Of a stretch of DNA of 64,000 bases, positions 1 through 64,000 are shown piece by piece. The stretch is from Bacteroidales bacterium (GTDB lineage: Bacteria; Bacteroidota; Bacteroidia; Bacteroidales; UBA932). The notes below the pieces were generated by a model that ran no database searches, had not been told where the DNA came from, and saw only the letters and a list, made by a program, of their open reading frames with translations. The stretch covers positions 1 through 64,000 of the forward strand of contig JAFUZO010000047.1 in assembly GCA_017476575.1 (NCBI GenBank), read 5' to 3'. Numbering within the stretch: the first letter of the stretch is position 1; every line of letters starts with the position of its first letter. The position numbers and the translations under genes were made by a program.

Positions 1-94
1 CGAATCTGCGGCAGACCTGCTCCAGAGGCTCCCCGCTGAAGTAGGCTTTCAGGGCTCTGCGTTCACCCTCTCGAATCAACTTGTATACGTCCAT
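1..94 (-). CDS. Truncated gene, N-terminal 31 residues only
   Basis: The minus strand opens with ATG at 94 and stays open to the window edge. The peptide begins MDVYKLIREGERRALKAY and continues through a basic, helical-looking stretch ending CRRF. The rest lies outside the window, so no function can be assigned; the short helical start would fit many regulators, including sigma-like factors, but nothing here proves that. The A/T-rich 40 bp upstream (95-134) looks like a promoter region but has no clear TAnnTTTG box. The tandem hairpin repeat at 131-290 lies immediately upstream. Confidence 0.5.
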   Translation of the reverse strand, partial: MDVYKLIREGERRALKAYFSGEPLEQVCRRF

Positions 95-130
95 TTTTAA
101 TCGTTTTTTGGTAAACTTTTTTTAGGACGA

Positions 131-290
131 TACACGGGACCTTCCATCAGGAGATTCGGAAGTAGATGTGAATCAGTCGCTTGCAGAAGTGAGGATGGAA
201 GGTCCCCGTGTACAAGAGGGGACCTTCCATCAATGAAAAAGGAAGGGTCTTATAATCAATCCGCTACAAAGTTCCTGATGGAAGGTCCCG
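131..290. repeat. Two tandem 83-bp hairpin units with GGACCTTCCATC arms
   Basis: The 12-mer GGACCTTCCATC occurs at 137-148 and 220-231, and its reverse complement at 194-205 and 277-288. The two direct copies are exactly 83 bp apart and so are the two inverted copies, so two 69-nt hairpins (12-bp arms, 45-nt loops) stand in tandem. The loops are diverged copies of one another and share GGAAG, AATCA and AAGT at matching offsets. The outermost arms, 135-152 and 273-290, form a perfect 18-bp inverted repeat. The array ends at the base before the stop codon of the TrmH-family gene. It may act as a terminator or be a REP/BIME-like element. Confidence 0.75.
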
Positions 291-1154
291 CTACCGGGTC
301 GTGGAGGATGGGAGGAGCGCCGTCGAGGAAGGCGCACCAGGGGCCGTATGGCGCTGGCGGACGGCTTCGAAGAGGAGGATGGCGGCGGAGACGGAGACGT
401 TGAGGCTGTCGAGGCGGCCGAGCATGGGGATGCGGATGTGGGCGTCGGCCGCCTGCCGCCAGCGGTCGGTGAGTCCGGTGGATTCGGTGCCGAGGACGAG
501 GGCCGTGCCGCCCTGCATATCGGTGTCGTAGTACCACTCGCTGTCCTGGAGCTGGGCGGTCAGGATCCGGATGCCGCGGGCCCGGAGCCAGGTGATGACT
601 TCGCCGGAGGCGGCGGCGACGGTCGGGACGGTGAACAGGGCGCCGAGGCTGGCCCGGATAAGGTTCGGGTTATAGAGGTCGGTGAGCGGGTCGCAAAGGA
701 TCACGGCATCGGCGCGGGCCGCATCGGCACTGCGGAGGACGGCGCCGAGGTTGCCGGGCTTCTCGACGGCTTCCAGCACGACGATGAGCGGGTGGTCGGA
801 GAGGACGAGGTCCTCCAGCGTGCGTTCGCGGTACCGGACCTCGGCGATGACCCCCTCCGTGCCCTCGCGGTAGGCGACCTTCCGGTATAGGGTCTCCGGC
901 AGGGAGACGAAGGTGCACTGCGGGTTGAGCCGTTCCGCCTGCGCCGACAAGGCTTCCCGGTCGGAGTCCGGGAGGATGGTGTCGCAGAGGAACAGGGTCC
1001 GTGGCACGAAACCGGCGGAGAGGCAGTGCTCCACTTCCCGGCGCCCTTCCACGACAAAGAGTCCCTGCTCCCGTCGCGCTTTGGATTTTTCCTGCAGCAG
1101 GAGCAGGTTCTTCACCTTCGCATTCTGCGCCGATGTGACCGCCTCTGTCCGCAT
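291..1154 (-). CDS. TrmH/SpoU-family RNA 2'-O-methyltransferase
   Basis: A 287-residue SPOUT methyltransferase that transfers a methyl group from SAM to the 2'-hydroxyl of a ribose in rRNA or tRNA. The N-terminal 115 residues form the substrate-binding domain (SAQNAKVKNLLLLQEK start). The three SpoU motifs follow: EKPGNLGAVLR near 131-141 with the conserved Asn and Arg, NPNLIRASLGALF near 162-174, and GTESTGL with IPMLGRLDSLNVSVSAA near 222-258, which forms the SAM-binding knot. The ATG at 1154 was chosen because it lies 4 bp after the upstream gene's stop; the 13 residues before it overlap that gene. The Ser/Thr/Pro-rich C-terminal tail looks unstructured. The exact target nucleotide cannot be read from sequence (RlmB-like is likely). 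Confidence 0.88.
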   Translation of the reverse strand: MRTEAVTSAQNAKVKNLLLLQEKSKARREQGLFVVEGRREVEHCLSAGFVPRTLFLCDTILPDSDREALSAQAERLNPQCTFVSLPETLYRKVAYREGTEGVIAEVRYRERTLEDLVLSDHPLIVVLEAVEKPGNLGAVLRSADAARADAVILCDPLTDLYNPNLIRASLGALFTVPTVAAASGEVITWLRARGIRILTAQLQDSEWYYDTDMQGGTALVLGTESTGLTDRWRQAADAHIRIPMLGRLDSLNVSVSAAILLFEAVRQRHTAPGAPSSTALLPSSTTR

Positions 1155-1158
1155 GAGG

Positions 1159-1347
1159 CTATGAGGATGGTGCAACGGCCCAGATGATGACATAGGCCCA
1201 GAAGCCGGCGCTGAACCCGCAGACGCAGGCGATCAGGAAGACAATCCGGACCACCGTCACATCGATGTCGAGATAGTTGGCCAAGCCGGCGCAGACGCCT
1301 GCAATCTTCTTGTTGGCTTTGTCAAGGGTCAATTTCTTGTCGCTCAT
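1159..1347 (-). CDS. PspC-domain small membrane protein
   Basis: A 62-residue protein consisting of one PspC domain. A basic amphipathic start (KKLTLDKANKKIAGVCAGLANYL) is followed by one hydrophobic segment around residues 33-57 (VVRIVFLIACVCGFSAGFWAYV). The family includes the phage-shock protein PspC and many stand-alone small inner-membrane proteins of unknown role in Bacteroidota. It lies 6 bp after lysS and 4 bp before the methyltransferase gene, so the three are probably co-transcribed. A role in envelope stress is an inference from the family name only. Confidence 0.8.
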   Translation of the reverse strand: MSDKKLTLDKANKKIAGVCAGLANYLDIDVTVVRIVFLIACVCGFSAGFWAYVIIWAVAPSS

Positions 1348-1353
1348 GGTGTC

Positions 1354-2868
1354 TTAGAATTTTTCGGGCCGCATGGTCGGGAAGAAGAGGACGTCCTGGA
1401 TGGTCTCGGCGCCGGTCATGAACATGGTCAGGCGGTCGATGCCGATGCCGATGCCGGAAGTCGGCGGCATGCCGTACTCGAGGGCGCGGACGAAGTCGTA
1501 GTCGATGTACATGGCCTCGTCGTCGCCCTTGGACTTGAGGGCAGCCTGCTCCTCGAAGCGCTCCAGCTGGTCGACCGGATCGTTGAGTTCGGAATAGGCG
1601 TTGGCCAGTTCCTTGCCGCACACGAACAGTTCGAACCGCTCGGTGAGCGTGTCGTCGTAGCGGCAGCGCTTGGTGAGCGGGGACATCTCGACAGGATAAT
1701 CGATGATGAAGGTCGGCTGGATGAGGTTCTTCTCGCAGTACTCGCCGAAGATGGCGTCGATCAGCTTGCCGACTCCCATCTCTGGGGAAACCTCCACACC
1801 GAGCTGCTTGCAGGTGGCCCGGAGTTCCTCTTCGGACATGCCCTTGACATCCACTCCCGCATATTCCTTGATGGCATCGAGGATAGGCAGGCGACGGAAC
1901 GGCCCCCGGAAGGAGACCTCGTGCCCGGCGATGACCTTGTCGGTACCGCCCGTGGCGAGGGCGACCTGCTGGAGCATCTTCTCGGTGAAATCCATCATCC
2001 AGAGATAGTCTTTGTAGGCGACATACAGCTCTACGCAGGTGAACTCCGGATTATGGGTCTTGTCCATGCCCTCGTTGCGGAAGTTCTTGGCGAATTCATA
2101 GACGCCCGCGAAACCGCCGACAATCAAGCGCTTGAGGTACAGTTCGTTGGCAATGCGCAGGTACATGTCCACGTCCAGCGCATTGTGGTGCGTGATGAAC
2201 GGCCGGGCGGTGGCCCCCCCCGGAATCGGCTGGAGGATCGGCGTCTCGACCTCCAGGCAACCGGCCTCGTCGAAGCAGCGGCGCATCGTGGAAATGATCT
2301 TCGCCCGTGCCACGAAGGTATCCTTGACTTTCGGGTTCACCACGAGGTCGACATAGCGCTGACGGTAGCGGAGTTCCGGGTCTGCGAACTCGTCGAAGAC
2401 ATTGCCTTCGGCGTCCTTCTTCACGATGGGAAGGACCCGGAGCGACTTCGACAGCACGGTGAGTTCTTTCGCATGGATGGACAACTGCCCCGTCTGGGTG
2501 ATGAAGGCATAGCCCTTGATGCCGATGATGTCGCCGATGTCGAGGAGTTTCTTGAACACGGTGTTGTACATCGTCTTGTCCTCGCCGGGGCAGATCTCGT
2601 CACGTTTGACATAGACCTGGATGCGCCCGGCATGGTCCTGCAGCTCCATGAAGGAGGCCGCACCCATGATGCGGCGGCTCATGATGCGTCCTGCGATGCA
2701 CACATCGGCGAAATTCCCCTTTTCCGGGTCGAAGCCGGCGGCGATGTCGGCCGTTGTCGTATTCACCGGGTACAGCGGTGCCGGATACGGATCGATGCCC
2801 AGTTCGCGGAGCTTCGCCAGTGATTCCCTTCTCCCGAGCTCCTGCTCGTTCAGTTCAAAGTTTGCCAT
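1354..2868 (-). CDS. lysS: Lysyl-tRNA synthetase, class II
   Basis: Charges tRNA-Lys with lysine using ATP. The 504-residue protein has the class IIb layout: an N-terminal OB-fold anticodon-binding domain ([20 protein letters not shown]) and a C-terminal catalytic core. Motif 2 is [18 protein letters not shown] and motif 3 is [13 protein letters not shown]. An in-frame ATG eight codons upstream would lie almost against the -7 box at 2890-2897, so the start at 2868 ([10 protein letters not shown]) is preferred and gives a short leader. First gene of the lysS-pspC-trmH group. Confidence 0.95.
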
Positions 2869-2889
2869 ATATCTGTATTCATGAATGTA

Positions 2890-2897
2890 CAAAGGTA
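2890..2897 (-). promoter_or_regulatory. Bacteroidota -7 box, lysS promoter
   Basis: TACCTTTG on the minus strand fits TAnnTTTG and ends 22 nt before the lysS ATG. No clear TTTG -33 element is visible upstream, so only the -7 half is supported. Confidence 0.55.
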
Positions 2898-2921
2898 CGA
2901 AAAATCTGTCTATTCATTTCT

Positions 2922-3395
2922 TCATTTGAGGAAGGAGATGGCTCCGAAGACGCCGAAGGAGGCCGTGAGCATGATGACCCCGGCCAGGACGACCCCGGCC
3001 ATGACATACAGGACGCTTTTCTTGAAGTCCATGTCCAGCAGGCTTGCGGCGAGCGTCCCCGTCCAGGCGCCGGTCCCGGGAAGCGGGATGCCGACGAACA
3101 GCAGCAGGGCCCAGTAGAGCCCGCGTCCGGCCTTGGCTTCAAGTTTCCGTCCGCCTTTCTCGCCTTTGAGCAGGCACCAGGTGAAAAACCCGCCGATGAC
3201 GGGTTTGTCCTGTCCCCATTCGAGGAGGCGCCGGGCGAACAGGAAGATGAAGGGAACCGGCAGCATGTTGCCGAGGACCGCGACGAGGTAGGACGGCACG
3301 ACAGGGAGGCCGAAGCCGACAGCATACGGGATGGCACCCCGCAGTTCAATGAGCGGGACCATCGAAATGAGGAAGACGATGAGGTATTTTTTCAT
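2922..3395 (-). CDS. Small multi-drug export family membrane protein
   Basis: A 157-residue integral membrane protein of the Sm_multidrug_ex family (PF06695 type). It starts with a hydrophobic segment (MKKYLIVFLISMVPLIELRG), has at least three more membrane segments, and carries the family signature IPLPGTGAWTGTLAA near residues 103-117, followed by LLDMDFKKS. Despite the family name the substrate is not established. The start at 3395 overlaps the end of the DUF6913-like gene by 4 bp, indicating translational coupling in the kinase-DUF6913-exporter operon. Confidence 0.8.
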   Translation of the reverse strand: MKKYLIVFLISMVPLIELRGAIPYAVGFGLPVVPSYLVAVLGNMLPVPFIFLFARRLLEWGQDKPVIGGFFTWCLLKGEKGGRKLEAKAGRGLYWALLLFVGIPLPGTGAWTGTLAASLLDMDFKKSVLYVMAGVVLAGVIMLTASFGVFGAISFLK

Positions 3396-3925
3396 TGGAT
3401 CTTGCCGAGGAAGCGGACCATTTCCTTGAACACCTCGGCTTCGGAGAGCGGCCGGTCCGCCGGGTCCTTGACGACGAGGTCGAACGTGTCGCCGGAGAGC
3501 TGGGTGCGGCCGACTTTGAAGCGGGCCTTGGAACACTTGGCCATGAATTCGATGGGAAAGTCGGCGACAGGGAGGAGCGAAAGGAACATGTCGGGTTCAC
3601 CGGAGAGCATGAGGTCTATCTTCTCGCGGCTCGGCCGCCCGTACCAGTTGAGGTCCTTCTTCAGGATGGTCGTGGTGATACTGGTGATGAGCCGTTCTCC
3701 CTCGGAGAGTTTCCGGAAGTCGAAGAAGAAGATGTCCCCCTTGATATTATGGTCCCGGAAGAAGGCCATGAGGGCGTTTTTGCATTCGTTGAAGGAGGTA
3801 TCCTCCACATCGATGAAGGCGACGGCAGAATGGATCTTCCCGAGCGGGGTGATACCGGTCGGTTCGGGTGAGGCGTATTTTTTCAGGCTGTGGCGCCTGA
3901 GCATGTCTTTGAGCGGTTCCAGCAT
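3392..3925 (-). CDS. DUF6913-like protein of unknown function
   Basis: A 177-residue soluble protein resembling the Bacteroidota-restricted DUF6913 family. Visible conserved stretches are a basic N-terminus (MLEPLKDMLRRHSLKKY), IDVEDTSFNECKNALMAFFR, IFFFDFRKL, ITTTILKKDLNWYGRPSREK near the middle, and a C-terminal FDLVVKDP. There is no signal peptide or membrane segment. It starts 5 bp after the kinase stop and overlaps the exporter by 4 bp. Family membership is from memory of its conserved blocks; no biochemical role is known to me. Confidence 0.65.
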   Translation of the reverse strand: MLEPLKDMLRRHSLKKYASPEPTGITPLGKIHSAVAFIDVEDTSFNECKNALMAFFRDHNIKGDIFFFDFRKLSEGERLITSITTTILKKDLNWYGRPSREKIDLMLSGEPDMFLSLLPVADFPIEFMAKCSKARFKVGRTQLSGDTFDLVVKDPADRPLSEAEVFKEMVRFLGKIQ

Positions 3926-3930
3926 AGGGC

Positions 3931-4926
3931 TTAACGGGTGTTGGCGGCAATCAGTTCTCTGATTTCCTGCTTGGCGGCCTTCCAGCGCGGAATGTCGATC
4001 TTGGTACCGATGACCTCGACGACCTTGGCGGCGATGATGGATCCGATCTCGCCGCAGACCTTGAGCGGCATGCCGAGGGAATGGGCGTAGAGGAAACCGG
4101 CTGCGTAGGTGTCGCCGGCGCCGGTGGCGTCGACGGGGGTGGCCGGCCAGGGGTCGATGAAATGGTACTGATCCCCGCTGCGGACCATCGAACCGGCCTT
4201 GCCGACTTTCACGACGGCGATCCGGCAATGGTTGGCCAGTTCGTCGACGGCATCCCGGGGCTCCAGCTTGGTGAAGGCCTTGGCCTCGGATTCGTTGGCG
4301 AAGACGATGTCCACGTAGTTCTCCACAAGGTTGTGGAAGAAGGCATCGTTGGACTCGACGACATTATAAGAAGCCATGTCGATGGAGATGGTGCATCCGG
4401 CAGCCTTGGCGAGGCGGGCGGCCTTGGAGATGAGCTCCTGGTTCTGCACAAGGTAGCCTTCGATGTGGAAATAGTCGTATCCCTCGAAGTGCTCCGGGCA
4501 GAGGTCGTCAGGCCCGAGTTCCAGGGTGGCGCCCATGTAGTCGGCGAAGGTGCGTTCTGCGTTGGCCCCGGTGATGAAGACCATGCAGCGTCCGCTGGAT
4601 TTGCGGCTGTAGAGCATCTGGGTGTGGACGCCGTACTGCTCCATGGTGCTCTTGAAGAGGTTGCCGAGGTCGTCGTTGCCGATTTTGCCGAGGAAGCCGG
4701 AGGGCATGCCGAAGATAGAGGTGCAGGTGATGGTGTTGGCCGCGGAGCCGCCGGGTACATACTTGACGCCGTATTCCTTGAGCGCTTCCCAGATCCGGTC
4801 GCCCGTCTCCATGTCGACATGCTGCATGCTGCCCAGCGGAAGATGGTACTTGCGCAGGAGGGTGTCGTCCGGAAGGACAGCCAGGATATCGGTGAGTGCG
4901 TTGCCGATGCCGAGGATGGATTTCAT
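3931..4926 (-). CDS. PfkB-family (adenosine kinase-like) sugar/nucleoside kinase
   Basis: A 331-residue ribokinase-fold enzyme. The N-terminal GIGNALTDIL and the GGSAANT block (about residues 54-60) bind the sugar or nucleoside. The PfkB signature DATGAGDTYAAGFLYA near residues 265-280 holds the catalytic Asp and the anion hole. Overall layout is closest to bacterial and eukaryotic adenosine kinases, so nucleoside salvage is the best guess, but ribokinase-type substrates are possible. The ATG at 4926 is used; an alternative start nine codons upstream would begin at the -7 box. Confidence 0.85.
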   Translation of the reverse strand: MKSILGIGNALTDILAVLPDDTLLRKYHLPLGSMQHVDMETGDRIWEALKEYGVKYVPGGSAANTITCTSIFGMPSGFLGKIGNDDLGNLFKSTMEQYGVHTQMLYSRKSSGRCMVFITGANAERTFADYMGATLELGPDDLCPEHFEGYDYFHIEGYLVQNQELISKAARLAKAAGCTISIDMASYNVVESNDAFFHNLVENYVDIVFANESEAKAFTKLEPRDAVDELANHCRIAVVKVGKAGSMVRSGDQYHFIDPWPATPVDATGAGDTYAAGFLYAHSLGMPLKVCGEIGSIIAAKVVEVIGTKIDIPRWKAAKQEIRELIAANTR

Positions 4927-4950
4927 AACCGTCTTTTTTGCAATAGCTGA

Positions 4951-4958
4951 CAAATTTA
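4951..4958 (-). promoter_or_regulatory. -7 box for the PfkB kinase operon
   Basis: TAAATTTG on the minus strand ends 25 nt before the kinase ATG. It is one half of a 71-bp divergent promoter region. Confidence 0.55.
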
Positions 4959-4965
4959 GCGATTA

Positions 4966-4989
4966 TTTGGGGATTTTCCATTAACTTTG
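4966..4989 (+). promoter_or_regulatory. -7 box for the flippase-like/aroE pair, nearly leaderless
   Basis: TAACTTTG at 4982-4989 fits TAnnTTTG and ends only 9 nt before the ATG at 4998. A TTTG at 4966-4969 lies upstream at a short 12-nt spacing. If this box is used, the mRNA leader is only a few bases long. Confidence 0.45.
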
Positions 4990-4997
4990 TCCCCACT

Positions 4998-6044
4998 ATG
5001 GACAAGAAAGTCTCGAATATCCTTAAATATGCCCTCTGGATCGGCGTGGCGGTCATGTTGCTGTTCTTCTCTTTCCGGGGAGTAGACTGGAAGGATTTCG
5101 GCATGGCGCTTCGCGGCTGCCGTTGGGAATACGTCATCCTGTCCATGTTCCTGGGGGCGCTGGTTTTCTATGTCCGCGGGTTGCGCTGGCGGATGCAGCT
5201 CCTGCCGATCGACCCTTCGACCCGCAGTCTGACGTGCTTCAACGCCTACAATATCTGCATGCTCGTGAACCTGGTGCTCCCGCGTGTGGGCGAGGTGGTC
5301 CGTTGCGGCTACATCACGAAGAATTCAGCCCGGGACGGAGAAGGACGCCGCTTGGCGACCATGGACAAGGTCATCGGGACAGTCCTTGTGGACCGGCTGT
5401 GGGATGCGGTGTCGCTGGTGCTCGTGCTGGTCGTGCTGCTTTCGCTGATGTGGGACAAGTTCGGGGCATTCTTCACGCAGAATATCTTCACCGGTCTGTC
5501 CGGACGCGTGAACCTGGGCTGGGTCCTGGCCTTCCTGGCTGTATCCGCCGCCGGTTTCATCTGGCTGTGCCGGTGCCTGCGGGATCGGGGAAGGATCTGG
5601 GGCCGGGTCTGGGGGTTCATCTCCGGCATCGGGGAAGGCCTGGCGACCTGCCTGCACATGGAGCGCGGCTGGCTGTTCATCTTCTATACGGTCGTCATCT
5701 GGTGCCTCTACTGGCTCATGAGCGCCTGTATCATGTGGTCGCTGCAGGGAATCGACCCGGCCCGGATGAGTCCGGAACTGGCGGAGGCCCTCGTCAAGAT
5801 CGATTCATTGACGATGGTGGATGCCTTGTTCCTGATGTTCGCCGGGGCCCTGAGTTCGGTTGTCCCGGTGCCGGGTGGATTCGGTGCCTTCCACACGGTC
5901 GTCGCCGGGGCCCTTGTCAGTATCTACGGCATCCCTTTCGGGCTGGGACTGATCTTCGCGACGCTCTCGCACGAGTCCCAGGTTATTACCGATGCGGTCT
6001 GCGGTGCCTGTTCCTATGCCTACGAGGCCCTGCACAAGTCATGA
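4998..6044 (+). CDS. Flippase-like integral membrane protein (UPF0104 / LPG-synthase TM domain)
   Basis: A 348-residue multi-pass membrane protein of the lysylphosphatidylglycerol synthase TM-domain family (PF03706 type), without the soluble aminoacyl-transferase domain. About eight hydrophobic segments are visible. Typical features are FYVRGLRWRMQL after the second segment, NLVLPRVGEVVRCGY near residues 91-105, DRLWDAVSLV, and the C-terminal PVPGGFGAFHTVVAGALVS. Family members are proposed to move lipids or glycolipids across the inner membrane; the substrate here is unknown. Its stop overlaps the aroE start (ATGA). Confidence 0.8.
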   Translation: MDKKVSNILKYALWIGVAVMLLFFSFRGVDWKDFGMALRGCRWEYVILSMFLGALVFYVRGLRWRMQLLPIDPSTRSLTCFNAYNICMLVNLVLPRVGEVVRCGYITKNSARDGEGRRLATMDKVIGTVLVDRLWDAVSLVLVLVVLLSLMWDKFGAFFTQNIFTGLSGRVNLGWVLAFLAVSAAGFIWLCRCLRDRGRIWGRVWGFISGIGEGLATCLHMERGWLFIFYTVVIWCLYWLMSACIMWSLQGIDPARMSPELAEALVKIDSLTMVDALFLMFAGALSSVVPVPGGFGAFHTVVAGALVSIYGIPFGLGLIFATLSHESQVITDAVCGACSYAYEALHKS

Positions 6045-6778
6045 GCCGTTTCGCACTCATCGGCCATCCGGTCGCGGGTTCGCTGAGCCCGCGCCTCTTT
6101 GCGGCGGCCTACGGGGGTCGCTATGCCTATGATTTGATAGAAGGGGCGGACTTCGAGGCATCGTGGCGGCGGTTCCTGGACGGATATGACGGCATCAATG
6201 TGACGGCGCCCTTCAAGCAGGCGGCGTTCCGCCGGGTGGACCGCCTGTCGGAGACGGCACGGCTCTGCGGAGCGGTCAACCTCGTGGTCAAGGGCCCTTC
6301 CGGCTTGTCCGGCTACAATACCGACGTGGACGGGGTCGCCCTCTCCGTGCAGGAGGCGGGTGTCGCGGTCTCCCGCGCCCTGGTCGTCGGCTGCGGCGGG
6401 GCGGGTCGGGCGGCGGCCGTCGCGGCCCTGCAGCTGGGCTGCGCGGTTACGGTACTCAACCGGACGCCCTCGCGTGCGGAGGAACTGGGGGCGGCGCTCG
6501 GCTGCGGGGTTGCACCGCTGTCGCATCTCGCCGATGCCGTCCGGGCGGCAGACCTGGTCGTCTACACGGTCCCGATGACGTTGGAGGGGATGGACAGCGT
6601 GGATCTCTCCGGCAAGGTGGTCCTGGAGGCCAACTACAAGACGCCCTGCCTGGCGTCTGCGCCGAGATGCACGTACATCTCCGGACTCCGCTGGCTGCTC
6701 TATCAAGCGGTGACTGGCTATCAATTGTTTACAGGGGAAACTCCGAATTTGTACCGGATGTCGTGCGCGGTTGTCTGA
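6041..6778 (+). CDS. aroE: Shikimate dehydrogenase
   Basis: Reduces 3-dehydroshikimate to shikimate with NADPH in aromatic amino acid synthesis. The 245-residue protein has the substrate-binding N-domain (ALIGHPVAGSLSPRLF, then GINVTAPFKQAAFRR with the catalytic Lys, and YNTDVDG with the catalytic Asp). The Rossmann half carries VVGCGGAGRAAAVAAL and the NADP-type LNRTPSRAEEL. The ATG at 6041 overlaps the upstream stop by 4 bp; longer reading frames to the left are shadows of the upstream gene. It is somewhat shorter than E. coli AroE (272), as is usual in Bacteroidota. Confidence 0.92.
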   Translation: MSRFALIGHPVAGSLSPRLFAAAYGGRYAYDLIEGADFEASWRRFLDGYDGINVTAPFKQAAFRRVDRLSETARLCGAVNLVVKGPSGLSGYNTDVDGVALSVQEAGVAVSRALVVGCGGAGRAAAVAALQLGCAVTVLNRTPSRAEELGAALGCGVAPLSHLADAVRAADLVVYTVPMTLEGMDSVDLSGKVVLEANYKTPCLASAPRCTYISGLRWLLYQAVTGYQLFTGETPNLYRMSCAVV

Positions 6779-6787
6779 ATTTTTTGC

Positions 6788-6795
6788 TATCTTGC
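6788..6795 (+). promoter_or_regulatory. -7 box for ssb
   Basis: TATCTTGC is one base off TAnnTTTG and ends 23 nt before the ssb ATG, the same spacing as better boxes in this window. A TTG lies at 6771-6773. Confidence 0.4.
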
Positions 6796-6817
6796 AACAA
6801 ATTTAAACAACCGAATT

Positions 6818-7351
6818 ATGGCACTCAACAAAGTCATGCTGATCGGTAACGTTGGAAACGATCCCGAAGTACGTTACCTTGAATCCAACTCTCCGAACCC
6901 CGGCAACAATGCCAAGGTGGCCTCGTTCCGTCTGGCGACGACCGAACGCTACCGCGACCGAAACGGTGAAACCCGGGAAAATACGGAATGGCACAACATC
7001 GTTGCCTGGCGCAACTCCGCCGACATCGTCGAGAAGTATGTCAAGAAGGGCACCCAGGTCTACATCGAAGGCAAGCTGCGCACCCGCCAGTGGACCGACC
7101 AGACCGGCAACAAGCGTTACACGACCGAAATCCAGGTGGACAACCTCCAGCTCCTCGGGCGCCGTCCGGACGGACAGCAGCAGGGGGGATACGCGGGCCA
7201 GAACAACGGGTATGGTGGACAGGGCAGCTATACCGCATCCTACCAGGCCCCGTCCCAGCCGCAGTACCAGCCGTCTGCTCCCGCCGCCCAGCCGGCTTCC
7301 CAACCTGCCGCTCCGGCCGCCGACGCCCCGGACGACGATCTCCCGTTCTGA
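6818..7351 (+). CDS. ssb: Single-stranded DNA-binding protein
   Basis: Coats single-stranded DNA during replication, repair and recombination. The 177-residue protein has an N-terminal OB fold of about 110 residues (MALNKVMLIGNVGNDPEVRY; TEWHNIVAW; GTQVYIEGKLRTRQW), a Gln/Gly/Pro/Ala-rich disordered linker from about residue 118 to 168, and the acidic tip DDDLPF that recruits partner proteins. Size and ending match SSB of the phylum. A weak -7 box lies 23 nt upstream. The next gene starts 12 bp after the stop. Confidence 0.96.
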   Translation: MALNKVMLIGNVGNDPEVRYLESNSPNPGNNAKVASFRLATTERYRDRNGETRENTEWHNIVAWRNSADIVEKYVKKGTQVYIEGKLRTRQWTDQTGNKRYTTEIQVDNLQLLGRRPDGQQQGGYAGQNNGYGGQGSYTASYQAPSQPQYQPSAPAAQPASQPAAPAADAPDDDLPF

Positions 7352-7363
7352 TGGCGTGAACAC

Positions 7364-8455
7364 ATGACAAGCAGGACATACCGGATCGGCGGGCACCTCG
7401 TGCGGGTGGCGCTGGAAGACCCCTGGACCTTCAAGGTCCTGACGCAGGAACAGAAAGCATTGGTGTCCCGTCTGAGGGCGGGTGAAGATATCGGTATCGT
7501 ACCCGTGCCGGCGGACCGGCAGGAGCAGCTGGCGGTCAATGATGCGCTGATGGGCAAGGAGGCGATGACCCGTGAACGGTGGGAAACCCTCGCTCCGGAC
7601 GAGAAGGACGCCTGGCGCCATGCGCTGGACTTTGAGCAGTATGCTCCGTTCGAGGTGGCGGAAGAGGGGGAGCCGCTGTTCACGTTGACGGTCCATGCCG
7701 AGGTCCCGTCGTGGCTCGAGGCGTCCCGGCCGCAGTGGACCCGGCAGACGGCGGTGGACGAGATCCTGCCCTTCTATTACGGCTATACTTCCGAGGGGCG
7801 GACCCTCTATGAGTTCTTCCCTGCGGAGGGCATCCGGGCCGGTTATTTCGTGATGGATGCAGACTATAGGACGGGTGACTACTATCCCTGCCCGCGCATC
7901 GGCAGCAAGACTACGCTCATGCAGGTCAACACGAGCCTTATGATCCAGTATACCTTCACGACGGCCGGGCTGGACACCCTCCTGCTGCATGCCTCCGTGA
8001 CCCGGTACCGGGGGCGGGGCAACCTTTTCTTCGGCGTCAGCGGCACCGGCAAGAGCACCCACAGCCGCTTGTGGCACCAATATGTCCCGGAGTCCGACCT
8101 GATGAACGACGACAATCCCGTCATCCGTTTTGCGGACGGTGCCGCCCGTGTGTACGGCTCCCCTTGGAGCGGGAAGACCTTGTGCTACCGCAATGTCGAG
8201 GCTCCGGTAGGAGCCCTGGTCCGTCTGGAGCAGGCGCCGGCCAATGCCATCGAGCGGCTCCAGCCCCTCCAGGCCTACGCGAGTGTCATCGCGGCTGTCT
8301 CGACCATCCGCTGGAGCAGCCATATCATGGGACAGCTGATCCCGACGGTCGAAAAGGTAGCCATGAACCTGCCCTGCTACCATCTGGCATGCCGTCCGGA
8401 CGAGGAGGCCGTCGAGGTCTGTCGACATGCCATTGAAACAACCTCTTTATCATGA
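7364..8455 (+). CDS. HPr kinase/PEPCK-like nucleotide-binding protein, function unknown
   Basis: A 363-residue protein whose C-terminal half resembles the HPr kinase/phosphorylase and PEP-carboxykinase fold. A Walker A loop GVSGTGKSTHSRL lies near residues 224-236. It is followed by LMNDDNPVIR, where HprK-like enzymes have a metal-binding acidic pair, and GSPWSGKTLCY. The N-terminal 200 residues are unrecognised. Bacteroidota have no classical HPr kinase regulation, so the target is open; HprK-like homologues elsewhere act on small molecules or peptides. It overlaps rpiB by 4 bp. Confidence 0.6.
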   Translation: MTSRTYRIGGHLVRVALEDPWTFKVLTQEQKALVSRLRAGEDIGIVPVPADRQEQLAVNDALMGKEAMTRERWETLAPDEKDAWRHALDFEQYAPFEVAEEGEPLFTLTVHAEVPSWLEASRPQWTRQTAVDEILPFYYGYTSEGRTLYEFFPAEGIRAGYFVMDADYRTGDYYPCPRIGSKTTLMQVNTSLMIQYTFTTAGLDTLLLHASVTRYRGRGNLFFGVSGTGKSTHSRLWHQYVPESDLMNDDNPVIRFADGAARVYGSPWSGKTLCYRNVEAPVGALVRLEQAPANAIERLQPLQAYASVIAAVSTIRWSSHIMGQLIPTVEKVAMNLPCYHLACRPDEEAVEVCRHAIETTSLS

Positions 8456-8883
8456 AAATAGGAATCTGCAACGACCACGCGGGCGTGGCGTACAAGGAAA
8501 AACTGGTCAAGATGCTCCGGACCCGGGGCATCGAAGTCGTCAACTTCGGCACGGACTCGGAAGTCAGTGTCGACTATCCGGATTTCGCCCACCGGCTCGC
8601 CGCCGCCGTCGAGGGCGGGGAAGTGGACCTCGGCATCGCCCTCTGCGGCACGGGCAACGGCATGGCCATCACCCTGAACAAGCACCGGGGCATCCGGGCC
8701 GGCTTGGCCTGGTCGAGCGAGGTCGGCCGCCTCGTGAAGGCCCACAACAATGCCAACGTCCTGGTCCTTCCGGCCCGGTTCATCTCCTACCGGATGGCCT
8801 CGTCCATCGTGCGGACCTGGCTCGACACCCCGTTCGAGGCGGGACGCCACCTGCGCCGCATCGACAAGATCCCGTGCCGATGA
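8452..8883 (+). CDS. rpiB: Ribose-5-phosphate isomerase B (RpiB/LacAB family)
   Basis: Interconverts ribose 5-phosphate and ribulose 5-phosphate in the pentose phosphate pathway. The 143-residue protein shows KIGICNDHAGVAYKEKL at the start (phosphate and substrate binding, Asp and His), the active-site Cys in GIALCGTGNGM near residue 66, and HNNANVLVLPARFIS near 102-116. The family also includes galactose-6-phosphate isomerase subunits and allose-6-phosphate isomerase. RpiB is most likely because there is a single copy with no tagatose-pathway neighbours. Start and stop both overlap neighbours by 4 bp. Confidence 0.88.
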   Translation: MKIGICNDHAGVAYKEKLVKMLRTRGIEVVNFGTDSEVSVDYPDFAHRLAAAVEGGEVDLGIALCGTGNGMAITLNKHRGIRAGLAWSSEVGRLVKAHNNANVLVLPARFISYRMASSIVRTWLDTPFEAGRHLRRIDKIPCR

Positions 8884-9770
8884 CCTCCTCCTGCGACGGC
8901 TTCCCCTTCGTTCCGGCCGGGACCGACCCTCCTCTCTCCCACGACATCGCGGACTATCCCGACGGCGTCATCCTGCCCATCGACAAGCCGTACCGGTGGA
9001 CGTCGGCCGATGTCATCCGGAAGGTCAAGTATGCCGCCGTCCGGCATTTCCGGAAGAAGAACCTGAAAGTCGGCCATGCCGGGACCCTGGACCCGCTCGC
9101 GACCGGGGTGCTGCTGGTGTGCATCGGCCCGGCCACGCGCCGCGCCCAGGAACTCCAGGATCATGACAAGGAATACATGGCCGGGGTCAGTTTCGGTGCC
9201 ACGACGCCGTCGTATGACTTGGAGAAGGAGATCGACCGTACGTTTCCCTATGGACATGTGACCGAAGCGGCTGTCCGGTCCGTACTTCCTTCCTTTGTCG
9301 GAACGCAGGAGCAGGTCGCCCCGCTGTTCAGCGCCAAGTCGGTCGACGGGGTACGGGCCTATGAAATGGCCCGGAAACTCTATCGGAATGCGCAAAAGGG
9401 CATTACCGACCCCGATTTCGACGCGGCGGCCGTTGAGACCCTGCGCCGGAGCCTGGTCACCATCCATGAGGCGGAACTGCTGGGCTTCAGGAGCGGCCCG
9501 GCTCCGCGGCCGATGCCCTCCTCCGGTCTGGCGGCCTCGACGGCATCTTCCCGGATCCATGTGACGGACACGACGGCTCTCGGCCTGCCCCATGCCGACA
9601 TCCGGATCGCCTGCACGAAGGGCACCTATATCCGAGCCTTCGCCCGCGACCTCGGTGAAGCCCTCGGCACCGGCGCCCACCTCGACAGCCTCGTCCGCAC
9701 CCGCACCGGCAGCTTCTGCCTGGAGGACACCCTTTCGCTCGACGCCGCCCTCGCCCTCTTCGCAGACTGA
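8880..9770 (+). CDS. truB: tRNA pseudouridine-55 synthase
   Basis: Makes pseudouridine at position 55 of the tRNA T-loop. The catalytic motif KVGHAGTLDPLATGVL (nucleophilic Asp) is near residues 61-76, and the CTKGTYIRAFARDLGEALG block near 242-260 is also typical. At 296 residues it is longer than many bacteroidete TruB proteins. The extra length comes from about 28 residues before the first conserved strand (the start shares ATGA with the rpiB stop) and a Pro/Ser/Ala-rich insertion around residues 203-222. A longer frame to the left is a shadow of rpiB. Confidence 0.93.
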   Translation: MTSSCDGFPFVPAGTDPPLSHDIADYPDGVILPIDKPYRWTSADVIRKVKYAAVRHFRKKNLKVGHAGTLDPLATGVLLVCIGPATRRAQELQDHDKEYMAGVSFGATTPSYDLEKEIDRTFPYGHVTEAAVRSVLPSFVGTQEQVAPLFSAKSVDGVRAYEMARKLYRNAQKGITDPDFDAAAVETLRRSLVTIHEAELLGFRSGPAPRPMPSSGLAASTASSRIHVTDTTALGLPHADIRIACTKGTYIRAFARDLGEALGTGAHLDSLVRTRTGSFCLEDTLSLDAALALFAD

Positions 9771-9816
9771 TTCCTGTCCGTGAAATCGGGCAAAACGTGG
9801 ATGCGGGGGAGGGGTG

Positions 9817-10626
9817 TCAGAGGCAGGTGTCTTCCCAGATGGCAACAGTCCGGCGGGCTTCGGCAACGTCGTGGACGCGGAGCCAGCGGGCGCCCCGTTG
9901 CAGGGCCAGCAGATGGGCGACCTGTGTAGCGGGCAGCGCTTCTTCCGGCGAGATGCCGAATCTCTTATAAATCATGCTCTTGCGGGAAATGCCGACGAGG
10001 ATGGGACGTCCGGTGGCCTGCAGCTGGTCCAGTTCCCGCAGCAGTGTCCAGTTCTGCCCGATGGTCTTGGCGAAGCCGAAGCCGGGGTCGAGGATCCAGT
10101 CGGTAACGCCCGCCTCGGCAGCCCGGCGTGCAAATACCTCGAAATAGCGCAGGACCCCGGCCGTCACCCCCTCCGGATAATCTGTCAGCGACTGCATGGT
10201 CGCCGGGGTGCCGCGCATGTGCATGGCGACATAGGGGAGTCCCAGCCGTCCGACGACCGGCAGCATGGCGGGATCGATGGCCCCGGCGGAGATGTCGTTG
10301 ACCAGAAAGGGGCCGACCAGGTCGTAGACCCGTCCAACAACGGTAGCCCAATAGGTGTCGATGGAGATGCGGGCCTCCGGAAATGCATCCAGGACTGCCC
10401 GTAGGGCCGGTTCCAACCGCCGCCACTCTTCTTCGGCACCGGTTCCCGTAGACCCCGGCCGGGTCGAGCAGGCCCCGAGGTCGATGATGTCTGCACCTTC
10501 GCCTAAAAGTTGTTCTACCCGCTCCGTCAACCGCTTCCGGTCCACGGCACCGTCGGCATACACCCGGCTCCCGGCAAAATACGAATCGTCCGTCAGGTTG
10601 ACGATTCCCATGATTTGGACTTTCAT
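9817..10626 (-). CDS. folP: Dihydropteroate synthase
   Basis: Joins p-aminobenzoate to dihydropterin pyrophosphate in folate synthesis. The 269-residue TIM-barrel protein shows the pterin-binding motif as MGIVNLTDDSYFAGSR near residues 6-21, IIDLGACSTRPGS near 47-59, NDISAGA, the MHMRGTP block, DPGFGFAKT, and the C-terminal GISRKSMIYK. The first motif has D where most homologues have P (NxTPDSF). The ATG at 10626 sits almost on the -7 box at 10632-10639, so the mRNA may be leaderless or the Met five codons downstream may be used. Confidence 0.93.
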   Translation of the reverse strand: MKVQIMGIVNLTDDSYFAGSRVYADGAVDRKRLTERVEQLLGEGADIIDLGACSTRPGSTGTGAEEEWRRLEPALRAVLDAFPEARISIDTYWATVVGRVYDLVGPFLVNDISAGAIDPAMLPVVGRLGLPYVAMHMRGTPATMQSLTDYPEGVTAGVLRYFEVFARRAAEAGVTDWILDPGFGFAKTIGQNWTLLRELDQLQATGRPILVGISRKSMIYKRFGISPEEALPATQVAHLLALQRGARWLRVHDVAEARRTVAIWEDTCL

Positions 10627-10631
10627 GGGGA

Positions 10632-10639
10632 CAAAGATA
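10632..10639 (-). promoter_or_regulatory. -7 box immediately upstream of folP
   Basis: TATCTTTG on the minus strand ends 6 nt before the folP ATG. A transcript from it would begin at or next to the start codon. Confidence 0.5.
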
Positions 10640-10704
10640 CGCCCTTTCTCCGGAATCTCATGGCCGGACCTCCCTTTTTTGTCCATAGGAAACGAAATAT
10701 TTAC

Positions 10705-10712
10705 TAAATTTG
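10705..10712 (+). promoter_or_regulatory. -7 box for tmk
   Basis: TAAATTTG fits TAnnTTTG and ends 24 nt before the tmk ATG. A TTTG at 10678-10681 could be the -33 element with a long 23-nt spacer. Confidence 0.5.
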
Positions 10713-10735
10713 TGCACCAAAGAAAACGAGACATC

Positions 10736-11416
10736 ATGCTGGTAGTAATGGAAGGCCTGGACGGGGCGGGAAAGTCCACCCAGGTGAAAAGACTGAGAGA
10801 ATACTTGGAGGTACGGTGCGGATCCTTGGAGTATATCCATTTCCCGCGGTATGATGCTCCCGTGTACGGTGATCTCATCAGCCGTTTCCTGCGGGGCGAG
10901 TTCGGGGGCAACCAGGCAGTCCATCCGCAGCTGGTCGCCCTGCTCTTCGCCGAGGACCGGCACGGGGTGGCGTCGGCCATGAAGGAGACCCTCTCCCGGG
11001 GTGGTACCGTGCTCCTCGACCGCTATGTCTATTCCAATATCGCCTACCAGTGCGCAAAGCTTCCTGACCCCGGGCAGCGGGAACGGCTGCGTGCGTGGAT
11101 CTTCGAGACCGAGTACGGCACTTTCCAGCTGCCGGAGCCGGACCTGAACCTTTTCCTGGATGTCCCGATCGGGTTCGTGGAGAAGAGCCTGGGCGGGCAG
11201 CGCGGCGGCGTGGACCGGGACTATCTCGGTGGCGCCCGGGATATCCATGAAGCCGACATCGCCTTCCAGCAGACGGTCCGCGGAATCTACCTGGAACAGA
11301 CCGCCCGCGACCCGAAGTTCATCCGTGTCGACTGTTCCGACGCTGACGGCCGGATACTCCCTCCGGACGCCATCTTCGCCCGGATCCGTTCCACCGTCGA
11401 CCCCTATCTGCCATGA
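10736..11416 (+). CDS. tmk: Thymidylate kinase
   Basis: Phosphorylates dTMP to dTDP. The 226-residue protein begins with the P-loop MLVVMEGLDGAGKSTQ. It has the DR motif LLDRYVYSNIAYQ near residues 95-107 and a short LID region (about 147-165, GGQRGGVDRDYLG). The ATG at 10736 was chosen because it follows the -7 box; the longer upstream frame runs antisense through folP. The stop overlaps the next start by 4 bp. Confidence 0.93.
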   Translation: MLVVMEGLDGAGKSTQVKRLREYLEVRCGSLEYIHFPRYDAPVYGDLISRFLRGEFGGNQAVHPQLVALLFAEDRHGVASAMKETLSRGGTVLLDRYVYSNIAYQCAKLPDPGQRERLRAWIFETEYGTFQLPEPDLNLFLDVPIGFVEKSLGGQRGGVDRDYLGGARDIHEADIAFQQTVRGIYLEQTARDPKFIRVDCSDADGRILPPDAIFARIRSTVDPYLP

Positions 11417-12603
11417 AACACGCTCATCACCTGCTGAGGCGCCTGTTTGCCGTCCTGATCGGCATTGTCTTCCTCGGTTCGGGTCTGCTCAAGATGCTCG
11501 ACCCGGTGGGGACGAGGCTGATTGTCACGGAATACGTCAAGTTCTTCCACCTTGCTTTCCTTATCCCGGCAGCCAAGGGAATCGGCTTGCTCCTGGCCTT
11601 CCTTGAGGCGACGGTCGGGACGGCCCTCATCATGGGCGTGTACCGCAAGCTGACAGCCGCGGCCACCTCCTTGATGGTCGCTTTCTTCACTCTTGTCACC
11701 CTCATCCTTCTGGTCGGGAATGCGGAAATGGATTGTGGCTGTTTCGGCGAATGGATCCATCTGACACATTTCCAAAGTTTCCTGAAGAACATCGTCTTGG
11801 TGCTGCTGTGCCTGGGCGCCTTCCTTCCGTTCCGGCATTTCGGGGCGACCCGCACCAAGCGGCTGGTCGCGTTCTGGGTCATCGTGCCCTCCCTCCTGTT
11901 CAACCTGGTGTATGCCCTGCGGCACCTTCCGCTCCTGGATTTCACGGAGTTCGCGCCCGGGGCCGAACTGTACGCCTCCCTGGACGAGCCTTACCAGGCA
12001 CAGGACGGGTATATGGCCTCCTATATCTATGAACGGGGCGGGCAGCGGGGTTCCTTCACCCTGGACCACCTGCCCGATTCGACCTGGACCTTCGTCGGGG
12101 TGGACACGGTCTACCGCAACGGCCCCAAACGGAACGATGCGCAGCCGGTCCTCTCCTTCCGGGATGCGGAGGGGGTCTACCAGGATGACCGCGCCGCGCA
12201 GGGCCGGGTGATGGTCTTCTCCGTCTATGACGTGCAGCGGGCGGACTGGGACCGGATCGGAAACGAGGCCGGACGGGCGCAGGAGGCCGGTGCCATGCCG
12301 CTCGTGCTGGCCGCTGCGACCCCCGAGGAGGTCGACCGGGCCGGTGTCCCGTGGGAACTGGCGGTCTACTATGCAGATTACAAGACGCTGGTCACCCTGA
12401 ACCGGGCCAACGGCGGCGCCACCTATTTCTACGACGGGGAACTGATTGCCAAGTGGGCCCCCGTCGATTTCCCGGACCAGCGGCACCTGGTGCGCCTGCT
12501 CGGCCGCGACCCGGTCGAGGCCTCCACCGATTTCATTGTGGGACGCCGCCTCAAGGTCCAGGGATTCCTGCTGTACCTGATTGCCGTCATGACGCTGTTA
12601 TAA
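11413..12603 (+). CDS. DoxX/MauE-type membrane protein with C-terminal soluble domain (BT_3928-like)
   Basis: A 396-residue inner-membrane protein. Residues 1-150 form four hydrophobic segments of the DoxX/MauE type. LGSGLLKMLDPVGT near residues 19-32 and NAEMDCGCFGEWI near 102-114, with its CGC cysteines, are the conserved parts. A further segment follows near 155-175. The long region after it looks soluble and thioredoxin-like without an obvious CxxC, and the end is again hydrophobic (VQGFLLYLIAVMTLL). MauE-like proteins take part in disulfide chemistry or protein maturation, but the role here is unknown. Coupled to tmk by overlap. Confidence 0.65.
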   Translation: MKHAHHLLRRLFAVLIGIVFLGSGLLKMLDPVGTRLIVTEYVKFFHLAFLIPAAKGIGLLLAFLEATVGTALIMGVYRKLTAAATSLMVAFFTLVTLILLVGNAEMDCGCFGEWIHLTHFQSFLKNIVLVLLCLGAFLPFRHFGATRTKRLVAFWVIVPSLLFNLVYALRHLPLLDFTEFAPGAELYASLDEPYQAQDGYMASYIYERGGQRGSFTLDHLPDSTWTFVGVDTVYRNGPKRNDAQPVLSFRDAEGVYQDDRAAQGRVMVFSVYDVQRADWDRIGNEAGRAQEAGAMPLVLAAATPEEVDRAGVPWELAVYYADYKTLVTLNRANGGATYFYDGELIAKWAPVDFPDQRHLVRLLGRDPVEASTDFIVGRRLKVQGFLLYLIAVMTLL

Positions 12604-12608
12604 GGACA

Positions 12609-12637
12609 CAAAAAATCCCCGCCTTGCCGCGGGGATT
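12609..12637 (-). terminator. Rho-independent terminator after infB
   Basis: Arms AATCCCCGC (12614-12622) and GCGGGGATT (12629-12637) form a GC-rich stem with a 6-nt loop. On the minus strand the stem is followed by a T run, so it ends the rimP-nusA-infB transcript. On the plus strand it may also act, more weakly, for the DoxX-like gene. Confidence 0.85.
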
Positions 12638-12654
12638 CCTTTGTAAAAGCCCTT

Positions 12655-15510
12655 CTACAGGCTCCGCTTGATCTCGACAACCTGGAAGGCCTCGATGATA
12701 TCGCCGGGACGGACATCGTTGAAGCGTTCAAGGGCGCAGCCGCATTCGAAACCGGTGGCCACTTCCTTGGCGTCGTCCTTGCCACGCTGGAGCGAGGCGA
12801 GGGAACCGGTATAGACCACGATACCGTCACGGATGAGACGGACCTGGGCCTTGGCGGTGAGCTTGCCTTCCTTGACCTGGCAGCCGGCGATGGTACCGAC
12901 CTTGGAAATCTTGAAGGTCTGCTTGACCTCGGCGGTGGCGGTGACCTCTTCCTTCTTCTCCGGTTCGAGCATGCCTTCGATACCCTCCTTGACTTCGTTG
13001 ATAGCGTCGTAGATGACAGAATAGAGGCGGATTTCGATGCCTTCCTTCTCGGCGGCCCGGCGCGCTTCGGCGGACGGGCGGACCTGGAAGCCGATGATAA
13101 CGGCATCCGAAGCCTCGGCCAGCAGGACATCGGACTCGGAGATGGCACCCACGGCCTTGTGGATGACATTCACACGGACTTCCTCGGTGGAGAGCTTGAT
13201 CAAGGAATCGGACAGGGCTTCCACGGAACCGTCCACATCGCCCTTGACGATGATGTTGAGTTCCTTGAAACTGCCGATGGCGATCCGGCGGCCGATCTCT
13301 TCAAGGGTGAGGTGCTTCTGTGTCTTGATGCCCTGGATGCGGAGCAGCTGTTCCCGCTTGTTGGCGATGGCTTTGGCCTCTTTTTCGTCGGACATGACAT
13401 TGAACTTCTCACCGGCGGCCGGCGCTCCGTTGAGGCCGAGCATCGAAACCGGTGTGGAAGGACCGGCCGCCTCGACCTTCTGTCCCCGTTCGTTGAACAT
13501 GGCCTTGACACGGCCGTAGTAGCTGCCGGAGATGATGACGTCGCCCACGTGGACGGTGCCGTCCTGTACGAGCACGGTGGCGAGGTAACCGCGGCCCTTG
13601 TCCAGGGAGGACTCGATGACGGCGCCGCTGCCGAGCTTGCCGGGATTGGCCTTGAGCTCCAGGAGGTCGGTTTCGAAGAGGACCTTTTCGAGAAGTTTGT
13701 CCACATTGATGCCCTTCTTGGCGGAGATTTCCTGGCATTGGTACTTGCCGCCCCAGTCTTCGACGAGGATGTTCATTTCGGAAAGCTGGCGGCGGATGGT
13801 ATCCGGCTGGGCGCCCGGCTTGTCGATCTTGTTGATGGCGAAGACCATCGGTACGCCGGCAGCCTGGGCATGGGCGATGGCTTCCTTGGTCTGCGGCATG
13901 ACAGCGTCGTCGGCCGCGACGATGATGATGGCCAGGTCGGTCATCTGGGCGCCGCGGGCACGCATGGCCGTGAAGGCTTCATGGCCGGGGGTGTCCAGGA
14001 AGGTGATATGGCGGCCGCTCGGCAGGGTCACGTTATACGCGCCGATGTGCTGGGTGATGCCGCCCGCCTCGCCGGCGATGACGTTAGAATTCCGGATGTT
14101 GTCCAGAAGGGAGGTCTTGCCGTGGTCGACATGTCCCATGACTGTGACCACCGGCGGCCTTTCAACCAGGTCTTCTTCGCGGTCGGGCTCCTGCTGGGTG
14201 ATTTCCTCGGTGAGTTCGGCGGTGATGAATTCGACCTTGTAACCGAACTCCTCGGCGACGAGGACGAGGGTCTCGGCATCGAGGCGTTGGTTGATAGACA
14301 CCATCATGCCGAGGGACATGCAGGCTCCGATTACCTTGACGACCGGGGTGTTGTTCATGAGGGTGGCAAGGTCGTTGACCGTCACGAATTCGGTGACTTT
14401 CAGGACCTTGTTCTCGGCGATAGCCTGTTCCATCTCCTCCTGGGAACGCATGGCGGCGATTTCGCGTTTCTCCTTGCGGTGCTTGGCGCCGAAGTTGTTC
14501 TTCGACTCGTTCATCCGGGCGTAGGTCTCTTTGACCTGCTTCTGGATCTCCTTCTGCATTTCCTCCTGCTCGGCCTCGGTCATGGCTGGCTTGAACCGGT
14601 CTGCGCCACGCTTGCGGCCCTTGCCGGAGGCAGCTTGTTCCTGCTTTTTCTTGTCAGAAGATTTCTTCGGGTTCTTGTCGGCCTGGACCTTGTTGACATC
14701 GACTTTCTGGGAACCGCCGCCTTTGATACGCTCGCGTTTCCCTTTCTTCTTCGGGTCGAACTGGGTGAGGTCGATCTTCCCGATGACCTTGAGTTGGTTA
14801 CCTGCCGGTTTCAGGGTCTCGGCCGGCTGGGGGGGAGCTGTCTCCGCAGGGGTCGGGACGGTCTGGGGCTCCTCCTGCACAGGCTCCGGTCTCTCTTCCG
14901 GGACGGCGGGTTCAGGCTCAGGTTCAAGTTCAGGTTCAGGTTCAGGTTCGGATTCGGATTCGGGCTCCGGCTCTGCGACGGGTTCCAGAGTGGGCTCCAC
15001 AGCAGGCTCCGCGAGGGGTTCTTCCATCACCGGTCCGCTGGCGGACTCGGGTTCCGGTTCCGCAACGGGTTCTTGGATGGGAATCTCAGGTTCTGCGGCA
15101 GGCTCCGCTGCGGGCTCTTCCACCACCGGTCCGGTGGCGGGCCCGGGTTCCGGTTCTACGACGGGAACCTCCGGCTCTGTAACCGGTTCCGCGGCCGAGC
15201 GGGAAAGGTTGGTGCTCTTGATGACCGTCACCCGTTCCGGCTCGTATTCGTCCTCGTCCGTTGTGCCCGGCTGCTTGCGGGCAGCCTTGTCCAGGATTTC
15301 GGTGAGCTTCACATCCACCTTCTCCGCCGCCTCTTTCAGTTCGAGGTCTTTGCCGAACTTCTTGTGTAGTTCTCCCATGTATTCGTCGGACACCTTCATG
15401 TTCGGGTTGGCATTCTCGATGCCGGCTCCCTGCGAATTGAGAAAGTCCACGAGTGTGTCAAGTCCTATGTTGAATTGCTTGATGAGTTTGCTGAGTCTGA
15501 TTTCTGCCAT
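12655..15510 (-). CDS. infB: Translation initiation factor IF-2
   Basis: GTPase that brings initiator tRNA to the 30S subunit. The 951-residue protein has an IF2N-like start ([17 protein letters not shown]), a Pro/Glu-rich repeat region at residues 109-230, a Lys-rich stretch to about 330, a second IF2N-like module, and the GTPase domain. That domain has P-loop [11 protein letters not shown] near 455, DTPGHEAF and INKIDKPG. Domains II-IV follow to the C-terminus. Third gene of the rimP-nusA-infB operon, 33 bp after nusA. Confidence 0.97.
14821..15186 (-). repeat. Pro/Glu-rich degenerate repeat inside infB
   Basis: Residues 109-230 of IF-2 are built from diverged units. Residues 119-150 and 151-179 align as EPEP..A.GPV.EEP.AEPA.EP....EPVA, followed by a run of EP dipeptides. 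At the DNA level this gives a low-complexity stretch prone to length change. IF-2 N-terminal linkers are known to vary in length. Confidence 0.75.
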
Positions 15511-15543
15511 ATAAAAACCCCTGTGTTAAATTGTCAAAATGTG

Positions 15544-16812
15544 CTATTCCTCGAATTCGGCGCGGAGGATGGCCAGCACTTCCTCGACCGTCTCGTCTTC
15601 CAGGTCGGCCCGGGAGGCGATGTCGGCGGGGGAGAGGGCGAGGACGCTGCGGGCGGTGTCGCAGCCGATAGTTTCGAGCCGTTCGATGATCCACGGGTCG
15701 ATGACATCGCTGAATTCGCTCAGGAGCACGTCTTCCTCCTCTTCCTCGTTCTGCGGGAGTTCGCGCCAGACCTCGATTTCGCGGCCGACGAGCATACCGG
15801 CGAGCTTGATGTTGCAGCCGCCCTTTCCGATGCCCTTCTTGACCTCTTCGGCCTGCATGTAGACCTTGATCTTGTCCTCCGGGGATTCACCGAGGTCGAT
15901 GCGGGAAATCCGGGCCGGGTTGAGGGCACGGGTGATCATGAGCTGCGGGTTTGCGCTCCACTGGAGGACATCGATGTTCTCGTTGCGGAGTTCGCGGACG
16001 ATGCCCATGATGCGGGAACCCTTGACACCGATGCAGGCACCGATCGGGTCGATCCGGTCGTCATAGGACTCGACGGCCACCTTGGCCCGCTCGCCCGGGA
16101 TACGGACAACCTTCTTGACGGTGATCAGGCCGTCGTAGATCTCCGGAACCTCCATCTCGAAGAGTTTCTCGAGGAAACTCTCGGTAGTCCGGGAAAGGAC
16201 GATGTACGGCGTGGTGTTGTTCTTCATCTCTACGCTCTTGATGATGGCGCGGACCGTGTCGTTCTTCTTGAAGCGCTCGCCGGGAATCTGTTCGGCCTTG
16301 GGCATGCGGAGTTCGTTGCCGTCCTCGTCGAGGATCAGGACTTCGTTCTTCCAGGTCTGGTAGACCTCGCCGGTGAAGATTTCACCGACCTTTTCGGAGT
16401 ATTTCTTGAAGATGTTGGCCTTTTCGATGTCCAGGATACGGCCCTGGAGGTTCTGGCGGATGTTCAGGATGCCGCGTCGCCCGAACGAGGCGAGGCTGAG
16501 CTTGCGGGTATAGGTGTCTCCGATCTCATAGTCGTCGTCACCGGTCTCGGCGGCGATCTCGTCCACGGTGATCTCGGTCACCGGATTCTCGACCTCCTCG
16601 ACCACCTCGAAATTCTGGTAGATTTCGCAGTCGCCCTTGTCGACGTTGATGATGACGTCGAAGTTGTCGGCGTTGCCGTAGGTCTTCGCCAGCTGGGTGA
16701 GGAACACGTCCTTCAGGACGCCGAGCATGACCGGCCGGTCGATGCTTTTCTCTTCCTTGAAATCCTTGAATGCATCGATCAAGGTGATTTCTTTTTCTTT
16801 CTCTTTAGCCAT
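15544..16812 (-). CDS. nusA: Transcription termination/antitermination factor NusA
   Basis: Binds RNA polymerase and nascent RNA and modulates pausing, termination and antitermination. The 422-residue protein has an N-terminal polymerase-binding domain (about 1-130), an S1 domain (GEIFTGEVYQTW), and two KH domains with GACIGVKGSRIMGIVREL near 267-284 and KGIGKGGCNIKLAG near 330-343. A short helical C-terminal region (ADIASRADLEDETVEEV) resembles a helix-hairpin-helix element. It lacks the two acidic repeats of the E. coli protein, which is normal in this phylum. It may act on the hairpin in its own operon leader. Confidence 0.95.
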   Translation of the reverse strand: MAKEKEKEITLIDAFKDFKEEKSIDRPVMLGVLKDVFLTQLAKTYGNADNFDVIINVDKGDCEIYQNFEVVEEVENPVTEITVDEIAAETGDDDYEIGDTYTRKLSLASFGRRGILNIRQNLQGRILDIEKANIFKKYSEKVGEIFTGEVYQTWKNEVLILDEDGNELRMPKAEQIPGERFKKNDTVRAIIKSVEMKNNTTPYIVLSRTTESFLEKLFEMEVPEIYDGLITVKKVVRIPGERAKVAVESYDDRIDPIGACIGVKGSRIMGIVRELRNENIDVLQWSANPQLMITRALNPARISRIDLGESPEDKIKVYMQAEEVKKGIGKGGCNIKLAGMLVGREIEVWRELPQNEEEEEDVLLSEFSDVIDPWIIERLETIGCDTARSVLALSPADIASRADLEDETVEEVLAILRAEFEE

Positions 16813-16825
16813 GGGTATCGTTTTG

Positions 16826-17293
16826 TTATTTGAAATCGATGTAGGGTGTCACGGAGTTGATTCCGGCGAGCGGATACGTTTCCTCATGCTCCACCTTCAC
16901 TTTCCGCTTGCTTCCTTCGGGTTTTTCCAGGGCAGTGTACCGGAGGGTGATGGAATCTCCGGTCGCGGCCGCGAGCTCGCCAGTGAGGTGCCGTCCGCCC
17001 TTGAACTTGACGTCGACAGGGTTTCCGACCGCCTTGAGGTACTGCTTGAGCACCTTGAACGGCCGGTCCAGTCCGGCGGAGGACACGGTCAGGGCATAAT
17101 CCTCCTCGTCCTGGTTGAAGGCGGCATGGACGAGGGCGTCGACTGCCGCGCAGTCTTCCCAGTCCACGATACCTTCCTCTTTCTCGATGATGATTTCGAT
17201 GTCGTTGTCCCGGCTGACCGTCACGTCGACGATGAAGCAGCCCCTTTCCTGTACTCCGGCCTCCACGGCCTCGATGATCTTAGATTTCTCCAT
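16826..17293 (-). CDS. rimP: Ribosome maturation factor RimP
   Basis: Needed for 30S subunit maturation. The 155-residue protein has the two RimP domains: an N-terminal alpha/beta domain with VTVSRDNDIEIIIEKEEGI near residues 24-42, VSSAGLDRPFK near 70-80, and a C-terminal SH3-like barrel with VDVKFKGGRHLTGEL. The first gene of the operon; its ATG is 8 nt after the T run of a leader hairpin. Confidence 0.93.
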   Translation of the reverse strand: MEKSKIIEAVEAGVQERGCFIVDVTVSRDNDIEIIIEKEEGIVDWEDCAAVDALVHAAFNQDEEDYALTVSSAGLDRPFKVLKQYLKAVGNPVDVKFKGGRHLTGELAAATGDSITLRYTALEKPEGSKRKVKVEHEETYPLAGINSVTPYIDFK

Positions 17294-17300
17294 AATCCCG

Positions 17301-17333
17301 ATAAAAAAAGATAGGGGACCGGCGTCCTCTATC
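17301..17333 (-). terminator. Terminator-like hairpin in the rimP-nusA-infB leader
   Basis: On the minus strand GATAGAGGAC (17333-17324), loop GCCG, and GTCCCCTATC (17319-17310) form a 10-bp stem with one mismatch, followed at once by seven T's (17309-17303). It lies between the rimP promoter and the rimP start codon, so it can end both wbqC read-through and transcripts from the operon's own promoter. Confidence 0.8.
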
Positions 17334-17346
17334 TCGTTCACGGGTG

Positions 17347-17376
17347 CAAAGATACGAAAAATAATCGAAAACCAAA
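17347..17376 (-). promoter_or_regulatory. Promoter of rimP-nusA-infB
   Basis: Minus-strand -7 box TATCTTTG at 17347-17354 with -33 TTTG at 17373-17376 and an 18-nt spacer, the best-formed pair in the window. It predicts a leader of about 50 nt containing the terminator hairpin. Confidence 0.75.
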
Positions 17377-17381
17377 AATAA

Positions 17382-18023
17382 TCACAGTTTCTTGAGCCAC
17401 CGGAGCGCGTCCGGACCTTCGTTAAAGAGGAGGTCCATGACGGAGAGGCCCGGGGTGAAGCCGAAGCGGCCGGCAAAGACTTGGAAATAAGGGCGGTCGA
17501 GGCCGAGGTCGGTGAGGATGGCGTCCGGGCGTTTCGGATGGAGGGTATAGCGCCAGTCGTCCGCAACGGTGGCAGGCGGCGCGAAGTCCGTGGTGGGCTG
17601 AAGGTCGCAGGCGATGCCGGTCCGCTCCAGGAAGAAGCGGATGATGGACAAGTTGAGGTCCCAGAGCGTTTCCGGATGCGCATCCAGCAAGGCGAACAGG
17701 TCGTTCCTGTAATATTCGAACCAAGCGGAGGTGAAATAGGCCGCGTCGATGGCACGTTCGGTCCGCACGACCCAGGGCGTGCTATAATCCACCTTGATCC
17801 GGGTGATTTCCAGGTTGCCGTCATGGATGACAGGAACCTGGAGCTTTTGTACGCCGTCCCCCGCCAGGATGTAGCAGCGGTTGCGGTAAGACTGTTTCTG
17901 ATAGTTCTCGCAGGCTTCCAGCCAGACTGTAGACGGCAAAACCCTGTCTGGAGACAGGGTGAAATCGCGGGCGAGGAGTGCGAAGTACGCGGCCGGCGGG
18001 AAATATGCCGTCGAGAGGAGCAC
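17382..18023 (-). CDS. WbqC-family protein
   Basis: A 213-residue protein of the WbqC family, which occurs near polysaccharide and lipid A genes. Conserved features are LLSTAYFPPAAYFALLAR at the start, WLEACENYQKQSYRNRCYI near residues 29-47, PVIHDGNLEITRIKVDYS, and the AYFTSAWFEYYRNDLFALL block near 94-112. The start is GTG at 18023, sharing one base with the lpxA stop; no upstream ATG gives a sensible N-terminus. Related proteins are suggested to act in glycan or LPS synthesis, but the reaction is not known. Confidence 0.75.
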   Translation of the reverse strand: MLLSTAYFPPAAYFALLARDFTLSPDRVLPSTVWLEACENYQKQSYRNRCYILAGDGVQKLQVPVIHDGNLEITRIKVDYSTPWVVRTERAIDAAYFTSAWFEYYRNDLFALLDAHPETLWDLNLSIIRFFLERTGIACDLQPTTDFAPPATVADDWRYTLHPKRPDAILTDLGLDRPYFQVFAGRFGFTPGLSVMDLLFNEGPDALRWLKKL

Positions 18024-18820
18024 TACTTGCGTGCCTTCGGACGGGGGATGATGCCCCGTTTGGAGCCGCGGATGAACCCGATGATGGTCTCGCGTTCCTC
18101 GGTCTTCGGGAAGTTCTGTTCGATGTAGGCCAGGGCATCGCTGACATTCATGCCCTGGAAATAGAGGGTCTCGTAGATGTCCTTGATCTCGTTGATCTTC
18201 TCCTCGGAGAATCCGCGGCGGGCGAGGCCGATGCGGTTGACACCCTCGAAGCAGATCGGTTCGCGGCCGGCCAGCACGTAGGGCGGGACATCCTTGGTGA
18301 GTTTGGAGGCGCCGCCGATCATGGCATGGCAGCCGACCTGGGTGAACTGGTGGGCCAGCGAGCCGCCGCCCAGGATGGCCCAGTCGGCGATGTCGGTCTC
18401 CCCGGCGATAGCGACCTTGGACACGAGGATGCAGTGGTTGCCCACAGTGCAGTCGTGGGCGATGTGGACATAGGACATGACGAGGGTGTCGCTGCCGATG
18501 CGGGTCACCCCCTTGCCGGAAGCCTTGGTGCCCCGGTTGATGGTGGCGCATTCCCGGATATTGACACGGTCGCCGATCTCGACCCAGGAGACTTCGCCGT
18601 CGAATTTGAGGTCCTGCGGGATGGCGCCGACCACGGCACCCGGGAAGACGGTGCAGTCGCGGCCCATCTTGACATAGGAGAAGATGGTCGCATTCGGCAG
18701 GATGCGGCAGCCGTCACCGATTTCCACGTTGTCGTCGATGAAGACATAGGGCCCGACCTCGATGTTGTCGCCCAGTTTCGCGTTGGGACTGACGGTGGCG
18801 AGCGGATGGATGTTGTTCAT
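18023..18820 (-). CDS. lpxA: Acyl-ACP--UDP-N-acetylglucosamine O-acyltransferase
   Basis: First step of lipid A synthesis: moves a hydroxyacyl chain from ACP to UDP-GlcNAc. The 265-residue protein is a left-handed beta-helix built from hexapeptide repeats (GDNIEVGPYVFIDDNVEIGD and onward). The catalytic His is in MSYVHIAHDCTVGNHC near residues 115-130, and the C-terminal helical domain ends RGIIPRPKARK. It lies 10 bp after lpxC. Confidence 0.94.
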   Translation of the reverse strand: MNNIHPLATVSPNAKLGDNIEVGPYVFIDDNVEIGDGCRILPNATIFSYVKMGRDCTVFPGAVVGAIPQDLKFDGEVSWVEIGDRVNIRECATINRGTKASGKGVTRIGSDTLVMSYVHIAHDCTVGNHCILVSKVAIAGETDIADWAILGGGSLAHQFTQVGCHAMIGGASKLTKDVPPYVLAGREPICFEGVNRIGLARRGFSEEKINEIKDIYETLYFQGMNVSDALAYIEQNFPKTEERETIIGFIRGSKRGIIPRPKARK

Positions 18821-18830
18821 GGCTCAAGGG

Positions 18831-19742
18831 TTATTTCAGCAGCGCACGGAGAGCCTTGGCTGCCTTGGTGTTGATGGAATGCCCCGGCTTGTAAGCGGTG
18901 ATGCGGGCGTTGAGATAGCCGCCGGAGAGCCTCATGTCGCCCAGCAGATCCAGGAGTTTGTGGCGACCGCACTCGTCGGAGAAGTGCAGCTGGAGGTTGT
19001 TCAAGTAGCCCTCATCGGTGATGGTGAGGTCAGACATGTTGAACAGGCGGGAGATCGTTTCAAGCTGGTCCGCCGTCACGGGATGTTCGACGATGACGAT
19101 GGCGTTGTCCAGATCGCCTCCCTTGATCAGATTGTTGCGGAACAGGTACTCGATTTCATGGAAGAAGACGAAGGTCCGGCAGACGCCGATCTCGCGGGCA
19201 TAGTCCACGGTCTCGTCCCAATGGGCGGACTGGATACCGAGGATCTTGGAGTTGAAATCGACCGTGATGTCGGCCGAAGGGGCGGCTGCCGGTTCGATCC
19301 GGACCCATGAACCGCTGCGGTCGTCCCGGATTTCGAGGGACTGCGGGATGTCGATATACTTGCGCGGGACACCCTGGTCGGCGATGCCGTCCTTGAGGAT
19401 GGACTGGACATAGGGAGCGGCACTGCCGTCGAGAATAGGGACCTCGATGTTGTCCAGTTCGATCAGGGCGTTGTCGATGCAGAGGCCGGTCAGGGCGGAC
19501 ATGATGTGCTCGATGGTCACGACCAGGGCCTCGTTATGGGAGATGGTGGTGCTCCGGGCGGTGTTGGTCACGTTCTCGGCCAGTGCCTCGATGACCGGTC
19601 GGGTCGTGAGGTCGGTGCGGCGGAATTTGATGCCGTGTCCGGCCGCGGCCGGCATGAGTTTCATGTGTGCATAAGTGCCTGTGTGCAGGCCCTTCCCTTC
19701 GAAATAATACGACTTCTTGATCGTATGCTGGTTGCTGTGCAT
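18831..19742 (-). CDS. lpxC: UDP-3-O-acyl-N-acetylglucosamine deacetylase, stand-alone
   Basis: Zinc deacetylase for the committed step of lipid A synthesis. The 303-residue protein shows VTIEHIMSALTGL (zinc His) near residues 75-87 and CGRHKLLDLLGDMRLSG, with the second zinc His and the zinc Asp, near 263-280. It ends right after the deacetylase core. Many Bacteroidota carry a fused FabZ dehydratase domain of about 150 residues here; this copy has none and lpxA follows directly. It has its own promoter. Confidence 0.93.
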   Translation of the reverse strand: MHSNQHTIKKSYYFEGKGLHTGTYAHMKLMPAAAGHGIKFRRTDLTTRPVIEALAENVTNTARSTTISHNEALVVTIEHIMSALTGLCIDNALIELDNIEVPILDGSAAPYVQSILKDGIADQGVPRKYIDIPQSLEIRDDRSGSWVRIEPAAAPSADITVDFNSKILGIQSAHWDETVDYAREIGVCRTFVFFHEIEYLFRNNLIKGGDLDNAIVIVEHPVTADQLETISRLFNMSDLTITDEGYLNNLQLHFSDECGRHKLLDLLGDMRLSGGYLNARITAYKPGHSINTKAAKALRALLK

Positions 19743-19779
19743 GCGCAGTCTTATCTTTGTTCAACTTCCTAAAAGTCTG

Positions 19780-19810
19780 CAAAGATAAGCAAAATAATAT
19801 GGATTTCAAA
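19780..19810 (-). promoter_or_regulatory. Promoter of lpxC-lpxA-wbqC
   Basis: Minus-strand TATCTTTG at 19780-19787 with TTTG at 19807-19810 and a 19-nt spacer, 38 nt before the lpxC ATG. The -7 box is one arm of a perfect 10-bp inverted repeat (19750-19759 and 19780-19789). Confidence 0.7.
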
Positions 19811-19814
19811 AAGG

Positions 19815-20804
19815 CTACTCCTTGGCGGCCTGCCGGAACAGGGCGTAGGCCTTCATGTACTGCTTGACGTCGATGGCCGGGGATCCGAGGAGGGTCTGCC
19901 CGCCCTTGCGGATGTTGCCGATGACCCCGGCCTGGGCCCCGATGGTCGTCCCGTCGGCGATGGTGATGTGTCCGACGATGCCGACCTGCCCGGCCAGGAT
20001 GCAGTTCTTCCCGATCTTGGCGGAACCGGCGATGCCGCACTGGGCGGCCATGACGGTGTTGTCCCCGATCTCCACGTTGTGGGCGATCTGGCAGAGGTTG
20101 TCGATTTTCACGCCGTTGCCGATGATGGTGGATTCCATCTCGGCCCGGTCGACGGTCGTATTGGCGCCGATCTCGACATTGTTGCCGATGATGACGTTTC
20201 CCAGGTGTTCGATCTTCTCCCAGGTGCCGTCCGGCTGCGGGACGTTGCCGAAGCCGTCGGATCCGATGACGACCCCGCTGTGGAGGATGACGTTGTCTCC
20301 GATAACCATGCCCGGATAGATATGGACGCCGGGATAGAAGATGCAGTTCCTGCCGATGGTGCAGTCGTCCCCGATGTAGACATGCTCATGGATGATGGTG
20401 TTGTCTCCGACCGTCGTGTGGTGGCCGACAAAGGAGAAGGCGCCGACATAGACGCGCCGACCGAATTTCGTGGTCAGGAACCAGCGGGCATGGAGGCTGC
20501 GGTGGCGGCGGGCTTTCTTCTTCTTTTCCGATACGTATTTCAGCAGGTCCGCGATCGCCTTGTAGGCATTGTCCACCCGTACCAGGGCCGGCGCCACGGC
20601 CTCTTTCGGCTGGAAATCCTTCCCCACCAGGAGGATGGATGCCTTGCAGGTATAGACATAGGGTTCGTATTTCGGGTTGGCGAAGAAGCAGAGCGTGCCC
20701 GGTTTTCCGTGTTCGATCTTGGCGAATTTGGTCGCCTTGGCGTTCTCGTCACCCTCCACGGTGCCTCTGAGGATCTGGGCGAGTTGTTTGGCGGTGAATT
20801 CCAT
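19815..20804 (-). CDS. lpxD: UDP-3-O-(3-hydroxyacyl)glucosamine N-acyltransferase
   Basis: Third step of lipid A synthesis: adds the second hydroxyacyl chain. The 329-residue protein starts [12 protein letters not shown] with the LpxD N-terminal substrate domain. A left-handed beta-helix of hexapeptide repeats follows. The catalytic His is in [17 protein letters not shown] near residues 231-247. The ATG at 20804 follows the gltX stop by 16 bp, so lpxD is probably transcribed with gltX; the upstream in-frame extension overlaps gltX. Confidence 0.93.
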
Positions 20805-20820
20805 TCTTGCAGACTGATTT

Positions 20821-22491
20821 TTAGATACGGCCGAGACGTTCCGCAGCATAGGTCATGCGGCGGGCGGACTCCCGGCGGCCGATGAGGGAGATGATGGCGG
20901 CGATGCCGAGGCCGGAGGCGGACCCGGTGAGGGCGAGGCGGAGGCTGTTCATCACCTTGCCCATCGGGTATTCCCGCATGCGGATATAATCTTCGAGGAC
21001 CTTCTCCAGAACCGGGACCTCCAGCGTGCCGCGGTAGACGTCGAGGTCGTCGAAGCCGAATTCGGCGCCGGTGATGTACTGGCATACTTCGAAGGTGTAT
21101 TCGTAATGTTCCGGCTTCCAGAACTTCTCGACATCTTTCGGGTTGAATTCCGCCGGTGCCTGGAAAAGGTAGGGGGCGGCTGTCCACAGGTCGGCCACGA
21201 AGGTGGCGCGGTCCTTCACGGTGTCGACGACGCGGCCGACATACTGCTCCGTGAAGATATGGTCCTTGAAATCATGTCCTTCCGGGCTCAGTCCGGCACC
21301 GGCCACAAGGGCGCAGGCCGGACAGTCCACAACCTTGATATCATGCTGCTCCAGGACAGGGATGAAGAGTCGGACCAGTTCGTCGGTGGATTTGCGGCGG
21401 AGGTATTCCTTGTTGTACCACTTGGCCTTGTCGGCGTTGAAGCGGGCACCGGACTTGATGACGCGCTCCAGCGAGAATACCGGGACGAGTTCGTCGAGGG
21501 TGTAGAGCTCCGTGTCATCGCCCGGGTTCCAGCCCAGGAAGGCGAGCATGTTGATGAAGGCTTCGGGGAAATAGCCGTCTTCGCGGTAGCCGCGGGAGAC
21601 CTCGCCCTCGGCGTTGACCCACTGCAACGGGAACACGGGGAAGCCCAGCCGGTCGCCGTCACGTTTGGAGAGCTTGCCCTTGCCGTCCGGCTTGAGCAGG
21701 AGGGACAGGTGGGCGAAACGCGGCATGGTGTCCGTCCAGCCGAAGGCCTCATACAGGAGGTAGTGCAGCGGCAGGGAAGGTAGCCATTCTTCGCCGCGGA
21801 TGACCTCGGAAATCTCCATCAGGTGGTCGTCCACGATGTTCGCGAGGTGGTAGGTCGGGAGTTCGTCGGCCCGCTTCCAGAGGACCTTGTCGTCGAGGGT
21901 GTCGGTATTGACTTCGATGGGGCCTCGGATCAGGTCGTCCATCTTCACGACCCGGTTCTCGGGCATCTTGAAGCGGATGGTCCAGTCGGCCGTGCTCTCC
22001 AGGAGGTGCTCCACCTCGTCGGCGGGAAGGGTCAGGGAGTTGCGGAGTCCTTTCCGGGTGGCGGCATTGTAGATGAAGGTCTGCTTTGCGGCTTCGGCGG
22101 CTCTCCGGCATCCGGCCAGTTCCTCGGCGGTGTCGAACGCATAGTAGGCCCATCCGGCCTTGACCAGCTGTTCAGCGTACTGCCGGTAGATGGGACGGCG
22201 CTGGCTCTGGCGGTACGGAGCATGCGGATGCCGGGCGGAAGGGGTCTCGACCACCTTGCCGTCGGTATCGATGCCCTCGTCCGGGATGATGCCGCACCAG
22301 GAAAGGGCCTCGATGATGTACTGTTCGGCGCCCGGGACGAACCGGTGCGAGTCGGTATCCTCGATGCGGATGATGAAATCGCCCCCATGCTGCTTGGCAT
22401 AGAGATAGTTATACAGGGCCGTCCGGACCCCGCCCATGTGGAGCGGACCGGTCGGAGACGGTGCGAATCTGACGCGGGTTCTTCTTTCCAT
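20821..22491 (-). CDS. gltX: Glutamyl-tRNA synthetase (class I)
   Basis: Charges tRNA-Glu. The 556-residue protein has the HIGH-type motif [14 protein letters not shown] at residues 8-21 and the KMSKS-type motif [13 protein letters not shown] near 269-281, followed by the anticodon-binding region. It is longer than E. coli GltX (471); the extra length lies mostly in the C-terminal half, and bacteroidete GltX proteins are generally over 500 residues. It has its own -7 box and leads into lpxD. Confidence 0.93.
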
Positions 22492-22516
22492 GTCGCTTCA
22501 ATCGTGTTGTTTGCCG

Positions 22517-22524
22517 CAAAGATA
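22517..22524 (-). promoter_or_regulatory. -7 box for gltX-lpxD
   Basis: TATCTTTG on the minus strand ends 26 nt before the gltX ATG. A weak inverted repeat without a T run (22539-22545 and 22557-22563) overlaps the ftsZ stop just upstream. Confidence 0.55.
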
Positions 22525-22561
22525 CGGATTTTTCAGTGGATTCCGTTCATCGGCGCCGGAA

Positions 22562-23803
22562 TCAGTGCCGCCGGCGGATGGCGGGAGTGCTTTCGAGTTC
22601 GCTGAGACTTTGGCCGGGCTCGACACAGAGGCAGGGGCGGGTGTCGGCCGTGAAGTTGAAACGGCGCGTGCTGTCGGCGGTGTTGAAGCCTGCCTTGGTC
22701 AGGGGCGTGACGTCCGGCAGGCGGACTTCCCGGCCCTGGGCCCCGGAGGACCAGTCATACCCTTCATCGATGATGATGATATTGCCGAGATTGACATCGG
22801 TGATGTCTCCGAGCTTGCCCATGTCGAACCCCGTGACGATGGCCGTGATCTTGACCTCGTCGCCGATCTCGGGGTCGTCGTCCCAGATGAGGCCCTTCTT
22901 GAAACGGTTGGCGTTGCCGGTGTACTGGCTGATCATCTCGTCGATCTTGGCGAGGTCGGACATCTTGATGCCGCGCTCGTTGTTGCCGGAGGTGATGTTG
23001 ATGAGGACGTTCTTGGCGGTCTTGAGGTCGAAGTCGTTCAGCAGCGGCGACTCGAAGGCACCCCGGACGGCCTCCTCCAGGCGGTTGTTTCCGGTTCCGG
23101 TCCCGCTGCCCATCAGGGCCATGCCGCTGTCGCGCATCATCTTGCATACGTCGCGGAAGTCGACATTGATATAGCCCGGCTTCTTGATGACCTCGATGAT
23201 GCCCCGGACGGCGGTGGCGAGGACCTCATCGGCCTTCGGGAAGGCTTCCTGCACGAGGGTATCGCCGAAAAACTCATAGAGTTTCTCGTTGTTGATGATC
23301 AGGAGGCTGTCTACGTTCTTCTCCAGTTCGCGGATGCCGTCGATGGCCTTGGACTGCGATTCATTGCCCTCGTTCTTGAATGGGAGGGTGACGACGGCCA
23401 CCGTGAGGATGTTCCGTTCCTTGGCCATCTTGGCGATGACCGGCGAAGCACCCGTTCCGGTGCCCCCACCCATGCCGGCGGTGATGAACAGCATTTCCGT
23501 CCCGTTGTCCAGCACTTTCCCGGCAATCTCGTCCTGGGATTCCAAGGCGGCGTTGCGGCCCTCGATGGGGTCGGTACCGGCGCCGAGGCCTTTGCCCATC
23601 TGGATCTTGATGGGGACAGGGCTCTTGTAGAGCGCCTGGGAGTCGGTGTTGCAGACGATGAAACTGCACCCCTCGATCTTCTGGTTATACATATAAGATA
23701 CGGCATTGCAGCCTCCGCCGCCCACGCCGATGACCTTGATCATGGAGTTCTCCGGAATCCAGTCCGAAGGCATGATATTCTTGTCTACGTCAAATTCCAT
23801 CAT
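22562..23803 (-). CDS. ftsZ: Cell division protein FtsZ
   Basis: Tubulin-like GTPase that forms the division ring. The 413-residue protein has IKVIGVGGGGCNAVSYM near the start, the tubulin signature GMGGGTGTGASPVIA near residues 110-124, and NNERGIKMSDL in the C-domain. A short linker leads to the conserved C-terminal peptide STPAIRRRH, which binds FtsA. The ATG at 23803 (MMEFDVDKN) is used; the frame extends three more codons to a TTG overlapping ftsA. Last gene of the dcw cluster. Confidence 0.96.
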   Translation of the reverse strand: MMEFDVDKNIMPSDWIPENSMIKVIGVGGGGCNAVSYMYNQKIEGCSFIVCNTDSQALYKSPVPIKIQMGKGLGAGTDPIEGRNAALESQDEIAGKVLDNGTEMLFITAGMGGGTGTGASPVIAKMAKERNILTVAVVTLPFKNEGNESQSKAIDGIRELEKNVDSLLIINNEKLYEFFGDTLVQEAFPKADEVLATAVRGIIEVIKKPGYINVDFRDVCKMMRDSGMALMGSGTGTGNNRLEEAVRGAFESPLLNDFDLKTAKNVLINITSGNNERGIKMSDLAKIDEMISQYTGNANRFKKGLIWDDDPEIGDEVKITAIVTGFDMGKLGDITDVNLGNIIIIDEGYDWSSGAQGREVRLPDVTPLTKAGFNTADSTRRFNFTADTRPCLCVEPGQSLSELESTPAIRRRH

Positions 23804-23808
23804 GGCTC

Positions 23809-25263
23809 TCAATTGTTATAATCGTCATAGATATCGATGATCTTCTCCTTGGCCCCGTCCTTGAGCTTGGTCCAGAAGATGCGCAGTCCGCTGTTCTTGC
23901 GGGGCTTGCGCTCCTTCACGGGCTCGACGGCCGGACCGAACTCTTCGGGAGCGAGGAGTTCGCCGGTCGTGCCACTCTCCAGCGCTTCCTCCGGCATCTG
24001 GAACGGAGTCTCCCCGGGGTCGACGGGTTCTTCGGCGGCGGGTTCCGGGATGTCCACGAAGGGCGTCAAAGGCACCTCGGGCTTGGTGACGCAGTCCGGC
24101 ATCCGGTCATCCTTGGCCGCAAGGACCATGCCGATGGCGGAGGTGGCGGAAGGATTGTAGACGCCGGTACCCACGGAAGTGGAGAACAGGTGGCGCGGGA
24201 AGCCGGTCCGGACCTCGTAGCCGGACATCTCTTTGACGAGGCCTGCGAGGTTGACGAGGTTGGCCCCCCCGCCGGTCAGGACGATACCTCCCCGGAGGTT
24301 GTTCTGCAGGCCGCTTTCCTGGATATACCACAAGACGGCTTCGATGATTTCCCGGCAGCGGCTGTCGATGACCTCGGAGAGGAATTTCACGCTCACCTCG
24401 TGGTTGTTGTCTCCTTCATAGATGTGGAGCACTTTCTCGCTCAAAGAAGCGAGTTTGCCCGGCAGGCAGGCACCGAAGCGGAGCTTGACTTTCTCGGACA
24501 TCTCCTCCGAGATGGAGCATTCGGTGCGGATGTCGTTCGTGATGGTCCGCCCCCCGAACGGGATGGCTGCGTAGTAGCGCATGATACCCCGGTGGTAGAT
24601 GGATACGGAGGTCACCCCGGCACCGATGTCCATGAGGGCGACCCCGTTGTAGCGGTCCTCGTTGGAGAGGACGGTCTTGGCGACCACGTCGGGGAGGAAA
24701 TACTTCTTGGCGATGGCGATGCCCATGCTGTTGAAGACTTTGTCCACGGCGGTGGTGGCGCGGCGGCTGCCGATGAAGACCTTGAAATTGCCCTCCAGGG
24801 TCTCGCTGAGGGTGCCGACCACGTCGCTTTCCACAAGCTGGATCTGGTCGTCGATGGAGAACGACTGGGCGACAGTGCCGTACATGATCTGGCTGGCGGG
24901 GTCGTCAAGCGGATACTGTTCCAAGGCCATGGATTTGAGGCTTTCGACCTCCTCTTCGGAAATATATTCATCCGGGTTGGTCCGGATAATCTTTCCGGTG
25001 GCCGTGACCTGCTGCACATCGTTGCGCGGCATGCCGATGACGACCTGCATGATCTTGATCATCAGTTCCTCTTCCGCTTCCCGGACGGCCGCTTTCAGGG
25101 GGAGGGTCGCTTTCATCGGGTTGGCCACCACGCTCGTGCGGATGCCATCGGAGGGTGTTTCCTTATAATAGACAATCTGGACGTCGTTGCCTTTGACGCG
25201 GGCGACACAGAGCCCGAATTTCGCGGTTCCCAGGTCGATGGATGCAATGTATCTCTCTTCCAT
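23809..25263 (-). CDS. ftsA: Cell division protein FtsA
   Basis: Actin-like ATPase that tethers FtsZ to the membrane. The 484-residue protein starts MEERYIASIDLGTAKFG (phosphate 1 loop). It has ALMDIGAGVTSVSIY (phosphate 2) near residues 205-219 and GGIVLTGGGANL (adenosine loop) near 320-331. A Pro/Glu-rich linker of about 80 residues separates this core from a basic amphipathic C-terminal helix (GLRIFWTKLKDGAKEKIIDI), the likely membrane-targeting sequence. The start at 25263 is 8 bp after ftsQ; an in-frame ATG eight codons earlier overlaps ftsQ. Confidence 0.95.
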   Translation of the reverse strand: MEERYIASIDLGTAKFGLCVARVKGNDVQIVYYKETPSDGIRTSVVANPMKATLPLKAAVREAEEELMIKIMQVVIGMPRNDVQQVTATGKIIRTNPDEYISEEEVESLKSMALEQYPLDDPASQIMYGTVAQSFSIDDQIQLVESDVVGTLSETLEGNFKVFIGSRRATTAVDKVFNSMGIAIAKKYFLPDVVAKTVLSNEDRYNGVALMDIGAGVTSVSIYHRGIMRYYAAIPFGGRTITNDIRTECSISEEMSEKVKLRFGACLPGKLASLSEKVLHIYEGDNNHEVSVKFLSEVIDSRCREIIEAVLWYIQESGLQNNLRGGIVLTGGGANLVNLAGLVKEMSGYEVRTGFPRHLFSTSVGTGVYNPSATSAIGMVLAAKDDRMPDCVTKPEVPLTPFVDIPEPAAEEPVDPGETPFQMPEEALESGTTGELLAPEEFGPAVEPVKERKPRKNSGLRIFWTKLKDGAKEKIIDIYDDYNN

Positions 25264-25271
25264 ATATGATA

Positions 25272-26048
25272 TTATTTTTTTCTGCATACAATCTGGCCGT
25301 CGTACCGGACGTCGACGGTGGTGTAGCCCTCCGCTTCGGGGGCGATGGTATCGTAGTAGCGCCGGATGCGCCCGAACTTGGCGGCGATGCCGGCCGCTCT
25401 ACCGAAAAGGAAGCGTTCGCTCCCTTCACGGGGAATGAGCATGAGGTCGCCGCCGGGCAGGACGGTAATCTGGCTGATGTTGTCGGCCCATACCTTGCTG
25501 TCCTGCATGTATCGCATGAGGCCGACGATGGAACGGATCCAGGCCGCTTCTTCCTTCGTACCGGGCTCGCCCTTGAATCCTTTGTCTACATTCACAGGGA
25601 CGGCTCCGTCCACGACCGGGACCCGGCTGGTATGGCGGGACTGGAGGGGGAACAGGAAGCCGTTCCGGTCGGCATAGAAGCCGACATTGCCTTTCTGGAA
25701 ACGGACTACCGGCTCACGCTGGGTGACACTGATGTGGATATAGCCGTCGTCCGTCAGCCACGCCTGGCTCTTGAGGACGGCGCTCTTGCCATCCATGATG
25801 GTCTCGATGCGCCTCAGGTCCACACTGTCGAGCCGGAGCCCCACGTAGGTGCCGTAATCTGCCATCCAGGCGACGATATCCTCCTCGACGACGAACCGCC
25901 GTTCAGTGCTGTCGGCGACGACAGCCTTGACACCCTGGCAGGTGACGGCCCGGCGGCTCCCGGCAGCGGCGCGGTCGGCCAGGAACCAGAGCGCGGCAAA
26001 GGCGGCGAGGGTGACGCCCGAGAGGATATATCGGACCAATGGTTTCAC
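25272..26048 (-). CDS. ftsQ: Cell division protein FtsQ
   Basis: Bitopic divisome protein linking early and late division proteins. The 258-residue protein has a short cytoplasmic N-terminus, one membrane segment at about residues 7-28 (YILSGVTLAAFAALWFLA), a POTRA-like domain (VVEEDIVAWMADYG to VTQREPVVRF), and a C-terminal beta domain. Sequence identity to other FtsQ proteins is low, as usual; position between murC and ftsA supports the call. It overlaps murC by 4 bp. Confidence 0.88.
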   Translation of the reverse strand: MKPLVRYILSGVTLAAFAALWFLADRAAAGSRRAVTCQGVKAVVADSTERRFVVEEDIVAWMADYGTYVGLRLDSVDLRRIETIMDGKSAVLKSQAWLTDDGYIHISVTQREPVVRFQKGNVGFYADRNGFLFPLQSRHTSRVPVVDGAVPVNVDKGFKGEPGTKEEAAWIRSIVGLMRYMQDSKVWADNISQITVLPGGDLMLIPREGSERFLFGRAAGIAAKFGRIRRYYDTIAPEAEGYTTVDVRYDGQIVCRKK

Positions 26049-27400
26049 AAGGCAGCTCTCTTTTTCAGCAGTTCAGTGACGGGGACGATGAAGCGGTCGA
26101 TATCGCCGGCGCCGAAGGTGACCAGGACATCGAGCGGTTCTCGCTCCAGGTAGGGAAGCAGTTCCTCCTTGGTCAGCAGCACCTTTTCAGGAGCTGTCAC
26201 GTCGCGGAGGATAAGGTCGGAGGTCACACCCGGGATCGGTTTCTCGCGGGCGGGGTAGATGGGGAGCAGGATGAGCCGGTCGACCTGGCTGAGGGCGGCG
26301 GCGAACTCCCGGGCGAAATCGCGGGTGCGGGTATACAGGTGCGGCTGGAAGACGGCGGTGAGCCGGCGGCCCGGGAAGATCTCCCGCATCGAGGAGATCG
26401 CGGTCGCGAGTTCGGCCGGATGGTGGGCATAGTCATCGATGTAGCTGAGGGTCGGGGTGTTGAGATGCACTTCCAGACGCCGCTTCACGCCTTCGAAGGT
26501 GCCGATGCCTGCCTTGATGGCGGCCGGGTCCAGCCCATAGGTGAGGGCGATGGCTGCCGCCGCGATGCTGTTCTCGGCATTGACCCAGCCCGGCGCCCCG
26601 ACACGGATGTCCCGGAGGATGCCGCCTGGATGGTGGAGGTCATAGATGAAATGGCCGAGGGCGTCGGGCCGGATGTTCTCCGCATGGAAGTCGGCTGCAG
26701 GATCGGTGTAATGGTAGGTCAGGATGCGGGCGCGGGTGTCCTCCGGGGTGATGTCGAGCCCCTGCTTGATGATGACGGTGCCGGAGACTTGGGAGGCGAA
26801 GGCCTTGAAGGCTTCGATGACATGGGCATGGTCGCCGTAGATGTCCAGGTGGTCGGCGTCCATGGCGGTGATGACGGCGATTTCCGGATAGAGCTGGAGG
26901 AAGGAGCGGTCGAATTCGTCGGCTTCCACGACTACGGTCGGGGTGTGGCTCATGAGGAGGTTGGTCCCGTAGTTCCGGGAGATGCCGCCGAGGAAGGCCG
27001 AACATCCTTCGCCGCTTCCGGTGAAGATGTGGGCGGTGAGGGTCGAGGTCGTCGTCTTGCCGTGGGTGCCCGCGACAGCGAGACAGCGCTGCCCCCGGGT
27101 GATTTCGCCGAGGATGCGGGAGCGTTTGACGAGCTGGTAGCCCTTCTGCTGCGCGGCAACCCGTTCGCCGAGGTCCTCCGGAACGGCGGGCGTGTACACG
27201 ACCAAGGTGTCCTCGACCGGTTCCGGCAGGAGGTCGGGCCGGTCCTCATAGTGGACGGCGATGCCCTCCGACTCCAGGGAGGCGGTCAGTTCCGAGGGGG
27301 TCCGGTCATAGCCGGAGACTTCCAGGCCCTTGAACTTGTAGTACCGGGCGATGGCGCTCATGCCGATGCCTCCGATGCCGATGAAATAGACGTTCTTCAT
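26045..27400 (-). CDS. murC: UDP-N-acetylmuramate--L-alanine ligase
   Basis: Adds L-Ala to UDP-MurNAc. The 451-residue Mur ligase has an N-terminal Rossmann domain (VYFIGIGGIGMSAIARYY), the ATP loop VAGTHGKTTTSTLTAHIF near residues 110-127, and VVEADEFDRSFLQLYP. The C-terminal domain shows DDYAHHPAEL near 290-299. Start and end both overlap neighbours by 4 bp. Confidence 0.96.
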   Translation of the reverse strand: MKNVYFIGIGGIGMSAIARYYKFKGLEVSGYDRTPSELTASLESEGIAVHYEDRPDLLPEPVEDTLVVYTPAVPEDLGERVAAQQKGYQLVKRSRILGEITRGQRCLAVAGTHGKTTTSTLTAHIFTGSGEGCSAFLGGISRNYGTNLLMSHTPTVVVEADEFDRSFLQLYPEIAVITAMDADHLDIYGDHAHVIEAFKAFASQVSGTVIIKQGLDITPEDTRARILTYHYTDPAADFHAENIRPDALGHFIYDLHHPGGILRDIRVGAPGWVNAENSIAAAAIALTYGLDPAAIKAGIGTFEGVKRRLEVHLNTPTLSYIDDYAHHPAELATAISSMREIFPGRRLTAVFQPHLYTRTRDFAREFAAALSQVDRLILLPIYPAREKPIPGVTSDLILRDVTAPEKVLLTKEELLPYLEREPLDVLVTFGAGDIDRFIVPVTELLKKRAAL

Positions 27401-28545
27401 ATCAATCCATAGATCTCCTCACAGATGACCTGTGCGGCATCCGCGAGGGCCATCTTGTGTGCATTTGCTTCCAGTGTGGCGATGCGCTCCGGCTGTGCGA
27501 GCAGGTCCATGGCCACGCCCATCAGTCTTTCCGGGGCCTCGGCATCCTTGACGATGAGGGCCGCATCCCTCCGGACCAGGGCCATTGCATTATGGGTCTG
27601 GTGGTCTTCCGCCACATTCGGTGACGGGACGAAGATGGCGGCTTTCCCCATGGCGCAGAGCTCCGAGACAGTGCTGGCACCGCTCCGGGTGACGACGGCA
27701 TCCGCCGCCGCATAGGCAAGGTCCATGCGGGCGATGAAGCCATAGTGCCGGATGTTCCCGAGCGGCAGGCCCTCGATTTCCCGCTTGGCCTGCATGAACC
27801 CGTCCACGCCGAGTTTGTAATACCGGCCGCACTGCCAGATGACCTCCACGTCGTCTCCGCCCGGGCATCCGGCGGTGATCCACCGCTTCATGGCCCGGTT
27901 GAGGGTGCCGCTGCCGAGGCTGCCGCCGACGATGAACAGGTGTTTCTTGCGTGGATCCAGCCCGTAGTATTCCATGGCTTCTTTCCGCATGGCAGCGGTC
28001 GGTGGGACGGAGACTTCTTTCCGGATGGGGTTCCCGCTCAGGACGATCTTGTCCTCCGGGAAGAACTTCTCCATCCCCTCATAGGCGACGCAGATTTTCT
28101 GTACCCGCCTGCCGAGCAGCTTGTTCGTGAGTCCGGCGAAACCGTTCTGCTCCTGGATCAGGGCCGGGATCCCCATACCGGTCGCCGCCCAGAGGAGGGG
28201 AGCGCTGGCATAGCCGCCGACGCCGATGACGATCTCGGGCCGGAATTCACGGATGATCTTCCTGGCCTGCCGGACGCTCGCGAGCACCTTGAAGGGCACT
28301 TGGATGTCATTCACGACGTTCCTGAAGTTGAGCTGCCGCTGCATGCCGGCGATGGGGAGGCCGATGATGCGGTACCCCGCCGCCGGCACCTTCTCCATCT
28401 CCATGCGTCCCGCCGCACCGACGAACAGGAGCTCGTTCTCCGGATTCATGGATTTGAGCTGGTCGGCAATCGAGATGGCCGGGAAGATGTGTCCTCCCGT
28501 GCCGCCGCCGCTGATGATGGCGCGTATCTTCCTATAGTTCTCCAT
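27397..28545 (-). CDS. murG: Lipid II synthase (UDP-GlcNAc transferase)
   Basis: GT28 enzyme that adds GlcNAc to lipid I on the cytoplasmic face. The 382-residue protein shows ISGGGTGGHIFPAISIAD near the N-terminus, GVGGYASAPLLWAA near residues 103-116, and VTRSGASTVSELCAMGKAAI in the C-domain, the UDP-GlcNAc site. The ATG at 28545 lies inside the last codons of ftsW (14-bp overlap); the in-frame upstream extension is ftsW sequence. Confidence 0.95.
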   Translation of the reverse strand: MENYRKIRAIISGGGTGGHIFPAISIADQLKSMNPENELLFVGAAGRMEMEKVPAAGYRIIGLPIAGMQRQLNFRNVVNDIQVPFKVLASVRQARKIIREFRPEIVIGVGGYASAPLLWAATGMGIPALIQEQNGFAGLTNKLLGRRVQKICVAYEGMEKFFPEDKIVLSGNPIRKEVSVPPTAAMRKEAMEYYGLDPRKKHLFIVGGSLGSGTLNRAMKRWITAGCPGGDDVEVIWQCGRYYKLGVDGFMQAKREIEGLPLGNIRHYGFIARMDLAYAAADAVVTRSGASTVSELCAMGKAAIFVPSPNVAEDHQTHNAMALVRRDAALIVKDAEAPERLMGVAMDLLAQPERIATLEANAHKMALADAAQVICEEIYGLI

Positions 28546-29941
28546 ACTTGTTTTCTTCCTCTGTAATGTTTCCGTTTTCAAGCATTTCCAAATCAGTGAG
28601 GCTGTCCTGTACCTCGTCGTGACGTCCGATGAGCGGGGTGGCCTCGGCCTCGCGGCGCTTCATCTTCTTCCAGGTCTCCCGGCTGATGGACAGCAGGATG
28701 CCGAATACGGCGCTGAACACGAGGAACGAGTTGGTGCCGTGGCTCACCAGCGGCAGGGTCTGGCCGGTCTGGGGGACCAGCGGCATGTGGACGTTGACGG
28801 CCATGTGCATGAAGGCCTGCCCCGTCACGAGGATGGTGAGGCCGACGACCACGATCTTGTCGAAATAGTTGTCGCAGTCCTTCGCCACCAGCGTTCCCCG
28901 GGCCAGCAGGCTGAAGAACAGCAGGATGATGACGATGGCCCCGATGATGCCGGTCTCCTCGATGATGAAGCTGAACATGTAGTCCCCGAAGATGACCGGG
29001 ACGGTATATTTCTGGGTGCTGCCTCCGATGCCCTTGCCGATGATGCCGCCCTCCTTGATGGCGAGCAGGGCCCCCACCGGCTGCTTGAGCTGGTCGCGGG
29101 CTTCGTTGTACTCCCGGCTGCCGGCCCGCGCCGTCACGAGGGTCTCCATCGCCTCCTGGTCGTCGTTGAAGATGCGGCTGACCGCCGTGGCGATACGGCC
29201 GGTTTCGGGGATGATGCCGGCCTTGTAGCCGAAGAAGAACAGCAGGGCAAGGATGACGAGCAGACCGGCGACCGCCGCGATGTCTTTGTAATCGATGCCG
29301 CCGACGAGAATGAGGAGGATCATGATGCCGCCGATGAAGAGGGCCGACGAATTGGACCCCATCATCACGCAGCCCGTGACCAGGAGGATGGGTGTATAGA
29401 TATAGAAGAGTTTCTCTCCCGACGGGGAAGCGAGCCACCGCAGCCGCGGGAAGCGCGCTGCCTGCCGCTTGGTCCAGGTGAAGCCGTCCTTCTTGTAGGT
29501 GTCCAGGGCCCAGGCCAGGTAGAAGACCATCATCACCTTCACGAATTCATAGACATGGAGCTGTCCGCCGAAGACCTTGATGATGCGCCGGGCTCCGTTG
29601 ATTTCGCCGGCCTGGACGAAGCCGAGTTTGAGGTTGAACACCAGGATGACGAGCAGGGCCATGGAGCCCCAGAAACAGAGCATGGCGAGCGGACGGTACC
29701 ACTTGCTGGAGCCGAAGACGTACAGGAAGGCGATGACAAAGACCCCGATGCCGACGACCTTCAGCTGGCTCGTCATGATGCTGATGCGGTCGATCCCCTT
29801 TTCGAGGGCCAGGAGCGGGGTGGAGGAAAAGACGGAGATGACCGAAATGAGCATGAGCAGCAGGGCCACCATGAGGATGACCTTGTCGCCCTTGAACTTG
29901 TCCAGGATGTTCCAGATATTCCTTCCTTTCGGCTTTTCCAT
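28532..29941 (-). CDS. ftsW: SEDS-family peptidoglycan glycosyltransferase FtsW
   Basis: Polymerises lipid II at the division site together with FtsI. The 469-residue protein has about ten membrane segments starting at VILMVALLLMLISVISVF. Conserved SEDS features are INGARRIIKVFGG near residues 114-126, the periplasmic QLKQPVGALLAIKEGGIIGKG region, FIIEETGIIGAIVIILL, and the ending NVHMPLVPQTGQTLPLVSHG. The cytoplasmic tail of about 50 residues is acidic. It lies between murD and murG. Confidence 0.95.
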   Translation of the reverse strand: MEKPKGRNIWNILDKFKGDKVILMVALLLMLISVISVFSSTPLLALEKGIDRISIMTSQLKVVGIGVFVIAFLYVFGSSKWYRPLAMLCFWGSMALLVILVFNLKLGFVQAGEINGARRIIKVFGGQLHVYEFVKVMMVFYLAWALDTYKKDGFTWTKRQAARFPRLRWLASPSGEKLFYIYTPILLVTGCVMMGSNSSALFIGGIMILLILVGGIDYKDIAAVAGLLVILALLFFFGYKAGIIPETGRIATAVSRIFNDDQEAMETLVTARAGSREYNEARDQLKQPVGALLAIKEGGIIGKGIGGSTQKYTVPVIFGDYMFSFIIEETGIIGAIVIILLFFSLLARGTLVAKDCDNYFDKIVVVGLTILVTGQAFMHMAVNVHMPLVPQTGQTLPLVSHGTNSFLVFSAVFGILLSISRETWKKMKRREAEATPLIGRHDEVQDSLTDLEMLENGNITEEENKYGEL

Positions 29942-29953
29942 GGCGGCGGGAGA

Positions 29954-31294
29954 TTACAGGTTGCGGACGGCGGCCTTGAACTTCTCGCCCCTGTCCTCGT
30001 AATTCTTGAACAGGTCGAAACTGGCACAGCAGGGGCTCAGCAGCACGACGTCGCCGGGGACGGCGAACTTCGCCGCCTTGCGGACGGCCTCGTCGGCGGA
30101 GCCTGCATCGGTGATATGGCCGGAGCCGACTATCCCCTCGAAGGCGGCATGGATCTTGGCATTGTCTACTCCGAGGCAGACGATGGCCTTGACCTTCTCG
30201 CGCACGAGGTCGGCGAGGACGGAATAGTCGTTTCCCTTGTCGGTGCCTCCGACAATCCAGACGACCGGCCGCTTCTGGCATTCGAGTGCGTACCAGGCGG
30301 AGTCGATGTTCGTGGCCTTGGAGTCGTTGATATAGAGGACGTCCTTGATGGAGAGGACGGGTTCCAGCCGGTGCTCGATGGGCTGGAAGGTGGCGAGGGA
30401 GTTGCGGATGACCTCGTTGTCGATCCCCGTCGCCTTGGCTGCAAGGGCCGCCGCCATGGAATTGTAGATGTTATGCTTGCCGCCGAGGGCGAGTTCCTGC
30501 AGGTAGACGTCCGTCTCCTCCTTCTCATAGCGGAGGATGATCTTGTCGTCCCGGAGGAAGGCGCCTTCTTCGACCTCCTTCTTCTGGGAGAAGGGCAGCA
30601 TCTTGCAGCGGAGGATGATGTTGGAGAGGTGCCCGATGGTGATGTCGTCGTCGGAGTCGAAGATGAAGCAGTCATCCCGCGTAAGGTTCTTGACGATGTT
30701 GAACTTGGCGGCGACGTAGTTCTCCATCTTGTGGTCGTAGCGGTCGAGGTGGTCGGGCGTAATATTGGTGATGATGGCGATGTCCGGCTTGAAGTCGTAC
30801 ACATCGTCGAGCTGGAAACTGCTGATTTCCAATACGTAATAGTCGAAATGCTCGGTTGCGACCTGGTAGGCGTAGGACTTGCCGATGTTGCCGCCGAGGC
30901 CGACGTTGAGGCCGGCGTTCTGGAGCAGGTAGTAGATCAGCGAGGTCGTGGTGGTCTTGCCGTTGGAACCGGTGACGCAGATCTTCTTCGCGGTGTCGTA
31001 GCGGCTCGCGAACTCGATCTCGGACACGATGCGGGTTCCCTGGGAACGGAGTTTCTGCACGAGCGGGACGGTTCCCGGGATGCCCGGTGACTTGACGACC
31101 TCGTCGGCCGTCAGGATGAGGCTTTCGGTATGTTGTCCCTGCTCGAAGGGGATATCCCATTGACGGAGCGTCTCGGCATATTGCTCCGCAATCTCTCCCT
31201 TGTCGGAGAGGAATACGTCATGGCCTTTCACCTTGGCCAGAACGGCGGCGCCTACTCCGCTTTCGGCGCCTCCCAGAACGACGACTCTGCTCAT
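29954..31294 (-). CDS. murD: UDP-N-acetylmuramoylalanine--D-glutamate ligase
   Basis: Adds D-Glu to UDP-MurNAc-L-Ala. The 446-residue Mur ligase has VVLGGAESGVGAAVLAKV at the N-terminus, the ATP loop CVTGSNGKTTTTSLIYYL near residues 108-125, NITPDHLDRYDH in the central domain, and YINDSKATNIDSAWYAL near 315-331. Start lies 1 bp after the mraY stop. Confidence 0.95.
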   Translation of the reverse strand: MSRVVVLGGAESGVGAAVLAKVKGHDVFLSDKGEIAEQYAETLRQWDIPFEQGQHTESLILTADEVVKSPGIPGTVPLVQKLRSQGTRIVSEIEFASRYDTAKKICVTGSNGKTTTTSLIYYLLQNAGLNVGLGGNIGKSYAYQVATEHFDYYVLEISSFQLDDVYDFKPDIAIITNITPDHLDRYDHKMENYVAAKFNIVKNLTRDDCFIFDSDDDITIGHLSNIILRCKMLPFSQKKEVEEGAFLRDDKIILRYEKEETDVYLQELALGGKHNIYNSMAAALAAKATGIDNEVIRNSLATFQPIEHRLEPVLSIKDVLYINDSKATNIDSAWYALECQKRPVVWIVGGTDKGNDYSVLADLVREKVKAIVCLGVDNAKIHAAFEGIVGSGHITDAGSADEAVRKAAKFAVPGDVVLLSPCCASFDLFKNYEDRGEKFKAAVRNL

Positions 31295-31295
31295 A

Positions 31296-32606
31296 TTATC
31301 GGATTTTTAACAATGCCAGGGTGGAAACGGCGAGGATGATGCCGACGATCCAGAACCGTGCGGTGATCTTGGCCTCATGGTGCGGGGGAACCGGCTTCGG
31401 GAAGAGGACCTGGCCCGGAAGGGCCTTCTTGTCCTGATAGTGGTGGTGGAGCGGGGTCATGCTCCAGATGCGCCGGCCTTCCCCGTACTTCCGTTTGGTA
31501 TATTTGAAGTAGCTCCGCTGCAACAGCACGGACAGGCTCTCCACGAAGAAGATGCCGCACAGCAGCGGAAGCAGCAGTTCCTTGCGGATCAGCACGGCAC
31601 TCACGCCGATGATGCCGCCGATGGTGAGGCTGCCCGTGTCGCCCATGAACACCTGGGCGGGGTAGGAATTGTACCAGAGGAAGCCGATGAGGGCACCTAC
31701 GAAGGCCGACAGGAAGATGGCGATTTCTCCAGTACCGGGGATATACATGATATTCAAGTAGTTCGAATCGATGAGGTTGCCGCTCAGCCAGGCGAGGATG
31801 CCAAGGACGACTCCGACGGTGGCCGAGGTGCCGGCCGCCAGCCCGTCCAGCCCGTCGGTGAGGTTGGTGCCGTTGGAACAGGCGGTGATGACCAGCACGA
31901 TCATGAGCACGTAGACGGCCCATTTGACATACCAGCCCCAGGCTCCCTTGAACGGGGACAGCCATCGGTAGTCGAACTCATGACGCTTGACGAACGGGAT
32001 GGTGGTCTTGGTGGACTTCACCACATCTTCCTGGTGGTAGCGGCCGGAAGTGACCTGGGTTTCGGAATTGACGTCCCGCTCCTCCCCGTCTGCGATGATG
32101 GCGACGGAGGGGTCGACGACCTTTTCGCGTACGACGATGTCCGGGCTCATCCAGACCGTGAGGCCGACGATGAAGCCGAGGAGGACCTGGGCGATGAGTT
32201 TGCCGTGTTCGCTCATGCCTTCCTTGTTGTGCCGGAAGACCTTGATATAGTCATCCGTGAAGCCGAGGGCTCCGCACCAGAGGGTACTCACCACGAGCAG
32301 GATGACGTAGATGTTGGTCAGGTCGCAGAAGAGGAGGACACCAGTGAGGATGGACAGGATGATGATCACCCCGCCCATGGTCGGGGTCCCTTTCTTCTCG
32401 ATCTGGCCCTGAAGGCCGAGGTCGCGGACGGTTTCGCCGATCTGCCGGCGCTGGAGGAGACGGATGATCCGTTTGCCGGCGATGAGGGCGAAGAGGACGG
32501 CCGCCACGCTGGCGAGCATGGCCCGGAAGGACAGATAGTGCATCAGTCCCATGCCGGGGATGTCCCAGCCCAGTGTCTCGAAGAAGCGGAACAGGTGGTA
32601 GATCAT
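31296..32606 (-). CDS. mraY: Phospho-MurNAc-pentapeptide transferase
   Basis: Makes lipid I from UDP-MurNAc-pentapeptide and undecaprenyl phosphate. The 436-residue protein has ten predicted membrane segments, GTPTMGGVIIILSI near residues 73-86, the catalytic DDYIKV, NLTDGLDGLAAGTSA near 250-264, and the C-terminal HHHYQDK-type motif (TPLHHHYQDK). It is about 75 residues longer than E. coli MraY because of an insertion around residues 160-220 that holds two short polar stretches; this insertion is usual in Bacteroidota. Confidence 0.96.
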   Translation of the reverse strand: MIYHLFRFFETLGWDIPGMGLMHYLSFRAMLASVAAVLFALIAGKRIIRLLQRRQIGETVRDLGLQGQIEKKGTPTMGGVIIILSILTGVLLFCDLTNIYVILLVVSTLWCGALGFTDDYIKVFRHNKEGMSEHGKLIAQVLLGFIVGLTVWMSPDIVVREKVVDPSVAIIADGEERDVNSETQVTSGRYHQEDVVKSTKTTIPFVKRHEFDYRWLSPFKGAWGWYVKWAVYVLMIVLVITACSNGTNLTDGLDGLAAGTSATVGVVLGILAWLSGNLIDSNYLNIMYIPGTGEIAIFLSAFVGALIGFLWYNSYPAQVFMGDTGSLTIGGIIGVSAVLIRKELLLPLLCGIFFVESLSVLLQRSYFKYTKRKYGEGRRIWSMTPLHHHYQDKKALPGQVLFPKPVPPHHEAKITARFWIVGIILAVSTLALLKIR

Positions 32607-34057
32607 TTCGTCAGGAGTTTGAAGGTTTCAGTCACGATGGCTTTCTCGTCGAAAGGGTATTTCCTGGTTCCGACGATCTGGTAGGTCTCATGCCCCTTGC
32701 CGGCCAGGAGGATGGTGGCCCCTTCCGGGGCGGTGAGGATGGCGGTCCGGATGGCTTCCTTCCGGTCTGTGATGAACAGGCTCTTGGCCAGTCCCTCCCA
32801 GTCCAGCCCGGCCCGGATGTCTGCGATGATGGCGTCCGGGTCTTCGGTCCGGCAGTTGTCGGAGGTGATGACGAGGCGGTCGGCAAGCCGGCCGGCCACT
32901 TGTGCCATTTCGGGGCGCTTGGTCCGGTCGCGGTCGCCGCCGCATCCGAACAGGCAGGTCAGCTGGCGTTCCGGGGCGATGTCCCGGAGGGTCTTGAGGA
33001 CGTTTTCAAGCGCGTCCGGGGTATGGGCATAGTCGATGATGACGGACACCCCGTGCGGCCCTTGGAGGTTTTCGAGGCGTCCGGGGGCGGAGGTCAGGCG
33101 GGACAGGGCGACGAGCACTTCGGACGGTTCGCTGCCGAGGCAGACCGCTGTCGTGTAGATGGCCAGGAGGTTGTAGGCGTTGTGCTCGCCGATGAGGCGG
33201 GACCAGGTTTCTGCGCCGTCGATTTTCAGGAGCATGCCGTCGAAGCTCTGCTCCAGGATGCGGGCGGTATGGTCCGCGCTCCGGTGGCAGGAATAGGTGA
33301 CGACGTGCGCCGCCGTGTTCTGGACCATGACAGAGCCGTGCCTGTCGTCGATATTGACGATGGCCTGGGCGGTCTCTTCCAGATGGTCGAAGAAAAGTTT
33401 CTTGCAGCGCAGGTACTCGGCGAAGGTCTTGTGGTAGTCGAGGTGGTCGTGGGTGAGGTTGGAGAAGATGCCGGCGGCGAAATGCAGGCCGCTGACCCGC
33501 TCCTGCTCGACCCCGATGGAGCTGACTTCCATGAAACAGTATGCGCATCCTCCGGCGACCATCTCGGAAAGCAGCGCATTGATGGTGATGGGGTCGGCGG
33601 TCGTGTTGGCGGTCTCCAGCCGCCGTTCTCCCACGTAGTTGGCGATGGTAGAGAGCAGGCCGCAGGAATAGCCGAGATCCCGGAACAGACGGTAGAGGAG
33701 GGTCACCGTCGTGGTCTTGCCGTTGGTCCCGGTGATGCCGACGAGAGTGAGTTCCCGCGAGGGGTGTCCGTAGAAGGCGTCCGCCGCCATTGCCACGGCA
33801 TGGCGGGAGTTCTCCACGCGGATGGAGGTGACTCCGTCAGGCACGGCCCCTTCCTCCTCATACATGACGGCGACGGCCCCCTTCTCGATGGCCTGCCCGA
33901 TATAGGCATGGCCGTCGGAGGCATAACCCTTGACGGCGATGAAGAGGGCGCCTGGAACGACTTGGCGGGAATCGCTGCAGAGGGCGGCGATCTCAAGGTC
34001 GAGGCTGCCATTGACAGCGATGACGCCGGTGTCTGCTATGATGTCTCTCAGTTTCAT
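32603..34057 (-). CDS. murE: UDP-MurNAc-tripeptide synthetase
   Basis: Adds the third residue, normally meso-diaminopimelate in this phylum, to the peptidoglycan stem peptide. The 484-residue protein has the ATP loop GITGTNGKTTTVTLLYRL near residues 100-117, NLTHDHLDYHKTF (the Lys in this region is carbamylated in the family), and DYAHTPDALENVL near 340-352. The substrate-selecting DNPR motif is DNCR here (SDNCRTEDPD near 405-414); the Asp, Asn and Arg are kept. No murF follows in the cluster. Confidence 0.95.
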   Translation of the reverse strand: MKLRDIIADTGVIAVNGSLDLEIAALCSDSRQVVPGALFIAVKGYASDGHAYIGQAIEKGAVAVMYEEEGAVPDGVTSIRVENSRHAVAMAADAFYGHPSRELTLVGITGTNGKTTTVTLLYRLFRDLGYSCGLLSTIANYVGERRLETANTTADPITINALLSEMVAGGCAYCFMEVSSIGVEQERVSGLHFAAGIFSNLTHDHLDYHKTFAEYLRCKKLFFDHLEETAQAIVNIDDRHGSVMVQNTAAHVVTYSCHRSADHTARILEQSFDGMLLKIDGAETWSRLIGEHNAYNLLAIYTTAVCLGSEPSEVLVALSRLTSAPGRLENLQGPHGVSVIIDYAHTPDALENVLKTLRDIAPERQLTCLFGCGGDRDRTKRPEMAQVAGRLADRLVITSDNCRTEDPDAIIADIRAGLDWEGLAKSLFITDRKEAIRTAILTAPEGATILLAGKGHETYQIVGTRKYPFDEKAIVTETFKLLTK

Positions 34058-36219
34058 TTCAAAGTCAGTCTGATGGTTTCACCTTTTCCGAGGACCGTTC
34101 CCGGGGCGGGGGACTGGGCAGCGACATGGCCGCTTCCCTCATAGATACATTTATAACCTCCGTTCTCGACGGCGTAGAGGGCGTCGACAAGGCCGAAGCC
34201 CTTGACATCCGGGACTTTCCCTTCCGCCGTGGCGGCGGTTTTCGCGGCCATCGAAGGTACGTCGCCGCTCCGTACGGCCTTCCCGCTCCACTGCCGGTCG
34301 ATGGCGTAGATGTTGTCGACGATCTCGCGCACCGCGAGGGCCGGTTTCGTGCCGCCGTAGAAGCTCTGGCGGGACAGGTAGGAGTAGACGGTCACGAGAA
34401 TCGTGTATTGCGGGTCCTCCGCCGGGAAGAACCCGGCGAAGGTACCTTGGTTTTTCTTGCGGCCGGAGATGTCATGGTAGGGATCCCCGCTGCCGCCCCG
34501 TTCCTTGGCGTTGAGCACGACCTGGGCAGTCCCGGTCTTGCCGGCGACAGAAAGCTTGGCGCCTTTGAGCCGGGTGGCGGTACCGTCGTCGACGACAGCC
34601 TTGAGGGCACGCGTGACTGTGTCGGCCGTGGCCCGGCTGCAGATGTTGTTCAGAACGGAAGGACCGTACTTCTTGATGACGTTCCCGTCCTTCTCGACGC
34701 TCTCCACCAGGTACGGCTTCATCATGCGGCCTTTGTTGGCGATGGCATTGTAGAAGGTGACGACGTGGAGCGGGGTCACGCTCATGCCGTAACCGTAGGC
34801 GGTGGTGCCGAGGGTGGTCTTGCTCCATCCGGGTGTTCCAGGGCGGTTGACCATCGGCGTGCCGAGGCCGTCGATATCGAAGTCGAACTTCTCGCCGAGC
34901 CGGTAGGCATAGATGTGGTCGAAGAAGTCTTGCGGCCGGCTGCCGTAATATTTTTCCGGAAGGTAGGTGAACACATAGTTCGAGGATATCTCGAAACCGT
35001 GCTTGACGGTGATTTCGTTGCGGCCGGTCAGCCGTTCGTAGTCCAGGATATGGACGTCCTGGCGGTAACCGCCCGGCACGACACCATGGTTGGTGGGGAG
35101 GGTTTGTTCGAGGGTCTTGACATGGCCGTCCTCGACGAGGGTGGTGAGGGTGACGGTCTTCATGACCGAGCCCTGCTCGCCGACCTCCTTGAGGACGAGG
35201 TTGTCCCGTTCCCAGAGCTTGGACCCCGGGACGGTGTCGCGGGAGAGGTTGACCATCGCACGGATGGCTCCGGTCTCCACCTCCATGATGACGGCGATGC
35301 CGGCCCGGATCTGCGGGTCGTCGGCGATCTGGCGCCGCAGGGCCCGGTCTGCGATTTCCTGGAAGTCCACGTCGAGTGTGGTGCGTACGTCGTTCCCATC
35401 CACCTTACGGACCGTTGCGCTGTCGAAGTCGTGGATATACTGTTTGTCGTCGGTAACCCTTCTCCATTCATAGCCTTCGCGGCCGTGGAGTTCATAGTCG
35501 AAATTGGCTTCGAGGCCTCTGCGGAGGGAATCCTTGACGTAGCCGATGACCCGCCGGGCGAGGGTGTCGTAAGGGTAGATCCGTTCGTCATGCGGATCGG
35601 CGATCAGGCCGCCTTTGTAGGCGCCCTCGTTGAAGAGCGGCAGTTCTTTGAGACGGTTCAACGTGGCGTGGCTGACATTTTTCCGGATGAGGACATGCTT
35701 GCGGCCTTCCTCCCTCCCTTTGAGGATTTCGCTGTAGTACCGGTCGGCGGATTTCCCCGGGAACAGGACGGCGAGCCCTTTCGAGAGGGCCTGGGCCTTC
35801 TCCTTCCAGACCTGCTCGGCCTGTGCTCCTTTCCGCTTCGGTTCCGGAATCTCCTTCTTCTTCTGCTCCTTCATACGCTGGATGCGACGTTCCTCCTGCC
35901 GGTCGATTTCCTCGAATTCAGCCTTGCGGACCGTGCAGTCCATATAGATGTCGTAGAGCGGAGTAGAGATGGCCAGGGGGCGTCCGTCATGGGCGAGGAT
36001 GCGGCCGCGGACGGGCTTGTCGACATATTTCTGGGGCTGGGGACGGAAGACATGGACAACCTTCTGGGGGACCTTGTAGCCGACCTGGATCCGGATGATG
36101 CAGGCGATGATGACGATGGACAGCACGAAGAAGCCCAGGGACAGGAAGGTCATGACGACGTCGATCCGGTCCCGGTTGAGGAAAGTATCCTGGATTTCTC
36201 TCTTTTTCTTCTTGCTCAT
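34054..36219 (-). CDS. ftsI: Division transpeptidase FtsI (PBP3) with PASTA domain
   Basis: Class B penicillin-binding protein that cross-links septal peptidoglycan with FtsW. The 721-residue protein has a basic cytoplasmic start, one membrane segment near residues 22-45 (FLSLGFFVLSIVIIACII), and a dimerisation domain with a charged coiled-coil-like stretch near 95-130. The transpeptidase domain has SVMK (SxxK) near 355, SSN, and VAGKTGTAQ near 553. One C-terminal PASTA domain (VPDVKGFGLVDALYAVENGG) ends the protein. It overlaps ftsL and murE by 4 bp each. Confidence 0.95.
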   Translation of the reverse strand: MSKKKKREIQDTFLNRDRIDVVMTFLSLGFFVLSIVIIACIIRIQVGYKVPQKVVHVFRPQPQKYVDKPVRGRILAHDGRPLAISTPLYDIYMDCTVRKAEFEEIDRQEERRIQRMKEQKKKEIPEPKRKGAQAEQVWKEKAQALSKGLAVLFPGKSADRYYSEILKGREEGRKHVLIRKNVSHATLNRLKELPLFNEGAYKGGLIADPHDERIYPYDTLARRVIGYVKDSLRRGLEANFDYELHGREGYEWRRVTDDKQYIHDFDSATVRKVDGNDVRTTLDVDFQEIADRALRRQIADDPQIRAGIAVIMEVETGAIRAMVNLSRDTVPGSKLWERDNLVLKEVGEQGSVMKTVTLTTLVEDGHVKTLEQTLPTNHGVVPGGYRQDVHILDYERLTGRNEITVKHGFEISSNYVFTYLPEKYYGSRPQDFFDHIYAYRLGEKFDFDIDGLGTPMVNRPGTPGWSKTTLGTTAYGYGMSVTPLHVVTFYNAIANKGRMMKPYLVESVEKDGNVIKKYGPSVLNNICSRATADTVTRALKAVVDDGTATRLKGAKLSVAGKTGTAQVVLNAKERGGSGDPYHDISGRKKNQGTFAGFFPAEDPQYTILVTVYSYLSRQSFYGGTKPALAVREIVDNIYAIDRQWSGKAVRSGDVPSMAAKTAATAEGKVPDVKGFGLVDALYAVENGGYKCIYEGSGHVAAQSPAPGTVLGKGETIRLTLK

Positions 36220-36563
36220 TTCCTTTCGATCTGGACGGCCGGCTTCTCCGGCAAAGTTACGGACGACCCCAGCTGGCGGAGTCTCTTTTCGGTCGTTGAG
36301 GCACTGTGGAGCTTCACGAGTTCTGCCTCCTTCTCAGCATGATAGATCTCCAGGTCGTGCAGGACGACTTTGTTCTGCTCCACCCGGGTGAGGGTCTTGT
36401 CCACCTTGAGGCTCAGCAGGATGGAGATCCAGGCGAGAAGGAACAGGTACAGGATATGGAGATAGTATTTGTGTGCGCCGATGCTCAGGAGGAATTCCCC
36501 CTTGCGCATGGCCTTCAGACCGTTGCGGATGGCCTGCCAGACTTCTTTCCAACGGATCTTCAT
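36216..36563 (-). CDS. ftsL: FtsL-like bitopic division protein
   Basis: A 115-residue protein between rsmH and ftsI, where FtsL is normally encoded. It has a basic cytoplasmic region of about 30 residues, one membrane segment (YYLHILYLFLLAWISILLSL) near residues 33-52, and a coiled-coil-like periplasmic region (LTRVEQNKVVLHDLEIYHAE) followed by LRQLGSSVTLPEKP. FtsL proteins are poorly conserved, so the call rests on position, length and topology. Confidence 0.8.
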   Translation of the reverse strand: MKIRWKEVWQAIRNGLKAMRKGEFLLSIGAHKYYLHILYLFLLAWISILLSLKVDKTLTRVEQNKVVLHDLEIYHAEKEAELVKLHSASTTEKRLRQLGSSVTLPEKPAVQIERK

Positions 36564-37486
36564 GCCTCCGCCCTCCTTTGCGCGATCCGGAGTTTGGCGC
36601 TGCGGGCGCGGGTGTTTCCGGCGATTTCTTCTTCCCGGGGGAGGATGGGCTTCCGGTTGACAGCCTCCAGGGGCGTCTCCAGGCGTCCATAGATGTCCTT
36701 CTCTCCGCGCCCGTCGACATCGCCGGTGCGGATGAAGTTCTTGACCATGCGGTCCTCCAGGCTGTGGTAGGTGATGACGACGAGGCGTCCTCCCGGCTTG
36801 AGGGAGCGGGCGGCCCCGTCGAGGAATTTTTCCAGGGCGCGCATCTCCTGGTTGACCTCGATGCGGAGAGCCTGGTAGATTCGGGCGAGAGCCTTGTGGG
36901 TGGCGGAAGCAGGCAGCGCCTGGGCGATGGCCCGGTCGAGGCTGCCGGTCGTCGTAAGAGGACGGGCTGCGACGATGAGCCGGGCGACCTTGCGGGCGCC
37001 ATCCACCTCGCCGTAGAGCCGGAGGATGCGCTCCAGGTCTTCCTGGGCGTAGGTGTTGACGATATCTGCCGCCGTGGTCTGCGCCTGCGCATCCATCCGC
37101 ATGTCCAGGGGGGCGTCCTCGTAGCGGAAGGAGAAGCCGCGCTCCGCCGTGTCGAACTGGTGCGACGATACGCCGAGGTCGGCGAGGATGCCGTCGAAGA
37201 CAGCCGTGGAGGAAACAGTCCCCTTCGCGGCCAGGAGCCGTGCGTAGTTCTCGATGAAACGGAAGTTGTTGTGGACCAGGGTCAGCCTCGGGTCGTCCGG
37301 GGCATTCTCCAGGGCATCCATGTCACGATCGAAGGCGATGACGTGTCCGCCATCGTGTAAGCGTGAAAGTATCCCGGCGGTGTGACCACCGCCTCCGAAA
37401 GTGGCATCGGCGTATGTTCCTTCCAGGTTCGTAACGAGGGCTGAAACGCTCTCGTCAAGCATTACAGGGGTATGGTATCCGGACAT
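36560..37486 (-). CDS. rsmH: 16S rRNA (cytosine-1402 N4)-methyltransferase
   Basis: Methylates C1402 in the decoding centre of 16S rRNA. The 308-residue protein starts with YHTPVMLDESVSAL, has the SAM-binding DATFGGGGHTAGILSRL near residues 27-43 and FDRDMDALENA, then DGILADLGVSSHQFD near 98-112 and GFSFRYEDAPLDMRMD near 116-131. The C-terminal VITYHSLEDRMVKNF near 240-254 is also family-specific. Also known as mraW. It starts 13 bp after mraZ. Confidence 0.96.
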   Translation of the reverse strand: MSGYHTPVMLDESVSALVTNLEGTYADATFGGGGHTAGILSRLHDGGHVIAFDRDMDALENAPDDPRLTLVHNNFRFIENYARLLAAKGTVSSTAVFDGILADLGVSSHQFDTAERGFSFRYEDAPLDMRMDAQAQTTAADIVNTYAQEDLERILRLYGEVDGARKVARLIVAARPLTTTGSLDRAIAQALPASATHKALARIYQALRIEVNQEMRALEKFLDGAARSLKPGGRLVVITYHSLEDRMVKNFIRTGDVDGRGEKDIYGRLETPLEAVNRKPILPREEEIAGNTRARSAKLRIAQRRAEA

Positions 37487-37499
37487 GGGCGAGACCTCC

Positions 37500-37961
37500 T
37501 TACTGTTTTGAGGACAGTCTCTTTGCGGTTTCCTTGAACTGATCGTCCGTCATCAGGGTGGACTCGCGTCGTTCCTTGGGCCAGATTTCGATCTTGTAAC
37601 CGACTCCCGCAAACTCAACTTCCTTGGTGATACCTGTTTCTGTCAGCAGTTCTGAAGGGATGTTGAGGCGGCCGAGCTTGCCGTCCGGGACGACATAGAA
37701 GACGCCGTCGTTGTACTTGCTCCAGAACGCGGCGTGGTCCGGATTGAGTTCGGGGTCGAGACCTTCCAGCACGAGGTCGGACCTGCGTTCCCACTCGGCG
37801 CGGGTGAACAGGTTCAGGCAGTCGCCTTGGACGCTCTTCTTGATGACGAGGGTCATGTCGGATTCCCCGTCCCGGGCAAGGGCGTCACGGTAGATGGCAG
37901 GGAACACGATGCGTCCCTTGTCATCCAGCTTGCCGCCTGTCTTTCCGAAGAATCTGACCAT
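37500..37961 (-). CDS. mraZ: Transcriptional regulator MraZ
   Basis: DNA-binding regulator of the division and wall cluster. The 153-residue protein has two AbrB-like SpoVT motifs: GKLDDKGRIVFPAIYRDAL near residues 10-28 and DGKLGRLNIPSELL near 89-102, both with the DxxxR pattern. The ATG at 37961 is chosen because the in-frame upstream extension crosses the -7 box and the operator. First gene of the 13-gene cluster, preceded by four MraZ-type repeats. Confidence 0.95.
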   Translation of the reverse strand: MVRFFGKTGGKLDDKGRIVFPAIYRDALARDGESDMTLVIKKSVQGDCLNLFTRAEWERRSDLVLEGLDPELNPDHAAFWSKYNDGVFYVVPDGKLGRLNIPSELLTETGITKEVEFAGVGYKIEIWPKERRESTLMTDDQFKETAKRLSSKQ

Positions 37962-38001
37962 GTCTCGATGGGTTGAACTTACAATACTTTCACGCTGGAT
38001 G

Positions 38002-38009
38002 CAAAGATA
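38002..38009 (-). promoter_or_regulatory. -7 box of the mraZ-ftsZ cluster promoter
   Basis: TATCTTTG on the minus strand, 41 nt before the mraZ ATG. A TTTG at 38033-38036 on the same strand could be the -33 element with a long 23-nt spacer; it lies inside the MraZ repeats. Confidence 0.65.
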
Positions 38010-38019
38010 CGGAAAAATT

Positions 38020-38054
38020 TTCCATAATCTTCCAAATCCTTCCAAGTTTTTCCA
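38020..38054 (-). promoter_or_regulatory. MraZ operator: four TGGAA repeats at 10-bp spacing
   Basis: On the minus strand TGGAA occurs at 38050-38054, 38040-38044, 38030-38034 and 38020-38024, an exact 10-bp period (one helical turn). E. coli MraZ binds TGGGN repeats separated by 5 nt upstream of mraZ, so the spacing and position match the known operator, with A replacing the third G. The repeats overlap the predicted -33 region, which fits autorepression. Confidence 0.8.
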
Positions 38055-38122
38055 CAAAAAGTTATCAACAGGCGTCGGCAGGGTTCCTGGGGCGGTCCTG
38101 TATGAATGTCAGCGAAATTTAT

Positions 38123-38130
38123 TATCTTTG
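38123..38130 (+). promoter_or_regulatory. -7 box for the lipoprotein-SPOR-rpoN operon
   Basis: TATCTTTG ends 22 nt before the ATG at 38152. No TTTG -33 element is evident. Confidence 0.6.
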
Positions 38131-38151
38131 CATCCGTCAAAGTCAGAAGGA

Positions 38152-38625
38152 ATGAAAGGAATGCGGAAACGGGTGCACGTCCTCGTGCTGGCGGCGGTTG
38201 TCCTGCTTGCCGGCGGATGCGGCATTTCGAAGATCAAGGACCTCAGCGTCACCTCGGTCGGCGTGAAGTACCTGGTGCCGACGTCGGCCCGGTCGCTGGA
38301 CGCGGTGCTGCTGCTGGGGCTGGACAACCCTTCCGTCACTTTCACCCTTTCCGACGTCGAGGGTACGGTCAAGTATTTCGACCGGGAGCTCGCCTCTTTC
38401 ACGACCGGGGAACTGCCGGTCCAGGCGCGCAGCGTCCAGGTGTATGAGCTTCCCTGCAGCGCAACCCTCGCCGACCGGGTGTCCTTCCTCGACCTCCTGG
38501 CCCTCGGATCCAAGAAGTCGCTGGACGGGATGACGGTCGACATCAAGCTCCATGTCAAACTCAAGGGCGGCGCCGGCAAGACCCTGACCTTCGACCGGAT
38601 CGACCTGTCCCGATTTACGCAATAG
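38152..38625 (+). CDS. Lipoprotein with LEA2-like domain
   Basis: A 157-residue predicted lipoprotein. After MKGMRKR comes a hydrophobic signal (VHVLVLAAVVLLAGGC) with lipobox LAGGC and the lipidated Cys at residue 23. The rest resembles a single LEA14/WHy-type beta-sandwich: LLLGLDNPSVTFTLSDVEGT, then YFDRELASFTTGELPV and the end TLTFDRIDLSRF. A second ATG at 38161 could also be the start. The molecular role is unknown. It is followed 4 bp later by the SPOR protein gene and then rpoN. Confidence 0.7.
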   Translation: MKGMRKRVHVLVLAAVVLLAGGCGISKIKDLSVTSVGVKYLVPTSARSLDAVLLLGLDNPSVTFTLSDVEGTVKYFDRELASFTTGELPVQARSVQVYELPCSATLADRVSFLDLLALGSKKSLDGMTVDIKLHVKLKGGAGKTLTFDRIDLSRFTQ

Positions 38626-38629
38626 AAGT

Positions 38630-39097
38630 ATGAAGAAGACGATCGTGCTCCTTGTCCTGGCCCTTGCAGGGGGGCTTCTCCAGGCCCAGGACTTCGAAGA
38701 TACGCTGCGGACGCCGGCGGCAGTGGACTCCACGCTCCTGGGGAAGGACATCCTTGGGGTCATCGGATCCGGCGTCAAGGTGAACCAGTCCCAGGCGGTA
38801 CGCGCCGCCTTCGACCGCTATGTGGCCCGCAATGCCGAGCGTCCCCTGTCCGGCTACCGGATCCGGGTGTTCTACGACAACGACCAGACCGCCCGTGCGC
38901 GCTCCGAAAGCATCGCCCGCTCCATTGCTTCGGCCTATCCCGGAACCGGCGTGTACCGCACCTTCGAGAGTCCCAATTTCAAGGTCTCCGTCGGTGATTT
39001 CCGTACCAAGGATGAGGCCCTGAAAATCTACAACGAGCTCAAGGTGCTCTATCCGACGGCCTTCATCCTCAAGGAAACCATCAACTATCCGCGTTAG
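38630..39097 (+). CDS. Secreted SPOR-domain protein
   Basis: A 155-residue exported protein. The signal peptide is MKKTIVLLVLALAGGLLQAQ, with cleavage expected after the AQ. The mature part has a short linker and a SPOR domain near residues 73-152 (YRIRVFYDNDQTARARSESI; VGDFRTKDEALKIYNELK). SPOR domains bind denuded glycan strands at division sites, so periplasmic peptidoglycan binding is likely. It sits in one operon with the lipoprotein and rpoN. Confidence 0.85.
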   Translation: MKKTIVLLVLALAGGLLQAQDFEDTLRTPAAVDSTLLGKDILGVIGSGVKVNQSQAVRAAFDRYVARNAERPLSGYRIRVFYDNDQTARARSESIARSIASAYPGTGVYRTFESPNFKVSVGDFRTKDEALKIYNELKVLYPTAFILKETINYPR

Positions 39098-39101
39098 TCC
39101 T

Positions 39102-40562
39102 ATGGCGATCAAGCAAGGATTGGAACAGAAGCTCCAGCAGAAGCTCTCTCCGCTCCAGATACAGACCATCAAGCTGATCGAGATGCCGGTCCAGGCCCTC
39201 GAGCAGCATGTCCGGGAGGTCCTCAACGACAACCCGGTCATCGACGATGCGCCGTCCTCGGGCGGGGATTCCGACGAGCCGAAGGACCTGTCCATCTCCG
39301 AGATGGAGGACCGCGAGAACGGCGGCGGCTCCCTGGAGGATACGTATAACACCTATTCCGACGACGACCCGACCCCGTACTACAACCGCAGTGTCAACAA
39401 CTGGGGCAAGGACGAGCGCCCGGAATACAACACCTTCTCCGTCCGGCAGAGTTTCACCCAGAGCCTCATGGAGCAACTCGGTTACCGCAACATGACGGAC
39501 CATCAGCGGACGGTGGCGACCTTCATCATCGGCAGCCTGGACGATGACGGCTACCTGCGCCGTGACATCGAGTCCCTCGTGGACGACCTGGCCTTCCGGG
39601 CCAACATCGAGACCGATGCCGACGAGGTGGAGGAGATGCTGAAGGTCATCCAACAGTTCGATCCCTCCGGTGTGGGCGCCCGGGACCTGCGGGAATGCCT
39701 CGTGCTCCAGCTCGAGGACAAGAAGCAGACCCCGTCGGTCCGCCTGGCCCTCCGGGTGCTGGATGAATGTTTCGATGATTTCAAGGGACGCCATTTCCAG
39801 CGGATCATGGGGCGGCTCCACATCTCGGCCGACGAGATGAAGGAGGTGCTGGACGAGATCCGCAAGCTCAACCCTTCACCGGGCGGACAGATCGACGACA
39901 GCTACAACGACCAGGCCCAGCAGATCGTTCCGGATTTCAGGCTGGACTACGAGAACGGCGAGCTGATTCTGTCGATGCCGCGTTTCTCCATCCCGGAGCT
40001 CCGCATCAACCGCAAGTATGCCGAAATCATGGAGACGGGCCGCTATACGACCGACCGCTCGCAGAAGGATGCCGCGACCTTCGTCAAACAGAAACTCGAC
40101 TCGGCCAAGTGGTTCATCGAAGCCCTCAAGCAGCGGCAGAACACCCTGGAGAGCACCATGCGGGCCATCATCGAGTACCAGCACGACTATTTCGTCGACG
40201 GCGACGAGGCCTCCCTCCGGCCGATGGTCCTCAAGGATATTGCCGAGAAGACCGGTTTCGATATCTCCACCATCTCCCGCGTGGTCAACAGCAAGTGGAT
40301 CGAGACCCATTTCGGCATCTTCCCGCTCAAGTATTTCTTCTCGGAGGGGCTGGAGAACAGCGAGGGCGAAGAAGTTTCCACCCGCGAGATCAAGAAGGTC
40401 CTGCGCGAATGTGTGGACGGCGAGGACAAGCACAATCCGCTCACGGACGACGACCTGGTCGAGGCTCTTTCTGCCAAGGGCTACAAGGTCGCCCGCCGCA
40501 CCATCGCCAAGTACCGCGCCCAGCTCGACATCCCCAAGGCCCGGCTCCGCCGTGAACTGTAA
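39102..40562 (+). CDS. rpoN: RNA polymerase sigma-54 factor
   Basis: Directs RNA polymerase to -24/-12 promoters that need an AAA+ activator. The 486-residue protein has the N-terminal activator-interacting region (LEQKLQQKLSPLQIQTIKLI), an acidic region II near residues 48-110, the core-binding domain, the HTH region (ISTISRVVNSKWIETHFG) near 387-404, and the C-terminal RpoN box ARRTIAKYRAQLDIPKARLR near 463-482. No sigma-54 activator is encoded in the window. Confidence 0.96.
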   Translation: MAIKQGLEQKLQQKLSPLQIQTIKLIEMPVQALEQHVREVLNDNPVIDDAPSSGGDSDEPKDLSISEMEDRENGGGSLEDTYNTYSDDDPTPYYNRSVNNWGKDERPEYNTFSVRQSFTQSLMEQLGYRNMTDHQRTVATFIIGSLDDDGYLRRDIESLVDDLAFRANIETDADEVEEMLKVIQQFDPSGVGARDLRECLVLQLEDKKQTPSVRLALRVLDECFDDFKGRHFQRIMGRLHISADEMKEVLDEIRKLNPSPGGQIDDSYNDQAQQIVPDFRLDYENGELILSMPRFSIPELRINRKYAEIMETGRYTTDRSQKDAATFVKQKLDSAKWFIEALKQRQNTLESTMRAIIEYQHDYFVDGDEASLRPMVLKDIAEKTGFDISTISRVVNSKWIETHFGIFPLKYFFSEGLENSEGEEVSTREIKKVLRECVDGEDKHNPLTDDDLVEALSAKGYKVARRTIAKYRAQLDIPKARLRREL

Positions 40563-40576
40563 CTGTATGAAAGCAT

Positions 40577-40696
40577 GAAAGACAACCAGGCCCTTTTGCG
40601 GACATTTGCCCGGACAGAGCCACCCCGAAAATCACAGATTTCCGGGGGGCCCGGGGTCGCGAAGCGACAGGACGTAAAAGGACCCGGTTGTCTTTC
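40577..40696 (+). repeat. Dispersed palindromic element, copy A
   Basis: Outer arms 40577-40597 and 40676-40696 are inverted repeats with 19 of 21 bases complementary. The enclosed core is shared with copies B and C and contains GAGCCACCCC, AAAATCACAGATTT (a 5-bp hairpin with an ACA loop), a C/G-rich block, and GTCGCGAAGCGAC (a perfect 5-bp hairpin here). The element fills nearly all of the rpoN-miaB gap. It has no convincing open reading frame. Confidence 0.85.
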
Positions 40697-40708
40697 CACC
40701 ACTCCAAT

Positions 40709-42025
40709 ATGAAGAAAGTATATATCGAGACCTACGGGTGCCAGATGAACGTGAACGACACCGAGGTGATTTTCTCTATCCTCGCGAAGGACGGGTATGT
40801 GCGGACGGAGACGATGGAGGAGGCGGACCTCATCATGGCCAATACCTGTTCGATCCGTGACAATGCCGAGCAGCGCATCTGGGGCCGCATCGAGCTGTTC
40901 AACCAGGTCCGCCGCCGACGCGAAGGCACCGTCGTGGGCATCGTCGGCTGCATGGCCGAGCGGTTGAAGGACCGGTTGCTGGATACGCACAAGGTCGACC
41001 TCGTCGTAGGGCCGGACGCCTACCGGTCCCTGCCGCGGCTGCTGAAAGCCATCACCCCGGATTCGCCCCAGATCGACGTCCTGCTGTCCCGGGACGAGAC
41101 GTACGCCGACATCTCGCCGGTGAGGACCGACCGCAACGGTGTCTCCGCCTTCATCTCCATCATGCGGGGCTGCAACAACGTGTGCTCCTACTGCGTCGTC
41201 CCCTATACCCGGGGGGCCGAGCGGTCCCGGGACCCGCATTCCATCGTCCGCGAGGCCTGCGACGTGTTCCGGCAGGGCTACCGCGAGGTGACGCTCCTGG
41301 GGCAGAACGTGGACAGCTACCTGTGGAAGTCGGAGGAAGAGACGGTGGATTTCGCGGAACTCCTCCGCCGGGTGGCCTCCGTGGACCCGCGGCTGCGGGT
41401 GCGCTTCGCCACCTCCCATCCCAAGGATATCAGCGACGCGGTGATCGAGACGATGGCCGCCCATGACAATATCTGCAAGCATATCCACCTTCCCGTGCAG
41501 TCGGGCAGTTCCCGGATGCTGGAGAAGATGCGGCGCAAGTATGACCGGGAATGGTACCTGGAACGGGTCGCCAGGATCCGCAGCGTGATCCCGGAATGCG
41601 GCCTGACGACGGATGTCATCGCCGGATTCTCGTCCGAGACGGAGGAGGACCATGCCGGGACGCTTTCCCTGATGGAGGAAGTCGGCTTCGACTGGGCCTT
41701 CATGTTCGCCTATTCCGAGCGGCCGGGCACGCTGGCGGCGCGGAAGTATCCCGATGATGTACCGCCGGAGGTGAAGAACCGCCGCCTGAACGAGATCATC
41801 GCCCTGCAGAACCGCAAGTCCCTCGAACGCTACCGCCATCAGGTCGGACGGCGGTTGACGGTGCTGGTGGAGGGGCCGTCCAAGCGCGATCCGGACCAGC
41901 TCTGCGGCCGGGCCTCCAACAATATGATGTGCGTCTTTCCGGGCGGCGGGCACGGGACGGGTGAATACGTCGACGTCCTCGTCCGCGACTGCACCAGCGC
42001 CACCCTCATCTGCGACCTGGCTTGA
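40709..42025 (+). CDS. miaB: tRNA-2-methylthio-N6-dimethylallyladenosine synthase
   Basis: Radical-SAM methylthiotransferase acting on A37 of tRNAs reading codons that start with U. The 438-residue protein has the N-terminal MTTase domain ([17 protein letters not shown], with the cluster cysteines), the radical-SAM motif [20 protein letters not shown] near residues 152-171, and a C-terminal TRAM domain ([14 protein letters not shown]). The ATG at 40709 is used; seven in-frame upstream residues run into the repeat element. It follows element copy A by 12 bp. Confidence 0.94.
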
Positions 42026-42047
42026 AACCCCTAACCACCACGATACT

Positions 42048-43529
<1,482 letters not shown>

Positions 43530-43535
43530 AAAACA

Positions 43536-43657
43536 GTAAAAATGAACCGGCCTCAAAAGCGACTTTTGCCCGGAATAGAGCCACCCCAAAAATCACAGAT
43601 TTCCGGGGGCCCCGGGGTTGCGAAGCGACAGGAGCGTTGAGGCCGGTTCATTTTTAC
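43536..43657 (+). repeat. Dispersed palindromic element, copy B
   Basis: Outer arms 43536-43556 and 43637-43657 are a perfect 21-bp inverted repeat (AACCGGCCTCAA with A-rich ends). The core matches copy C nearly base for base and copy A with about ten differences. It fills the glpK-glpF gap. A-rich and T-rich ends make it look like a bidirectional terminator with an unusually long internal domain, which may allow it to lower glpF expression relative to glpK. Confidence 0.88.
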
Positions 43658-43689
43658 CAACCAAGTGATAAAATAGACTGATTAGGATT

Positions 43690-44430
43690 ATGATGACACA
43701 ATATCTCTTCGAACTGATCGGAACCCTCGTGCTGGTACTGCTCGGCGACGGCGTCTGCGCGGCCACCTCGCTCGACAAATCCAAGGCGCAAGGCGCCGGA
43801 TGGGTCGTCATCGCCCTCGGATGGGGCTTTGCCGTCATGGTCGGCGTGCTCATCGCCGGGCCGGTGTCGGGCGCCCATCTCAACCCCGCCGTCAGCCTCG
43901 GCCTCGCCGCCGCAGGGCTGTTCCCGTGGGCCTCGGTCCCCGGCTACGTCGCCGCCCAGATGGTCGGCGGCTTCCTCGGCGCCTGCCTCGTATATGTTTT
44001 CTACAAGGACCATTACCGGGCGACCTCCGACCGTCCCGACACGATCCTCGGCACCTTCTGCACCATGCCGGCCATCTGGAATCCCGGACGGAATTTTCTC
44101 TGCGAAGTCATCGCCACCTGCCTGCTGGTTTTCCTCATCCTGGCGCTCGGAACCTCCGGCAACGCTTTCCAGATCGGTCCTGCAGCTGCGTCTACCGGGG
44201 CTCTCGGTGCCTTCCCGGTCACCTGTGTGATCATGTCGCTCGGCATGTCGCTCGGCGGGACGACCGGCTATGCCCTCAACCCGGCCCGCGACCTCAGTCC
44301 GCGCCTGGCCCATGCCGTGCTCCCTATCGCGGGCAAGCGCGACAGCGGCTGGGCCTATAGCTGGGTACCCGTCTGCGGCCCGCTTGTGGGGGCCGCCCTC
44401 GCCTCCGCCCTCTATCTTCTCATCTTCTGA
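43690..44430 (+). CDS. glpF: Glycerol facilitator / aquaglyceroporin (MIP family)
   Basis: A channel passing glycerol across the inner membrane. The 246-residue protein has six membrane segments and the two NPA half-helices: SGAHLNPAVS near residues 59-68 and GYALNPARDLSPR near 195-207. The Asp after the second NPAR is the mark of glycerol-conducting members. Together with glpK it forms a glycerol uptake unit; no glycerol-3-phosphate dehydrogenase is nearby. Confidence 0.92.
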   Translation: MMTQYLFELIGTLVLVLLGDGVCAATSLDKSKAQGAGWVVIALGWGFAVMVGVLIAGPVSGAHLNPAVSLGLAAAGLFPWASVPGYVAAQMVGGFLGACLVYVFYKDHYRATSDRPDTILGTFCTMPAIWNPGRNFLCEVIATCLLVFLILALGTSGNAFQIGPAAASTGALGAFPVTCVIMSLGMSLGGTTGYALNPARDLSPRLAHAVLPIAGKRDSGWAYSWVPVCGPLVGAALASALYLLIF

Positions 44431-44460
44431 CCGTTCCAGGACGAAGGGAAAGAAGGATGA

Positions 44461-45114
44461 TTACAGCTTGTCACCGAAGGCCAGGTCGCCCGCGTCGCCG
44501 AGGCCCGGGACGATGTAGCTGTGGCTGGTGAGTTCTTCATCGATGGCGGCGACCCAGAGGGTGATCTCGTCGCCGTACTGTTGGGAGAGGTGGTCGATGG
44601 CATAGGTGCTGGCGATCGGGCAGACGAGGTGGATATGGGTGGGATTGCCCCCTTCCTGGCGGAGCTTTTCGCAGGCGACCTCGACGGAGGAACCGGTGGC
44701 GAGCATGGTGTCGGCAAGGACGAGTGTCTTACCCTCCAGCGACGGTGTCGTGCAATAGTCGGCCCGGATTTCGAACCAGTCTCCCTTGCCGTACTTGCGG
44801 AAGGCGGCGAGGAAGGCGGCTTCGGCATGGTCGAAGTAATGGAAGATGCCCTTCTGCAGCGGTAGGCCGGCCCGGAGGATGGTGGAGATGACGAGCGGTG
44901 TGTCGCAAGTGGAAACCCTGGCGATGCCGAGCGGTGTCACAACATCTTTGACAGAATACTCCAGGACCTTGGAAAGCTCATAGGCAAAGATTTCGCCGAC
45001 CCTTTCGAGGTTGGTCCGGAAACGGAGGCTGTCTTTCTGGATACGGGCATCCCGCATTTCTGCGATGAAGGTGTTGAGAACCGAATTGTTCTCGCCGAGA
45101 TTGATGACTTTCAT
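44461..45114 (-). CDS. upp: Uracil phosphoribosyltransferase
   Basis: Salvages uracil to UMP with PRPP. The 217-residue protein has TPLGIARVSTCDTPLVIST near residues 60-78, ILRAGLPLQKGI, the PRPP-binding motif TLVLADTMLATGSSVE near 128-143, and the C-terminal uracil-binding YIVPGLGDAGDLAFGDKL. It converges on glpF with 30 bp between and diverges from engB. Confidence 0.93.
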   Translation of the reverse strand: MKVINLGENNSVLNTFIAEMRDARIQKDSLRFRTNLERVGEIFAYELSKVLEYSVKDVVTPLGIARVSTCDTPLVISTILRAGLPLQKGIFHYFDHAEAAFLAAFRKYGKGDWFEIRADYCTTPSLEGKTLVLADTMLATGSSVEVACEKLRQEGGNPTHIHLVCPIASTYAIDHLSQQYGDEITLWVAAIDEELTSHSYIVPGLGDAGDLAFGDKL

Positions 45115-45140
45115 GGGCTTCGAATCTGTTATTCGAAGTA

Positions 45141-45169
45141 CAAATATAAAAAAAATATCTGAGAGTCAA
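45141..45169 (-). promoter_or_regulatory. Promoter of upp
   Basis: Minus-strand TATATTTG at 45141-45148 with TTG at 45167-45169 and an 18-nt spacer; the box ends 27 nt before the upp ATG. Confidence 0.6.
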
Positions 45170-45203
45170 TAATGTGATGGGAGGTTTCGTCATCGTGATG
45201 TGC

Positions 45204-45321
45204 AAAAAACAACCTGCTTCAACGCTCCTGTCGCTTCGCGGCCCCGGGGCCCCCGGAAATCTGTGATTTTTGGGGTGGCTCTATTCCAGGCAAATGTCGC
45301 TTTTGAAGCAGGTTATTTTTT
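45204..45321 (-). repeat. Dispersed palindromic element, copy C (inverted)
   Basis: Outer arms 45204-45222 and 45303-45321 are inverted repeats with 18 of 19 bases complementary. The core is the reverse complement of copies A and B. It lies in the divergent upp-engB spacer, upstream of both predicted promoters, so it is outside the transcripts starting there. That placement argues against it being only a leader or a terminator for a neighbouring gene. Confidence 0.86.
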
Positions 45322-45338
45322 CCGGTTTCATAATCGGG

Positions 45339-45369
45339 TTGTTGTTTTGAGCAATTTCCGTTATCTTTG
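45339..45369 (+). promoter_or_regulatory. Promoter of the engB-prs-der operon
   Basis: TATCTTTG at 45362-45369 with TTG at 45339-45341 and a 20-nt spacer; the box ends 25 nt before the engB ATG. Confidence 0.65.
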
Positions 45370-45393
45370 TGCCGGATTTAACGGGAGGCACCT

Positions 45394-45990
45394 ATGAGGA
45401 TTACCAAAGCAACATTTGCAGGCAGCAGCACCACGGTGCAGCAGAAACCTGTCCGGAAGCTCGCGGAGTTCGCCTTCATTGGACGCTCCAATGTGGGGAA
45501 GTCCTCACTCATCAACATGCTTACCGGCAACGGCAAGTTGGCCAAGACCTCGCAGACACCAGGCAAGACGCAGCTGGTCAACCACTTCCTGGTCAATGAC
45601 GCTTGGTATCTGGTGGACCTTCCGGGTTACGGCTACGCCAAGCTGCCGGACTGTAAGCGGGCTGCACTGCGCCACATGATCTGGGATTACATCAACCATT
45701 CGGAGGAGATGGTGATGCTTTTCGTGCTGCTGGACTCCCGCCACGACATGCAGCAGGTCGACCTGGCCTTCATCTCGGAGCTGGGGGAGAAGGGGGTCCC
45801 GATCGGCCTTGTTTTCACCAAGGCTGACAAGCAGGGGCCGACTGCCCTGGCCGCCCAGGTCGAAAAGAACAAGGCCCGGCTCCTGGAGGAATGGGAGGAA
45901 CTGCCCCCGGTCTTCGTCACCTCTTCGCGGACCGGATTGGGGAAGGAAGATATTGTCAACTATATAGGAACCGTACTCGAAACATTATGA
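45394..45990 (+). CDS. engB: Ribosome biogenesis GTPase EngB (YihA/YsxC)
   Basis: GTPase needed for 50S subunit assembly. The 198-residue protein has FIGRSNVGKSSLINMLTG (G1) near residues 29-46, the switch region TPGKTQLVNHF near 59-69, DLPGYGYAKLP (G3) near 77-87, and VFTKADKQGP (G4) near 145-154. The stop overlaps the prs start (ATGA). Confidence 0.94.
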   Translation: MRITKATFAGSSTTVQQKPVRKLAEFAFIGRSNVGKSSLINMLTGNGKLAKTSQTPGKTQLVNHFLVNDAWYLVDLPGYGYAKLPDCKRAALRHMIWDYINHSEEMVMLFVLLDSRHDMQQVDLAFISELGEKGVPIGLVFTKADKQGPTALAAQVEKNKARLLEEWEELPPVFVTSSRTGLGKEDIVNYIGTVLETL

Positions 45991-46988
45991 TCAATGATGT
46001 CCACAAGCACCGCATGGTGCTCTTTTCTTGTGAGGCGACCCGTTATTTCGCCGAAAAAGTGGTCGTTGCCATGAACAAGATGAAACGCCCGGACGAGCCG
46101 GAGGTCACCCTCGGCTCCCTGGAAATCTCCCATTTCAGCGATGGTGAGTTCCAGCCGTCGTTCTCCGAGAGCGTCCGCGGCGTAACCTGTTTCATCCTTC
46201 AGTCCACCTTTCCGCCGACGGACAACCTGATGCAGCTTCTCCTTGCCATCGACGCGGCCAAGCGGGCTTCGGCCAACAAGGTCATCGCCGTCATCCCGTA
46301 TTTCGGCTGGGCCCGGCAGGACCGCAAGGACAAACCGCGGGTATCCATCGGCGCCAAACTGGTGGCCAACATGCTCAAGACGGCCGGCACCGACAGCCTC
46401 ATGGTCTGCGACCTGCATGCCGACCAGATCCAGGGATTCTTCGACCTTCCGGTCAACCACCTGTACGCCTCGAACGATTTCCTGGGTATCCTCAAGAAGC
46501 TCCAGCGCCAGAGCAAGGACCGTTTCACCCTCGCCGCGCCCGACATGGGCGGAGCGAAGCGCGTCAATGCCTATGCGAAGTACCTGCACTGTCCGGTCGT
46601 AATCTGCCATAAGACCCGCGCCCGCGCCAATGTGGTCGAGCGTATCCAGCCGATCGGCGAGGTCGAGGGACGTGACATCGTGATCATCGACGACATCATC
46701 GACACGGCCGGCACCTTGACCGCTGCGGCCAACGAGCTGGTGAAGCGGGGAGCCAACAGCGTCCGCGCCTTTGCGACCCATGCTGTGCTGTCCGGCCCTG
46801 CGTATGAGCGGATCGACGCTTCAGCGTTGACGGAGGTCTATGTGACCGATACGATTCCGCTCTCCGACGATCCGGAGAAAGTCAAGCTCCAGGGTAAGTT
46901 CCGGGTGGTCTCCCTGGCGGAGACCTTTGCCCGGATGATATTGAAAGTGTACAATTACGAACCGATTTCCGACGAGTTCCCGTTATGA
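45987..46988 (+). CDS. prs: Ribose-phosphate pyrophosphokinase
   Basis: Makes PRPP from ribose 5-phosphate and ATP. The 333-residue protein has ISHFSDGEFQPSFSESVRG near residues 48-66, FGWARQDRKDKPR near 109-121 (usually YARQDRK), the catalytic-loop region, and the PRPP-binding motif DIVIIDDIIDTAGTLTAAAN near 230-249. PRPP is also the substrate of the divergent upp gene. Coupled to engB and the next gene by 4-bp overlaps. Confidence 0.93.
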   Translation: MINDVHKHRMVLFSCEATRYFAEKVVVAMNKMKRPDEPEVTLGSLEISHFSDGEFQPSFSESVRGVTCFILQSTFPPTDNLMQLLLAIDAAKRASANKVIAVIPYFGWARQDRKDKPRVSIGAKLVANMLKTAGTDSLMVCDLHADQIQGFFDLPVNHLYASNDFLGILKKLQRQSKDRFTLAAPDMGGAKRVNAYAKYLHCPVVICHKTRARANVVERIQPIGEVEGRDIVIIDDIIDTAGTLTAAANELVKRGANSVRAFATHAVLSGPAYERIDASALTEVYVTDTIPLSDDPEKVKLQGKFRVVSLAETFARMILKVYNYEPISDEFPL

Positions 46989-47242
46989 AAGTCTTCCTCG
47001 CTGCCCTCGTTTTCGTGGGACTTGCCGTCCTGTTGCTCGGGGTCAATATCTTCCTGTTCAAGCGTCCCTTCCCGGACGGGGAGATATCGACCAATCCTGA
47101 GATGCGGCGGCGAGGCATCAAGTGTGCGAAACAGGAAGAGATGGAACTGCTGCGGAAGCAGACCGGACAGGCTGCCTGTGACGGGCAGTTCAGCGATGCT
47201 TGCTCCGGCTGCGCTTTGTTCGGGTTAGAGAAAAAGGAATAA
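46985..47242 (+). CDS. Small membrane-anchored Cys-rich protein, unknown
   Basis: An 85-residue protein with one N-terminal hydrophobic segment ([20 protein letters not shown]) and a soluble tail with four cysteines at residues 47, 65, 73 and 76 (IKCAKQEE, then [18 protein letters not shown]). The CxxC near the end and the spacing suggest metal or iron-sulfur binding, but this is inference. The start overlaps prs and der follows 2 bp after the stop, so it is a regular operon member. No family recognised. Confidence 0.65.
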
Positions 47243-47244
47243 TT

Positions 47245-48552
47245 ATGGCTCTTGTAGCGATTGTGGGACGCCCGAACGTGGGAAAGTCCACTCTTTTCAA
47301 CAGGCTGGTCGGTATGCGGCAGGCCATCGTCGACGAGACGGCGGGTGTCACCCGGGACCGGCATTACGGCAAGTGCGAATGGTGCGGCACTGAATTCTCG
47401 GTGGTCGACACCGGCGGCTACACCTCCAATTCCGACGATGTCTTCGAGGAGGCGATCCGCCGCCAGGTGGTCATCGCCATCGAGGAGGCTGACGTCGTGC
47501 TTTTCATGTGCGAGGCCGCCACGGGCATCACCGACTATGATGCCGAGATTGCAGACCTGCTGCGCCGGTCGAAGAAGCCGGTCGTCCTTTGTGTCAACAA
47601 AGTGGACTCCGGCGAGAAGTTGTATGACGCCTATGATTTCTATGCCTTGGGCCTCGGCGAGGTGTGGACCATCTCGGCTGCCAACGGATCCGGGACCGGC
47701 GACCTGCTGGATGCGGTCGTGAAGGTGCTGCCTGACGAGGCGGAGGCGGAGGACGACCATGCCGGCCTGCCGCACATCGCCATCGTCGGGCGCCCGAACG
47801 TGGGCAAGTCGTCGATGACGAATGCCTTGCTGGGCGAGGAGCGCAATATCGTCACTCCCGTCGCCGGCACCACGCGCGATTCCATCTCCACCTATTACAA
47901 CAAGTTCGGCCACGAATTCATGCTGGTCGACACCGCCGGGATGCGCCGCCGGAGCAAGGTCCACGAGGACCTGGAGTTCTATTCGGTCCTGCGGGCGATG
48001 CGCACGATCGAGCATTCCGATGTGTGCATCCTCATGATCGACGCCACCCTCGGCATGGAGGCGCAGGACATGAACATCTTCAACATCATCCAGAAGAACC
48101 GTAAGGGGTGTGTCCTCGTCGTGAACAAGTGGGACCTCTTCGAGAAGGAGTCCAACACGATGCGGGACTACAGGGAGTCCTTGAAGGCGCGCCTGGCCCC
48201 GTCCAACGATATCCCTGTCATCTTCACATCGGTACTGGACAAGCAGCGGATCCTCGATGTACTGGATGCCGCCGCCCATGTGGCGGAGAACATGAAGCGC
48301 CGGATTCCCACGTCGGCCCTCAACGACGCCATGCTGCCCGAGATCGAGAACTACCCGCCGCCGGCCTGGAAGGGGAAGTATGTGAAGATCAAATACGTCA
48401 CCCAGCTTCCGACCCGCACGCCGCAGTTCGCTTTCTTCTGCAATCTGCCCCAGTGGGTCAAGGATCCCTACAAACGTTTCCTGGAAAACAAGATCCGCCA
48501 GCACTTCGACTTCACCGGCTGTCCCATTCAGGTCTATACCCGCGCGAAGTGA
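47245..48552 (+). CDS. der: Ribosome biogenesis GTPase Der (EngA)
   Basis: Double-GTPase needed for 50S subunit assembly. The 435-residue protein has the first GTPase domain ([16 protein letters not shown] at residues 5-20; [11 protein letters not shown]) and the second ([18 protein letters not shown] near 178-195; [14 protein letters not shown]). A C-terminal KH-like domain follows ([20 protein letters not shown]). The ATG at 47245 follows the Cys-rich gene directly. A terminator lies 30 bp after the stop. Confidence 0.96.
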
Positions 48553-48581
48553 CTTGGGAATCACTTTTACACACTACATTC

Positions 48582-48613
48582 ATCCGTGGAAGGTTGCATT
48601 CCACGGATTTTTT
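48582..48613 (+). terminator. Rho-independent terminator after der
   Basis: Perfect 10-bp stem ATCCGTGGAA (48582-48591) and TTCCACGGAT (48599-48608), 7-nt loop, then a run of T's to 48613. Its loop contains the TTG that serves as the likely -33 element of xseA. Confidence 0.92.
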
Positions 48614-48623
48614 GTTATATTTG
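48594..48623 (+). promoter_or_regulatory. Promoter of xseA
   Basis: TATATTTG at 48616-48623 with TTG at 48594-48596 and a 19-nt spacer; the box ends 24 nt before the xseA ATG. The promoter overlaps the der terminator. Confidence 0.65.
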
Positions 48624-48646
48624 TAAGGTGGAGTCCAGACTGGCTT

Positions 48647-50116
48647 ATGGCACGGGATTACATGGAGTTGATGGAGCTGATGGCTCGGCTGAAGGAGGGT
48701 ATCGCGGATGCCTTCCCGGGGAAGACGTGGGTGAAGGCGGAGATTTCGTCATGGAGCCCGCGCACCAACGGGCACTGCTACCTGAGCCTTTCCCAGACCC
48801 GTGGCGGGAAGGTGGTCGCCGAATCGCGGGCGATGATCTGGAAGTGGAATTATCCGCAGCTCAAGGAGTTTTTCGAGAGGGCGGCCGGGCAGCCCCTCCA
48901 GGCCGGTATCACGGTGCTGGTGCGGGTGCAGGTCAACTTCAGCGAACTGTACGGGGTGAGCCTGTTCATCGACGACATCGATCCGGCCTTCACCCTCGGC
49001 GAGGCGGCACTGGAGCGGAAACGGGCCATCGAGAAGCTGACGGCCCGGGGATATATGGACATGCAGAAGGAGCTCTCCCTGCCCCGGCTGCCCTACCGGC
49101 TCGCGGTCATCACCTCGAAGATGGCGGCGGGCTACGGCGACTTCCGGCGCCACCTGCTGGAGAACGAGGCCGGCTATGCCTTCCAGGTGGACCTCTACGA
49201 GGCCCTGATGCAGGGCGAATCCGCCCCGGCCTCCATCATGGCGGCCATCCTGGAGATCGGGGAGAAGCCCTATGATGCCCTGCTGATCCTGCGGGGCGGG
49301 GGTTCAGAACTCGATCTGGCCTGTTTCGACGACTTCGACCTCGCTGTCACCATTGCCACCTGTCCTGTTCCGGTTTTCACCGCTATCGGCCATGACCGCG
49401 ACTATCATATCGCTGACATGGTGGCCAACCGGTCTGTCAAGACGCCGACGGCCTTGGCGGACCTTTTCCTGGACTGCTATGCAGCGGAGGATGCCCTCAT
49501 CGATGCGGCGGAGAACCGCATCGCCCGGGATGTCCGTCGGCGACTTTCGGACGAGGGAATGCGGCTGAAGGTGCTCGATGCCAGGACGGCGCAGGGAGTC
49601 GGTGACCGGCTGAACGTCATGGGTGGACGGCTGGATGCCGCCCACAACCGGATCCGTCTGGCATTGGCCCGGAAAGAGAATGATTTGGTGCAGTCCCTGC
49701 AGCAGCGGTCCGCACGTATTTCGATGGGTCTGATGGGGATGGTGAACCGGAAGACCCTGGCCCTGGAAGAGGCAAGGACCCGGGTGAGCCGGGGACTGAC
49801 CCGCAAGCAGCACGAGGTGGCGAAGGCTGTCGATGTTGCGGCTTCCCGGCTGAAATATGCTGCGGGGGCCCGGCTGGGAATGGCGGTTTCCGCCGTAGCG
49901 CTCAAAGAGGCCCTCGTCAAGGCCTCCGACCCGCGCAAGATCCTCGCCCTGGGCTACGTCCTTGTGACGGGGCAGGACAACAAGGTCCTCAAGACGGTGG
50001 ACCGTGTCGCGGTCGGCGACTGTATCGGCGTCCGTTTCGCCGACGGCTCCCTCCGCGCCACGGTGGGTGAGGTGTACACGGAGCACGTAGACAATGACAA
50101 AGTGAATATTGCTTGA
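48647..50116 (+). CDS. xseA: Exodeoxyribonuclease VII large subunit
   Basis: Catalytic subunit of the single-strand-specific nuclease ExoVII. The 489-residue protein has an N-terminal OB fold (WVKAEISSWSPRTNGHCYLS near residues 25-44), then the catalytic domain with RLAVITSKMAAGYGDF, LLILRGGGSELDLACFDD near 209-226, and FTAIGHDRDYHIADMVANRS near 244-263, and a long coiled-coil region to the end. The ATG at 48647 fits the promoter; the longer upstream frame begins inside the terminator region. Confidence 0.94.
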   Translation: MARDYMELMELMARLKEGIADAFPGKTWVKAEISSWSPRTNGHCYLSLSQTRGGKVVAESRAMIWKWNYPQLKEFFERAAGQPLQAGITVLVRVQVNFSELYGVSLFIDDIDPAFTLGEAALERKRAIEKLTARGYMDMQKELSLPRLPYRLAVITSKMAAGYGDFRRHLLENEAGYAFQVDLYEALMQGESAPASIMAAILEIGEKPYDALLILRGGGSELDLACFDDFDLAVTIATCPVPVFTAIGHDRDYHIADMVANRSVKTPTALADLFLDCYAAEDALIDAAENRIARDVRRRLSDEGMRLKVLDARTAQGVGDRLNVMGGRLDAAHNRIRLALARKENDLVQSLQQRSARISMGLMGMVNRKTLALEEARTRVSRGLTRKQHEVAKAVDVAASRLKYAAGARLGMAVSAVALKEALVKASDPRKILALGYVLVTGQDNKVLKTVDRVAVGDCIGVRFADGSLRATVGEVYTEHVDNDKVNIA

Positions 50117-50149
50117 TAAGAGTGTCCCTGGAACAAAAAGAAAGAGGTT

Positions 50150-50338
50150 ATGGAAGAGAAGTTTGACTACACGAAGGCGATGGCCGAACTCGATGCGATT
50201 GTGAAGAAGGTCGAGGATCCGGCGACGAAACTGGATGATATCGATGCGCTGGTCAGCCGCAGCAAGGAACTTATCAAGGCCTGCCGCGAGTACCTCCGCA
50301 CCGTAAAAGAAAAAGTCGACAGTCTCGATAAGGAGTGA
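50150..50338 (+). CDS. xseB: Exodeoxyribonuclease VII small subunit
   Basis: The 62-residue helical partner of XseA. It begins MEEKFDYTKAMAELDAIVKK, continues with an LDDIDALVSRSKELI helix, and ends KVDSLDKE; this fits the two-helix XseB fold. It follows xseA by 33 bp and is followed 1 bp later by the branching enzyme gene. Confidence 0.92.
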   Translation: MEEKFDYTKAMAELDAIVKKVEDPATKLDDIDALVSRSKELIKACREYLRTVKEKVDSLDKE

Positions 50339-50339
50339 T

Positions 50340-52337
50340 ATGGAAAAGATCTATGAGACAGACCCGTATCTGATGCCGTACCAAAGCGCCATCGAGGCAC
50401 GGCACCGGCGTATCCTCGACGCCCGTCGCAAGATGGCCGGCGACCGTCCCCTCAGGGAGGCGGTCAACAACCATCTGTACTACGGCCTGCACCGCTGCGC
50501 CGACGGTTCTTGGGTGTTCCGGGAGTGGGCGCCGAATGCAACCAGGATCTATCTGGTCGGTGACTGCAACAATTGGAAGCGCACGGAAGCCTATGCCCTC
50601 CATCCCGTCGGCCAGGGCAATTGGGAACTGACCCTTCCCGCTTTCTTCCTGAGCCACGGCGACCTCTACAAACTGTATATCGAATGGCCCGGCGGAGGCG
50701 GGGAGCGGCTGCCCGCCTACGTGACCCGTGCCGTCCAGGATCCGCAGACGAAGGTTTTCGCCGCCCAGGTCTGGGACCCGGCCGAGCCTTACGTTTGGAA
50801 GCACTCCCGTGCCGGGAAGCGTCCCCATCCGATGATCTACGAATGCCATATCGGCATGTCTTCCGAGGAAGAGAAGGTCGCCACCTTCGAGGACTTCCGC
50901 CGCGACGTCCTGCCCAGGGTCAAGCGCCTCGGCTACGATACCCTTCAGGTCATGGCCCTTCAGGAGCATCCCTATTACGGCTCCTTCGGCTACCAGGTGT
51001 CCAACTTCTTCGCCTTGAGTTCCCGTTTCGGCACTCCGGAAGAGTTCAAGCGCCTGGTCGATGATGCCCACGGCAAGGGCATCGCCGTGGTGATGGACAT
51101 AGTCCACTCCCACAGCGTGGCCAACGAGGCGGAAGGTCTGTCGCGGTTCGACGGCCGCGAAGACCTCTATTTCTACGCCGGCCCCCAGGGGCACCATCCT
51201 GCGTGGGGGTCCCGCTGCTTCGACTACGGCAAGGACGAGACCCGCTATTTCCTCCTGTCCAACGTCAAGTACTGGATGGAAGAGTACCATATCGACGGTT
51301 TCCGCTTTGACGGGGTGACCTCGATGCTCTACTGGGACCACGGTCTCGGCAAGGACTTCGGCGACTACCGCCTGTACTTTGACGAGGGAGTGGACGAGAA
51401 CGCCGTGACCTACCTGGCCCTCGCCAACCAGCTCGTGCATGAGATGGACCCGAACGGCTTCACCATCGCCGAGGATGTCAGCGGGATGGCCGGGCTGGCC
51501 GCCCCCTTCGCGGCCGGCGGTATCGGCTTCGACTTCCGCATGGCCATGGGCGTGGCCGACCACTGGATCAAGTGGATCAAGGAACTTCCCGACGAACAAT
51601 GGTCCGTCGGCGAGATCTGGTGGCAGCTCACCAACAAACGCGCCGACGAGAAGACCATCTCCTATGCCGAATGCCACGACCAGGCGCTGGTCGGTGACAA
51701 GACCCTCATCTTCCGCCTTATGGACAAGGAGATGTACTTCTCGATGAACCTGGATTCGCAGAACCTGGTCGTGGACCGCGGCATCGCCCTGCACAAGATG
51801 ATCCGTCTGGTGACGGCTGCGACGGCGGGTGACGGCTACCTCAATTTCATGGGCAACGAGTTCGGACATCCCGAATGGATCGACTTTCCCCGGGAGGGGA
51901 ACGGCTGGTCCTTCTCCCATGCCCGGCGTCAGTGGTCCCTCTCCGGGCCGGACTACCTCCGGTACAGCTATCTGCGCCGTTTCGACGAAGCGATGGTGCA
52001 TCTCGTCCGGCAGGAACGCATCCTCTTCGCAAAACCTGAGCTCCTCGTCCAGGACGAGCAGAAGAAAATCTTGATTTTCAAGCGCGGAAACTGTATCTTT
52101 GCACTGAATTTCTCGGCCACAGGATCATTCGCAGATTATGGGTTTGCGGCGCCTGCGGGTGAATGGGTGGATGTTCTCGACAGCGACGAGGCCCGTTTCA
52201 ACGGATTCTCGCGGCTGGCAGCCGGTGAGCATCATTCGACCGTGCACGAGAAATCCCCGAACGGCGACCTGCGCTACGACGATACGTTATACCTGTACCT
52301 TCCCTCGCGGAGTGCGGTCGTGCTGAAAAAACTATAA
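50340..52337 (+). CDS. glgB: 1,4-alpha-glucan branching enzyme (GH13)
   Basis: Makes alpha-1,6 branches in glycogen. The 665-residue protein has an N-terminal CBM48-like domain (WVFREWAPNATRIYLVGDCN near residues 58-77). The GH13 barrel has VVMDIVHSHS, the nucleophile Asp in IDGFRFDGVTSM near 319-330, the acid Glu in FTIAEDVSG near 375-383, and ECHDQ near 442-446. A C-terminal beta domain follows. The layout is closer to eukaryotic-type branching enzymes (about 670 residues) than to E. coli GlgB. First gene of the five-gene glycogen cluster. Confidence 0.93.
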   Translation: MEKIYETDPYLMPYQSAIEARHRRILDARRKMAGDRPLREAVNNHLYYGLHRCADGSWVFREWAPNATRIYLVGDCNNWKRTEAYALHPVGQGNWELTLPAFFLSHGDLYKLYIEWPGGGGERLPAYVTRAVQDPQTKVFAAQVWDPAEPYVWKHSRAGKRPHPMIYECHIGMSSEEEKVATFEDFRRDVLPRVKRLGYDTLQVMALQEHPYYGSFGYQVSNFFALSSRFGTPEEFKRLVDDAHGKGIAVVMDIVHSHSVANEAEGLSRFDGREDLYFYAGPQGHHPAWGSRCFDYGKDETRYFLLSNVKYWMEEYHIDGFRFDGVTSMLYWDHGLGKDFGDYRLYFDEGVDENAVTYLALANQLVHEMDPNGFTIAEDVSGMAGLAAPFAAGGIGFDFRMAMGVADHWIKWIKELPDEQWSVGEIWWQLTNKRADEKTISYAECHDQALVGDKTLIFRLMDKEMYFSMNLDSQNLVVDRGIALHKMIRLVTAATAGDGYLNFMGNEFGHPEWIDFPREGNGWSFSHARRQWSLSGPDYLRYSYLRRFDEAMVHLVRQERILFAKPELLVQDEQKKILIFKRGNCIFALNFSATGSFADYGFAAPAGEWVDVLDSDEARFNGFSRLAAGEHHSTVHEKSPNGDLRYDDTLYLYLPSRSAVVLKKL

Positions 52338-52348
52338 AGGGACACACT

Positions 52349-54286
52349 ATGGCTTTTTTGAAATTCAACAAGTCCGAACTGGTCAACCTGTCCTATTCGC
52401 TCAGGCGGGAGATCATCCTGGCCTCGAAGACCGGAGCGTATTGCAACACGTCCATCGTGACCTGCAACACGCGGCGCTACCACGGTCTGCTGGCTTCGCC
52501 CGTCGACCGGTTCGGAGGATTCCGGTACATCCTGCTCTCCTCATTGGACGAAAGCCTGACGCTCAACAGCAAGCGGTTCAATCTCGGTATCCATTGTTAT
52601 GGCGGCATCTACGATCCGCGCGGGCACAAGTACATCGTGGATTTCGATGCCGATCCCGTGCCGCAGATCACCTACAAGGTCGGGGAGATTGTATTCCGCA
52701 AGAGTATCGCCCTGGCACCGGACCACAACCAGGTCCTGATCAAGTATGAACTTGTCAAGGCCCCTGCCAAGGTCACACTCGAACTCAAACCGTTCCTGGC
52801 CTTCCGCCGGGTCCATGACCTGACCCACGAGAATCCGGAGGCCCGCACCGGATATGACGAGATTCCCGGGGGGGTCGCCTTCCGTCTCTACGACGGATTC
52901 CCTGACCTGAACCTCCAGCTCAGCAACCGGGCGGAATTCCGCTATAATCCCTACTGGTACAAGGGCGTCACCTATTCCGACGAGATGCGCCGCGGTTTCG
53001 ATTGCCGGGAGGACCTTTTTGTCCCGGGCGCTTTCACGCTTGAACTGGCACCGGGCGGTTCCGTCGTCTTCTCTGCCGATGCGGATGCGCCGGTGGTTCC
53101 GGCCGGTCTCAAGCGCAAATTCACCGCCATGGTGGACCGGATCGGACCGATCACCTCCTTCCACGACCAGCTGGTCAAGAGTGCGGACCTGTTGATCCGC
53201 AGCGGAAACGCTCACAAGCAGATCGTGGCCGGTTATTCCTGGCTGGAGACGGGCCTTCTGCGCGAGACCCTTGATTCCCTTGCCGGGCTCACCCTCTACG
53301 GCAAGGACAGCCCGAAGGAGTTCGAAGAGATTCTGGACAACCTCATCGCCGACGAGCAGGAACGCCTGTTCCACCGGACGACCCAGGTGGAGGCACCGCT
53401 GTGTATGACAGTGGCCCTCCAGCAATATATCGCCTATGCCGGGCGGAAACGGCATATCTGGCAGAAGTATGGCAATACCTTGAAAGGAATCATCGAAAGC
53501 TATGCCCCCGGCCGCCGGAAGGAGGTGGTTATGCAGCCCGACGGCCTCCTGTGGGCCCAGATGGACGGGGTCGCCCTGTCCTGGATGAATGCCTACATCG
53601 ACGGCCGGGCCGTGACCGAGCGGGCAGGCTACCAGGTCGAGACCAACGCACTGTGGTACAACGCCCTCTGTTTTGCCCTCGACATGGAGGCGGCCTATGG
53701 CGACCCGGACGGGGACTTCGTCCGGACCTGGACACCGGTGCGGGAGCGGGTCGAAGCGAATTTCCAACCTACGTTCTGGAACGCCGGGGCCGGCTACCTG
53801 GCCGACTATGTGGACAATGCCGGCCAGCACACCGAATTGCGCCCGAACCAGATCTGGGCTGTCTCGCTGGACTACAAAGCGGTCTCCGACGAGGTGGTCG
53901 GCGAGGTGATGCGCGTGGTGAACAACGAACTGGTCACCCGTCGCGGCATCCGCTCGCTCTCGCCCCGCGACAACGCCTACAGGGGGGTCTATGAAGGCTC
54001 CCAATACGAGCGGGACCTGGCCTATCACAACGGCTGCGCCTTCCCGTTCCTCCTCGCCCAGTTCTGCTACGCCAGTTTCAATATGATGGGAGCCGGTTTC
54101 GTCAAGCGGGCCGAGTGGCTCACCGAAGGGTTCTACGAGGACCTTTCCAAGCACGGGGTCGGGGCCTTCTCCGAACTGTATGACGGCGACCCGCCCCACG
54201 AGGCGCACGGGGCCGTCTCCTCGGCCCTTTCCACGGCGGCCCTGCTGCATATCGACTGGTTGATCCAACAATACAAGGAGGCATAG
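52349..54286 (+). CDS. Glycogen debranching enzyme (amylo-alpha-1,6-glucosidase, GH133)
   Basis: A 645-residue protein with a bacterial GDE N-terminal domain (LASKTGAYCNTSIVTCNTRR; YHGLLASPVD) and a C-terminal (alpha/alpha)6 barrel. Barrel features are YSWLETGLLRETLDSLAG near residues 292-309, DGLLWAQMDGVALSWMNAYI near 398-417, and NQIWAVSLDY near 500-509. Family members remove alpha-1,6-linked glucose from glycogen. Lies 11 bp after glgB and 2 bp before the GT4 gene, so a role in glycogen trimming is well supported by context. Confidence 0.88.
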   Translation: MAFLKFNKSELVNLSYSLRREIILASKTGAYCNTSIVTCNTRRYHGLLASPVDRFGGFRYILLSSLDESLTLNSKRFNLGIHCYGGIYDPRGHKYIVDFDADPVPQITYKVGEIVFRKSIALAPDHNQVLIKYELVKAPAKVTLELKPFLAFRRVHDLTHENPEARTGYDEIPGGVAFRLYDGFPDLNLQLSNRAEFRYNPYWYKGVTYSDEMRRGFDCREDLFVPGAFTLELAPGGSVVFSADADAPVVPAGLKRKFTAMVDRIGPITSFHDQLVKSADLLIRSGNAHKQIVAGYSWLETGLLRETLDSLAGLTLYGKDSPKEFEEILDNLIADEQERLFHRTTQVEAPLCMTVALQQYIAYAGRKRHIWQKYGNTLKGIIESYAPGRRKEVVMQPDGLLWAQMDGVALSWMNAYIDGRAVTERAGYQVETNALWYNALCFALDMEAAYGDPDGDFVRTWTPVRERVEANFQPTFWNAGAGYLADYVDNAGQHTELRPNQIWAVSLDYKAVSDEVVGEVMRVVNNELVTRRGIRSLSPRDNAYRGVYEGSQYERDLAYHNGCAFPFLLAQFCYASFNMMGAGFVKRAEWLTEGFYEDLSKHGVGAFSELYDGDPPHEAHGAVSSALSTAALLHIDWLIQQYKEA

Positions 54287-54288
54287 TC

Positions 54289-55578
54289 ATGAGAGTCCTG
54301 ATGTTCGGCTGGGAGTTTCCTCCCCATATCGCAGGCGGCCTGGGTACGGCTTGCGAAGGCATTGTCAAAGGCCTTGCGGCCAACGGTGTCGAGACCCTTT
54401 TCGTGATGCCCTCCGCCTCCGGCGACGAGGACCAGAGCGTGACCACCATCATCAACGCCAGCGACGTGGCGGTGGACACTGTGTCCGAATCCGTCGAGGA
54501 ATACCTCGGCAAGGTGAAGTTCGTCCACATCGGCACCAACATGGTTCCTTACACCGACCCGGAAGAGTTCTCCCGGCTCGTCGAGGAGGAACGACGCCGC
54601 CAGGTCAAGGACTTCTCGATCAGCTACGGGCAGAAATTCAAGTTCTCCGGCAAGTACGGCGCCAACCTCATGGAGGAGGTCGCCCGCTATGCCATGGTGG
54701 GCGGGACCATCGCCCTCCAGCGCCGGGACGAGTTCGACGTGATCCACGCCCACGACTGGCTGACCTATTATGCCGGCATCGCCGCCAAGGAACTGACCGG
54801 CAAGCCGCTGGTGGTGCATGTCCATGCGACTTCCTTCGACCGGGGGAGTGTGGACGACATCGATACCCGCGTCTTCGCCATCGAGCAGCGCGGCATGCAG
54901 GTGGCGGACCGGGTGGTCACGGTCTCCGACCTTACCCGGAACATCGTCATCAACAAGTACGGCATCGATCCGGAAAAGGTCGTCACTGTCCACAACGCTG
55001 TGGATTTCAGCGGTCGGGCGGACCTTGTCGTCGAGCGCGGCGTCAAAGAGAAGGTCGTCACCTTCCTGGGCCGCATCACCTACCAGAAGGGTCCGGAATA
55101 TTTCATCGAGGCGGCGGCCAAGGTCCTCAAACGGACCAAGGATGTCCGTTTCGTGATGGCCGGCAGCGGTGACATGATGAACCGCTGCATCCGCCATGCC
55201 GCCCGCCTGGGCATCTCCGACCGTCTCTACTTTACGGGCTTCCTCCGCGGGACCGATGTGCAGCGGATGTTCGCCCTTTCCGACGTCTACATCATGCCGT
55301 CCATCTCGGAACCGTTCGGCATCTCTCCGCTGGAGGCCATGCGGACCGGCGTCCCTTCCATCATCTCCAAGCAGTCCGGTGCCGCCGAGGTGCTGAAATA
55401 TGCTTTCAAGGTGGACTTCTGGGATGTGGACGCGATGGCGGACGACATCTATGCCCTGCTCCACTATCCTGCGTTGGCGGACTTTTCCGCACGGGCGGGC
55501 TATGACGAAGTCAACGCCCTCAAGTGGACCCAGGCGGCTGCACGTCTGAAAACAGTATATGAATCAGTTGTAAAATAA
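54289..55578 (+). CDS. GT4-family glycosyltransferase in the glycogen cluster
   Basis: A 429-residue retaining GT-B glycosyltransferase. The N-terminal domain shows MRVLMFGWEFPPHIAGGLGT, the starch/glycogen-synthase-like start, and VIHAHDWLTYYAG near residues 148-160. The C-terminal domain has FLGRITYQKGPEYFIEAA near 256-273 and the nucleotide-sugar site EPFGISPLEAMRTGVPSI near 340-357. Family 4/5-like enzymes here may elongate or prime alpha-glucan; sugar donor and acceptor cannot be read from sequence. Translationally close to both neighbours. Confidence 0.78.
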   Translation: MRVLMFGWEFPPHIAGGLGTACEGIVKGLAANGVETLFVMPSASGDEDQSVTTIINASDVAVDTVSESVEEYLGKVKFVHIGTNMVPYTDPEEFSRLVEEERRRQVKDFSISYGQKFKFSGKYGANLMEEVARYAMVGGTIALQRRDEFDVIHAHDWLTYYAGIAAKELTGKPLVVHVHATSFDRGSVDDIDTRVFAIEQRGMQVADRVVTVSDLTRNIVINKYGIDPEKVVTVHNAVDFSGRADLVVERGVKEKVVTFLGRITYQKGPEYFIEAAAKVLKRTKDVRFVMAGSGDMMNRCIRHAARLGISDRLYFTGFLRGTDVQRMFALSDVYIMPSISEPFGISPLEAMRTGVPSIISKQSGAAEVLKYAFKVDFWDVDAMADDIYALLHYPALADFSARAGYDEVNALKWTQAAARLKTVYESVVK

Positions 55579-55585
55579 ATACGTT

Positions 55586-56878
55586 ATGGCATCCACAAAG
55601 AGCATCTGCCTGTATTTCCAGGTCCATCAGCCGACCCGGCTCAGACTGTACAGATTCTTCGATATCGGCAAGGATTCCCATTATTATGACGACTTTGCCA
55701 ACCGGACCATCCTCCGGCGTATCGCGCAGAAATGCTATCTGCCGATGAATGCCCTGCTGCTGGAGGCCATCCGCAGGCACGGAGGCAAGTTCAAGGTTGC
55801 CTTCTCCATCTCCGGTTCCGCCCTGGACCAGTTCCAGCGTTTCGCACCGGAGGTGATCGACAGTTTCAGAGCCCTGGCAGCCACCGGCAGCGTCGAATTC
55901 CTTTGCGAGACCTATTACCATTCGCTCGCTTCGCTGGCCTCTCCGTCAGAGTTTCTGCACCAGGTGGTCAAGCATCGGCGCAAGGTGGAGGAGCTGTTCG
56001 GTGTCACACCGACTGCCTTCCGCAATACCGAGCTGATTTATTCCAACGCTGTCGGCGAGCAGGTCTACGACCTCGGTTTCAAGACGATGCTGACCGAAGG
56101 CGCCCGCCATATCCTCGGCTGGAAGAGTCCGAATTTTGTGTACACGGCCGAGACGCAGCCGAAACTCCGGCTGCTGTTGCGCAATGCCGTCCTGTCCGAC
56201 GACATCGCCTTCCGGTTTTCCAACCGGAGCTGGGACCGTTGGCCGCTGACGGCGGATAAGTATCTTGCCTGGGTCAAGGAGTCGGCCAAGAATGACGACA
56301 TCGTCAACCTGTTCATGGACTATGAGACCTTCGGGGAGCACCAGAGTGCATCGAGCGGTATTTTCGACTTCATGCGTGCCTTGCCGGATGCCGTCCTCGC
56401 CGACGGGATGTTCGCTTTTGTCACGCCGACCGAGGCGGTGAAGAAGCATAAGCCGGTGGCCGGCCTGGAAGTCGCCGACCCGATTTCCTGGGCCGACGAA
56501 GAACGCGATGTCACCGCCTGGCTCGGCAACGAGCTCCAGCAGGAGGCCTACAACAAGGTCTACGCCATGACCGAGAAGCTCTCCATCGTGGGTGATCCGG
56601 ACCTGTGGGAAGACTTCGGCCATCTTCAGGAGAGCGACCATTTCTACTACATGTGCACCAAGTTCTTCTCCGACGGAGAGGTCCACAAATATTTCAACCC
56701 GTACGATACGCCGTACGAAGCGTTCATCAACTACATGAACGTGTTGTCCGACTTCCAGATCCGCCTGGACGAGAAGCGGGAGGCCCTCGATGTCAAGGAA
56801 ACGGCCGTTGAGGAACTGGCAGGGATACCTGTGGGAAAGACCCCGGCCAAGAAGAAAAAAACCGTCAAGAAGAAGTAA
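55586..56878 (+). CDS. GH57-family alpha-glucan hydrolase/transferase
   Basis: A 430-residue GH57 protein. ICLYFQVHQPTRLR near the N-terminus holds the first conserved His. The expected nucleophile Glu is in FRNTELIYSNAVG near residues 148-160, and the acid/base Asp is in LFMDYETFGEHQ near 247-258. GH57 members include alpha-amylases, branching enzymes and 4-alpha-glucanotransferases; which one applies is unclear. There is no signal peptide, so it acts in the cytoplasm. The C-terminus is a Lys-rich tail (TPAKKKKTVKKK). Its stop abuts the next start. Confidence 0.82.
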   Translation: MASTKSICLYFQVHQPTRLRLYRFFDIGKDSHYYDDFANRTILRRIAQKCYLPMNALLLEAIRRHGGKFKVAFSISGSALDQFQRFAPEVIDSFRALAATGSVEFLCETYYHSLASLASPSEFLHQVVKHRRKVEELFGVTPTAFRNTELIYSNAVGEQVYDLGFKTMLTEGARHILGWKSPNFVYTAETQPKLRLLLRNAVLSDDIAFRFSNRSWDRWPLTADKYLAWVKESAKNDDIVNLFMDYETFGEHQSASSGIFDFMRALPDAVLADGMFAFVTPTEAVKKHKPVAGLEVADPISWADEERDVTAWLGNELQQEAYNKVYAMTEKLSIVGDPDLWEDFGHLQESDHFYYMCTKFFSDGEVHKYFNPYDTPYEAFINYMNVLSDFQIRLDEKREALDVKETAVEELAGIPVGKTPAKKKKTVKKK

Positions 56879-59800
56879 ATGGAGAACCATCTTATCACTC
56901 CCGACTACCTGTTCGAGGTCAGCTGGGAGGTCTGCAACAAGGTCGGCGGCATCTATACCGTCATTGCTACCAAGGCCTTGCATCTGAAGTCCCAGCTGGG
57001 ACGCCACCATATCCTCATCGGCCCGGATGTCTGGATGCACCGGGCGGACAATCCCGATTTCATCGAGGATCCGCTCTTGTACCCGTCCTGGAAGATGCAG
57101 GCGTCGGAAGAGGGACTGCGCGTGCGGATCGGAAAATGGAACATTCCCGGCAAGCCGCTCGCCATCCTGGTGGATTTCAAGCAGTTCCTGCCTCATTGCG
57201 ACGATATCCTCACGGAGTATTGGAAGGCTTTCGGGGTAGATTCCCTGACCGGCAACTGGGACTACAAGGAGGCCGCCCTGTTCGGTTATGCGGCAGGCAA
57301 GGTCATCGAGAGTTTCTATGACTACAATCTCCAGTCCGGCGACCGGGCGGTCGCCCAGTTCCATGAGTGGCAGACCGGCGCGGGTCTCCTGCACATCAAG
57401 CACTCCAACATCCCGGTGGCGACGGTCTTCACGACCCACGCGACCGTGGTGGGCCGTTGCCTCGCGGGCAACAACCTGCCGCTCTACGACCAGATGACCT
57501 CGTTCGATGGGGACGAGATGGCCCGCCGCTTCAACGTGGCGGCCCGGCATTCCCTGGAGAAGAAGGCGGCGCAGAATGCCGACACGTTCACGACGGTGAG
57601 CGAGATTACGGCGCGCGAGTGTGCCCAATTCCTCGGTCGTGCCGTGGATGTGGTGACACCGAACGGCTTCGAGAACAGTTTCACGCCGGCTTCCGACGAG
57701 GAATACGTCCGCCTGCACGACGAAGCCCGTCGGCGCCTGGTGGAGGTTGCTACGGCGATGTCGGCCGAGGAAGTCCCTTCCAACGCTATCTTCATCGGCA
57801 TCGGTGGCCGCTATGAATACCGCAACAAGGGCATCGACGTGTTCATCGACGCCCTGGACCGCATGAACCAGTCCAACTTCGAGGGACGGAGCATCCAGGC
57901 CTTCATCATGATCCCTTCCGGGCACAACGGACCGGACCGGGACCTTGTGGCCAAGCTTTCGGGCGACGGCGATCCGCACTATCAGACCCAGACGTCGCAC
58001 TACCTGATGAATCCGGAGTACGACATCATCACGCGCCGCTTGAAGGAGATCGGCCTGAACAATGCCCTCGGCGACAAGGTCAAGGTCTATTTCATCCCGT
58101 CCTATCTCAACGGGAGCGACGGCGTGTTCAACATGCGGTATTACGACCTCCTGTGCGGCTTGGATCTCGCCCTGTTCCCGTCCTACTATGAACCGTGGGG
58201 CTATACGCCGCTGGAGGCGCTGGCTTTCCGTGTCCCGACCCTGACGACGACCCTGGCCGGCTTCGGCCTCTGGGTCCGTTCCCATTACGGGAAGGAGCAC
58301 CCGGGCATCACCGTCCTGGACCGGAGCGATTCCAATTATCACGATGTGGTGGACGGCGTCGTCGACCGGGTCCGTGAGATCGCCGGTCTCGAACTGGAGG
58401 TCCGGAATCAATATCGTGAAAACGCCCGGGACGTGGCCAGCATCGCGCTCTGGGACCATCAAATCGTCTATTATCAGGAGGCCTATTCCCATGCCCTCGC
58501 CCAGGTGGCGGCGCAGATTTCCTCCTATCAAGTGAAAGAAAGAACCATGCAGTATTTCCCTTCCCATGTCAACAATCCGAGCTGGCGTACCGTCTTGGTG
58601 ACGCGTCACTTGCCCGAAAAACTCTCCCGCCTCGAAAAACTCTCCAAGAACCTCTGGTGGTGCTGGAACGAAAGCGCCAAGGACCTTTTCAAGGAGATCG
58701 ACCCTGAGGTGTGGCATACGTCCGGCCACAATCCGCTTGTGCTGCTGGACACTGTCAGTATCAAACGTTTCCAGCAGCTTTCCGAGGACGGAGGCTTCCT
58801 TTCCCGGATGCGGGCCGTGCTGGATGAATTCGACGCCTATATGGCCGCCAAAGCCGAGCGTAAGGATCCTTCCGTGGCCTACTTCTGTATGGAATACGGG
58901 CTGGACACTTCGCTGAAGATCTACTCCGGCGGTCTCGGCATCCTCGCCGGCGACTATCTCAAGGAAACCTCCGACATGAATGTCAACCTGGTCGCTATCG
59001 GCCTCCTGTACCGGTACGGCTACTTTACCCAGGTCCTGTCTGCGCAGGGCTACCAGGTGGCCGGGTACGACGCCCAGGATTTCATGAAGATCCCGGCCAC
59101 GCCGGTCATGGATGCAGAAGGAAACTGGGTGACCGTCCAGGTCGCCTTCCCGGGCCGCACCCTCACTGCACGGTTGTGGAAGGTGGAGGTGGGCCGCACC
59201 GACCTCTACTTGATGGACACCGATTATGAAGCCAATACCCCGGAGGACCGCGAGGTGACCTACCACCTCTACGGCGGCAGCTGGGAGAACCGGCTCAAAC
59301 AGGAACTCCTGCTCGGGGTCGGCGGCATCCGGGCCCTGCGCAAGCTCGGCTTCGACCCGCAGGTCTACCATTGCAACGAAGGCCATGCTGCTTTCATCGG
59401 CCTGGAGCGTCTGCGCGAATATATCGAAGGGAACAACCTGGATTTCGCCGAGGCCCTGGAGGTCGTCCGCTCGAGTTCCTTGTTCACGACCCATACGCCG
59501 GTGCCGGCCGGGCATGACGCCTTCGACGAGGGCCTGCTCCGCCAGTACATCGGCCATTATCCGCAGCGCCTGAAAATCGATTGGGAGACGCTGATGTCCC
59601 TCGGCAAGGACCATCCGCTCGACCAGAACGAGAAGTTTTCCATGTCGAACCTTGCCGCCAACATTTCCCAGAATGTGAACGGCGTGTCCATGCTGCATGG
59701 GCAGGTCAGCCAGGACATTTTCGCCCACATGTATCCCGCCTACCTGCCTGAGGAGCTGTATGTCAGCTATGTCACCAACGGGGTGCATTACCCGACGTGG

Positions 59801-61111
59801 ACGGCACCGGAATGGAAGCCGGTCCATGAGAAAGTCTTCGGCGAGGCCTTCAAGACCCATCACTACGACAAGCAGTGCTTCGAGGGCATCTACGCGGTGT
59901 CCGACGCCGAGGTGTGGGAGACCAAGAAGGCCCTCAAGCGCAAACTCATCGCTTTCATCCGGGAAAAGCTGCAGGACAAGAGCATTTCCAACCATTATTC
60001 TCCGTCCGAGCTGGTCCAGATCCTGGACGGCCTGCGGGATGACGTGCTGACAATCGGGTTCGCCCGCCGTTTCGCCACCTACAAACGGGCGACGCTGCTG
60101 TTCGGCGACCTCGACCGGCTCGACAAGATTGTCAACAATCCGGCCCAGCCGGTCCAGTTCCTGTTCGCCGGCAAGGCCCATCCGGCCGACAAGGCGGGTC
60201 AGGACCTGATCAAGCGCATCGTGGACATTTCCAAGGATCCGCGCTTCATCGGCAAGATCGTTTTCGTGCCGGGTTACGACATCACCGTGGCCAAGCGGCT
60301 GGTCCAGGGGGTCGACGTGTGGATGAACAACCCGACCCGTCCGCAGGAAGCTTCCGGCACGTCCGGCGAGAAGGCGGCCATGAACGGCACCATGCATTTC
60401 TCCGTCCTCGACGGCTGGTGGGTGGAAGGCTACAAGGAAGGAGCTGGCTGGGCTCTCCCGCTCGAGCAAGCCTATGAGGATGATAACTACCAGAACGAAC
60501 TCGATGCCGCAACAATCTACCAGATCCTGGAGAACGATATCGCCCCGGCGTACTACAACCTCGACCGGACCACGGGCCGTTCCCAGGAGTGGATCGGTTA
60601 TATCAAGAACACCATCGCACAGGTCGCGTGCAACTTCACGACCAACCGGATGCTGACCGACTACCTGGACCAGTACTATGTGCCGCAGGCGGCCCGGGCC
60701 ACGTCCGTCAAGGCGGAGGATTTCGCCCTGGCGCGGGAAATCGCCGCCTGGAAGAAGCATGTGCGCCGCGAGTGGGAGAATGTGCAGGTGGTGTCCCGTA
60801 CCGAGCCTCAGACCTCTTACGACCTGACACTGAACAAGATGTTCCACAGCGAGATTGTACTCCAGCTCGGCGACCTCCGCCCGGAGGATGTCGGTGTCGA
60901 GGTGGTCTTCGCCCAGACGGATGTCCGTGGCAGACTTCACATCGCCGATATCCAGGAATTCCAGGTGGTTTCCTTCAACGACGGGGTCTGCAAGTACGAA
61001 GTCAATGTCCTCCCGGAGAAGACCGGCGCCTACCAGGTCGGTTCCCGCATCTTCGCCAAGAACCCCCTCCTTCCGCACCGCCAAGACTTTGAGTGTGTGA
61101 AATGGTTGTAG
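56879..61111 (+). CDS. Fused glycogen synthase (GT3) - glycogen/alpha-glucan phosphorylase (GT35)
   Basis: A 1410-residue protein joining opposite steps of glycogen metabolism. Residues 1 to about 550 resemble eukaryotic-type GT3 glycogen synthase (LFEVSWEVCNKVGGIYTVI at 9-27; SYYEPWGYTPLEALAF near 435-450), which normally uses UDP-glucose. From Met557 on it is an alpha-glucan phosphorylase of the archaeal/bacterial type: NLWWCWNESAKDLF, YSGGLGILAGDYLKE, and the pyridoxal-phosphate motif SGTSGEKAAMNG with the expected Lys at 1165. The reading frame is unbroken. Such fusions are annotated in other Bacteroidota as alpha-glucan family phosphorylase. No glgC is in the cluster, which fits UDP-glucose use. 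Confidence 0.9.
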   Translation: MENHLITPDYLFEVSWEVCNKVGGIYTVIATKALHLKSQLGRHHILIGPDVWMHRADNPDFIEDPLLYPSWKMQASEEGLRVRIGKWNIPGKPLAILVDFKQFLPHCDDILTEYWKAFGVDSLTGNWDYKEAALFGYAAGKVIESFYDYNLQSGDRAVAQFHEWQTGAGLLHIKHSNIPVATVFTTHATVVGRCLAGNNLPLYDQMTSFDGDEMARRFNVAARHSLEKKAAQNADTFTTVSEITARECAQFLGRAVDVVTPNGFENSFTPASDEEYVRLHDEARRRLVEVATAMSAEEVPSNAIFIGIGGRYEYRNKGIDVFIDALDRMNQSNFEGRSIQAFIMIPSGHNGPDRDLVAKLSGDGDPHYQTQTSHYLMNPEYDIITRRLKEIGLNNALGDKVKVYFIPSYLNGSDGVFNMRYYDLLCGLDLALFPSYYEPWGYTPLEALAFRVPTLTTTLAGFGLWVRSHYGKEHPGITVLDRSDSNYHDVVDGVVDRVREIAGLELEVRNQYRENARDVASIALWDHQIVYYQEAYSHALAQVAAQISSYQVKERTMQYFPSHVNNPSWRTVLVTRHLPEKLSRLEKLSKNLWWCWNESAKDLFKEIDPEVWHTSGHNPLVLLDTVSIKRFQQLSEDGGFLSRMRAVLDEFDAYMAAKAERKDPSVAYFCMEYGLDTSLKIYSGGLGILAGDYLKETSDMNVNLVAIGLLYRYGYFTQVLSAQGYQVAGYDAQDFMKIPATPVMDAEGNWVTVQVAFPGRTLTARLWKVEVGRTDLYLMDTDYEANTPEDREVTYHLYGGSWENRLKQELLLGVGGIRALRKLGFDPQVYHCNEGHAAFIGLERLREYIEGNNLDFAEALEVVRSSSLFTTHTPVPAGHDAFDEGLLRQYIGHYPQRLKIDWETLMSLGKDHPLDQNEKFSMSNLAANISQNVNGVSMLHGQVSQDIFAHMYPAYLPEELYVSYVTNGVHYPTWTAPEWKPVHEKVFGEAFKTHHYDKQCFEGIYAVSDAEVWETKKALKRKLIAFIREKLQDKSISNHYSPSELVQILDGLRDDVLTIGFARRFATYKRATLLFGDLDRLDKIVNNPAQPVQFLFAGKAHPADKAGQDLIKRIVDISKDPRFIGKIVFVPGYDITVAKRLVQGVDVWMNNPTRPQEASGTSGEKAAMNGTMHFSVLDGWWVEGYKEGAGWALPLEQAYEDDNYQNELDAATIYQILENDIAPAYYNLDRTTGRSQEWIGYIKNTIAQVACNFTTNRMLTDYLDQYYVPQAARATSVKAEDFALAREIAAWKKHVRREWENVQVVSRTEPQTSYDLTLNKMFHSEIVLQLGDLRPEDVGVEVVFAQTDVRGRLHIADIQEFQVVSFNDGVCKYEVNVLPEKTGAYQVGSRIFAKNPLLPHRQDFECVKWL

Positions 61112-61115
61112 TACG

Positions 61116-62024
61116 ATGATCGTAACGACCGGCTTTTTCGACGGTGTCCATCTCGGCCACCGCCTGGTGATTGAAAGGCTCGTCGCCCTGGCCCATGGGC
61201 GGGACGACGAGTCGGCCGTCGTGACCTTCTGGCCGCATCCTCGGACCGTCTTGCAGGACGGAGCCCGGGAACTGCGCCTGCTGACCTCGCTGGATGAGAA
61301 GAAAGCCCTGCTGGAAGGGCTCGGCGTGGACCATGTCGAAGTCCTGGATTTCACCCGTTCCTTTGCCGCTCTTACAGCGGAAGAATACCTCCGCGATGTG
61401 CTCCAGGCCCGTTTCGGCGCAACGGTCCTCCTGATCGGCTATGACAACCGCCTCGGCTCCGACCGACTCACCGCTGCCGCCCTCGCCCCCGCCGCCGACC
61501 GTCTCGGCCTCGGCCTCGTGACCCTTCCCCCTTTGGGGGCCGGGGAGCAGGACGGAGCCATCTCCTCCACCCGCATCCGCACCGCCCTCGCCCGGGGCGA
61601 GGTGGACCGGGCCGCCGCCATGCTCGGCTACCCGTACAGCCTCTACGGCGTCGTCGTCGCCGGCAACCGCCTCGGGCGCACCATCGGCTTCCCGACCGCC
61701 AACATGCAACTCTACGAGCCCCTGAAACTGGTCCCCGGCAACGGCGCCTATGCCGTTGATGTGGACGTCCTCGGGTGCCGCTGGAGCGGCATGTGCAACA
61801 TCGGCGTCCGCCCGACCGTCGGCGGCACCGCCCGGACCATCGAGACCCATATCCTCGACTTCTCCGAGGATATCTACGGCCTCCCGATCCGCATCACCTT
61901 CCGCCGCAAGATCCGCGACGAAATCCATTTTCCCTCCCTGGATGCCCTCCGCGACCGTCTCGAACTGGACCGCCGTTCCCTCGGAGCGGAGGCATCCCCG
62001 GATATCCATCCCCACGAACGATGA
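61116..62024 (+). CDS. ribF: Bifunctional riboflavin kinase / FAD synthetase
   Basis: Converts riboflavin to FMN and FMN to FAD. The 302-residue protein has the adenylyltransferase domain with TGFFDGVHLGHR near residues 5-16 and ISSTRIRTALARGEV near 148-162, then the flavokinase domain with GRTIGFPTANMQL near 187-199 and NIGVRPTVGG near 228-237. The N-terminus is short and begins at the first beta strand. It starts 4 bp after the synthase-phosphorylase gene but is probably unrelated in function. Confidence 0.94.
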   Translation: MIVTTGFFDGVHLGHRLVIERLVALAHGRDDESAVVTFWPHPRTVLQDGARELRLLTSLDEKKALLEGLGVDHVEVLDFTRSFAALTAEEYLRDVLQARFGATVLLIGYDNRLGSDRLTAAALAPAADRLGLGLVTLPPLGAGEQDGAISSTRIRTALARGEVDRAAAMLGYPYSLYGVVVAGNRLGRTIGFPTANMQLYEPLKLVPGNGAYAVDVDVLGCRWSGMCNIGVRPTVGGTARTIETHILDFSEDIYGLPIRITFRRKIRDEIHFPSLDALRDRLELDRRSLGAEASPDIHPHER

Positions 62025-63688
62025 AAGAAATCCTCCTGGCCGCAACCGCTGCAGTCCTCCTCTGCACTCCGGCTGGTGCCGACACCGGCTTCCTGAAAGG
62101 CAAGATCCTGAAAATCGGCTCCGACGACGTGGTCGCGGAGCGGGGCGGAAGTTCGTACTCGCTGTCGCTGGGCGGCCTTTCGCAGCATTCCTCTGTCTCG
62201 CTCCTCACCATCGAAAGGGCGTTGGACAAGGCGGCGGACGATTCCGGTATCGCGATGGTCTTCCTGAATTTCGACCATTTCCCCATCGGGATGGCCGCCG
62301 GTGAGGAAGTCCGGGAACACCTCCGCCGCTTCAGCGCCGTCGGCAAGCCTGTCGTGGCCTATGGCGCCTCGCTCGGCAACGCCTCCTATTACGTCGCCTC
62401 GGCCGCCGACCGGGTGTTCCTGCATCCCCAGGGCAGCGGGTCCCTCAACGGGATGGCCAGCACGATGCCCTTCGTCAGGGACCTGCTCGACACCCTCGGC
62501 ATCGACGTGCAGCTGATCCGGCACGGCAAGTTCAAATCGGCCGGCGAGATGTACATCCGCAACGACATCAGCCCCGAGAACCGGGAGCAGTATGATGTGC
62601 TCCTGGGATCGGTCTGGAACGGGTATCTCGAGGCGGTGGGCGCTTCACGCGGCATCCCCGCCGACAGCCTCTCCGCCTGGGTGGACGGTCTGGCGCTCGG
62701 CACGGCGCAGACCTGGCTCGACAAGGGACTTGTGGACGGGCTGAAGTACCGTGACGAAATGGAACAGTACCTGTGCCACCTGTTCGGCAAGAATTACTCC
62801 GACGAGATCAAGACCGTCACCCTCCGGGAGTATGCCGGCTCCCTCAAGAAAGGTCCCGCCTCCAGGAAGGTCGCCGTCATCTATGCCGACGGCGAGATTG
62901 TCCGGAGTAGCGGCGATATCGTCGGGGAGAAGTTAGCGCATGAGATTGCCCGGGTCCGGGCCGATTCGACCGTGAAGGCGGTTGTGTTCCGGGTCAATTC
63001 CCCTGGCGGGGAAGTGGTGGCCGCCGACATGATCCGCCGCGAGATCGAACTGCTCGGAAAGGTCAAGCCCGTCATTGCCAGTTACGGCGCCTATGCGGCC
63101 TCCGGCGGCTACCTCATTTCGGCCGGATGCCAGAAGATCTATACTGACCACAACACCCTCACCGGTTCAATCGGTGTGTTCGGGATGGTCCCGAGTTTCG
63201 GCCGCGCCATCCGCAAGAACCTCAAGGTGAACATGGTGACGGTCGGGACCGGGGCGCACAGCGGCATGGGAAGCGGGATGCAGCCGCTGACGGACGAGGA
63301 GCTGCAGTGGTATCAGCAGGAAATCGAAGGCATCTACGATACATTCGTCGGCGTGGTGGCCGAGGGGCGTTCGATGACCCGGGAAGCCGTGGACTCCATC
63401 GCCCAGGGCCGGGTCTGGTCGGGCCGGGATGCCCTGGCCATCGGCCTGTGCGACGAGCGCAGGACCCTGCTCGATGCTGTCGGGGAGGCCGCCCGGCTGG
63501 CCGGATTGAAGAAGTACCGCATCGTCACGTATCCCCAGAATAAATCATTCCTGGAATCCCTGATGGAGAAGGACGACCCCGCGGATGCACCGCTCGTCAT
63601 CGCCAAGGGCATCTTCCGTCCCGGATTCAGCGTGATGGCCCGGATGCCCCATATCCAGATCGACAACCCTTGCCCCTTGCTGCCATGA
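62021..63688 (+). CDS. sppA: Signal peptide peptidase SppA, 67K type
   Basis: Envelope serine protease that degrades cleaved signal peptides. The 555-residue protein has an N-terminal export signal (LLAATAAVLLCTPAGA) and two tandem ClpP-like S49 domains. The general-base Lys is in IRHGKFKSAGEMYIR near residues 166-180 of the first domain. The nucleophile Ser is in YGAYAASGGYLISAG near 357-371 of the second, preceded by FRVNSPGGEV. Start and stop overlap neighbours by 4 bp. Confidence 0.93.
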   Translation: MKEILLAATAAVLLCTPAGADTGFLKGKILKIGSDDVVAERGGSSYSLSLGGLSQHSSVSLLTIERALDKAADDSGIAMVFLNFDHFPIGMAAGEEVREHLRRFSAVGKPVVAYGASLGNASYYVASAADRVFLHPQGSGSLNGMASTMPFVRDLLDTLGIDVQLIRHGKFKSAGEMYIRNDISPENREQYDVLLGSVWNGYLEAVGASRGIPADSLSAWVDGLALGTAQTWLDKGLVDGLKYRDEMEQYLCHLFGKNYSDEIKTVTLREYAGSLKKGPASRKVAVIYADGEIVRSSGDIVGEKLAHEIARVRADSTVKAVVFRVNSPGGEVVAADMIRREIELLGKVKPVIASYGAYAASGGYLISAGCQKIYTDHNTLTGSIGVFGMVPSFGRAIRKNLKVNMVTVGTGAHSGMGSGMQPLTDEELQWYQQEIEGIYDTFVGVVAEGRSMTREAVDSIAQGRVWSGRDALAIGLCDERRTLLDAVGEAARLAGLKKYRIVTYPQNKSFLESLMEKDDPADAPLVIAKGIFRPGFSVMARMPHIQIDNPCPLLP

Positions 63689-64000
63689 AAAAGTTGATGC
63701 TCCTCTCCTCCCTGTTGTTCTGCCTGGCCGTCTGGGACGTGTCGGCGCAGACGGATTCCCTCCCGTCCGCCCGGCAGCGGCTGTCGGAAATCGAGGCCTT
63801 GACGGTGAAACCCTCCAAGCCCCGCAAGCGGCAGGACAGCGGGTTGTTCTCCGCCCGGGTGCTGCCCCGCGTCGCCTACGGGCGGCACTGGGTGCAGGGC
63901 GACCTCTTCAAGGATGCGTTCGGCCCGTCGTACGGGCTTTCTCTCGGTGTGCTGAACGGGTCCATCCGCCCGATCTCCTGGCTGTGTGTGACCGCCGGGG
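63685..64000 (+). CDS. Truncated gene for a secreted protein of unknown function
   Basis: The first 105 codons are present; the rest lies beyond the window. It begins with a signal peptide (MKKLMLLSSLLFCLAVWDVS, cleavage expected after SAQ), then a Ser/Pro/Lys-rich linker and a region with alternating hydrophobic residues (GLFSARVLPRVAYGRHW; YGLSLGVLNGSIRP) that could start an outer-membrane beta-barrel or a secreted beta domain. It overlaps sppA by 4 bp. Confidence 0.6.
   Translation, partial: MKKLMLLSSLLFCLAVWDVSAQTDSLPSARQRLSEIEALTVKPSKPRKRQDSGLFSARVLPRVAYGRHWVQGDLFKDAFGPSYGLSLGVLNGSIRPISWLCVTAG

Follow-up and report, generated by a model that had tools for sequence, protein, structure and literature searches.

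NusA is a global factor of transcription termination and pausing. The closest described system is the rimP-leader (Naville & Gautheret 2010), presented in the main text of PMC2965389 as a short terminator hairpin that lies 4-130 nt before rimP-nusA-infB, has no antiterminator, and is made of arms of the form GGGc...gCCC followed by a U-tract; NusA was proposed as its effector (PMC2965389; Rfam RF01770). Bacteroidota are not named in that main text. In B. subtilis, transcription of the nusA operon is set by intrinsic termination in its 5' leader, which NusA stimulates (Mondal et al. 2016, as relayed in PMC12288461). In S. agalactiae (gbs0413-gbs0418), RNA-seq placed the end of transcription 31 nt downstream of the start site and ahead of rimP-nusA-infB, and a negative feedback by NusA was inferred (PMC4448216). 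Upstream of rimP, the metY-rimP-nusA-infB operon of E. coli carries two terminators, t1/t2, of which the latter (GGGCtttagGCCC-T7) lies immediately ahead of that gene, and a reduction in NusA-dependent termination raises the level of the operon transcripts (PMC6511841). An earlier reading of the locus studied here (hereafter the original prediction) had proposed NusA attenuation of rimP-nusA-infB and held that E. coli NusA controls its own operon by another mechanism; the latter statement is doubtful in view of t1/t2 and of the response of the transcripts. We found no report of NusA control in the Bacteroidales group in the literature, and the main texts of B. thetaiotaomicron transcriptome papers mention neither rimP nor nusA.

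The locus belongs to a 64,000-nucleotide stretch of a Bacteroidales bacterium (assembly GCA_017476575.1, contig JAFUZO010000047.1, positions 1 to 64,000), referred to as the window. All features are on the minus strand and are given in the order of transcription:

17382..18026, minus strand: upstream, co-directional wbqC-like gene, ending in a stop codon some 5 nt ahead of the -33 element
17373..17376, minus strand: -33 promoter element TTTG, read from the sequence
Between TTTG and the -7 box, minus strand: spacer of 18 nt, read from the sequence
17347..17354, minus strand: -7 promoter element TATCTTTG, of the Bacteroidota TAnnTTTG type (sequence and conservation)
17341..17344, minus strand: predicted transcription start, near 17343, based on the -7 centring seen in B. 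thetaiotaomicron promoters (PMC7366714)
17324..17334, minus strand: 5' arm of the putative terminator hairpin, AGATAGAGGAC (sequence, fold and conservation)
17320..17323, minus strand: loop GCCG, differing in both sequence and length from one relative to another
17309..17319, minus strand: 3' arm, GTCCCCTATCT (fold and conservation)
17303..17309, minus strand: seven T's, predicted termination zone (sequence and per-position T-richness)
Between the T run and the rimP ATG (17293-17291), minus strand: 9-nt gap ATCGGGATT, read from the sequence
16826..17293, minus strand: rimP (Pfam RimP_N match)
15544..16812, minus strand: nusA
12655..15510, minus strand: infB

The promoter announced by the original prediction (TTTG, 18 nt, TATCTTTG) is present at 17376-17347 and fits the -7/-33 type of B. 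thetaiotaomicron (PMC7366714), and the seven T's after the stem are found at 17309-17303. The 10-bp stem does have its ten pairs, with an internal A.C mismatch that had gone unmentioned, and the gap to the rimP ATG measures 9 nt instead of 8. The 40-nt hairpin segment folds with a dG of -14.8 kcal/mol (z -4.0); a possible outer helix CCCG/CGGG in the window fold is not common to relatives. A terminated RNA of about 40 nt is predicted from the position of the U-tract, and it is from the sequence that we infer both the start site and actual termination in the window leader. A generic scanner for consensus promoters and terminators, unsuited to Bacteroidota-type promoters, missed the window hairpin, and its matches were no more numerous than in shuffled sequences. 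We also considered a coding reading, in which a GTG in frame with rimP runs through the hairpin (V-N-E-I-E-D...), and rejected it on the grounds that loop length goes out of frame among close relatives.

The leader resembles the rimP-leader in position (the T run being 9 nt before the ATG), in size, in its G-rich 5' arm, C-rich 3' arm and U-tract, and in containing no larger conserved element or antiterminator. It differs from it by the TAnnTTTG promoter lying ahead and by the stem, which is not an exact GGGc/gCCC: the core is GGGGAC/GUCCCC across the order, and GAGGAC/GUCCCC with the mismatch in the clade of the window. Searches against Rfam at gathering and permissive thresholds gave no match in the window, and RF01770 gave no match over its cut-off in 41 genomes, where only scattered low-score matches were seen. 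Judged by these features, the leader is of the rimP-leader kind in a broad sense and not a member of the Rfam RF01770 family. It is also much shorter than the B. subtilis leader (about 40 nt versus about 180 nt, the latter from the main text of PMC2965389), for which NusA dependence has been demonstrated, whereas the present leader is known from sequence. The S. agalactiae leader, with its RNA-seq evidence, belongs to an unrelated phylum and has another promoter type, and the E. coli operon differs by its multiple promoters, tRNA gene, upstream RNase III processing and two tandem hairpins.

Homologous loci were picked by RimP or NusA similarity alone, without reference to the leader. A hairpin region precedes rimP in all 30 same-family RimP loci inspected (29 relatives and the window), and TAnnTTTG occurs 18-45 nt upstream of the hairpin in 29 of them, the single exception (L020) having TTCCTTTG instead. 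The -7 box is kept in 29/31 close-clade, 40/42 family, 21/24 order and 10/14 class leaders, and TTTG stands 16-22 nt before it in 81 of 100 leaders, compared with 4.5 in shuffles. The exact GGGGAC/GTCCCC core is found in 16 of the 24 order-level and 4 of the 14 class-level leaders. In the nearest clade (i.e. rumen Bacteroidales genomes, mostly at 52-75% RimP identity), the GTGAACGAGATAGAGGAC-loop-GTCCCCTATCTTTTTTT block is almost invariant, A.C mismatch included, while the loop differs in sequence and length. A model-based alignment (a MAFFT version was dropped, its 5' arm being misaligned) limits the conserved block to the promoter, a short flank, the hairpin and the U-tract. Some covariation is seen in the stem, with double changes at three pairs and a covariation score reached by none of 500 shuffles. 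Given its fold z-score and its recurrence in homologous loci, the leader element of the window is not due to chance. The conservation of the promoter-hairpin order in nearly all family and order leaders examined and in part of the class strongly supports the layout originally proposed, i.e. an own promoter, then a terminator, then the nusA operon.

The element has its limits. Among the leaders inspected, a comparable hairpin is absent from a few relatives (L146, L156, L157 and L173), and the sequence motif is absent from 15 leaders of other classes of the phylum, most of which have different terminator-like hairpins at the equivalent place. In L162-L165 and L169-L174, from these other classes, such sequence-different hairpins combine internal mismatches with long T runs (e.g. 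GGGGGGC-tcaa-GCCGCCC; GGTGAGCGTC..GGCACTCGC). In two further leaders, L142 (842-914) and L145 (3299-3372), no TAnnTTTG box was found; a tRNA-Gln gene lies directly upstream of the hairpin, an arrangement recalling that of metY-rimP in E. coli.

Genome-wide, a covariance model (R2) built from 56 leaders matched 36 of 150 family genomes, once in each and always just upstream of rimP-nusA; this count is a lower bound, since the strict filters used miss weaker members, and of 19 R2-negative genomes inspected directly, nearly all showed a promoter-hairpin leader ahead of rimP or nusA. The exact pattern GGGGACN{3,9}GTCCCC occurs at 48 places in 60 order genomes; 35 of these precede nusA by 461-622 nt, and the other 13 are at unrelated positions.

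The nature of the upstream gene bears on whether the hairpin could be a plain terminator of wbqC, as the original prediction had itself envisaged, with an incidental promoter match. In favour of this, six relatives share with the window a co-directional wbqC that stops shortly before the element, and the window hairpin may serve wbqC termination as well. However, 38 distinct loci carrying the leader (43 entries less five repeats of genomes already counted) have a divergent gene, nearly always lpxD, as their nearest upstream neighbour, so that no same-strand upstream gene is there to be terminated. As the promoter elements are moreover kept in fixed order upstream of the hairpin, the general form of this explanation is refuted, and we regard it as very improbable overall.

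Another role for the hairpin would be that of a 5' mRNA stabiliser or of a translational operator near the start codon. Its position some 10 nt into the predicted transcript, its location as close as 9 nt to the start codon and the weak U-tracts of some leaders (L018 and L023, with GTCCCCTTATTGC and GTCCCCTTATCGC) would suit such a role, and canonical termination may not hold in every leader in view of those poor tracts. Nevertheless, a T-rich tract is conserved downstream of the stem, as seen from per-position T-richness, and the spacing from hairpin to start codon is far from constant (about 8 to 114 nt among relatives, inserted palindromes included), which makes this alternative improbable. 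The palindromes are short repeats of the GATTCCCGG...CCGGGAATGAC type, found between the terminator and the start codon in L063, L065, L066, L067, L069, L070, L073, L075, L083-L085 and L177, and are candidates for a REP-like mobile element.

The leader usually adjoins rimP, the name 'rimP-leader' is in use, and the main text of PMC2965389 names RimP as a possible regulator, all of which could suggest that RimP feeds back on its own operon. This is contradicted by loci in which the two genes are separated. In L062 and L072, rimP is split from nusA; the leader is directly before nusA, elsewhere in each genome, and none was found at the relocated rimP. In L062 (2458-2922, 4204-4364), rimP is separated from the nusA leader by an M23-peptidase-like gene, and rimP is also relocated away from nusA in L072/L177. 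Furthermore, a RimP_N (PF02576) match is missing in 16 genomes, most of them at least 90% complete, whereas control genomes and relatives do match. They comprise part of genus g5 (G004, G075, G098, G109 and G120), g19 (G018, G037 and G055) and g23 (G022, G041, G058, G084, G096, G107, G129 and G149), and rimP thus seems to have been lost in three genera or parts of them. In the four RimP_N-negative genomes examined, the leader immediately precedes nusA, and lpxD lies upstream in divergent orientation. Since the leader follows nusA when rimP is split off or absent, RimP cannot be the general regulator, and we give its feedback almost no credit. Judged by gene linkage, the leader belongs to nusA(-infB), and it displays the linkage to nusA itself that marks a B. 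subtilis-type attenuator. Separately, in G002, G006, G012, G016, G019 and G047 and relatives (L098, L101, L104, L106, L108 and L114), the reading frames ahead of nusA are short and match RimP over only its first 75 residues or so, giving the appearance of a C-terminal domain that is absent or strongly diverged.

The order of promoter, hairpin and U-tract, its conservation, its restriction to one copy in each genome and its linkage to nusA instead of rimP can be read directly from the genomes; that NusA acts at the leader would follow by analogy with the systems described above. The assumed distance from start to stem is about 10-15 nt (median 14 nt), too little to accommodate a riboswitch or aptamer, an antiterminator or a leader peptide; control would therefore most likely come from a factor that acts on the polymerase when it reaches the terminator. 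The connection with NusA is strengthened by the leader staying with nusA when rimP is separated. We thus consider NusA-stimulated termination in the leader, i.e. NusA autoregulation, to be the best explanation and a probable one. A transcript would be started at the Bacteroidota-type promoter, and the polymerase would meet an imperfect intrinsic terminator within about 40 nt; a fraction of polymerases would stop at the leader hairpin, the remainder transcribing rimP-nusA-infB. NusA produced from the operon would stimulate hairpin-dependent termination, so that high NusA would increase termination and low NusA read-through, a negative feedback requiring neither antiterminator nor ligand.

Conservation and linkage leave the effector unnamed, and the same premature terminator could respond to something other than NusA (NusG, Rho, IF2, ppGpp or RNA polymerase supply) or act as a fixed divider of expression. 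infB follows nusA in every split or rimP-less case, so that IF2 and NusA are not told apart as targets, and the highly conserved GGGGAC/GUCCCC stem hints at specific recognition. On the other hand, NusA attenuation of the equivalent operon has been reported for B. subtilis and deduced for S. agalactiae, and feedback exists in E. coli; we consider another effector, or none, unlikely while granting it an appreciable share of probability.

As to the make-up of the terminator, it is where hairpins are weak and U-tracts interrupted that termination in B. subtilis depends most on NusA (PMC12288461). The clade of the window has a stem mismatch and a U-tract of mostly T6-T8, while the rest of the family and order have perfect stems with T runs of mostly 3-4; this opposition between mismatch with long U-tract and perfect stem with interrupted U-tract in most other Bacteroidales is suggestive only. 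We do not claim compensation between the two as a rule: it is a trend of Bacteroidales that fails at the class level, where perfect stems with long T runs occur, and the sequences are phylogenetically dependent. We tentatively entertain, as possible though not favoured, a terminator specific to nusA and not rimP, found across Bacteroidales and part of the class, whose GGGGAC/GUCCCC stem would serve NusA recognition or tuning and which would be held short of full efficiency, whether through a stem mismatch or through an interrupted U-tract.

Altogether, a probable NusA-sensing attenuator, one that the Rfam model does not recognise, is conserved across a major group of gut and rumen bacteria. 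As natural cases of rimP relocation and loss indicate, the 'rimP-leader' of Bacteroidales is really a nusA(-infB) leader, which narrows the gene it serves. With its predicted length of about 40 nt, this leader would offer a minimal template on which to test how NusA acts in Bacteroidota.
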